A program made the position numbers and the translations under genes. A DNA stretch of 33,825 nt from Actinomyces sp. oral taxon 448 str. F0400. Its GTDB lineage: Bacteria; Actinomycetota; Actinomycetes; Actinomycetales; Actinomycetaceae. The stretch covers positions 183,942-217,766 of the forward strand of contig NZ_GL985606.1 in assembly GCF_000220835.1 (NCBI RefSeq), written 5' to 3'. The notes under the pieces are model-generated. The model made no database searches and was not told where the DNA came from. It saw only the letters and a program-made list of their open reading frames with translations. Shown piece by piece: positions 1-33,825 of this stretch (position 1 is its first letter; every line of letters starts with the position of its first letter).

Positions 1-1
1 G

Positions 2-706
2 ACCCGCGCCCGCCCGGGGCCGGCCGGGCCCCGCGCCAGGGCGGCGGCCGACCTGACGGCGGGCGCCTACGCCTGGCTCATCGTGTCCTCGCCGCGTGCA
101 CTCGACCACGTCGACCTGACCGGCCTGCCCGCGACCACTGGCCTGGCGGTCGTCGGCGAGGCCACGGCCCGCCGTGTCACTCGCGCCCTCGGACGCCGGG
201 CGGACCTCGTGGGCGCCGGATCCTCGGCGGCGCTCATCGACCTCGAGCCCCTGTCGGCCGGTCCGGCGCCGGGGGCCACCGGGGCGGCGCGGAGAATCCT
301 GCTGCCGGGCTCCGCTCTGCGCGGAACCACTCTCATCGATGGGCTAACCGCGGCGGGCTGGGCGGTGGACGAGGTGCCGGCCTACACGATGGAGCCGGTG
401 GCCCTCTCCGATCTGCCCGGCGGCTTCGTCGGACGCTGGTCGACGGGGGCCTTCGACGCCGTCGTGCTGACGGCCGGCTCGTCCAGCCGGGCGCTGGCCG
501 GGCTCGCCGGGACGCCGCCGTCCTCCACGCGGGTGGCGGCTCTGGGGCGCCCGACGGCGGCCGCGGCCGGCGAGGCGGGGTTCGTCGTCGATGTCGTGGC
601 CTCCTCCCCGACTCCGCCCGGCGTGCGCGCCGCCGTCGTCGACGCCCTGTCCTCCCGTCCCCGCCGCACCCCTTTCTCAGCACGAGAGGATGAGCCCCAT
701 GAGTAA
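2..706 (+). CDS. hemD: Uroporphyrinogen-III synthase, C-terminal part (5' end outside window)
   Basis: This enzyme closes and rearranges hydroxymethylbilane to uroporphyrinogen III in the cytoplasm, a step of tetrapyrrole synthesis. The frame is open from base 2, so the gene starts upstream of the window. The visible part contains [13 protein letters not shown], which matches the 'YDWLVFTSxNAV' motif of the family, then [11 protein letters not shown], then [17 protein letters not shown] (the 'RGxxxRxxLxxxL' region), then [11 protein letters not shown] and [14 protein letters not shown]. The family is poorly conserved, so the call rests on the order of these motifs and on the next gene being hemB. 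The stop codon overlaps the hemB start by 8 bases, which indicates translational coupling within a haem operon. The low-complexity GC-rich stretch at the very start of the window may be a linker between domains. Confidence 0.85.
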
Positions 707-1865
707 GCAGACCGAGTCGACCGAGCAGCCCCGCCTCTTCAGCCGTGCGGGCCGGCCCGGCGCCACTGTCGGCGCCCTGCCGGAGGCCTCCGACCCGACC
801 ACGTCCCCGGCTGCCGACCTCCTGGTCGGCCGGGGCGTCCCGGTGCCCGCGGCTCCGGTGGTGCGACCCCGGCGCCTGCGCCGCACTCCGGCCCTGCGCG
901 ATCTGGTGGCGCAGACGCGCGTGGCCCCCGCCCAGCTCATCGCGCCGGTCTTCGTGCGCGAGGGCATCAGCGGACCGGTACCGATCGGCGCCATGCCCGG
1001 CGTCGTCCAGCACACCCTGGACTCGCTGCGCCGGGAGGCTGCGGCCTGCGCCGACGCCGGCGTGGGGGCCATCGACCTGTTCGGGGTGCCGGTGGCGCGC
1101 GATGAGGTCGGCTCGCGCGCCTGGGCGGCCGACGGCATCCTCAACCGAGGAATCGCCGCGGTGCGCGAGGAGGTGGGCGACGCGCTCGTCGTGTGCGCGG
1201 ACACGTGCCTGGATGAGTTCACCTCCCACGGGCACTGCGGACTGGTGCGGCCGGAGGGGGCGGGCGGCGCCGACTCGGGCCGCTCCGACCCGCGTGCGGG
1301 GGAGGTCGACAACGACTCGACCCTGGCCCTCTACCAGGCCATGGCGGTCTCCCAGGCGGAGGCGGGGGCGCACATGGTCTCGCCCTCGGGGATGATGGAC
1401 GGGCAGGTCGCGGCGATCCGCGCCGCCCTGGACGCCACCGGGCACGATGACGTCGCCATTCTCGCCTATTCCGCCAAGTACGCGTCGGCCTACTTCGGCC
1501 CCTTCCGCGAGGCGGTGGGCTCCACCCTCACGGGCGACCGGCGCGCCTACCAGCAGGACCCGGCCAACCGGCGCGAGGGCCTGCGCGAGGCGATGCTCGA
1601 CGTCGAGCAGGGGGCGGATATGGTCATGGTCAAGCCCGCCGGGCCGTACCTGGACGTGCTGGCCGACGTCGCGGCCGCGAGTCCAGTGCCGGTGGCCGCC
1701 TACCAGGTGTCCGGGGAGTACGCGATGGTGGAGGCGGCCGCCGCCAACGGGTGGATCGACCGCGACCGCGTCATGAGGGAGTCGGTGCTCGGGATCGTGC
1801 GGGCCGGCGCGGACTGCGTGCTCACCTACTGGGCGCGTGAGCTCGCCGAGGAGCTCGGACGCTAG
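699..1865 (+). CDS. hemB: Delta-aminolevulinic acid dehydratase (porphobilinogen synthase)
   Basis: HemB condenses two 5-aminolevulinate molecules to porphobilinogen. The start at 699 is chosen because a GAGAGGA ribosome site lies about 8 bases upstream; an ATG at 690 is also in frame but overlaps that site. The protein is 388 residues, longer than the usual ~325, because of a variable N-terminal lead of about 55 residues. The two active-site lysines are visible: Lys260 in YSAKYAS (Schiff base at the A-site) and Lys312 in [10 protein letters not shown]. The metal cluster reads [14 protein letters not shown], with Cys170 and Cys180 kept and Asp at the middle Cys position of the classic zinc site. 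An acidic/Gly-rich insert of about 20 residues follows this cluster. The gene is coupled to hemD by an 8-base overlap. Confidence 0.96.
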
Positions 1866-1907
1866 CGCTTCGACGCCGGCCGTTCAGAACCCGCCATACC
1901 ACACGAT

Positions 1908-1935
1908 CCGGCCGGGCCTTTTTCGGGCCGGCCGG
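1908..1935 (+). terminator. GC-rich hairpin after hemB
   Basis: An 11-base arm CCGGCCGGGCC and its near-complement GGGCCGGCCGG (one internal G-G mismatch) are separated by a TTTTTC loop, 43 bases after the hemB stop. No T-run follows, which is common for actinobacterial terminators. It probably ends the hemD-hemB transcript. It also lies in the tail of the decayed reading frame on the other strand. Confidence 0.45.
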
Positions 1936-2183
1936 CGGGCGCAGCCCCATGATCTCGACATCGGCCGGACGGGAGCCGGCCGCCAGGGCCCGGCGGACGC
2001 CCTCTGCCAGGCGCTCGGCGAGCATCTGCGAGGTCAGGACTCGGCGCCCTCCAGGGCCGACCTGCTCGGCCCGGTCCGCCATCTCGGCGGTGCCCTCGAT
2101 GCGCCGGAGCTCGCCGGGGCCCTGCCGGTCGCAGGGTCCGCGATGATGTCGCCGACGGTGAAGATTCCGAACTGCAGCCGCAC
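1920..2183 (-). pseudogene. Remnant of an LLM-class (luciferase-like) flavin-dependent oxidoreductase, N-terminal end
   Basis: On the minus strand from a GTG at 2183 the reading is RLQFGIFTVGDIIADPATGRAP. This matches the start of a family of luciferase-like oxidoreductases that begin MQFGIFTVGDVTxDPTTGRTP. The next expected segment, GELRRIEGTAEMADRAEQVG, is present in a different frame immediately afterwards, so there is a frameshift near 2115. After AEQVG the similarity ends: the expected 'LDVFxxGEHH' segment is missing, and an unrelated tail (GGRRVLTSQMLAERLAEGVR and beyond) follows. A complete enzyme would be about 340 residues; only about 45 recognisable residues remain. The rest of the 1866-2337 gap between hemB and hemL holds no other gene that I can support. 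Confidence 0.6.
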
Positions 2184-2337
2184 CGCGTGCAGCTCGCCCG
2201 CCGCGCTCCGCAGGGCCGAGGCGACGTAGAGTCGCCCCGGACGACCCGCGCCCACCCGCCCGCAGCGCCGACCGGCGGTCACACGGTGAGCGTCACTCGC
2301 GTCCCGCACCCGCCTCGACCGTTTTCCGGAGGACACC

Positions 2338-3792
2338 ATGACGAGCCCTGCCTCAGCGCGCCCGACCTCCCCCGCCCGCGGCATCGACGACCGCGCCACC
2401 AACGCCGGCCTCTTCGAGGCAGCCCGCGCCGTCATTCCCGGCGGCGTCGACTCCCCCGTGCGAGCCTTCGGGTCGGTGGGAGGGGCACCGGTCTTCATCG
2501 AGAGCGCTCACGGCGCCCGCGTCAGGGGCGCCGAGGGGCGCGACTACGTCGACCTGGTGGGCTCGTGGGGGCCGGCCCTGCTCGGCCACGCCCACCCCGA
2601 CGTCGTCGAGGCGGTGCGCCGGGCGGCCGGCCGCGGGCTGTCCTTCGGGGCGCCCACCACCGCGGAGACCGAGCTGGCCGAGGCGGTGCGCGCCCGCGTA
2701 CCCGCCGTCGAACGGGTGCGCTTCGTGTCCACCGGCACGGAGGCGACCATGACGGCGGTGCGTCTGGCTCGTGGGGCGACGGGTCGCGACCTGGTGGTGA
2801 AGTTCGCCGGCTGCTATCACGGGCACTCCGACGGGCTGCTGTCGGCGGCGGGCTCGGGCGTGGCCACCGGCGGCCTGCCGGGGTCGGCCGGGGTGCCGAA
2901 GACGGTGGCCGAGCAGACGGTCGTCCTGCCCTACAACGACGTATCCGCCCTGGAGGAGTGCTTCGCGGCCCGGGGCGATGAGATCGCGGCGGTCATCACG
3001 GAGCCGGCGCCGGCGAATATGGGCATCGTGCCGCCCGCGCCGGGCTTCAACGCGTCGATCCGCGAGGTGAGCGCGGCTCATGGCGCCCTCATGATCGCCG
3101 ACGAGGTCCTCACCGGCTTCCGCGTGGGCCCGGCCGGGTTCTGGGGCCTGGAGGCCCTGGACGGCTGGTCGACGGCGCTGGACGATGGCGGGTCCGCCGC
3201 AGCCGCATCACCGTCCTGGCCCGGAGCCGACTGGCGCGGGAGGGCCGCCTGGGTGCCGGACCTGCTGACCTTCGGCAAGGTGGTGGGCGGCGGGATGCCG
3301 CTGGCGGCCCTGGGCGGGCGGGCCGATGTCATGGAGCTGCTGGCGCCGGCCGGGCCCGTCTACCAGGCGGGGACGCTGAGCGGGAACCCGCTGGCCACCG
3401 CGGCGGGGATCGCGACGCTCGCCCTGGCCGACGACGTCGTGTACGCGACGGTCGCCGCCCGCGCTCGGGAGATCGGCGAGGTGATCGGGGAGGCGCTGGA
3501 CGCCGAGGGCGTGGCGCACCGGGTGCAGCGTTCGGGGTCGCTGTTCTCGATCATGTTCGGTCCGGAGGCGGCCGAGCGGGGCGTGTGCGACTACGACGGG
3601 GCCCGCGCTCAGGAGGCGTGGCGCTTCGGCCCGTTCTTCCACGCGTTCCTCGACGCCGGGGTGGCGCTGCCGCCGAGCGTCTTCGAGGCGTGGTTCGTCT
3701 CGTCGGCCCACGGCGACGCCGAGCTGGAGCTCATCGCGCAGGCGGCACCGGCGGCGGCGAGGGCCGCGGCGGCGGCTGAGCGTCCGGCCTGA
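2338..3792 (+). CDS. hemL: Glutamate-1-semialdehyde 2,1-aminomutase
   Basis: HemL is a PLP enzyme that moves the amino group of glutamate-1-semialdehyde to give 5-aminolevulinate, the substrate of HemB. The start ATG at 2338 follows a CCGGAGGA ribosome site. Family motifs appear in order: [11 protein letters not shown] near the N-terminus, [51 protein letters not shown], and [18 protein letters not shown] with the PLP lysine at about residue 314. [15 protein letters not shown] follows. The protein is 484 residues against the usual ~430, mainly because of a Ser/Ala/Trp-rich insert at about residues 277-304, between GLEALDG and VPDLLTFGK, plus an Ala-rich C-terminus. It is separated from hemB by the decayed region but belongs to the same pathway. 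Confidence 0.96.
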
Positions 3793-3996
3793 CGGCCCCG
3801 GGCCCGACGGACGGGTGACGAGGCCTTCGGAACGTGGAGCCGCCCGGCTCTGCCCCCCGGGTCCGGCGTCCGTCCCGCGGCGAGTTCGCCGTGACGGGTC
3901 CCATGGGTCCGGTTCATCGGTTACGGTAAGACGCGTCCCACAACGATCGCTCCTTACTCGGTCGGTGCGCCCACAACAGTCCGTGCGCGCCGGCGG

Positions 3997-5460
3997 ATGC
4001 GAGGTTCTCATGACCCTGTCAGCAGTACCGGACTCATCCAACCTGCGGATGTGCTACGCCACCCGGGCCATCAGGGCCGCCGACGATGGCGCCGCCGCAA
4101 GCGTGCCCGCCGGCAGCCATTGATAACGGTGCTCGCGCGACGCGGCGACGGCCCGTGCCGAGCGACCGCGAAGAAGGACGAGGTCGCGTATTGGGATCTG
4201 TATGACCTCACGACCGATGGTCTTGAGGGGCAGACCGCGGATGCGGAGGCCAAGGCCCGTCGCATCCTCGCCGACGATCTGTCGGTGGCAGCAGCCGTGG
4301 TCTGCCCAGCGATGATAAACGGAAATACCGACACGTACAAGAAGATCTACGACCACCAAGTCAACGACTGGTGGACGTCCCTGAGCGAGGATGAGCAGAA
4401 TGACATTATCGCGAACAATCCTGACTGGATCGACAACCTGAATGGCGTCTCCCTGGCCGCCCGCAGCGAGGCCAATAAGAACCGGCTGGACGCCATGAAG
4501 GCGGAGATCGACAGGCAGGTGAAGGACTTCGAGCCGAAGACGGAACTCCAGTGGACGGGCCGTAACTTTGAATATAAGAATACGTCGGGGTACGAGGCGA
4601 TGCTCCAGAGGCAGAAGGGCATCGACTCACTGCGCGACACATTCAGTTACTCGGAGAACCCCGACAAGGAAAGAATCCATTCGCTCCTGGTACTGGACAA
4701 CTCCGGCGACCATCTCCGGGCGGCCGTCGGCACAGGCGATATCGATGCCGCGGACCACGTCCTCGTCTACACCCCCGGTATGACCACCACCGTCGCAGGC
4801 GGTCTGGTTACGGGAGGAAAAGAGTTCGGTGCGAAGGTTGACGAAGCCGAGAGAATCATGTCGGAGACCGGCATGCCGGACCACGACGACAAGAATACTG
4901 AGCAGGTCGAAGAGACTGCGGCGGGTGTGACCTGGCTGGGCTACGATGCCCCCGGTTGGGATGAGACGCTGACGGGTTCGGACGGGACCGTTCTCAGTGA
5001 CCATGAGGCTCAGAGCGCCGCCCCGGACCTCGCCGGTTTCTACGACGGCATCCAGGCGACGCACACGGGGGATCCGCATCTGGTCGCTGCCGGCCACTCC
5101 TACGGTTCCACCGTGACGGGTTATGCGTCACAGGAGTCGGATGCTCCCGATGACATTGTGGTATGGGGCTCCCCCGGTGCTTCCACGGTGGACGCCTCTG
5201 ATCTTAATACGGTGCCCGATCGCATGTACTCGGCGTCCGCCACCGATGATTTCGTAGCGGGATACGGCAGATACGGGGGGAATCCGACCACCGATCCGGA
5301 ATCGGACTTCACCCCATTGGACACCAGGGGACACTACGAAGACGGTTTGCAGGCCTCCGCAGGCCATTCCCTCTACACCAAAGCCGGTACAACATCTCTG
5401 CACAATCTCGGTAATATTCTCGCCGATAACGAGCCCGACTACCCCGCCCCCGAAGACTAG
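3997..5460 (+). CDS. DUF1023-type alpha/beta hydrolase, 5' end truncated or frame-shifted
   Basis: The C-terminal half is a DUF1023-like alpha/beta hydrolase. NPDWIDNLNGVSLAARSEAN corresponds to the family motif around 'NPExIGNLDGIPxxxRdxAN'. HVLVYTPGMTTT is followed by WLGYDAP and then by the nucleophile elbow AAGHSYGSTV with Ser368. WGSPGAS and a late His in GHYEDG or AGHSLY could complete the triad. Actinobacterial relatives usually carry an N-terminal helical (WXG-like) domain of about 150-200 residues. Here only its end (DEVAYWDLYDLTTDGLEGQ onward) is recognisable. The first ~60 residues are Arg-rich and unlike a domain, and the ATG at 3997 has no ribosome site. A better start (GAGG then ATG at 4010) opens a different frame that stops at 4123. 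The real gene has therefore probably lost its 5' part. Codon use is less GC-rich than its neighbours, suggesting transfer. The next gene starts 5 bases downstream. Confidence 0.75.
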   Translation: MRGSHDPVSSTGLIQPADVLRHPGHQGRRRWRRRKRARRQPLITVLARRGDGPCRATAKKDEVAYWDLYDLTTDGLEGQTADAEAKARRILADDLSVAAAVVCPAMINGNTDTYKKIYDHQVNDWWTSLSEDEQNDIIANNPDWIDNLNGVSLAARSEANKNRLDAMKAEIDRQVKDFEPKTELQWTGRNFEYKNTSGYEAMLQRQKGIDSLRDTFSYSENPDKERIHSLLVLDNSGDHLRAAVGTGDIDAADHVLVYTPGMTTTVAGGLVTGGKEFGAKVDEAERIMSETGMPDHDDKNTEQVEETAAGVTWLGYDAPGWDETLTGSDGTVLSDHEAQSAAPDLAGFYDGIQATHTGDPHLVAAGHSYGSTVTGYASQESDAPDDIVVWGSPGASTVDASDLNTVPDRMYSASATDDFVAGYGRYGGNPTTDPESDFTPLDTRGHYEDGLQASAGHSLYTKAGTTSLHNLGNILADNEPDYPAPED

Positions 5461-5465
5461 CCCTT

Positions 5466-7013
5466 ATGAATGAAGAGATCCAAGACGCGAACAGCACAAC
5501 GGATCCCAGCGATTCCTGCGCTATTCGCCACGACCGGAAGAAGCATGCCCGCACGTGGATGCCCGTGGCCGCGAAAGTTCTGCTCGTGATCGTATTCGTA
5601 TACGGTACCGCATCGTGCCTGGTGCTCGGACTCAATCTCAATACGGACACCTCGGAGTCCACGAGGTCCGACGCCCCCGTCTCGGACGTCCCCATCACGC
5701 AGGCGCGAGCCGAGACTCTCGGCCTCCTGCTGTCCGTCTACGACGCCCTCGACACCCGCGCCGATATCGGCCCCTGGATACCGCCCGCACCAGGCGCACG
5801 CGACGCCGTACGCCAGGCAGACCAGGAAGAATCATTTGACGAGCACTCCTCCTGCCCCGAAGGAACAGTCAGCGAACGATACAGGCTGGCTACCACGCCA
5901 GTCACAAAGCAGAAGCTCACCTCCAGCCATGCCTACACCCTCATTGATGACCTTGCCGAACCATACGGATTCCCCCGTAGCGGCAACGGACACACCCGCT
6001 CCACCGACGGGGCCTCTGTGAGCGCCGGCCTCTCCTTCAACGAAGACTCGTTCGTCGTCTCGATCACCACGGGATGCCATCCCGGAACCGCTTTCCAGGA
6101 CTGGCCCGCCGGCACCGAAGCCGTCCCCGACTACCTGCGCACCACCGGCCACGCCGATGCGCAGGACACCACCGACTACCCCGACAAGGACACCTGGCCC
6201 GCCCAGACCCCCGCCACACCCATCCCCCCTCACCCACCGCCCCGGAGCAGCCCGCCCCCACGGCGACCAGCACACCATAACCGACCCCGCCGAACCCGCG
6301 GCAGACCCGACGACCCGCACCAGGAGGAGGGCATGACGAACTCCAGAACGAAGTCCAGTCCCGTCGCCCGCACGGGCTGGATCATCCTGACCGTCATAAC
6401 ACTCATCCTGTATCTGGGCTTCGTGGCCCCCCTCCTGACCTACCTGGCCTACAAGGACGGCGGCACCCACACTCGTAGCCTGACTGATGAATCCCGCGCT
6501 TATACCGGAAAGGTCAGCAACACGCCCTTGACCCGAGCCCGCGCGGATACCATCGACCTCCAACTCAGCCTCTATGACGCCCTGACCCCGCTCGGCGTCG
6601 GCGAATGGACCCCGCCACCCGCCGACGCGCCCGTCTACCAGGCCTACCGAGACACATGGCAAAGATGCCCGCGCGGCAGAGAGGCCGAGATCTACGACCT
6701 CGCCTCAGCAGGACACTTCACCGACCGCGACGCCGCCATGGCGGCCATCACCCCCATCGCCGAAGCCGCCGGCTTCACCACCCCGCCCGACGACCAGACC
6801 AACCAGCCCGGAGCCACCTTCTACCGCACCACCGACAACGCCTCCATATCCCTAAGACTAGGAGTGACCACCTCCATCATCGTGACCACCGGCTGCCACA
6901 AAGGCCACGCCTTCACGAACTGGACCGACGGCACCGAAGCCGTCCCCGACAACCTGCGCACCACCGGCCACGCCCCCAGCCCCGATGAGGAGAACGGACA
7001 CTGGACCAACTGA
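5466..7013 (+). CDS. Tandem-duplicated membrane-anchored protein, read as a single 515-residue fusion
   Basis: As written, one frame spans two homologous units. Unit 1 (from 5466) has a cytoplasmic N-terminus, a membrane helix at about residues 33-57, and an extracellular domain. Unit 2 begins at the internal ATG 6333. Shared blocks are RARAETLGLLLSVYDAL / RARADTIDLQLSLYDAL, ITTGCHPGTAF / VTTGCHKGHAF, and GTEAVPDYLRTTGHA / GTEAVPDNLRTTGHA. Between them the frame runs through a Pro/Arg-rich stretch (PPHPPPRSSPPPRRPAHH) that looks like out-of-frame translation. Shifting by one base in the six-C run at 6224-6229 gives PSPTAPEQPAPTATSTP and a stop at 6278-6280. The natural unit 1 is therefore probably 5466-6280. 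The family resembles small Actinomyces-specific proteins (possibly DUF4853), but I cannot confirm this. Function is unknown; a partner role for the upstream hydrolase is inferred from 5-base spacing only. Confidence 0.7.
   Translation: MNEEIQDANSTTDPSDSCAIRHDRKKHARTWMPVAAKVLLVIVFVYGTASCLVLGLNLNTDTSESTRSDAPVSDVPITQARAETLGLLLSVYDALDTRADIGPWIPPAPGARDAVRQADQEESFDEHSSCPEGTVSERYRLATTPVTKQKLTSSHAYTLIDDLAEPYGFPRSGNGHTRSTDGASVSAGLSFNEDSFVVSITTGCHPGTAFQDWPAGTEAVPDYLRTTGHADAQDTTDYPDKDTWPAQTPATPIPPHPPPRSSPPPRRPAHHNRPRRTRGRPDDPHQEEGMTNSRTKSSPVARTGWIILTVITLILYLGFVAPLLTYLAYKDGGTHTRSLTDESRAYTGKVSNTPLTRARADTIDLQLSLYDALTPLGVGEWTPPPADAPVYQAYRDTWQRCPRGREAEIYDLASAGHFTDRDAAMAAITPIAEAAGFTTPPDDQTNQPGATFYRTTDNASISLRLGVTTSIIVTTGCHKGHAFTNWTDGTEAVPDNLRTTGHAPSPDEENGHWTN
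6333..7013 (+). CDS. Second copy of the tandem membrane-anchored protein
   Basis: This unit has its own strong ribosome site (AGGAGGAGGGC before ATG 6333), so it can be translated independently of the upstream unit. It is 226 residues: a short N-terminus, a membrane helix at about residues 15-38, then an outside domain with RARADTIDLQLSLYDAL, GEWTPPPADAP, a Cys in WQRCPRG, another in VTTGCHKGHAF, and GTEAVPDNLRTTGHA close to the end. The two cysteines are in the same places as in unit 1 (SSCPEG and TTGCHPG), consistent with a disulfide outside the cell. It lacks the long C-terminal Thr/Pro tail of unit 1. I do not recognise an enzymatic motif. Confidence 0.7.
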   Translation: MTNSRTKSSPVARTGWIILTVITLILYLGFVAPLLTYLAYKDGGTHTRSLTDESRAYTGKVSNTPLTRARADTIDLQLSLYDALTPLGVGEWTPPPADAPVYQAYRDTWQRCPRGREAEIYDLASAGHFTDRDAAMAAITPIAEAAGFTTPPDDQTNQPGATFYRTTDNASISLRLGVTTSIIVTTGCHKGHAFTNWTDGTEAVPDNLRTTGHAPSPDEENGHWTN

Positions 7014-7166
7014 CACCCCCGGCCGACCACGAGCGAGACGCCAACCGGCCGGCCGCCTCGGCGGACCACTGCCCGCGCGCCGCGCGCATCATCCCCGGGA
7101 CGGTCAGGGCCGAACCAGGGACGTCACCGATATCGCCCCACCTCTCGAACGTCGCACACTCATCAC

Positions 7167-7436
7167 ATGACGCAGCACTACCCTTCCGATCCGTACCTGT
7201 CCGAACGCACTGAGACCTGGCGCTCCACGCTCCCGCGCCGCTCGTGCCGTCGACTGATCGCCGGCGTGTGCGGCGGTCTGGCCGAGCACTGGGGTGTGAG
7301 CCCCGCCCTCGTCCGCCTGGGCTGCCTCGCCCTGGCCCTGCTGCCGGGGCCCATGTGGGTCGTCTACGTCATCGCCTGGATCCTCATGCCCGATGCCGAC
7401 GAGCTCCTGCCGCCCTGTCCCGATCGCGCGCAGTAG
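7167..7436 (+). CDS. PspC-domain small membrane protein
   Basis: An 89-residue protein with the PspC signature: RRSCRRLIAGVCGGLAEHWG, then VSPALVRLGCLALALLPGP and a hydrophobic stretch VVYVIAWILMPD. PspC domains are small membrane proteins linked to envelope stress or regulatory signalling; actinobacterial single-domain versions have no settled function. No clear ribosome site precedes ATG 7167; a CACACT sequence six bases upstream resembles an extended -10 box only weakly. It stands alone and is convergent with the GH13 gene 38 bases downstream. The 150 bases upstream (7014-7166) hold no other recognisable feature. Confidence 0.85.
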   Translation: MTQHYPSDPYLSERTETWRSTLPRRSCRRLIAGVCGGLAEHWGVSPALVRLGCLALALLPGPMWVVYVIAWILMPDADELLPPCPDRAQ

Positions 7437-7474
7437 CGCAGCCGACAGTAAGGAACCGGGCGGGCGCACCGTGC

Positions 7475-8911
7475 TCAGCCGTCATGCCCCATGACGAGCG
7501 CGGGCTCGCCCGGCGCCTCCACCTCCGCCCGGGGCGCCGGGTCGAGGCGCAGACGCACCCGGATGCGCCGCCACCCGCCTCCGACGGCGTCGTACTCCAG
7601 GTGCCGGTTGTCCAGGACGATGCGCTCGGTGCGCGCGTGAACGAGCCAGGGGTGGCGGCGCCGCATCCCGATGAGGTCCTGGTGCCACCGGTAGAGCCAC
7701 CCGCCGAGCGGTGAGAGATCCGCCGGGGTCGAAGGCAGCTCGGGACGCACCTGATCGTCGCCGCCGACCCGCTCGGTCTTCACTCCGCGGAACGCCTGCT
7801 CGTCACCGTAGTAGATGGCGGGGACCCCGCCGACCGTCAACAGGATCGTGGCCGCGAGCGCGGCCTTGGCGTCGCCGACCCTGCTGGCGATGCGAGTGAC
7901 ATCGTGGTTGCCGATGAAGGTCAAGGGCGTGAAGGAGTCGAGGAAGCCGTTGTGGCGGTTCAGGCACCAATCGAGCTCGAAGAAGTTCTCATCGAGCAGC
8001 GATCCCCAGACGGCCTTCCACAGCTCGTACTGGGTGAGCGAATCCATGGTGGAGCGTTCGATGATGCCGGCGTAGTCCCCGTGGATAACCTCCCCGAGGA
8101 ACCAGGCGTCGGGATACTCGCTGCGCACGCGCGGCAGAACCCGCGCCCAGAAAGCGGGCGGGACGGCGTAGGCCGCATCAAGCCTCCAGGCGGAGGCGCC
8201 CCGCTCCAGCCAGTGGGTGAGCACGGAGACGGCGAGGTCGGCGACCTCGTCACTGTCGTGGTTGAGCACCGCGAGCCCGTCGTGCCCTTCGAAAACGGCA
8301 TACCCGGGCACGGACCCGGTAGCCTGCGCGGCCCCGCCGGCTCCAGCAGCACCGGTCGCATCGTCGAAGTGGAACAGGCGCCGCTCGCGTCCTCCGGCGG
8401 CGGCGGCCCGGAACAGCGGGTGCTCGGTGCCGACGTGGTTGAGGACGCCGTCGAGCATGAGCGCCACGCCGCGGTCACGGCAGGCTTCGGCGAGGCGGTC
8501 GAAGGCCGTGTCGTCGCCGAGCCGGGGGTCGATGCGGAAGTGGTCAATGGTGTCGTACCCGTGGGTGCTCGAGGCGAAGACGGGTCCGAGTGCCAGGCCG
8601 TTGGCGCCCAGCTCGACCAGGTAGTCGAGCCAGTCGGCGAGGCGGTCGAGGCAGGGGTCGGCGCTGGCGGTTGCCGGAGCCGGGTCGGCCGCGGGAGTCC
8701 GGGCCTGCGCAGCGGCGTGGTCGAGCGGTGCGGTCGTTGGAGTCGGTGCGGGCGCCCGGCTCGCCGGCGCCGGGGACTGCGTCCGCCCCGTCTGCTCCAC
8801 CGGCCGGATCGGCGCTCCGGTCGCCCCCAGGGGGTAGACGTGCCACCAGATGCTGTGCTCCACCCAGGTCGGAAGAGCTCCATCCGCTATTCCACTAATC
8901 TCACTAGTCAT
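7475..8911 (-). CDS. GH13 alpha-amylase-family glycoside hydrolase
   Basis: A 478-residue GH13 (beta/alpha)8-barrel enzyme acting on alpha-glucosidic bonds, with no signal peptide, hence cytoplasmic. The four conserved GH13 regions are present: region I LMLDGVLNHVG, region II SAWRLDAAY with the nucleophile Asp245, region III WFLGEVIHGD with the acid/base Glu274, and region IV TFIGNHDVT with Asp337. An early WWHVYPLGA motif is typical for the subfamily of maltodextrin- or trehalose-related enzymes. A low-complexity Ala/Pro/Thr insert lies at residues ~45-85 between the first strand and CLDRLADWLDYLVELGANGL. The exact substrate cannot be told; alpha-glucan or maltodextrin hydrolysis is the safest reading. 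The start codon abuts a perfect inverted repeat shared with the divergent tetR gene, so the pair is probably co-regulated. Confidence 0.92.
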   Translation of the reverse strand: MTSEISGIADGALPTWVEHSIWWHVYPLGATGAPIRPVEQTGRTQSPAPASRAPAPTPTTAPLDHAAAQARTPAADPAPATASADPCLDRLADWLDYLVELGANGLALGPVFASSTHGYDTIDHFRIDPRLGDDTAFDRLAEACRDRGVALMLDGVLNHVGTEHPLFRAAAAGGRERRLFHFDDATGAAGAGGAAQATGSVPGYAVFEGHDGLAVLNHDSDEVADLAVSVLTHWLERGASAWRLDAAYAVPPAFWARVLPRVRSEYPDAWFLGEVIHGDYAGIIERSTMDSLTQYELWKAVWGSLLDENFFELDWCLNRHNGFLDSFTPLTFIGNHDVTRIASRVGDAKAALAATILLTVGGVPAIYYGDEQAFRGVKTERVGGDDQVRPELPSTPADLSPLGGWLYRWHQDLIGMRRRHPWLVHARTERIVLDNRHLEYDAVGGGWRRIRVRLRLDPAPRAEVEAPGEPALVMGHDG

Positions 8912-8912
8912 A

Positions 8913-8934
8913 GTTAGTGAGTGTACTCACTAAC
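8913..8934. promoter_or_regulatory. Perfect inverted repeat, predicted TetR operator
   Basis: Two 10-base arms, GTTAGTGAGT and ACTCACTAAC, are exact reverse complements separated by GT. The 22-bp site lies between the divergent GH13 and tetR genes, 1 base from the GH13 start codon and 16 bases from the tetR start codon. The position is ideal for repression of both genes by the TetR protein encoded next door. Confidence 0.85.
8920..8925 (-). promoter_or_regulatory. Predicted -10 box of the GH13 gene inside the operator
   Basis: On the minus strand TACACT (TANNNT type) lies 8 bases before the ATG at 8911. No ribosome site fits in this space, so the mRNA is probably leaderless or nearly so. The box sits on the operator centre, so a bound repressor would cover it. 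No good -35 box is visible. Confidence 0.5.
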
Positions 8935-8938
8935 AGGG

Positions 8939-8944
8939 TAGACT
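8939..8944 (+). promoter_or_regulatory. Predicted -10 box of tetR, leaderless start
   Basis: TAGACT is followed by six bases (GTCACC) and then the ATG at 8951, which puts the transcription start at the start codon. The box lies 5 bases beyond the operator edge, so autorepression is likely. No ribosome site is present. Confidence 0.5.
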
Positions 8945-8950
8945 GTCACC

Positions 8951-9721
8951 ATGCCCCCCAGATCGGATCGCCGCCCGCGGCTGCGCATGGATCCCGATGA
9001 ACGCCGTCGGCTCATTCTGGACGTCGCGCGGCGGGAGTTCGCGGCCCGCCCCTACGAGGAGGTGTCTCTGTCGGCGATCGCGCGCGCAGCCCGAGCCTCC
9101 GAGGCGCTCGTCCACAAGTACTTCTCCACCAAGGGGCGGCTCTACGGCCAGATACTCTCCCTGGACGCCGCCGACCTGGCAGAGCGCACCCGACTCGCCG
9201 CCGAGACCTTGACCGACGACGCCACCGTCCGCGACCACGTGCGCACCTCGGTCGGCGTCTACCTCGACTTCATCGCCGAACGCGCCCCCGGCTGGGCCGA
9301 GTACCAGATGCTCGCCGGCTACGAGCCGAGCGAGGCCGCCGAAGTCCGCAGGCGCGCCCGCGAGGCGTCGGTCGAGGCGCTGCGCCGCCTGCTCGCCCGG
9401 ACCGGCGGTGCCGACCGGGCCACGGGGCCCGACGGGTCGGGCGGACGCGACGGCGCCGGCGGGGCCGACGACTCGCGGACCTCCTTCGCCCTGTGGGGCT
9501 ACCTGGGTTTCCTGGAGACCGTCTGCCTGCAGTGGGTCTCCCAGGGCTGCCCCGCGAGCGCCAGACCCGCGCTGACCGACGCCGCCGTCGGCTGCCTGGA
9601 GGGGGCTCTCGGCGCGGAGGCGTCGGCGCACGGCTCGGGCGGCCCCGGCCGGCGGGGTGTCGCAACCGGTTCCGCCAACGCAGGGCCTCAACCGCTGACG
9701 GCGGCCAGCGCCTCCTCGTAG
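8951..9721 (+). CDS. TetR/AcrR-family transcriptional regulator
   Basis: A DNA-binding repressor of the TetR family, 256 residues. The N-terminal helix-turn-helix domain (about residues 17-66) reads RRLILDVARREFAA, then YEEVSLSAIARAARASEAL, then VHKYFSTKGRLYGQIL, the typical TetR signature. The ligand domain follows, with an Asp/Gly-rich insert around residues 155-175 and a low-complexity C-terminus. The last 34 bases overlap the 3' end of the convergent macrodomain gene, and the Ser/Gly/Ala-rich tail is probably disordered. It is divergent from the GH13 gene with a perfect operator between them, so it most likely controls that gene and itself; the effector is unknown, perhaps a sugar. Confidence 0.93.
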   Translation: MPPRSDRRPRLRMDPDERRRLILDVARREFAARPYEEVSLSAIARAARASEALVHKYFSTKGRLYGQILSLDAADLAERTRLAAETLTDDATVRDHVRTSVGVYLDFIAERAPGWAEYQMLAGYEPSEAAEVRRRAREASVEALRRLLARTGGADRATGPDGSGGRDGAGGADDSRTSFALWGYLGFLETVCLQWVSQGCPASARPALTDAAVGCLEGALGAEASAHGSGGPGRRGVATGSANAGPQPLTAASASS

Positions 9722-10563
9722 GCCGCGACGTCGACATCGGCAAAGGCGCAGATGACGATGCGCAGTTCGGAACCGGGGTGCTCGCCGAGCCACCGGCCGA
9801 TGACCGACAGGACGAGCGAGGCGGCTTCCTCCTTGGGGTAGCCGAAGACACCCGTGGACACCGAGCACAGGGCGACCGAGTCCAGGCCCGCCTCCGCGGC
9901 GGCATCGAGCACGCAGCGATAGGAGCTCGCCAGGAGCTCCCGCTCGCGCTCGGTGACTCCGCCATCAACGACGGGGCCGACCGTGTGGATGACATGCTCG
10001 GCCGGCAGGTGATACCCGTCGGTGAGCAGCGCGCGACCGGTCGGCTCGGGCTCGCCGCCGCGGGCGTCCATGTGGGCGGCGCACTCGGCGCGCAGCCCCG
10101 GCCCCGCCACCGCGTGGATGACGTTGTCGACGCAGGTGTGGCCGGGCACTCGGCAGCCGAGCATCTCGGTGTTGGCGGCGTTGACGATCGCTCCGGCGCG
10201 CAGCGTCGTCAGGTCACCCTTCCACAGGGCGACTCGCTCGCCCACCGGCCCGTCGACGTCGTGCGTGAGAGACAGGGTCGGCAGGGCGGACGCATCGGGG
10301 GCGCCGGCCTCGAGGACGCGCTGAGCGGCTTCGGCCGCGAGCATCTCGTCGAGGTCGGCGCGGATGTCGTCGTCGGGAATGGGGCGGGGCGGGCGGATGG
10401 TGAGCAGACCGTCGAGCAGGCGGCGCAGCTCGACGGCCGGCAGCTCGGCGAGCGCGGCAGGCGGCGGAAACGCGGCGACGTCGCCCGCCTGGACGGCCTC
10501 GGTTGCGAAATGCTGCGCGAGGCGAGTCAGGCGAGCGACGTCGGCGTATGCGGTATGCGGCAT
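9688..10563 (-). CDS. Zinc-type macrodomain protein, predicted protein-ADP-ribose hydrolase
   Basis: A 291-residue macrodomain protein. The N-terminal ~95 residues form a helical lead. The macrodomain follows with LWKGDLTTLRAGAIVNAANTEMLG. The sequence continues GCRVPGHTCVDNVIHAVAGP: Cys137, His142 and Cys144 match the Cys/His/Cys zinc ligands of the zinc-containing macrodomains described in staphylococci and streptococci, which remove ADP-ribose from proteins. Later motifs are THTVGPV-like (IHTVGPVVDGG) and LCSVSTGVFGYPKEEAA, the phosphate-binding loop. In those pathogens the gene usually sits with a sirtuin (SirTM), GcvH-L and a lipoate ligase; none is here, so the partner system is absent locally. 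A TAGCCT box six bases before the ATG suggests a leaderless mRNA. Its 3' end overlaps tetR. Confidence 0.88.
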   Translation of the reverse strand: MPHTAYADVARLTRLAQHFATEAVQAGDVAAFPPPAALAELPAVELRRLLDGLLTIRPPRPIPDDDIRADLDEMLAAEAAQRVLEAGAPDASALPTLSLTHDVDGPVGERVALWKGDLTTLRAGAIVNAANTEMLGCRVPGHTCVDNVIHAVAGPGLRAECAAHMDARGGEPEPTGRALLTDGYHLPAEHVIHTVGPVVDGGVTERERELLASSYRCVLDAAAEAGLDSVALCSVSTGVFGYPKEEAASLVLSVIGRWLGEHPGSELRIVICAFADVDVAAYEEALAAVSG

Positions 10564-10569
10564 GGACCC

Positions 10570-10575
10570 AGGCTA
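10570..10575 (-). promoter_or_regulatory. Predicted -10 box of the macrodomain gene, leaderless start
   Basis: On the minus strand TAGCCT is followed by six bases (GGGTCC) and the ATG at 10563. There is no purine-rich ribosome site. The arrangement equals that of tetR, the potassium channel and the ABC ATPase in this window. Confidence 0.4.
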
Positions 10576-10581
10576 TCGGGG

Positions 10582-10627
10582 GCCGGCGGGCGGCGCCCCG
10601 GGCCGACCCCGGCGCGGGGCGCCGGCC
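10582..10627 (-). terminator. Nested GC hairpin downstream of dps
   Basis: Inner arms GGCGCCCCG (10592-10600) and CGGGGCGCC (10615-10623) are exact complements; GCCGGC copies at 10582 and 10621 can add alternative outer pairing. The structure begins about 25 bases after the dps stop codon and lies just upstream of the macrodomain promoter, so it can isolate the two same-strand genes. Confidence 0.6.
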
Positions 10628-10649
10628 AGCCTCATGGTGCCGCCGGGGC

Positions 10650-11141
10650 TCAGATGCTGTAGTTCTGAGCGGAGAGGAACCAGCTCTGCTGCTCCAGCCG
10701 CTGGGTGTAGTCCTCGAGGATGCTGGAGGAGGACGGGTCGGCCTCGTCAACGGCATCGTGAATGTCACGCAGGGTCGTGGTGACGGCGTTGATGGCGGCG
10801 ACGATGTAGTCCACGGCATCAGAGGTGATGACGCTGCCCTCCGGGGCCACGGGGACGGACGTCTCCTCGGCGACGGTGGCCGGGCGGGCGTCGGGGTAGG
10901 CGTTGATGGCGCGCATGCGCTCGGCAAGCTCATCCGAACCCTCGCGGGCGATGTCGACGACCTCATCGAGGTTGAGGTGGAGGTCGCGGAAGTTCGGACC
11001 CACGAGGTTCCAGTGGATCTGCTTGCCGACCAGGCTCAGAGCAGTGATGTCGACCAGAGCGCGCTGGAGGTCAGAGCGCAGCTCGGCCGAGGCGGTGAAA
11101 GCAGGGGCAACAGGAGGATTCTTGACAGTCTTAGCGCTCAT
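10650..11141 (-). CDS. dps: Dps-family ferritin-like DNA-protection protein
   Basis: A 163-residue Dps protein that forms a dodecamer, oxidises Fe(II) with peroxide and stores iron, protecting DNA in starvation or oxidative stress. All five ferroxidase-centre residues of the family are present with the correct spacing: His43, His55 and Asp59 in QIHWNLVGPNFRDLHLNLDE, then Asp70 and Glu74 in GSDELAERM. The N-terminus (SAKTVKNPP) has two lysines, which may help DNA contact. The start at 11141 is preceded by TAAGG about 10 bases upstream. The thioredoxin gene lies 70 bases upstream on the same strand, which makes a small oxidative-stress pair plausible. A hairpin follows the stop. Confidence 0.95.
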   Translation of the reverse strand: MSAKTVKNPPVAPAFTASAELRSDLQRALVDITALSLVGKQIHWNLVGPNFRDLHLNLDEVVDIAREGSDELAERMRAINAYPDARPATVAEETSVPVAPEGSVITSDAVDYIVAAINAVTTTLRDIHDAVDEADPSSSSILEDYTQRLEQQSWFLSAQNYSI

Positions 11142-11211
11142 GGACGTTACCTTACAATCATCGTGACTCGATGGCTAGACCCTATCGTCCGTGTGGTGAA
11201 GACGACGGCGC

Positions 11212-11586
11212 TCAGGCCTGCTGGCCGGCCTGCTCCTCGGCGATCTGCTTCTTCAGCTCATCCATGTCCAGCTCGCGGACCTGGTCGATGAGGGAATCCA
11301 GCGCCTTGGCCGGCAGTGCACCGGCCTCGCGGTAGAGCATGACGTTGTCGCGGAAGACCATGAGCGTGGGGATCGAGGAGATGCCCAGCGCCCCGGCGAG
11401 GTCCTTCTCGGCGTCGGTGTCGACCTTGGCGAAAGTGATGTCGGGGTTGGCCTCGGAGGCCTTCTCGTAGATCGGGCCGAAGTTCTTGCACGGACCGCAC
11501 CAGGTGGCCCAGAAGTCGACGAAAGTGATGCCGTCGCCGTGGACGGTGTCCTTGAACTCCGGACCGGTGATGTTGACGGTGGACAT
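11212..11586 (-). CDS. trxA: Thioredoxin
   Basis: A 124-residue cytosolic thioredoxin that reduces protein disulfides. The active site WATWCGPCK has Cys30 and Cys33; the cis-proline is Pro73 in SSIPTLMVF; the buried Asp is in FVDFWA. The C-terminus is extended by about 15 residues (DELKKQIAEEQAGQQA) beyond the standard fold. The start at 11586 has a GAAGGGAG ribosome site. It lies 70 bases upstream of dps in the same direction. The gene symbol is a generic assignment, since actinobacteria often hold more than one thioredoxin. Confidence 0.93.
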   Translation of the reverse strand: MSTVNITGPEFKDTVHGDGITFVDFWATWCGPCKNFGPIYEKASEANPDITFAKVDTDAEKDLAGALGISSIPTLMVFRDNVMLYREAGALPAKALDSLIDQVRELDMDELKKQIAEEQAGQQA

Positions 11587-11906
11587 GCGGGCTCCCTTCG
11601 GACGTCGTGTACTGGCATGGCTTCAGGTGCCGGCAGGGGCAACAGGAGGTGGCTCCGGGGTATTCCGAGACCGCCCCAACCGAATCCGCACCGCCGCTGG
11701 GCGCCATCGCTCCTCCAGCACGTCGCCATACTGACCGGCTACCTGGGCCCCTGAGGCGACCAGCACGGTTGCGACCCGGCGAGGGGCGGCGGTCGCACCG
11801 GCGTCGACAACGCGATGCCACTGACCTTTCACCCTCCTTGTCACCCGTCATCTCTACGTCATACTTGCGGGACACCTACCAGTGCAGGAGCCAGGATAGA
11901 GACCCC
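11587..11906. other. Non-coding interval between thioredoxin and the malic enzyme pseudogene
   Basis: This 320-base divergent interval should hold the promoters of both flanking genes. I see no convincing gene in it. An AGGAG at about 11885 lies too far from the ATG at 11907 (about 16 bases), and TTGCGG near 11866 could be a -35 element, but no matching -10 box is clear. No repeat or strong hairpin was found. Confidence 0.5.
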
Positions 11907-13315
11907 ATGAGTCCTCAGCCATCCATCCTCGCTAACCCGCTGACCAACCGCGGCACCGCCTTCACCCATGAGCAGCGCCGCGAGCTCGGCCTCATCGGCC
12001 GCTTCCCCTCCGTCGTCGAGACCCTTGACCAGCAAGCAGGCGGCGCGCACCTACCGCCAGCTGTGCGACTTCGGGTGGGACATGGACAAGTACGTCTTCC
12101 TCGACCAGCTCCACGATCGCAACGAGACCCTCTACTACCGGGTCCTGACCGGCCACCTCGCCGAGCTGCTGCCCGTCGTCTACGACCCCACCGTGGGCGA
12201 GGCCATCAAGCTCTGGAGCCGGGAGTACCGCCGCTCGCGCGCCGTCTACCTGTCGGTGGACCGCATCGAGGATGTGCGTCCCTCCCTGGAGGGCCTGGGT
12301 CTGGGGCCCGATGACGTCGACCTGCTCGTGGTCTCCGACGCCGAGGAGATCCTGGGCAACCGGCATGCACGGGTGCGCGGTCAGCGCTACGACGCCCTCG
12401 TCGAGGAGTACCTGTCGGCGACCGCCGAACTCTTCCCCCGCGCGCTGCTCCACTTCGAGGACTTCGGGCCGTCCAACGCCCGCCGCATCCTGCAGGCCAA
12501 CCGGGAGAAGTACGGCATCTTCAACGATCTTCAATGACGACATGCAGGGCACCGGTATGGCCGACCAGATCCACGCCGGCATGGTCCGCGACGGGCTGAG
12601 CCCCGAGGAAGCGCGCTCCCGCATCTGGCTCATCGACCGGGCGGGCCTGGTCACCGACGACATGGAGGGCCTGCCCGACTACCAGCAGGCCTACGCGCGG
12701 CCGGTCTCCGAGGTGGCGAACTGGACGCGCGAGCACGGAGCCGTCGGCCTGTTCGAGACGGTGCGCCGGGCGCGCCCGACGATTCTCATCGGCACCTCCA
12801 GCGACCACGGCGCCTTCGTCCGGCGGATCGTCGAGGCGATGAGCGAGGGCGTCGAGCGGCCCATCGTCCTGCCGCTGTCCAACCCGACCGAGCGGATCGA
12901 GGCCATGCCGGCTGACGTCATCGCCTGGTCGAAGGGCCGAGCGCTGGTGGCCACGGGCATCCCGATCAGCCCCTTCGACTACGACGGCACTCGGTTCATC
13001 ATCGGGCAGGGCAATAACTCGCTGCTGTACCCGGGCCTGGGACTCGGCGTCATCGTCTCCGGTGCGAGCCGGGTCACCGATGGGATGCTGCTCGCCGCGG
13101 CTCGAGCGGTCGCGGACCAGGCGGACCCGACGGCGCCCGGCGCGGCCCTGCTGCCCCCGGTGGAGAACCTGCGCGCCTCCTCGGCGACGGTCGCCGTCGC
13201 GGTCGCCCGCCAGGCGCAGGCCGACGGCGTGGCGACGGCCGACTACGACAACCTCATCCAGGCGGTGCAGGACGCCATGTGGGAGCCCGCCTACCCCGAG
13301 GTCGACGAGGCCTGA
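11907..13315 (+). pseudogene. NAD-type malic enzyme, broken by two tandem duplications and two deletions
   Basis: The sequence follows an MaeA/SfcA-type malic enzyme (oxidative decarboxylation of malate to pyruvate) through three frames. Frame 1 from ATG 11907 gives ILANPLTNRGTAFTHEQRRE to ETLDQQ. A 4-base direct repeat (AGCAAGCA, 12031-12038) then shifts the frame. Frame 2 gives AARTYRQL, DRNETLYYRVLTGHLAELLP, PTVGEAIKLWSREYRR and VVSDAEEILG. Here about 50 residues are missing in frame, including the 'GLGDQGxGGMGIPxGKL' segment with the catalytic Lys; the join falls on CTGGGC. NRHARVRGQRYDAL, HFEDFGPSNARRIL and KYGIFND follow. A 10-base near-exact duplication (12517-12536) shifts the frame again to NDDMQGTG. 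A second in-frame deletion then removes the Rossmann entry before MADQIHAGMVRDGLSPEEAR. The rest, to PAYPEVDEA, is intact. No active enzyme is possible. Confidence 0.9.
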
Positions 13316-13384
13316 GTCCTCCTCGGCGGTGAGGACGCCCCCTCACCGGGCTCGGGGCGTCCAGGCAGGAGCAGGAGAACCAGC

Positions 13385-14140
13385 ATGACCATCCGCGGCA
13401 TCGACCACGTCGGGGTCACCGTGTCCAGCATCGAACAGGCCACAGAGTTCTTCGTGCGGGCCCTCGGCGCCCAGGTCCTCTACGACACCCTTCCCCGCGA
13501 GGACGGGTCCCGCGGCGGTGAGGCAACGGATCAGCGGCTCGGCGTCCCCGGCGGCACCGACGAGATCGCCATCCGTATGCTGCGGCTGCCCTGCGGCCCG
13601 GGCCTGGAGCTCTTCGAGTTCACCGGGCCGCGTCAGCGGGACGCCGCGATCCCGAGTGACATCGAGTGGCAGCACGTGGCCGTCTACGCCGACGACCTCG
13701 ACGCCGCCGCCGCGCAGGTCGTGGAGGCCGGAGGCTCCCTCTTAGCCGAGCCACGGCCACTGCCCTCGGTGGAGGCCGGCGAGCGCAACCGCTTCGTCTA
13801 CGCGCGCACGCCGTGGGGCAGCACGCTGGAGATCATCAGCTACCCGGACGAGCAGCCCTACAACGCGGGACACGGAGCTGCGCCGCTGGCGGCCCTGAGC
13901 CGTCCTTGGGTAGGGCGACCCGATGGGATCCGGATGTCCGATCTCAAGGTCAGGATGTCCCGATCTCGGCGGCGAAGGGACGGACACGGCAACGGGGTGA
14001 CAACGCCGTGCGTCGGGACCCTGCACTCCGCCCGGACCGCTCGAGTGGTCACCATACGAAGAGCCCGACCATCCCCGCTGAGAGCAGCGAGACGAGGACG
14101 CCCGAGAGCATCATCCGCCACACGTTGCGCGCCACGATGA
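13385..14140 (+). CDS. VOC-superfamily (glyoxalase/bleomycin-resistance fold) protein with anomalous C-terminal tail
   Basis: The first ~160 residues form a VOC protein. The start ATG 13385 follows AGGAG. Two beta-alpha-beta-beta-beta halves each contribute metal ligands: His8 in IDHVGVTV, Glu78 in LELFEFTGP, His97 in WQHVAVYADD, and Glu149 in GSTLEIISYP. The residues between resemble lactoylglutathione-lyase-like members with unknown substrates. After YPDEQPYNAG the frame continues for about 90 residues of Arg/Ser-rich sequence without fold character and runs 92 bases into the convergent nupC gene. A natural stop was probably lost by a frameshift or point change around 13865-13900, or the tail is a neutral read-through. 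The functional domain itself appears intact. Confidence 0.75.
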   Translation: MTIRGIDHVGVTVSSIEQATEFFVRALGAQVLYDTLPREDGSRGGEATDQRLGVPGGTDEIAIRMLRLPCGPGLELFEFTGPRQRDAAIPSDIEWQHVAVYADDLDAAAAQVVEAGGSLLAEPRPLPSVEAGERNRFVYARTPWGSTLEIISYPDEQPYNAGHGAAPLAALSRPWVGRPDGIRMSDLKVRMSRSRRRRDGHGNGVTTPCVGTLHSARTARVVTIRRARPSPLRAARRGRPRASSATRCAPR

Positions 14141-15352
14141 GATTCCGCTCCTCGTCCACCAGCCCCTTGAAGCATCCGACGACCATTCCTGCAGTCGAGA
14201 AGTTGGCGAAGGAGGTGAGGAAGACCGTGAGAACGGCCTGGTAGTGGTCGGCGAGCCCACCGATAGAGCTCGTAACCTGACCCATGACGACGAACTCGTT
14301 CGTGACGAGCTTGAGCCCCATGAGCTGGGACATATCGTAGGCCGTGGACGGCTCGAGCCCGAGGAGCCAGGCGAGCGGGAAGAGGGCCACTCCGAGGATG
14401 GCCTCGAGGCTGAGCCCCGGGGAGACGAGCGCGAGGAGTCGGTCGATGAGCGCGGCCAGTGCGACGAAGGCGATGACGTTGGCCAGGACGATGAGGATGA
14501 CCTTGCCGGCCTCCAGCACCGAGTCACCCAGGAACGAGAAGAAGGGCTCGCGCTCGGGAGCATCGGGACGCCGCGTGACGAGCCGACGGCGCAGGGGGAG
14601 AGCCTCGTACCGGGCGACGGCCTCGGCATCGACCTCGTGACCGCCGCCGTCCGCCCCTCCGACGGTCACGATCGTGTCCTCCTCCTCGCTCACCGGGACG
14701 GGGTAGAGGATGCTCGCCACCAGGAGGGCGTTGATGCAGTTGAGCGGGATCGCGGTGAGGACGAACTCACCGGGAACGAGCTGGACGTAAGCGCCCACGA
14801 GCGCCGCTGACACGCAGCTCATGCTCATGATCGCGACGGTTGCGTTCCTCCGCGCACTGATCGCCTGGAGCTGGGCCTTGGAGATGGCGAGCGCCTCGGT
14901 GTTCCCGAGGAACATCATCTCGACCGCGAAGAACGACTCGAAGCGGGGTTGCCTGGTCACGGCGCTCAGTCCGCGTCCGACCCACTTGATGATCCACGGC
15001 ATGAGACCGATGTAGCTGAGAATGTCGAACAGCGGCACGATGAGGAGGATCGGGAGCAGCGCACTCGTCACGAAGTTGACAGGTTCGGGATCCACCCCCG
15101 TTGCACCGACCCAGTTCCAAAGGCGAAGCTCACGCCCTGGAAGGCCGTGTCGACGAGCCAGCGGAATCCCTGGGCCGCGGCTCTCACCGCGGCCCTACCG
15201 GCGGTGAAGCTGGTGAGGAGCCACGCGATGATGAGGCTGGTCATGACCATGAGCGCGACGGGGCGCCAGTGGATCCGGTGCCGGTCGGAGGAAAAGAGCC
15301 AGGCGAGACTGATGAAGACGAGGATGCCGACGGCATCGATGACGACGTACAT
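14049..15352 (-). pseudogene. nupC: NupC-type concentrative nucleoside transporter, frameshifted near its 5' third
   Basis: A CNT-family nucleoside/cation symporter of the membrane. From ATG 15352, with an excellent AAGGAGGT ribosome site, the first part reads MYVVIDAVGILVFISLAWLF, then HIHW-like HRIHWRPVALMVM and FRWLVDTAFQGVSFAFG. Then the frame breaks. The continuation GVDPEPVNFVTSALLPILLI is in another frame from about 15110. Restoring one A in GGAACTGG (15111-15120, giving GGAAACTGG) would produce FGNWVGATGVDPEPVNFVTS, the expected loop. Downstream motifs are intact: FFAVEMMFLGNTEALAISKAQ, SMSCVSAALVGAYV, FFSFLGDSVLEAGK, NEFVVMGQV and TSFANFSTAGMVVGCFKG. The gene is therefore a one-base-deletion pseudogene or carries a sequencing error. 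A protein starting inside the second frame would lack the first helices. It is the last gene of the nucleoside cluster. Confidence 0.88.
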
Positions 15353-15452
15353 GGTGACGGACCTCCTTGTGCGTGGGGGATGAGGGGAGCGAGTGAAGGA
15401 ACCGGGAGCGACCGGGCGGCGGGCGAGCGGCTCCGGACAGCGCACTGCCCCG

Positions 15453-15478
15453 GGTCCCCGCTCACTGACGCGGGGACC
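15453..15478 (-). terminator. Hairpin in the leader between the isochorismatase gene and nupC
   Basis: Arms GGTCCCCGC and GCGGGGACC are exact complements with an 8-base loop. It lies about 100 bases upstream of the nupC start on the same strand, together with the stronger hairpin at 15511-15541. It could act as a second terminator or an attenuator. Confidence 0.4.
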
Positions 15479-15510
15479 GACCTGTCAAGGAGCTGCTTCG
15501 CCCCTACTCA

Positions 15511-15541
15511 CGCGTGGCTCGTGCAGCGCACGAGCCACGCG
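15511..15541 (-). terminator. Perfect 14-bp hairpin directly after the isochorismatase stop
   Basis: Arms CGCGTGGCTCGTGC and GCACGAGCCACGCG are exact complements around an AGC loop. The hairpin begins one base after the stop codon at 15543-15545. It probably limits read-through into nupC or protects the upstream mRNA end. Confidence 0.7.
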
Positions 15542-15542
15542 C

Positions 15543-16277
15543 TCACCGCTGCCGGGACTCCCAGCTCTCGATGATCTCCTGGCTGGTGAGAACCCGACCG
15601 ATGCCCCTGCGGACGGTCTGGAGGGCCGAGTTGTGCGCCCACGGGTTGTCACTCGCGCACAGGTCGGATCCCATGACGACGTGGTACCCCCGGTCGAAGG
15701 CGGCACGGGCCGTGGCCTCGCAGCAGAAGTTCGTCAGGGTGCCGGCGATGATGACGGTGTCTCGCCGCAAGGCCCTCAACCGGTAGTCGAGGTCCGTCTG
15801 CCAGAACGCGTCGTAGGTGTGCTTGGTACCGATGAGGACGTCTCCGTCCTCCCAGAGCTCCGGGATGATCTCCAGTCCCTCGGCGTCCTCAGCGAGGTTG
15901 CCCTCGGCGATCGGCTTCGTCATCTTGAGGGCGTCGGTCGGAGAGGGGTCGAGGAACTGGGCCGACGTGAAGACCACGGGGATCCCGAGCGCCCTTGCCG
16001 CGGTCGCCGTGCGCGCGAGGGTCGGCACCATCCGCTCGGCCTGCGGCACCCACTGGGGACTGGTTTGCCTCACGAACCCGACCTGCATGTCGACGATGAC
16101 GAGCGCGCTGGCCTCGGCGAGCACGTCGAAGGCGTCGGACCTGGCGAGCTCGTAGTCGGCCATGGCGGCGAGCACTGAGGCGCGCTCAGAGCTCGGCCCG
16201 TCCTCGATGAGGTCCTCCGCGGAGAGGTTGTTGACCTTGAGGTACCACTCGAGCGTGGCGTCGTCCGTGTACTGCAT
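15543..16277 (-). CDS. Isochorismatase-family cysteine hydrolase (amidohydrolase type)
   Basis: A 244-residue cytosolic hydrolase of the isochorismatase superfamily, whose members use a Cys-Asp-Lys triad on amide, carbamoyl or vinyl-ether bonds. The triad is visible: Asp63 in ALVIVDMQVGFV, Lys152 in LIGTKHTYDAF, and Cys185 in AGTLTNFCCEATARAAFDRG. The N-terminal ~55 residues (MQYTDDATLEWYLKVNN) are an extra helical lead. The start at 16277 has an AAAGGAAC ribosome site. Isochorismatase-like enzymes in base catabolism include the ureidoacrylate hydrolase RutB and N-carbamoyl hydrolases. Its place between a DUF1989 gene and a nucleoside transporter suggests hydrolysis of a product of nucleobase breakdown, but the substrate is unknown. 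It lies 26 bases downstream of the DUF1989 gene, same strand. Confidence 0.9.
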   Translation of the reverse strand: MQYTDDATLEWYLKVNNLSAEDLIEDGPSSERASVLAAMADYELARSDAFDVLAEASALVIVDMQVGFVRQTSPQWVPQAERMVPTLARTATAARALGIPVVFTSAQFLDPSPTDALKMTKPIAEGNLAEDAEGLEIIPELWEDGDVLIGTKHTYDAFWQTDLDYRLRALRRDTVIIAGTLTNFCCEATARAAFDRGYHVVMGSDLCASDNPWAHNSALQTVRRGIGRVLTSQEIIESWESRQR

Positions 16278-16303
16278 CTCTGTTCCTTTCTCGTCCTGGA
16301 GTG

Positions 16304-17374
16304 CTACTGCTCGACGCGGGACACGGTGGTGACCCAGGTGAGGATGAGGTCCCGCAGCGACCGGCTCAGGTCGTCGCCGTACAGGTGCGGCTTCGCGAGT
16401 CGCCGCAGCTCCGCGGTGTCCTCATCGCTCAGCGCGATGGTGATCGACTGCTTGACGACCGGCGCGTGCGGGAAGGCGGGCACGTAGTCGGGATCGGCGC
16501 TCAACGGGGCCGGCTCGATGGTGTAGGGGTGCGGCAGGAGTCCGTACGGGTGGTCCCGCACGACGGACGCCTCGGCGGCCTCGCGGTCAGCCTCCGTGCC
16601 CTTGAGGACCTCGACGTGGAGGTCGCGCAGTTCGAAGTTGCTCGTCACCCCCATGTCGTCGCCGCAGACGTTGACCACGGCGAGGACGTCCATGAGCGCG
16701 TAGAACTCGATGTAGTCATCCGAGCCGGCGTAGTTCGGCTGGATGACCGGCTCGCCGGTCTCGTCCTGATCGACGTACATGAACAGGTTGAGCGACTCGT
16801 GGACGGCGTAGGGCGGGATGCCGAACTCGCGCTGCGCCTCGATCTGGATCTGCTGGCAGTTCGTGTGCTGGCGCTGCCCGAAGAGCCTCCAGTACAGGAG
16901 CGCAGAGCAGTATGGGACGAGGGTGTCCGTCTGACCCGTGTCGCGCAGGATCGCCAGCATCGGGCGCTCCCACGGCGCCCGGGACCACACCAGGTCCCCG
17001 TCTCGCGGGCTCTTCCCGTGGAGGCTCCGAGTCCGACCGAGGTGCATGTTCTCGTGCCAGTTGTCCAGGGCGTAGACGTTGAAGTCCGCGCACTGCCCGC
17101 CCTCGATCTGCTCGACCCGCAGGAGTGAGCCGGCACGGACCACGACTGCCTTGCCCGTCCCGGGCTTGATGGTGTGCTCCTCCAGGACGCGGCGCTCGGA
17201 CTGGGACGGCACCTCCCGACCGGGCCGGTGGTACACGGGGTGGGGGCCTGCGGGCGTCGCCTCCGCGATGGCGCGGGCGGCGAGCGCGTCCCGGGACGCC
17301 AGGTCGTGCGCCTGGACGTGCGCGTCGATGAGTGCGAGCTGCTGGTTGTTGACGGAGATGTCGAAGGTGTTCAT
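16304..17374 (-). CDS. DUF1989 (urea carboxylase-associated-like) family protein
   Basis: A 356-residue protein with a DUF1989 domain in its middle: YHRPGREVPSQSERRVLEEH, IKPGTGKAVVVRAGSLLRVE, QIEGGQCADFNVYALDNWHE, then GDLVWSRAPWERPMLAIL and HESLNLFMYVDQDETGE. DUF1989 proteins are often encoded beside urea carboxylase or aminomethyltransferase-like genes and are thought to act in nitrogen-compound metabolism; no mechanism is settled. The start at 17374 (MNTFDISVNNQQ) has GGAG 7 bases upstream; an in-frame start 36 bases earlier has no such site. The N-terminal ~55 residues lie outside the domain. The C-terminal stretch (ALSDEDTAELRRLAKPHLYG) is acidic and may form a helix. It sits in a colinear cluster with ribokinase upstream and isochorismatase downstream. 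Confidence 0.85.
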   Translation of the reverse strand: MNTFDISVNNQQLALIDAHVQAHDLASRDALAARAIAEATPAGPHPVYHRPGREVPSQSERRVLEEHTIKPGTGKAVVVRAGSLLRVEQIEGGQCADFNVYALDNWHENMHLGRTRSLHGKSPRDGDLVWSRAPWERPMLAILRDTGQTDTLVPYCSALLYWRLFGQRQHTNCQQIQIEAQREFGIPPYAVHESLNLFMYVDQDETGEPVIQPNYAGSDDYIEFYALMDVLAVVNVCGDDMGVTSNFELRDLHVEVLKGTEADREAAEASVVRDHPYGLLPHPYTIEPAPLSADPDYVPAFPHAPVVKQSITIALSDEDTAELRRLAKPHLYGDDLSRSLRDLILTWVTTVSRVEQ

Positions 17375-17460
17375 TGGTTGCTCCATTGCATGTGGTGGTT
17401 GTGTCGACATTGGCGCGGTGTGCGCTTCAGGGCCCTGGTCCGGGTCGGCGCTGGCGCCCT

Positions 17461-18369
17461 TCAGCTAAACCCGGCCTGGTTGGCCCCCAGCGTCGCGACC
17501 GCAGCTGCCCCGGCCGCGCAGCCGGACGTCACGGCGGCGACGAGACCGTCCCCGAGGGCGAGCCGGGCGGCGAGCGCTCCGGTGAAGGCGTCACCGGCCC
17601 CGGTGGTGTCGATGACGCGCTCGGGGGTCGGCGAGGGCACCGACTGGACGCCCGCCCCATCGACGACGACAGCGCCGTCGGGACCGAGCGTGATGACGAC
17701 GGCGTGGTGCGTGAGCGCGTGGAGGGCCGCGGCGCGTGCGCCGGGGTCGTCCGAGTCCGAGCCCGCACCGAGGCGACCCGCGAGCGACATCGCCTCGCCC
17801 TCGTTGAGCACGAGCGGGTCCGCGGCCAGGATGGTCCGGTCCGCGACGTCGACCACGGGCGCGAGGTTGAGGATGAAGCGCGTGTCGTGGTCGAGGCTCC
17901 ATCGTGCAGCCGCATCGACGGCTGACGGGTGGAGCTCGCCCTGGGCGAGGACCGCGTCGGCGCCCTCGAGACGCGCGAAGGCGGTTGCCAGTGCATCCGC
18001 CCCGACGTGTCGGTTGGCCCCGGCGATGACGACGATGGAGTTCTCCCCGTGACCGTCCACCGTGATGTGGGCTGTGCCCGACGGGACGCCCTCCGCCACC
18101 GCCATACGGCTCGTGTCGACGCCGGCGCGAGCCATCGCGGCGCGGGCCCGGTCCCCGGCGTCGTCGTCACCGACGGCACCGACGAAGACGGTCCGGACGG
18201 CACTCTCCCGGGCCGCCGCCAGCGCCTGGTTCGCGCCCTTGCCTCCGAGCCCCACGTGGCTGTCCACAGCGATCGTCGTCTCCCCCGGCGCCGGGTGGCG
18301 GTCGACGACCGCCACCCGGTCGAGGTTCAGCGAGCCGACCACCACCAGCATCGCTCCTGATTCTGGCAT
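17461..18369 (-). CDS. rbsK: Ribokinase-family (PfkB) sugar kinase
   Basis: Phosphorylates ribose (or a related sugar) to ribose 5-phosphate with ATP. The PfkB fold is clear: MLVVVGSLNLDRVAVVDRHP, then the substrate loop GLGGKGANQALAAAR, SGTAHITVDGHGENSIVVIA, and the C-terminal DTTGAGDAFTGALAARLA with the catalytic base Asp near residue 260. GGKGANQA and the N-D pattern near LNLD fit true ribokinases, which matches the neighbouring nucleoside hydrolase that would release ribose. The 302-residue length is normal. The start is either 18369 or 18351 (MLVVVGS); an AGGAG lies only two bases before the second, so 18369 is kept. It follows the nucleoside hydrolase by 41 bases. Confidence 0.9.
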   Translation of the reverse strand: MPESGAMLVVVGSLNLDRVAVVDRHPAPGETTIAVDSHVGLGGKGANQALAAARESAVRTVFVGAVGDDDAGDRARAAMARAGVDTSRMAVAEGVPSGTAHITVDGHGENSIVVIAGANRHVGADALATAFARLEGADAVLAQGELHPSAVDAAARWSLDHDTRFILNLAPVVDVADRTILAADPLVLNEGEAMSLAGRLGAGSDSDDPGARAAALHALTHHAVVITLGPDGAVVVDGAGVQSVPSPTPERVIDTTGAGDAFTGALAARLALGDGLVAAVTSGCAAGAAAVATLGANQAGFS

Positions 18370-18410
18370 CGTGACATCACCCGATCTCGTGATCGCTCAG
18401 CGCCGAGGCC

Positions 18411-19369
18411 TCAGCGGTACATCGCCAGCGTATCGGTGAGCAGGTCGAAGAAACCGTCGACGTCCATGTCGACCGCGACGTCGCAGTTGGGCTCGGCTCC
18501 GCGGATGATGCCCTCCTCGCCGTAGATCCCCTTGCCCTCGTGCCCGACGTAGCGGTAGTCGCAGACGGTCATGCCGCGGGTGAGGGTTCCGTTCAGCTCG
18601 ATCTGCACGTTCATCGGCTGCATAGTGAACAGCTCGGGCTTGATGAAGATCGCCGCGGCGAGCGGGTCGTGGATCGAGGCGCCCTCCAGCCCGTAAACCT
18701 TGTGGAGGGACGAGCGGTAGAACTCGACCAGGTCGGCGACAGTGCGGGCGAAGGGGGTGCCGATCGCGCGGATCCTGTCGAGCCGCTCCACGGTGGCGGA
18801 GGCCATCTGGGTCACGTTGAGCCCGAACATCTTGAGCGGAACGCCAGACCGGAACACGACGTCAGCCGCCTCGGGGTCGACGTAGATGTTGAACTCAGCG
18901 GCCGCCGTCGAGCCGCCGTAGGTCATGGACCCGCCCATGAGCGAGATGCCCTTGATCCGCTCAGTGAGGGTCGGGTCCTTGATCAGGGCCGCCGCGATGT
19001 TCGTCAACGGCCCGGTGGGGATGAGCCAGAGGTCGTCGTACTGTGGCTCGCCTCGATGATGAAGTCGACGGCGTGGAGCGGCGAGAGCGGCACCGTCGGG
19101 TCCGGGAGGTCGACGCCGTCGAGGCCGCTCTGCCCGTGGATCTCGGGCGCGTAGCGAGGGAGGTTGACGAGCGGGCGCGGGAGGCCCTTCGCGATGGGCA
19201 GGTCGGTGAGACCGGCGAGCTCGACCGCCTTACGGGCGTTGATGGTGGTCTTCTCGAGCGACTGGTTGCCGCTGACGGTCGTGAAGCCCACGACGTCGAG
19301 GTGCTTGGCCGCCAGGAAGATCGTCAGCATGTCGTCATGACCGGGGTCACCGTCGAGCAGGTAGTGCAT
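18411..19369 (-). pseudogene. Inosine-uridine-type nucleoside hydrolase, interrupted by a frameshift
   Basis: Cleaves the N-glycosidic bond of ribonucleosides to free base and ribose. The first part, from ATG 19369 with AAAGGAGC upstream, reads MHYLLDGDPGHDDMLTIFLA, the calcium-site Asp cluster of nucleoside hydrolases (normally DxDPGxDD). VVGFTTVSGNQSLEKTTINA, then IHGQSGLDGVDLP and VDFIIEASH follow. At 19041-19043 the frame breaks and continues one frame over as YDDLWLIPTGPLTNIAAALI, KGISLMGGSMTYGG, AEFNIYVDPEAADVVF and SIHDPLAAAIF, with the last calcium-site Asp. One missing base (for example an A before AGTAC) would join them into a ~318-residue enzyme of normal length. It is the first gene of the cluster and diverges from lacI. 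Confidence 0.88.
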
Positions 19370-19402
19370 GGCAAGAGCTCCTTTGTTCTCGTCGGCATTC
19401 GT

Positions 19403-19419
19403 ATGCCGTAAGACGGCAT
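19403..19419. promoter_or_regulatory. Predicted LacI operator between nucleoside hydrolase and lacI
   Basis: ATGCCGTAAGACGGCAT is a perfect inverted repeat of two 7-base arms around AAG, in the 67-base divergent interval. It lies 34 bases upstream of the nucleoside hydrolase start and 18 bases upstream of the first lacI start. Position and symmetry fit a LacI-family operator that controls the cluster and the regulator. Confidence 0.75.
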
Positions 19420-19436
19420 TACCAGGTTCATCGGTT

Positions 19437-20423
19437 ATGGTCAAGGGCGTGTCCGGAGTTCCGAGAAGACCCACAGGTGCTGATGTCGCACGTCTCGCCG
19501 GCGTGAACCAGGCATCCGTGTCCCGCGTGTTCGCGGGCAAGGCGAGCGGGCGCGTCTCCCCCGAGGTCGAGCAGCGCATCCGCCAGGCAGCGGCCCAGCT
19601 GCGGTACGAGCCTCACGTCTCCGGCCAGTTCCTGCGCTCAGGCCGTTCATCCGTCCTCGGGCTGGTCGTCACCGACTTCGAAAACCCGTTCTTCGGGGCC
19701 GTGAGCCGCGGCGCCCAGAGCGCCGCCGCCTCCCACGGGCACTCCCTGATGCTCATGGAGGCCGCCTACGAAGGGGACGCCTTCATTCCCTTCCGCGCCC
19801 TGGACGCCGGGCTGGTCAGCGGGCTCCTCCTCTACTCGATCTCGCCCCCGCCCGACACGGGCGACCGAGCGCCACGAGTCACCCTCATCGAGTCCCGCCT
19901 TCCCGGCTTCCGCTCGGCCGCCTTCAACGTGTCGGCGAGCTTCCGAGACCTGGCATCGGCGCTGGCCGTCAAGGCGCGGCGGGTCGCGTACGTCGACGCC
20001 GATCTGCAGCGGTGGGCCTTCCAGCACCGTCGGAGCGAGCTCTTCGCGGCGTTGGAGGAGAGCGCACCACGGACCGAGGTGCAGGTGATCGAGGCACCCC
20101 TGCGCATCGACGTCGCCGCTCGCACCATCGCTGGCGCCCTGGGGAGCGGTCCGGCTCCGGACGTGATCGTGTGCGCCGATGACGTGCTCACCGCTGGCGC
20201 CTACCACGCGCTGCCCGCCGTCGGCCTGCGCTCCGAGCACGACATCGACGTCTTCACCTTCGGTGGAACCGTGGTCGGTCACGCTCTGCTGCCGCAGCCC
20301 CGGGGCGTACGGGCCTCTGGCGCCTCGCTCGGCTCGGCCGCCATCGAGCTCCATCTCGATCAGAACCCCACGACCACCGAGGTTGACGTCCCGACCCAGG
20401 CGGTCCTCGACGGTCCTTGCTGA
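19437..20423 (+). CDS. LacI-family transcriptional regulator of the nucleoside cluster
   Basis: A 328-residue LacI/GalR-type regulator. The N-terminal helix-turn-helix reads PTGADVARLAGVNQASVSRV, followed by the hinge region RVSPEVEQRIRQAAAQLRYE. The periplasmic-binding-like effector domain starts SSVLGLVVTDFENPFFGAVS and includes PDVIVCADDVLTAGAYHALP and a short C-terminus. Two starts are possible: ATG 19437, or GTG 19449, which has TATGGT 7 bases upstream and would give a leaderless mRNA and a more typical N-terminus (MSGVPRRPTGADV). It is divergent from the nucleoside hydrolase with a perfect operator between them. The effector is probably a nucleoside, base or ribose, by context only. Confidence 0.93.
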   Translation: MVKGVSGVPRRPTGADVARLAGVNQASVSRVFAGKASGRVSPEVEQRIRQAAAQLRYEPHVSGQFLRSGRSSVLGLVVTDFENPFFGAVSRGAQSAAASHGHSLMLMEAAYEGDAFIPFRALDAGLVSGLLLYSISPPPDTGDRAPRVTLIESRLPGFRSAAFNVSASFRDLASALAVKARRVAYVDADLQRWAFQHRRSELFAALEESAPRTEVQVIEAPLRIDVAARTIAGALGSGPAPDVIVCADDVLTAGAYHALPAVGLRSEHDIDVFTFGGTVVGHALLPQPRGVRASGASLGSAAIELHLDQNPTTTEVDVPTQAVLDGPC

Positions 20424-20520
20424 GTTCCCGACTGAGCCGCCGACAAGTTGGCGTGCGGGGAGCCGAGCGCACGGAGCGCGTCGACCGACGCAGTTCGCGC
20501 GAAAGGGTTGCAGAGACGCG

Positions 20521-20570
20521 ACGACGGCGGGGCGTGAGCCAGGGGAACCCGGCTCCCGCCCCGCCGTCGT
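20521..20570. terminator. Very strong bidirectional hairpin after lacI
   Basis: Two 20-base arms (20521-20540 and 20551-20570) pair with a single mismatch (T against C at the fifteenth base of the left arm); the loop is AGGGGAACCC. It starts about 98 bases after the lacI stop and about 20 bases after the stop of an orphan minus-strand tail at 20590, so it can serve both. No T-run is present on either strand. Confidence 0.8.
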
Positions 20571-20589
20571 ACGTGGTCGGAGGCGCGCC

Positions 20590-20645
20590 TCAGCGGGCGG
20601 CGACGATCTCCTTCGCGACGAGCTCGCCGAGCTGGTGGCCGCCGA
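20590..20645 (-). pseudogene. Orphan 3' tail of a minus-strand gene truncated by the IS110 element
   Basis: On the minus strand the last codons before the IS end read GGHQLGELVAKEIVAAR and stop at 20590-20592. All codons end in G or C, and the strong hairpin at 20521-20570 follows, so this looks like the true end of a gene cut off by the element. The family cannot be named from 17 residues. The same bases read on the plus strand give [12 protein letters not shown], nearly identical at DNA level to the end of asd at 27003-27037, which offers a competing origin. Confidence 0.4.
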
Positions 20646-20673
20646 GATCCGGGGGGTGCCCCTATGTGGTGTG

Positions 20674-21904
20674 TCAAGCGGCTGCGGGTAGGTGTGCTGA
20701 TGGTTGTGGATCGTAGAGGGCTCCATCCCGGATCATGGCGTGCAGGGTCAGGATGCGGCGGTGGGCCAGGGCGAGGACGGCCTGGTTGTGACGCTTTGCC
20801 TGATCTCGTTTGCGCTGGTAGTAGGCCCGGCTGACGGGGTCGGAGCGCAGGGAGGCGAAGGCGGACAGGAACACGGCGCGCGTGAGCCGCTTGTTGCCGG
20901 CGTGGGTGACATGCTCGCCGCGGATCGATGAGCCCGATCTCCTGGTCACCGGTGCCAGGCCGGGGTAGGAGACCAGGTGGGCGCCGGTGCCTGGAGGTCT
21001 TGCCCAGGGTCTCGGCCAGGAAGACGGCGGCGGCCGGGACCCCGATCCCGGGCATGGAGGTCAGGACCTGGTAAAGATGGAGGTCAGGACCTGGTAAAGA
21101 GGGTGGGCCTGCACCAGGGTCTCGACCTGGGCGGCGACATCGGCCCGCAGGGAGTGCAGAGCGATGAGCTGCCTGGCCAGGTGAGGCAGCACCGTTGCGG
21201 CGGCGTCGGTGCCGGCGACCACCACGGTCTGGCGTTCCAGGGTCGAGACGATCTGGGCGGCCCAGATGGCGTGACGCCTACACCCGTGCTTCGTGAGCCT
21301 GGCGTCAATCCTTGTCTTACCCGCGCGCTTCAGCTCGGCCGGGGTGGGCTAGGCGGCGATGACCTCCAGGACGGCGTCGTGCTCCAACCACGGCCCCACC
21401 ACCGCCTCCAGGGCGGGGTGGATCTGGGTGTACAGACCCCGGATCCGGTTAGCGGTCTGGTACCTGGCGGGCCAGGTCCAGGTCGAAACCAGTCAGCATG
21501 CTCAGTGCTGCGGCGTCCTCGTCCGAGGTGCTGATGGCGCACAGGGTGTGAGGCATGGTCCTGGCAGCGCTGGCGATGACGGCGGCGTCCTTCGCGTCGG
21601 TCTTGGCGCTGCCCGGTGTCAGGTCCGCGATGCGGCGCATCGACAGTCCCGGCAGGTAGCCCACGGTGATGCCCATGTCCTGGGCCACCACCACCGCCAG
21701 GGCCCCGATGGTGGCGGGCTGATCGACCACCACCAGCACCTGCCCCTTTGCCTGTAGGCGCTGGTAGACCTCGCGCAGCCGGTCCTCGTCGTTGGGCAGG
21801 GCCTTGTCGAGGGCCTTCCGCCCGTCTCGAATCAGGGCCGTGGCCCAGTGCTCGCTCTTACCGACGTCAATGCCGATGAAGACCTCGATGTCCTCGATAT
21901 CCAT
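20674..21904 (-). pseudogene. IS110-family transposase (DEDD N-domain plus Tnp_20 C-domain), multiply broken
   Basis: The start at 21904 gives MDIEDIEVFIGIDVGKSEHW with the first catalytic Asp, then VLVVVDQPATIGALAVVVAQ and SAKTDAKDAAVIASAARTMP, the DEDD RuvC-like domain. An extra base near 21461-21464 shifts the frame before TANRIRGLYTQIHPALEAV. A TAG stop follows at 21349-21351. A perfect 23-base tandem duplication (21054-21076 and 21077-21099) interrupts the segment that should read YQVLTSMPGIGV. Another shift near 20985 precedes GAHLVSYPGLAPVTRRSGSS, IRGEHVTHAGNKRLTRAVFL and SRAYYQRKRDQAKRHNQA, the C-terminal Transposase_20 domain with its Ser. The intact enzyme would be about 400 residues. 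This copy cannot make an active recombinase. Confidence 0.9.
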
Positions 21905-22046
21905 CCCTGTGCCGCCTCTCGCTCAAGTGGGTCAGGGCCAGCCGGTGGACGACCGGCCCCGCACCCACGCCTGCGTTAGACCTCTGCCGTTGGCGGGTCG
22001 TTCCCCTTATCAGCGGTCACCAGCGCCCGGCTGCCGCGGGTGACAA
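21905..22046 (-). ncRNA. Possible bridge-RNA region of the IS110 element
   Basis: IS110-family elements of the non-IS1111 group encode a structured bridge RNA between the left end and the transposase start. The ~140 bases upstream of this transposase have no reading frame and contain a hairpin, CCGGT and ACCGG around GGACG at 21952-21966, flanked by GGGCC and GGCCCC that extend it, then a further GC-rich hairpin near 22024-22045. Loop-to-target pairing could not be worked out by eye. The location is right, but the assignment is by family only. Confidence 0.3.
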
Positions 22047-22060
22047 CACCCCCCCGGATC

Positions 22061-22376
22061 ATCTACGGACAGGGGCAAGACACCCGTGCCCACAGTAGCT
22101 GGCCCAGCCCCGGATCACCCGGGGCCACCAACAAGGTAACGGGCGCGGGGCTGACGCCCTCTCTCTCCGCCTGCCGCCCCCTCGGACACGAGGAGCCGTT
22201 TTCCGGGTGGTTCTGGCAGGGCCTCCCAGACCCGGGTGTGATAATGTCATCATCGTGATCCGAGCTCATTGGAGTTGACAGAAGGGATGCGGACCGGTGG
22301 GGCGCAGCGCGAGATCAACGAGAATTCCACGGATACCGGGCGCGAGCTCCACGACGGGAGCGTTGAGCGTTGAGCG
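22061..22376. other. Non-coding interval between IS110 and the lipoprotein gene
   Basis: This 316-base stretch has no gene that I can support. It contains small hairpins such as GGGCAAGACACCCGTGCCC near 22074-22092, an ATG-initiated 28-codon frame from 22287 that has AGAAGG directly before it but ends at 22371-22373, and a threefold heptamer repeat at its end. It may be the promoter region of the lipoprotein and hydrolase genes downstream. Confidence 0.5.
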
Positions 22377-22378
22377 TT
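22358..22378 (+). repeat. Three direct copies of the heptamer GAGCGTT at the start of the lipoprotein gene
   Basis: GAGCGTT occurs three times without a gap and is followed by GACTGAGTTGACTGATGAG. The repeat overlaps the only usable start codons (TTG at 22377 or 22386). A GGGAG ribosome-site-like sequence lies just before the repeat, about 16 bases from TTG 22377; each heptamer lost or gained would change this distance by seven bases. Confidence 0.75.
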
Positions 22379-22957
22379 GACTGAGTTGACTGATGAGAAT
22401 GCTGGCACCAGCCGGAGGACGCTTCTCGTCGCAGCAGTATTCACGTCAGTCGGTCTCGCCGCGGGGTGCGCAAGCCGGAGCGGGGGCGACGCTGGCGGCG
22501 ACCCGGGTCGTGGCTCGGCCTCGGAAGGCGCGGCCGGCGCATTGGGCTCCGCCGGCTCCCAGGAGGCGCCCGCCCCCCAGGCGGCGATCCAGGTGACGAT
22601 CGACGGGACCAGTTATTCCGCTCGTCTTAACGGGACCCAGGCCGCGGAGTCCCTGAAGCCGTTGCTGCCCTTGACCCTCTCCTTCCGCGACTTCTCCGCC
22701 GGCTTCGAGGAGAAGATCGCCGACCTGAACCAGCCTCTGGCCTATGACCAGATGCCCGCCGGCGATGACCCGGCGCCCGGGACATCGCCTACTGGTCTCC
22801 CGGCCAACGGATCGTCCTCTACTGGGGGAATGTCGCCCGTTACGACGGCATCCACGTCATCGGGTCCTTCGACTCGGGCAGCGCCGTCGAGGCCATCCGG
22901 GCACTGACTCCGAGCAGCAGTGTCACGATCTCAGCCAGCGGCGCCCCGTCCAGTTAG
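22377..22957 (+). pseudogene. Cyclophilin-like-fold lipoprotein, frameshifted
   Basis: From TTG 22377 the frame gives MTELTDENAGTSRRTLLVAA with a lipoprotein signal ending LAAGC (Cys about residue 31). A Ser/Gly/Ala linker follows, then a cyclophilin-like domain: IQVTIDGTSYSARLNGTQAA, LLPLTLSFRDF and LAYDQMPAGDD. The expected continuation is in another frame: DIAYWSPGQRIVLYWGNVAR, YDGIHVIGSF, then SVTISASGAPSS and stop 22955-22957. Restoring one G at GGG (22779-22781) joins them. The whole would be a ~193-residue lipoprotein of the small cyclophilin-like family often encoded next to secreted hydrolases. The gene is a pseudogene or the base is a sequence error. It is 54 bases upstream of the alpha/beta hydrolase and probably in one operon with it. 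Confidence 0.78.
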
Positions 22958-23011
22958 AAGACGATCGACCGGCGCGCGCAGCCCGATCCCCCGACGAAGA
23001 AAAAGGGAACG

Positions 23012-23851
23012 ATGAAACGACGCACCATCCTGACCGCAGGTTCACTCGCCGCCGCCGTCTCTCCGGGGGCCACGCAGTCCATGGGCACGCAGCAGACCTA
23101 CACCGTCACCACCGAGCAGCTGGGCTTCGAGAGCGCCGGCAACCACATCTACGGCGAGATCAAGCGCCCCAACACCCAGGGCCCCGCGGTCGCCATCATG
23201 AGTCACGGTTTCGGCGGCAACCACGCCCAGGAGTCCCATTCCCATATGCAGGACCTGCTGGCCCAGCACGGCGTCGTCGTCTACAGCTACGACTTCGCTG
23301 GCGGCAGCGGCTTCGAGCCCGGTCAGAGCGAGGGCAGCATGACCGACATGTCCGTCATGACCGAGGTGCAGAATCTCCGTGATGCCCTCACCCTGGTCCA
23401 GGGGCTCGACTACGTGGACGCCAACCGCACCTACCTCATCGGCGCCAGCCAGGGCGGCGTCGTCACCACCCTCGTGGCCGACGAGAACCCCACCGGTGTT
23501 CGGGGGATCGCACTGCTCTACCCGGCCCTCTCGCTCTTCGACGACGCCCATGAGCGCTTCCCCAACAGGGAGGACATCACCGACACCACTGACCTCATGG
23601 GGCTGACCGTGGGGCGCAAGTACTTCGAGGACATCTACGACGTCAACATCTACGACCACATGTCATTCGGCGGTGAGGTTCTCATCTTCCACGGAACCGC
23701 CGACGACATTGTGCCCATCTCCTACTCGCAGCGCGCGTCAACCACCTTCGCCCACGCCGACCTGACCACTCTAGACGGTGAGGGACACGGATTCACCGAG
23801 CCAGCTCAGGAGACCGTCGCCGATGGGATCCTGAGCATAATCGACGAGTAA
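23012..23851 (+). CDS. Secreted alpha/beta hydrolase (esterase type)
   Basis: A 279-residue serine hydrolase with an N-terminal export signal that carries twin arginines (MKRRTILTAGSLAAAVS), so it may leave by the Tat or Sec route. The alpha/beta-hydrolase triad is visible: Ser146 in LIGASQGGVV, Asp231 or Asp232 in FHGTADDIVP, and His259 in GEGHGF. The oxyanion motif is MSHGFGGNH. The overall order resembles bacterial feruloyl/cinnamoyl esterases and acyl-peptidase-like hydrolases (YDFAGGSGFEPGQSEG loop). The substrate is not predictable from this. The start ATG 23012 has AAAGGGAACG just upstream. It follows the cyclophilin-like lipoprotein gene by 54 bases. Confidence 0.9.
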   Translation: MKRRTILTAGSLAAAVSPGATQSMGTQQTYTVTTEQLGFESAGNHIYGEIKRPNTQGPAVAIMSHGFGGNHAQESHSHMQDLLAQHGVVVYSYDFAGGSGFEPGQSEGSMTDMSVMTEVQNLRDALTLVQGLDYVDANRTYLIGASQGGVVTTLVADENPTGVRGIALLYPALSLFDDAHERFPNREDITDTTDLMGLTVGRKYFEDIYDVNIYDHMSFGGEVLIFHGTADDIVPISYSQRASTTFAHADLTTLDGEGHGFTEPAQETVADGILSIIDE

Positions 23852-23852
23852 C

Positions 23853-25077
23853 ACGTCCTTTCCCCAGTCCAGCCCGGCAGAGTATGCGATCCGGCCGCGC
23901 GCCGTCCGGACCGCCGCCCTGCTCCTGGACTCGGGGCAGTCCACCCACGACGCCATCGCCGCCGTCGAACGACTCAATGGTCTCCTGGGCACCCGCTTCA
24001 CGCTGCTGCCCGCCTGGTCCCAGGTCGCGCTCGCCGACGCGGACGGGCCCGTCGCAGCGGTCAGGCCCATCCATCCGGTGACAGTGCATATGGGGCGCGC
24101 GACCCTCATCCAGCATCGTCTGAGCACCGCCGACCGCCTGACCCTCGACGAGCTGGAGGACCTGCTGGAGCAGGCGCGGGCCCGACCCGCCAGTCCGACC
24201 TGGCCTCTTCGCCCTGGCGGCGGGCCTCGGCGCGAGCCTGTTGGCCCTCATCTTCGGGGCGCACCACCCGCCGTCGGTCGCCCTCGTCTTCGCCGCGGCG
24301 GGGGCGGGCGGGCGCGCGCTGGCGGGGCGGGCGACGGCGATCACCCAGACCTTCGCCGCGGCCCTCATCGGCGGCCTGGTCGGCGCGCTCGCCGTCCGCC
24401 TCGGCTGGACCGGCACGGCCAGGCTCGTGGCCGTGCGCCCGGGGATGGTGCTCGTGCCCGGCCCCCAGGTCCTCAACGGCGCCATCGAGATCGCCGAGCG
24501 CCGCCACGACATGGGCCTGGCGCGGCTGGCGGACGCGGCGCTGACGATCCTGGCCATCAGCGCGGGCGTCGTGGGGGGCCTGCTCATCGGCGGCACCGGC
24601 CTGCCGCTGACCGCGACGACCAGCGCGATCCCGCTGTGGCTCGACGCCCTCGCCGCCGCCGTCCTCGCCATGTGCTACCCGGTGTACTTCTCCATGCCGA
24701 TCGGGGCCTTCGGCTGGGCGTTCCTGGCCGGCGGCCTCGCGCACGCGGCGCACTGGGTCTCGCTGACGTGGTGGCACTGGAACGCGCCCGCCGCCTCCCT
24801 GCTGGCCTGCCTGGTGGCGGGCGGCCTGCTCACACCGGTGTGCCGCTCGCGGCACATCCCCTTCGCGGGGGCGGGCTTCGCCGCGGTCGTGGCCCTCGTG
24901 CCCGGCGTGTACCTGTTCCGCACCGCCGCGGGGACGCTGAGCCTGCTGTCTGAGGCGCACGCGGAGGCGGCATTGGCGGCGACGGCGAGCGACCTGGCCA
25001 CCGCCGTGCTCATCGTGCTGGCGATGGCGGTCGGGCTGGTGGTGCCCTACCGGGTGTGGGCCCGCCTCGCTCGATAG
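23853..25077 (+). pseudogene. ThrE-like threonine/serine exporter, no start codon and internal frameshift
   Basis: Two reading frames together make a ThrE-family inner-membrane exporter. The first (frame of 23853) gives AVRTAALLLDSGQSTHDAIA, AVERLNGLLGTRFTLLPAWS and LTLDELEDLLEQAR, the cytoplasmic N-domain. Near 24201-24205 the frame changes, and LFALAAGLGASLLALIFGAH, RPGMVLVPGPQVLNGAIEIA, RHDMGLARLADAALTILAIS and later helices follow to VPYRVWARLAR at 25077, covering both membrane halves. No ATG, GTG or TTG precedes the N-domain in frame before the hydrolase stop, so the true 5' end seems to be lost as well. A residual protein starting in the second frame near 24241 would hold only the membrane part. 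The gene follows the hydrolase with no gap. Confidence 0.82.
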
Positions 25078-25113
25078 GGCGTTCCGCGCGTCGGGTCCCC
25101 GTGGCCTTCCGGA

Positions 25114-25231
25114 GGGGACATCCTGCGCAGCCGGGTGCGAACCGCTCCGGCCGGAGACATCCCGCGTGTGCGGGTGCAGGATTCCGGTTCCCGTACGCGT
25201 GGACTGCACCCGCCAGCGAGAAAGTGTCCCC
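25114..25231 (+). repeat. MITE-like palindromic element, copy A
   Basis: The element is bounded by GGGGACA and TGTCCCC. Its centre has a perfect 10-base inverted repeat, GCGGGTGCAG and CTGCACCCGC. The block 25179-25209 is nearly identical, in inverted orientation, to 25992-26023 of copy B. It fills the region between the ThrE-like pseudogene and the DUF998-like gene. Confidence 0.7.
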
Positions 25232-25306
25232 GACGGCGTCGAACGCCCCCGCCTGTGACCAGACGTTTACCATCGAGGAACAGCTGCCACGAAAGGAGCC
25301 GGTTCA

Positions 25307-25915
25307 ATGACGATCACCCTCGCCCCCGCTCTTGCAGGTCTGGCCCTCGCCCTGGGGATCGCGCGGCTGATCATGTTCATCGCCCTCCACCTCGTCCCCA
25401 GCGACTACAACATCGTGCAGCACGCGGTGAGCGACTACGCGGTCGGACCGACCCACCGGCTGGCGACCGCCGTCACCTGGACCTCGGCGGTGTTCTGGGC
25501 CGTACTCGCAGGCGCGGTCGCTCTCGGGCCGCCGACGCCGGAGAAGAACGTGGCGCTGTGGCTGGCGGCCCTGGCCGTCATCTTCGCTGCGCTGCCCCTC
25601 CTGCCGACCGATGTCGAGGGGCAGCCGGCCACCCTCATCGGCCGCCTTCACCTGGTGGCCGCCATCGCCTGGTTCTCGATCGCCTACTCGTGCATGGGCA
25701 GCATCGTCCGGCTGTTGACCCCGCTCGCGCCGCGGGGGCTGGTCTCCTTCCTCGGGGTGACTCGATGGGTGACCGCTGCCGCGCTCATCGCCCTGGTGAC
25801 CGCGCTGGTCATCCGCCGCCTAAGGCCCTACGCGTTCGGGATCTCGGAGCGGATCTTCCTGCTGGCCGTCTACGTCTTCTACCTCGGCGCCGCGGTCGGA
25901 CTCCTGCTGGCCTGA
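25307..25915 (+). CDS. DUF998-like membrane protein
   Basis: A 202-residue protein with about six membrane helices. The motif QHAVSDYAVGPTHRLATAVT after the first helix is the family's conserved loop (HxVSDYGVGP). Another conserved loop is LLPTDVEGQPATLIGRLHLV. The function of the family is not known. The start ATG 25307 has a good AAAGGAG ribosome site, and TACCAT about 45 bases upstream may be its -10 box. It is flanked on both sides by inverted copies of a palindromic element (25114-25231 and 25947-26069), and so looks like a gene bracketed by mobile repeats. Confidence 0.82.
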   Translation: MTITLAPALAGLALALGIARLIMFIALHLVPSDYNIVQHAVSDYAVGPTHRLATAVTWTSAVFWAVLAGAVALGPPTPEKNVALWLAALAVIFAALPLLPTDVEGQPATLIGRLHLVAAIAWFSIAYSCMGSIVRLLTPLAPRGLVSFLGVTRWVTAAALIALVTALVIRRLRPYAFGISERIFLLAVYVFYLGAAVGLLLA

Positions 25916-25946
25916 GCCACACTCATCCCGATCTCCTCGTACCGAT

Positions 25947-26069
25947 GGGGACATTCCACACCTCTGGACGCACTATCCGCCCGCCGGACGGGTGCAGTCC
26001 ACGGCGTACGGGAACAGGAATCCGGTCCCCGTACACGCGACACGCCCCCGGCTGTGTAGAAATGTCCCC
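25947..26069 (-). repeat. MITE-like palindromic element, copy B (inverted relative to copy A)
   Basis: Bounded by GGGGACATT and AATGTCCCC like copy A, and of similar length (123 against 118 bp). Read on the minus strand it aligns with copy A at both ends and at the central block GGATTCC-GTTCCCGTACG-CGTGG. It also forms its own GTACGGG/CCCGTAC pairing. It ends about 50 bases before the potassium channel gene. Confidence 0.7.
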
Positions 26070-26107
26070 GCCGGTGAGGGCAGTACGGCTCCGGCCCAAG
26101 CGCCGTC

Positions 26108-26113
26108 TACCAT
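26108..26113 (+). promoter_or_regulatory. Predicted -10 box of the ion-channel gene, leaderless start
   Basis: TACCAT is followed by six bases (CGGGGC) and the ATG at 26120. A GTYTACCATCGRGG sequence occurs at the same place after copy A (25262-25275), so both palindromic elements are followed by the same promoter-like word. Confidence 0.5.
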
Positions 26114-26119
26114 CGGGGC

Positions 26120-26872
26120 ATGCCGACCGACGACAGCACGGGCGCTCGGCTGCGGACGTGGGAGCGAGCGACCGAGTGGCCGCTGACCGGGGCCGCCGTC
26201 GTCTTCCTGGCTGCCTACGCCTGGGAGGTGCTCGCCAACGCGCAAGGCGGGGCCAAGGACGCGGCCGAGTTGGTGATCGACGCCGTGTGGGTGTTGTTCG
26301 GCGTCGACTATCTTGTCCGCCTGGCGCTGGCGTCGAGTCGGAGCCGCTGGTTCCTCCACCACCTGCCGGACCTGGCGGTCATTGCCCTGCCGATCCTGCG
26401 GCCGCTGCGACTCCTGCGCCTGGTGACGCTCGTGGGCATCATGCAGCGCAGCGCCGGCACCGCGCTGCGCGGGCGCATCACCCTGTACACGGCCGGCAGT
26501 GCCGCCCTACTCATCTTCACCTCGGCGCTGGCCACGCTGGATGCGGAGCGTCACGAACCGGGCTCCTCGATCCGCTCCTTCGGCCAGGCCCTGTGGTGGG
26601 CGCTGACGACGATCACCACTATCGGCTACGGCGACACCGTCCCGGCCTCCACACAGGGGCGTTTCATCGCGGCGCTGCTCATGATCGGCGGCGTGGCGCT
26701 CATCGGCGTGGTCACGGCGACCCTGGCCTCGTGGATCGTCTCGCTAGTCGAGGAGGAGAACGCCGAGCAGGAGGCCGCCACGCAGGCGCAGGTAGCGGCC
26801 CTGCAGCAGCAGGTCAGTGAGCTGAGCGAGCGCATCGACCGTCTTCTGGAGGAACGCGAATCGGGTCACTGA
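26120..26872 (+). CDS. Voltage-gated potassium-channel-type ion channel
   Basis: A 250-residue six-helix channel subunit of the Kv/KvAP-like type that would form a tetramer in the membrane. The S4 voltage sensor is ILRPLRLLRLVTLVGIMQRS with Arg at every third position. The pore helix and filter read ALWWALTTITTIGYGDTVPA; TIGYGD (Gly169-Tyr170-Gly171-Asp172) is the K+ selectivity signature. The last helix follows (FIAALLMIGGVALIGVVTAT). The C-terminus (QVAALQQQVSELSERIDRLL) is a heptad-pattern coiled coil of about 40 residues that could hold the tetramer together. No ribosome site is seen; a TACCAT box six bases before ATG predicts a leaderless message. It is convergent with asd, with a long inverted repeat between. 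Confidence 0.93.
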   Translation: MPTDDSTGARLRTWERATEWPLTGAAVVFLAAYAWEVLANAQGGAKDAAELVIDAVWVLFGVDYLVRLALASSRSRWFLHHLPDLAVIALPILRPLRLLRLVTLVGIMQRSAGTALRGRITLYTAGSAALLIFTSALATLDAERHEPGSSIRSFGQALWWALTTITTIGYGDTVPASTQGRFIAALLMIGGVALIGVVTATLASWIVSLVEEENAEQEAATQAQVAALQQQVSELSERIDRLLEERESGH

Positions 26873-26914
26873 CTGCGCACACTCGCCCCGGTTCGACGTC
26901 GGTCACTGCGCAAA

Positions 26915-26987
26915 CGCCGAGCCGGGCATGTTTTGCGTAGGGCGTCTGTTTTTCGGTAGGGCTATGCGAGAAATGCCCGGCTCGGCG
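26915..26987. terminator. Perfect 15-bp inverted repeat with a long T-rich loop between the channel gene and asd
   Basis: CGCCGAGCCGGGCAT (26915-26929) and ATGCCCGGCTCGGCG (26973-26987) are exact complements. The 43-base loop contains GTTTTGCGTAG and CTATGCGAGAA, which can extend the pairing, and a TGTTTTTCGG stretch. It lies between the converging 3' ends, 12 bases after the asd stop, and probably ends both transcripts. Confidence 0.65.
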
Positions 26988-26998
26988 GAGAAAGACCC

Positions 26999-29577
<2,579 letters not shown>

Positions 29578-29738
29578 GTGAGGTGCTCCTGCCGTTGTGG
29601 TCACCGCGACCACGACGGCGGGCGCGGCTCACGCGCCTCGGCGCGGCTCGGCCCACGGCGGCGTGGCTGCGCACCCAGCATACGTGGAGTATCAGGAACG
29701 CGGGGTATCGGGAATGCGGCCCGCGGCCGAGGAAGTCG

Positions 29739-29766
29739 GGCGCACGGGGAGTACTCCCCGTGCGCC
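29739..29766. promoter_or_regulatory. Perfect 28-bp palindrome upstream of the ABC transporter genes
   Basis: Each half is GGCGCACGGGGAGT read 5' to 3' on its own strand, with no spacer and no mismatch. It lies in the 250-base divergent interval between lysC and the ABC ATPase, about 60 bases upstream of the ATPase start. A dimeric repressor operator or a hairpin in the lysC leader are both possible. Confidence 0.65.
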
Positions 29767-29815
29767 TGCGCTCCGATCCCACCCCCGACCCGTGGCCCGC
29801 GCCCCGCGACATCTC

Positions 29816-29821
29816 TACTAT
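29816..29821 (+). promoter_or_regulatory. Predicted -10 box of the ABC ATPase gene, leaderless start
   Basis: TACTAT is followed by six bases (GACCCC) and ATG 29828. No ribosome site is present. Same spacing as tetR, the macrodomain gene and the ion channel. Confidence 0.5.
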
Positions 29822-29827
29822 GACCCC

Positions 29828-30823
29828 ATGAGCATCGAGGTCACGGGGGTCACGCGCTTCTTCGGCTCCACTCGTGCGGTCTGGCAGATGGACATGTCCG
29901 TCCCCGCGGGGACGGTCACGGGACTCGTGGGCCCCAACGGAGCGGGCAAGACGACCCTCCTGCTCATGCTGGCCGCGCTCCTGGCGCCCGACGCGGGCTC
30001 AATCCGGGTGGAGGGGCTGGACCCCGTGACCCGGCCGCGCGAAGTGCACAGGGCCGTGGGGTGGATGCCGGACTCCTTCGGCACCTGGGACTCGCTGACC
30101 TGCACCGAGATCCTGCTGACCTTCGCGGCCGCACAGGGGCTGGACCGGACCACCAGCGCCCAGCAGGCCGACGAGATGCTCTCCGCCGTCCACCTCGATG
30201 AGTTGGCCCGCACCCCCGCCCGTGTGCTCTCGCGAGGGCAGAAGCAACGGCTGGGCCTGGCGCGGGCGCTCGTCCATCATCCACAGGTCCTGCTGCTCGA
30301 CGAGCCCGCAGCCGGCATGGACCCGCGCTCGCGCGCCGACCTGCGGGTCCTGCTGCGCGACCTGGCCGCCTCCGGCGTCACCGTGCTCGTCTCCAGCCAC
30401 ATCCTGCCCGAGCTGGAGCAGATGGTCGACGGCGTCATCTTCATGGCCCGCGGTCAGGCGGTCGCCCCGCCGTCGCCCGGCCGGCCCGGCCCCGACGACC
30501 GCAGCTCCTGCGAAGGTCCGCACAACGCCGACGGAGGCAGCCCTCCCCGGCCACCGGGCGGACCCGCGCGCCCCCAGCCGATCCGACGCGTGTGGCGGAT
30601 GCAGGCCCTGGACGCGCAGCGCCTGGCGGACTGGGCCGCCTCGGCTCCGGTGCACGCCGTCGTCTCCGACGACGATGCGGCGCGCCTGGCCGTACCCGAC
30701 GAGGCCACCGCCGCACACGTCCTACGCGAAGCGCTCGATGCCGGCGTCGATGTGGTCTCCTTCGCTCCGGCGGGCGGGAGCCTGGAGGAGATCTACCTGT
30801 CGATGGAAGGAGAGAGGCGATGA
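29828..30823 (+). CDS. ABC transporter ATP-binding protein (NosF-like)
   Basis: A 331-residue ATPase subunit of an ABC-2-type exporter. Walker A is GLVGPNGAGKTTLL (residues ~33-46), the Q-loop/D region is followed by the signature LSRGQKQRLGLARAL, Walker B is VLLLDEPAAGMD, and the switch His is in VSSHILPELE. After the nucleotide domain comes a Pro/Gly-rich linker (RPGPDDRSSCEGPHNADGG) and a C-terminal ~100-residue domain ending SLEEIYLSME, the pattern of NosF/CcmA-type and drug/lantibiotic-type exporter ATPases. Start ATG 29828 is preceded by a leaderless-type promoter. Its stop overlaps the permease start (ATGA), so they form one transporter. Confidence 0.93.
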   Translation: MSIEVTGVTRFFGSTRAVWQMDMSVPAGTVTGLVGPNGAGKTTLLLMLAALLAPDAGSIRVEGLDPVTRPREVHRAVGWMPDSFGTWDSLTCTEILLTFAAAQGLDRTTSAQQADEMLSAVHLDELARTPARVLSRGQKQRLGLARALVHHPQVLLLDEPAAGMDPRSRADLRVLLRDLAASGVTVLVSSHILPELEQMVDGVIFMARGQAVAPPSPGRPGPDDRSSCEGPHNADGGSPPRPPGGPARPQPIRRVWRMQALDAQRLADWAASAPVHAVVSDDDAARLAVPDEATAAHVLREALDAGVDVVSFAPAGGSLEEIYLSMEGERR

Positions 30824-31887
30824 GCTGGTCCGCCGTGCGCACCGTCGCGGTGCTGGAACTGCGTCAGCGCGTGAGATCCACGCGCTGGCAGGTCATGCTG
30901 ATCGTGTGGGGCGCCGTCCTGGTGCTCCTGTGCGGGGGCATGGGCCTGCTGGCGGGCACGACCGGGGGCGACGTGGAGGACACCGCCCCCTACCTCTACG
31001 ACATGACGGTCTGCTTCGTTCTGGCCATCGGGCTCATCGTCGCCCCGACCCTGTCGGCCTCCTCCGTCAACGGCGACCGGACCGACGCGACTCTGGCGCT
31101 GCTGCAGGCCACGACGCTGCGCCCGGTCGAGATCGTCATCGGCAAGCTCGTGGCGGCCTGGTCCGCCGCGCTGGCCTTCCTCGCGGTCTCCCTGCCCTTC
31201 CTACTGGCCCTGACCGCCGAGGGCTCGTCGTGGACGGCGCTGGCCGGCCATCTGCTGATCCTCGTCGTGACCCTGGGGGCGGTGTGCGCGATCGGCCTGG
31301 GCTTCTCCGCCGCGACGGCGCGGCCATCGGCCTCGGCCGTCCTCACCTACCTGGTCGTCGTGGCGCTCGTGGCCGGAACCCCCCTGGCCACGGCGATCTC
31401 GTCGACGGCGGTGCGCGGCGAGCAGCAGCGCATCATCTACCTCACGGACTACGACGCCTCGACGAACAACAGGAAAGTCTGCCGCTCCGAGCCGGAGGTG
31501 CAGACGACGGATGTCGAGCACGTCGAGCGGATCTGGTGGATGCTCATTCCCAACCCCTTCGCGGCCCTGAGCGACGTCGCAGTGCGGGCCCCGGCCAGCG
31601 AGGATCTGTGGCGCCACCCCGGAGGAGCGATCCTCACCGGCACAGGCGACACCATCGACGAGATGCGCAACCCGCAGCCGAGTGAGCTCGTCGTCAACTA
31701 CTGCGATGACAACGACGACAACGGGCCCGACTCGGACGACGGCAGCCTGCGTCCCACACGGCACCTCGTCTTCTGGCCCGCGACCCTGCTGGTGATGCTG
31801 GGCCTGGGCGGCTGGTCGACGGCTTTCGCGACCCGCCGTCTACGCACGCCCGCACGCACCCTCGCCCGCGGCACGCGCGTGGCCTGA
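30820..31887 (+). CDS. ABC-2-type transporter permease (NosY-like)
   Basis: A 355-residue membrane subunit that pairs with the ATPase directly upstream (4-base overlap; GGAGAGAGGCG ribosome site). The N-terminus VLELRQRVRSTRWQVMLIVW is the typical entry of ABC-2 permeases of the NosY/YhgE type, followed by about six helices with TLSASSVNGDRTDATLALLQ as the cytoplasmic loop (family 'ixxERexGTLxLLlaxP'). A large hydrophilic segment of about 120 residues (residues ~200-325) lies before the last helix, longer than in most relatives. It holds an IWWMLIPNPFAALSD motif that is common in this family and an acidic run DDNDDNGPDSDDG. The substrate is unknown. Confidence 0.9.
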   Translation: MSWSAVRTVAVLELRQRVRSTRWQVMLIVWGAVLVLLCGGMGLLAGTTGGDVEDTAPYLYDMTVCFVLAIGLIVAPTLSASSVNGDRTDATLALLQATTLRPVEIVIGKLVAAWSAALAFLAVSLPFLLALTAEGSSWTALAGHLLILVVTLGAVCAIGLGFSAATARPSASAVLTYLVVVALVAGTPLATAISSTAVRGEQQRIIYLTDYDASTNNRKVCRSEPEVQTTDVEHVERIWWMLIPNPFAALSDVAVRAPASEDLWRHPGGAILTGTGDTIDEMRNPQPSELVVNYCDDNDDNGPDSDDGSLRPTRHLVFWPATLLVMLGLGGWSTAFATRRLRTPARTLARGTRVA

Positions 31888-31945
31888 GCCCGCCGCCCCG
31901 GCTTCCCCCTCCCGCCGCGCGTCGCCGCGCGCACCGGAGACATCG

Positions 31946-32437
31946 CTAGGGATCGGCGAGGAGCTCCTCATAAGTCCTCTCGCGCGCGGACTCGGAGACG
32001 GTGTACGCGCCGACAGAGTCCTCCTCGGCAAGAGCGAGGACGTGCGTGCCCATCGGAGTGGCGACATCGGGCGCGACGACGTAGTGGGCCGAGCCGGCCT
32101 CGACCCACTGGCCGGTGTCGTACCCCTTGACGTAGGTCGCTCGGACGTCGCCGTCGCTCAGGCCCTGCTCCTGACGGTAGATGAACAGTTCACCGACGTC
32201 GTCGAACTTCCACACGTCCCGATCGCCGATGATCTCCCCGACATGCCGCATGTCCGAGATGACCATCCCGCAGCGCGCGCAGGTGTCGCCCGGTTCCACC
32301 TCCACCGGATCGTCGCCCGCCGGCCGCCCCCTCCGTCCGCAGGCCGCCGGGCCGCCGGCCGCGACCAGGACCGACAGGGCGGCCGCCCTGGTGAGAAAGG
32401 CTCGTCTCCCCACGACGACGTCGGTCTCATTTGTCAT
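31946..32437 (-). CDS. nosL: NosL-like copper-binding lipoprotein
   Basis: A 163-residue exported protein of the NosL family, known as a Cu(I) chaperone for nitrous oxide reductase in denitrifiers. The signal has twin arginines (GRRAFLTRAAALSVLVAAGG) and a weak lipobox before Cys33 (PAAC). The metal motif is CARCGMVISD (Cys53, Cys56, Met58), followed by WKFDDVGELFIY, TYVKGYDTGQWVEAGSAHYV and TPMGTHVLALAEEDSV, all typical of NosL. The start 32437 has GGAG 6 bases upstream. It is convergent with the NosFY-like ABC genes, 58 bases away. No nosZ is in the window, so it may serve another copper protein or a heme/thiol pathway. Confidence 0.88.
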   Translation of the reverse strand: MTNETDVVVGRRAFLTRAAALSVLVAAGGPAACGRRGRPAGDDPVEVEPGDTCARCGMVISDMRHVGEIIGDRDVWKFDDVGELFIYRQEQGLSDGDVRATYVKGYDTGQWVEAGSAHYVVAPDVATPMGTHVLALAEEDSVGAYTVSESARERTYEELLADP

Positions 32438-32581
32438 CGGTTCTCCGTCTCGGTGAGGGCCCGGGCGGTCGCGGCGCGGCCGCCCGGGCGGGGCGCGCAC
32501 CGGCCCGATGCCGCCCCGCCCGTAGGCGAGAATAAAGGTGAGGAGGGCCTTATCTGAAATCCGGGCGGCCGGACCCGTCCG

Positions 32582-33187
32582 TCAGCCCTCGACGATCCGC
32601 CTGCCCTCGAAGGCGCGGCCCAGCGTCACCTCATCGGCGTACTCCAGGTCACTGCCCACCGGCAGACCCGAGGCTAGACGCGAGACCGGGACCCGAAGCG
32701 TTGTGAGCATGCGCGTGAGGTAGGCGGCGGTGGCCTCCCCCACGACGTCGGGGTCGGTGGCGACGATGACCTCCTCGACGCCGTCGCTCACCCGGGCGAA
32801 GAGCTCGCGCATGCGCAGATCGTCGGGGCCGACGCCGTTGATCGGGTCGATGGCGCCGCCCAGCACGTGGTAGAGGCCCCGGTACTCCCGCGTGCGCTCG
32901 ATGGCGACGACGTCTTTGGGCTCCTCCACCACGCAGATGATCCGCTGATCGCGGCGCGGGTCCCGACAGATGGCGCACTGCTCCGATTCGGAGATGTTGC
33001 CGCAGGTCCGGCAGAACCGCACCCGCGCCTTGACGGCGCGAAGCGCCTCGATAAGACGCTCGACGCTGGCCGAATCGGCGGACAGGATGTGGAAGGCCAT
33101 CCGCTGGGCGGATTTGGGACCGATACCGGGCAGCTCACCGAACTCGTCGATGAGATCCTGGACGGCGCCCTCATAGACGGCGGGCAT
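32582..33187 (-). CDS. recR: Recombination mediator RecR
   Basis: RecR works with RecF and RecO to load RecA on gapped DNA. It is 201 residues, the normal length. The helix-hairpin-helix is [20 protein letters not shown]. The four zinc cysteines are Cys59, Cys62, Cys71 and Cys74 in [19 protein letters not shown], and the Toprim motif is [15 protein letters not shown] with later [13 protein letters not shown]. The C-terminus reads [20 protein letters not shown], as in all RecR proteins. The ATG is one base after the dnaX stop, so translation is coupled to dnaX. Confidence 0.97.
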
Positions 33188-33188
33188 G

Positions 33189-33825
33189 TCAGCGTCCCTC
33201 CTGGGTCACGGTGATCTCCTCCAGCACCGTGGCCCCCAGCAGCCGCTTGACCACCTCGAGACCGACGATGCCGGCCTCCTCGGCGTCCTCATCGTCCTCG
33301 CTGGGGACGTCGTCCTCCAGGGGGGAGAAGGCGGCACCGGCCGCACGGCCCGCGCTCTGGGCGGAGTGTCCGCCGGCGGCCGCCCGGGCAGCGGCCCGAG
33401 CGGCGGAGAGCCGGTCGTGGACGGCGCCGGAGGGCGCCCAGGAGTCCTCGGGATCGTCCTCGTCCTCCGGCGGCGGCTCCTGCGGAACGGGGGTGCCGTC
33501 GGAGAAGGTGTCGGGGCTGTCCCAGCTGACGGGGTCCAGGCCATGCCGGTCGGGCCGGTCGGGCAGCCCGGACCGGTCAGCGGATGCGGCCTCAGGCGTC
33601 GCGGAAGACGACGAGGCCCCACCGGGCAGATCCGGCAGGGCGCGCAGACGATGGACGGTGGCGAGAGGGGGCTCGCCGCCGGCCCGCTCCGGGCAGACCG
33701 GCTCCGCGCCGTCGACCGGGCCCGCGGACGGCACCGGCGATGCGCTCGGGCTCGGAGCCGACGCGGCGGCGGAGGCCATCGGGGCAGGCGCGGCGGCCGG
33801 TGACGGCACTGGTGGCGCCGGGGCC
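33189..33825 (-). CDS. dnaX: DNA polymerase III gamma/tau subunit, C-terminal tail (5' end outside window)
   Basis: Only the C-terminal ~210 residues are in the window and the frame is open to the edge. Most of it is Ala/Pro/Ser/Asp-rich and disordered. The last part, [20 protein letters not shown], is the conserved end of actinobacterial DnaX (helix that binds the alpha or delta partners), and recR follows by one base, the usual order. The acidic runs ([28 protein letters not shown]) are a variable linker. Clamp loader ATPase domains lie beyond the window. Confidence 0.85.

Follow-up and report, generated by a model that had tools for sequence, protein, structure and literature searches.

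Organization of the cluster

Within the window (the whole 33,825-nucleotide stretch of DNA analyzed, to whose positions all coordinates refer unless another locus is named), a cluster spanning 14049..20423 is organized, by open reading frames (ORFs) and Pfam matches, as five minus-strand genes with a divergent LacI-family regulator, as placed in the preliminary description:

19368..20423, plus strand: LacI-family regulator (LacI 38.8 bits, Peripla_BP_1 36.4 bits), divergent from the nucleoside hydrolase gene
19394..19407, between the regulator and nucleoside hydrolase genes: presumed operator GGCATACGAATGCC, a palindrome conserved in three loci
18411..19369, minus strand: RihA/UriH-type nucleoside hydrolase (NH), with a frame break near 19040
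17461..18369, minus strand: PfkB-family ribokinase-like kinase (226.8 bits; ribokinase cut-off, 299.65)
16304..17410, minus strand: DUF1989 protein, 368 aa (122.7 bits; cut-off, 27)
15543..16277, minus strand: isochorismatase-type cysteine hydrolase (ICH), 244 aa (139.9 bits; cut-off, 27)
15517..15535, between the ICH gene and nupC: perfect inverted repeat GCTCGTG/CACGAGC
14049..15352, minus strand: NupC-type nucleoside transporter, with a frame break near 15095 and a presumed start

The NH, kinase, DUF1989, and ICH genes are tightly spaced, with gaps of 41, 50, and 26 bases, and nupC begins about 190 bases past the ICH gene if its start is the ATG at 15352, with the perfect inverted repeat in between. 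No terminator was called at this repeat (15517-15535), no copy of the presumed operator was detected ahead of nupC, and a promoter scan of 15300-19600 called zero sigma-70-type sites. The true start of the LacI gene probably lies downstream of its first ATG, near 19437. Neither NH nor nupC is a single intact ORF in the window, each being split over two minus-strand frames (19004-19579 and 18411-19007 for NH, 15068-15445 and 14049-15095 for nupC). A neighboring malic-enzyme gene is likewise split (11968-12537 and 12272-13315), and an IS110 remnant adjoins the cluster.

Conservation of the gene set and of a presumed operator

NH, LacI, DUF1989, and ICH genes occur together at three loci (the window, L055, and L145), representing three genomes, two families, and two arrangements; the two other loci come from a Micropruina metagenome-assembled genome and from a member of Micropruina's family, the latter rearranged. 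Identities to the window's proteins are 54% (LacI), 89 to 95% (NH), 65 to 70% (DUF1989), and 67% (ICH) at L055, and 46%, 84 to 89%, 52%, and 69%, respectively, at L145, where the ICH gene precedes DUF1989. At both loci a LacI homologue adjoins NH. The kinase and NupC genes were found at neither, the L055 contig being only 5,980 bases long, and their proposed membership in a conserved unit is not borne out; the L055 genome has PfkB kinases elsewhere.

The 14-base palindrome GGCATACGAATGCC is identical in all three loci, where it lies between LacI and NH, and in the window a second palindrome (19403-19419) overlaps it. Allowing at most one mismatch, it occurs at a single site in the window genome (G000; 2.83 Mb), at one in G1347, and at three in G1198, two of which are at the locus; the third sits inside a stretch read as coding and is not taken as an operator. 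The reversed control gives 0 matches in these three genomes. The operator argument rests on these exact and one-mismatch scans, since at up to three mismatches the window contains 4 matches against 2.24 expected, which is not rarer than chance. A two-mismatch copy is present at L145 8776-8789, ahead of the likely ICH start (8832) and of ICH-DUF1989.

The preliminary description had tied DUF1989 and ICH to the nucleoside genes and had made that link depend on co-conservation in related genomes, a comparison that it survives: the same NH and LacI genes accompany them in three genomes and two arrangements, with a shared palindrome. That two unrelated hydrolases adjoin a nucleoside operon by chance, which could be argued from the kinase and nupC genes not found at the two other loci, the adjoining IS110 remnant, and the lack of ICH enrichment near DUF1989 in the wider family (below), is thereby largely rejected and very improbable. 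The three loci, whose DUF1989 proteins fall in one clade, may reflect one evolutionary event.

Nucleoside hydrolase, kinase, and transporter

Both NH pieces match PF01156 (IU_nuc_hydro; gathering score, 34.2), at 99.1 and 177.9 bits, and L055 and L145 carry intact orthologues, of which that of L145 falls short of the UriH and RihA equivalog cut-offs (301.5 versus 450 and 296 versus 433). Among the matches listed from 213 genomes of the window strain's family, none besides the cluster's own copy exceeds 51% identity. Across the three loci, dS is 0.51 to 1.02 for all genes, whereas dN is 0.02 to 0.10 for NH, 0.24 to 0.26 for ICH, and 0.23 to 0.46 for DUF1989; NH evolves far more slowly than its partner genes at similar synonymous distance. 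The base pocket of NH contains a glutamate that was dropped as a distinctive mark, as the same PEIHG stretch is present in other nucleoside hydrolases too. The kinase is a PfkB-family member that does not reach the TIGR02152 ribokinase cut-off (scores in the feature list), and the two broken NupC pieces score 249.8 and 56.1 against a TIGR00804 cut-off of 442.

The DUF1989 protein and its relatives

The DUF1989 protein exceeds the PF09347 gathering score and agrees with the family in fold, with a strand-helix-helix element at both ends of its model; a ribbon-helix-helix is not claimed at these ends, with one sub-threshold match among ten pieces (RHH_1, 15.4 versus 20.5 bits). The three cysteines of the zinc site are present (Cys168, Cys185, and Cys249) and do not vary across sets of 14 and of 28 sequences; His182 and Asp252 are of note beside them. 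The cysteines fall in stretches alignable with the trimethylamine N-oxide (TMAO) demethylase Tdm, whose zinc ligands are given in the available part of PMC12560246. The three cluster proteins form one clade with support of 100/100; two of them are long branches, whose placement the tree program marks as uncertain. Compared with the residue present in at least 85% of 26 relatives, all three differ in 22 residue columns and in one gap column, and one of these changes, Asp187 to Gln, is two residues past Cys185, near the zinc site.

Assignment to either CgdAB or Tdm is rejected on curated cut-offs. The protein scores 50.8 versus 205.95 (TIGR03425) and 45.5 versus 284.7 (TIGR03424) for UAAP1/UAAP2 (CgdAB), and a single-protein search at E 0.001, which a very distant paralogue could escape, returns one DUF1989 match in its own genome and no CgdAB-like paralogue pair. 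For TMAO demethylase (NF053776) it scores 71.4 versus 1100, and Pfam finds DUF1989 only, with no GcvT domain. To our knowledge few family members have been assayed, a full-text search for the family name yielding three papers, and we know of no DUF1989 protein that opens a ring; a deiminase role fits the protein as well as ring opening does. The urea-type nitrogen metabolism to which the preliminary description linked the family is now to be read as carboxyguanidine deiminase, CgdAB, a DUF1989 member according to the available text of PMC11271267.

DUF1989 is rare in the strain's own family, with any match in 2 of 213 genomes (the second a 27% relative), and a class sample yields 1 in 394 at 1e-25. 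A viral-contig scan gave no DUF1989 matches, and plasmid relatives of DUF1989 (247 records) and ICH (159 records) are all below 60% identity. This rare and patchy distribution, together with the unusually constrained NH, would suit removal of damaged or toxic nucleosides (analogues or oxidized forms) and not nitrogen gain, but the LacI regulator, ribokinase-like gene, and transporter in the window suggest nutrient use, and we regard detoxification as improbable.

The neighbors of 80 DUF1989 loci were counted within and beyond 5 kb, giving, respectively, 43 and 1 for a nucleoside-type Bmp/PnrA receptor, 12 and 0 for RidA, 9 and 3 for TRZ/ATZ amidohydrolase, 8 and 0 for amidase, 7 and 1 for AtzD, 4 and 2 for formamidase, and 4 and 0 for M20 carbamoylase. 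Base, ureide, or triazine breakdown enzymes stand beside DUF1989 relatives in 30 of the 80 loci. The most frequent neighbors, GntR-FCD (60/80) and Flavin_Reduct (47/80), have no place in the scheme proposed below, and DUF1989-family chemistry could be other than simple hydrolysis. ICH genes are not enriched, occurring within 5 kb at 9 of 80 loci versus 13 of 80 beyond, so adjacency of ICH to DUF1989 is not borne out as a general family feature. In L052 and L073 DUF1989 is followed immediately by an ICH gene, and in L132 the ICH gene comes after a distance of about 0.9 kb. The NH near DUF1989 in L063, only a 30% relative about 4 kb off, was set aside.

The isochorismatase-type hydrolase

ICH has about 50 residues ahead of its Pfam domain, exceeds the PF00857 gathering score, and contains an Asp-Lys-Cys triad. 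The three orthologues share the stretches VDMQ/IDMQ, GTK/GGK (before HTYDAF), and TN(F/V)CCE, which we take to hold this triad. Its scores are far from the curated cut-offs for RutB (TIGR03614, 51.8 versus 377.95), BiuH (NF050097, 56.6 versus 370), and PncA-type nicotinamidase (NF008623, 21.3 versus 174), and these three identities are rejected; no guanylurea hydrolase model is among its profile matches. Solved-structure matches include N-carbamoylsarcosine amidohydrolase and nicotinamidases. Some nucleoside hydrolases release nicotinamide from its riboside, and with nicotinamidases among the structural matches, ICH could serve as a nicotinamidase in nicotinamide riboside use; the low nicotinamidase score argues against this highly unlikely route, which also leaves DUF1989 without a task.

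5-Azacytidine opens to ribosylguanylurea, and guanylurea hydrolase yields carboxyguanidine directly. With a 5-azapyrimidine riboside or ribosylguanylurea as substrate, NH would free guanylurea, ICH would convert it to carboxyguanidine, and DUF1989 would deiminate this, bypassing guanidine carboxylase. We know of no natural abundance of 5-azapyrimidine-type nucleosides in these habitats. Near some DUF1989 relatives there are AtzD (417.2 bits; cut-off, 360), formamidase (584.4; cut-off, 406), and a biuret-hydrolase-like ICH (263.7, under the cut-off of 370), and both families have members close together in one pathway, guanylurea hydrolase (GuuH) being isochorismatase-like and upstream of CgdAB (PMC9800807 and PMC11271267, from the portions available). 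However, the same portion of PMC9800807 names guanidine as the product, with guanidine carboxylase as the next enzyme, and the cluster's unpaired DUF1989 protein is below both UAAP cut-offs. Neither a urease alpha match nor an allophanate hydrolase above cut-off was found in the strain's own genome, so that nitrogen would go unused if a route stopped at urea or allophanate. A guanidine riboswitch was not found in 7 sources, the sole match being a group II intron in L052. A guanylurea-type route is thus unlikely.

A proposed catabolic unit for a pyrimidine-like ribonucleoside

The best explanation of the cluster, to which we assign a probability of roughly 0.6, is a LacI-controlled catabolic unit for one ribonucleoside, whose pyrimidine-like nature is suggested by the NH type. 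We have the same confidence in DUF1989 and ICH acting on the product of NH, a value lowered from 0.65 because the wider family shows no ICH enrichment near DUF1989. LacI would bind GGCATACGAATGCC upstream of NH and presumably release it on a substrate-derived inducer, and NH would cleave the nucleoside to ribose and base. DUF1989, a zinc-site protein taken as a hydrolase, would attack a ring amide or amidine of the base, and the ICH cysteine hydrolase would then cleave the resulting carbamoyl or amide group to ammonia and CO2. This order, DUF1989 first and ICH second, is tentative and less likely than not. Arguing against the scheme are the small number of loci, the broken NH frame in the window, the GntR-FCD and Flavin_Reduct neighbors of the wider family, the nitrogen that an ending in urea or allophanate would waste in this genome, and the lack of called sigma-70-type sites. 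In the window strain, the kinase may phosphorylate the ribose and NupC may take up the nucleoside.

A specific case of this catabolic unit would use dihydrouridine from tRNA, with NH splitting the nucleoside, DUF1989 opening dihydrouracil as an analogue of dihydropyrimidinase, and ICH hydrolyzing N-carbamoyl-beta-alanine. The two hydrolase-type genes, the lack of a redox gene in the cluster, and the N-carbamoylsarcosine amidohydrolase match of ICH are consistent with it; dihydrouridine is a hypothetical substrate, ring opening would be new among the DUF1989 proteins that we know, and one literature search found no such route. We give this case a low probability.

The bacterial base-breakdown routes known to us open with a reductase, oxidase, or flavin monooxygenase. 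A unit in which hydrolases alone follow NH would, if real, be a different solution. Such redox-free hydrolytic breakdown, with the DUF1989 clade as a new ring-opening or deiminating metal hydrolase, ICH as a new amidohydrolase of its family, and a dedicated NH, is possible but has the odds against it. If it holds, one DUF1989 branch gains a physiological task, and the unit may be a further way of recycling nucleic-acid building blocks. The small gene set, intact orthologues, and single palindrome make it testable.

Comparison with known systems

The cluster resembles operons with a RihA/UriH-type NH, ribokinase, and NupC in nucleoside cleavage, sugar kinase, transporter, and LacI control. Those operons end at ribose and free base, whereas the conserved partners here are two further hydrolases, and the kinase and transporter are not conserved. 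The TMAO demethylase Tdm also has a DUF1989 domain with three zinc cysteines and gives the cluster's DUF1989 protein its best NCBIfam score, but this score, 71.4 bits, is below the cut-off of 1100, and DUF1989 is the sole Pfam domain of the cluster protein.

As in the Rut pathway, an ICH-family hydrolase would take part in base breakdown, and a likeness extends to the wider DUF1989 loci, with Flavin_Reduct at 47/80 and RidA-type proteins at 12/80, which we take to be the RutF and RutC families, respectively. In contrast to Rut, ICH scores 51.8 against the RutB cut-off of 377.95, and the cluster has no RutA-like gene.

The guanylurea/guanidine pathway (GuuH, guanidine carboxylase, CgdAB, and AtzF), as far as the available portions of its sources go, likewise combines ICH and DUF1989 superfamilies in one degradation pathway; the cluster differs in its single DUF1989 protein below the UAAP1/2 cut-offs, in lacking an allophanate hydrolase above cut-off in its genome, and in its linkage to NH. 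Uracil catabolism by the URC pathway, compared by description only and with other gene products, those named URC, shares the breakdown of a ribosylated ureide, proceeding through a ribosylurea intermediate to urea in the available text of PMC7530994.

Organization of the cluster

The genes of the cluster (genome assembly of 12 contigs, 2.83 Mb) were assigned from open reading frames and family matches, as follows, with one neighbor included:

Minus strand: nucleoside hydrolase (NH), split between two frames
Minus strand: ribokinase-like kinase
Minus strand, 16304-17410: DUF1989 protein
Minus strand: isochorismatase-type hydrolase (ICH)
Minus strand: NupC, split between two frames
Divergent from the minus-strand genes: LacI regulator
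11968-13315: malic enzyme, a cluster neighbor, split between two frames as are NH and nupC

These three splits point either to recent breaks in several genes or to small assembly errors in that stretch. The larger piece of the window NH differs from the NH of L055, a Micropruina MAG locus, by a dN of 0.024 at a dS of 0.70, so the NH break, if real, is recent. IS110-type transposase pieces adjoin the LacI gene (20674-21904), and an IS110-type transposase is also near the DUF1989-ICH pair of a further locus, L052 (6596-7420), which contains a group II intron domain (13995-14128; RF02003, 86.1 bits). Each end of the modelled window DUF1989 protein is predicted to be a strand followed by helices, resembling a ribbon-helix-helix; RHH_1 gave a single sub-threshold match, in the L055 DUF1989.

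Conservation of the unit

The preliminary description linked DUF1989 and ICH to nucleosides through a five-gene cluster, and the link holds for part of it: NH, DUF1989, and ICH recur with LacI at L055 and at L145 (in G1347, another genome of Micropruina's family), but the kinase and NupC were not found there. L055, a 5,980-base contig, has LacI, NH, DUF1989 (also split between two frames), and ICH side by side, with no kinase between the genes and no nupC found; PfkB kinases are present elsewhere in its genome. At L145, NH and LacI are intact and back to back, followed by a MarR-type gene encoded on the opposite strand and then ICH before DUF1989, the reverse of the window order; neither kinase nor NupC was matched at 1e-3 across 19.9 kb.

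Values of dS are alike across the cluster genes (0.51 to 1.02) and dN is 0.02 to 0.10 for NH, 0.24 to 0.26 for ICH, and 0.23 to 0.46 for DUF1989, so NH is constrained far more tightly than the other two. The intact L145 NH finds a match in 59 of 213 genomes of the window's family (1e-60), and among the matches listed, those other than the copy in the window cluster have at most 51% identity; the cluster NH is therefore distinct in that family.

A shared palindrome

The 14-base palindrome GGCATACGAATGCC is identical in the window, L055, and L145, always lies between LacI and NH, and is a putative LacI binding site. Whole-genome scans allowing one mismatch place it once in the window's genome, once in G1347, and three times in the L055 genome (two at the locus and one within an apparent coding stretch), and the reversed palindrome gave no matches in these genomes at the same setting. 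From this distribution, the regulator looks local and dedicated to the unit. L145 has an additional copy with two mismatches (8776-8789); the longest ICH frame starts at 8772 and the start aligning with orthologues is 8832, so this copy is likely upstream of ICH, and the regulator looks to tie together both halves of the unit there, NH/LacI and ICH-DUF1989. At up to three mismatches, the 19.9 kb of L145 has 8 matches versus 1.4 expected, with palindromes counted on both strands. No copy was found preceding nupC in the window, and a promoter scan called no site. Two palindromes between the L145 MarR-type gene and ICH (8737-8770) are perhaps a MarR site.

Distribution and neighborhoods of DUF1989

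DUF1989 is matched in 2 of 213 genomes of the window's family (1e-3), namely the window's own and one 27% relative, in 52/297 of an order sample and 38/396 of a phylum sample (both 1e-3), and in 1/394 of a class sample (1e-25). Among the matches listed for the order and phylum samples, identities are 22 to 34%, apart from the genome's own copy and four at 39 to 43%. Micropruina's family has matches in 2 of 198 genomes (1e-15), the Micropruina MAG and G1347 (52%). Scanning named genomes with five aligned long forms of DUF1989 yielded 89 relatives, L055 being the closest, and 80 loci were retained. Neighbors were counted by tblastn (1e-15) with reference proteins mostly drawn from the same 80 loci; the flank searched extends past the end of some contigs, and because the loci are related, the counts are not independent events.

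Neighbors of DUF1989 at 80 loci, within 5 kb (beyond 5 kb)
GntR-FCD: 60 (2)
Flavin_Reduct, flavin-reductase-like: 47 (0)
Bmp/PnrA receptor: 43 (1)
BPD_transp_2: 14 (10)
RidA: 12 (0)
TRZ/ATZ amidohydrolase: 9 (3)
ICH: 9 (13)
Amidase: 8 (0)
AtzD: 7 (1)
Formamidase: 4 (2)
M20: 4 (0)
NH: 2 (0)
Adenine deaminase: 1 (0)
Ribokinase: 0 (0)

In 30 of the 80, the neighbors include one or more enzymes acting on bases, ureides, or triazines, with ICH among those counted. ICH is not enriched near DUF1989 across these loci (9 near versus 13 far); it does follow DUF1989 immediately at two loci (L052, L073) and at a distance of ∼0.9 kb at a third (L132). Scores exceed the cut-offs for cyanuric acid amidohydrolase (L125 AtzD), formamidase (L076), and an allantoate amidohydrolase (L069 M20 protein). 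In L125 and L126, both from Acidimicrobiia, DUF1989 is accompanied by genes for cyanuric acid amidohydrolase, an AtzE-like amidase, a RidA-type protein, and a molybdenum hydroxylase, which may together form an uncharacterised pathway for a heterocycle.

Proposed function and comparison with a known pathway

We favor, with a probability of about 0.6, a catabolic unit dedicated to a single nucleoside, in which DUF1989 and ICH act on the freed base. DUF1989, a putative zinc-site hydrolase, would attack the base first and ICH, a putative cysteine amidohydrolase, would follow, an order that we propose tentatively and consider less likely than not. In the literature available as full text, with few subscription papers covered, we found no treatment of nucleosides for DUF1989, and no matching pathway for nucleoside hydrolase paired with isochorismatase and related terms. 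A guanylurea variant of the pathway is attractive because ICH and DUF1989 share one pathway in the metformin literature, in the portions consulted (PMC9800807, PMC11271267), although we consider it improbable: curated cut-offs are missed, no allophanate hydrolase above its cut-off and no urease alpha match were found in the window's genome, there is a single DUF1989 subunit here, and the pathway in those portions has a guanidine carboxylase separating the ICH step from that of DUF1989.
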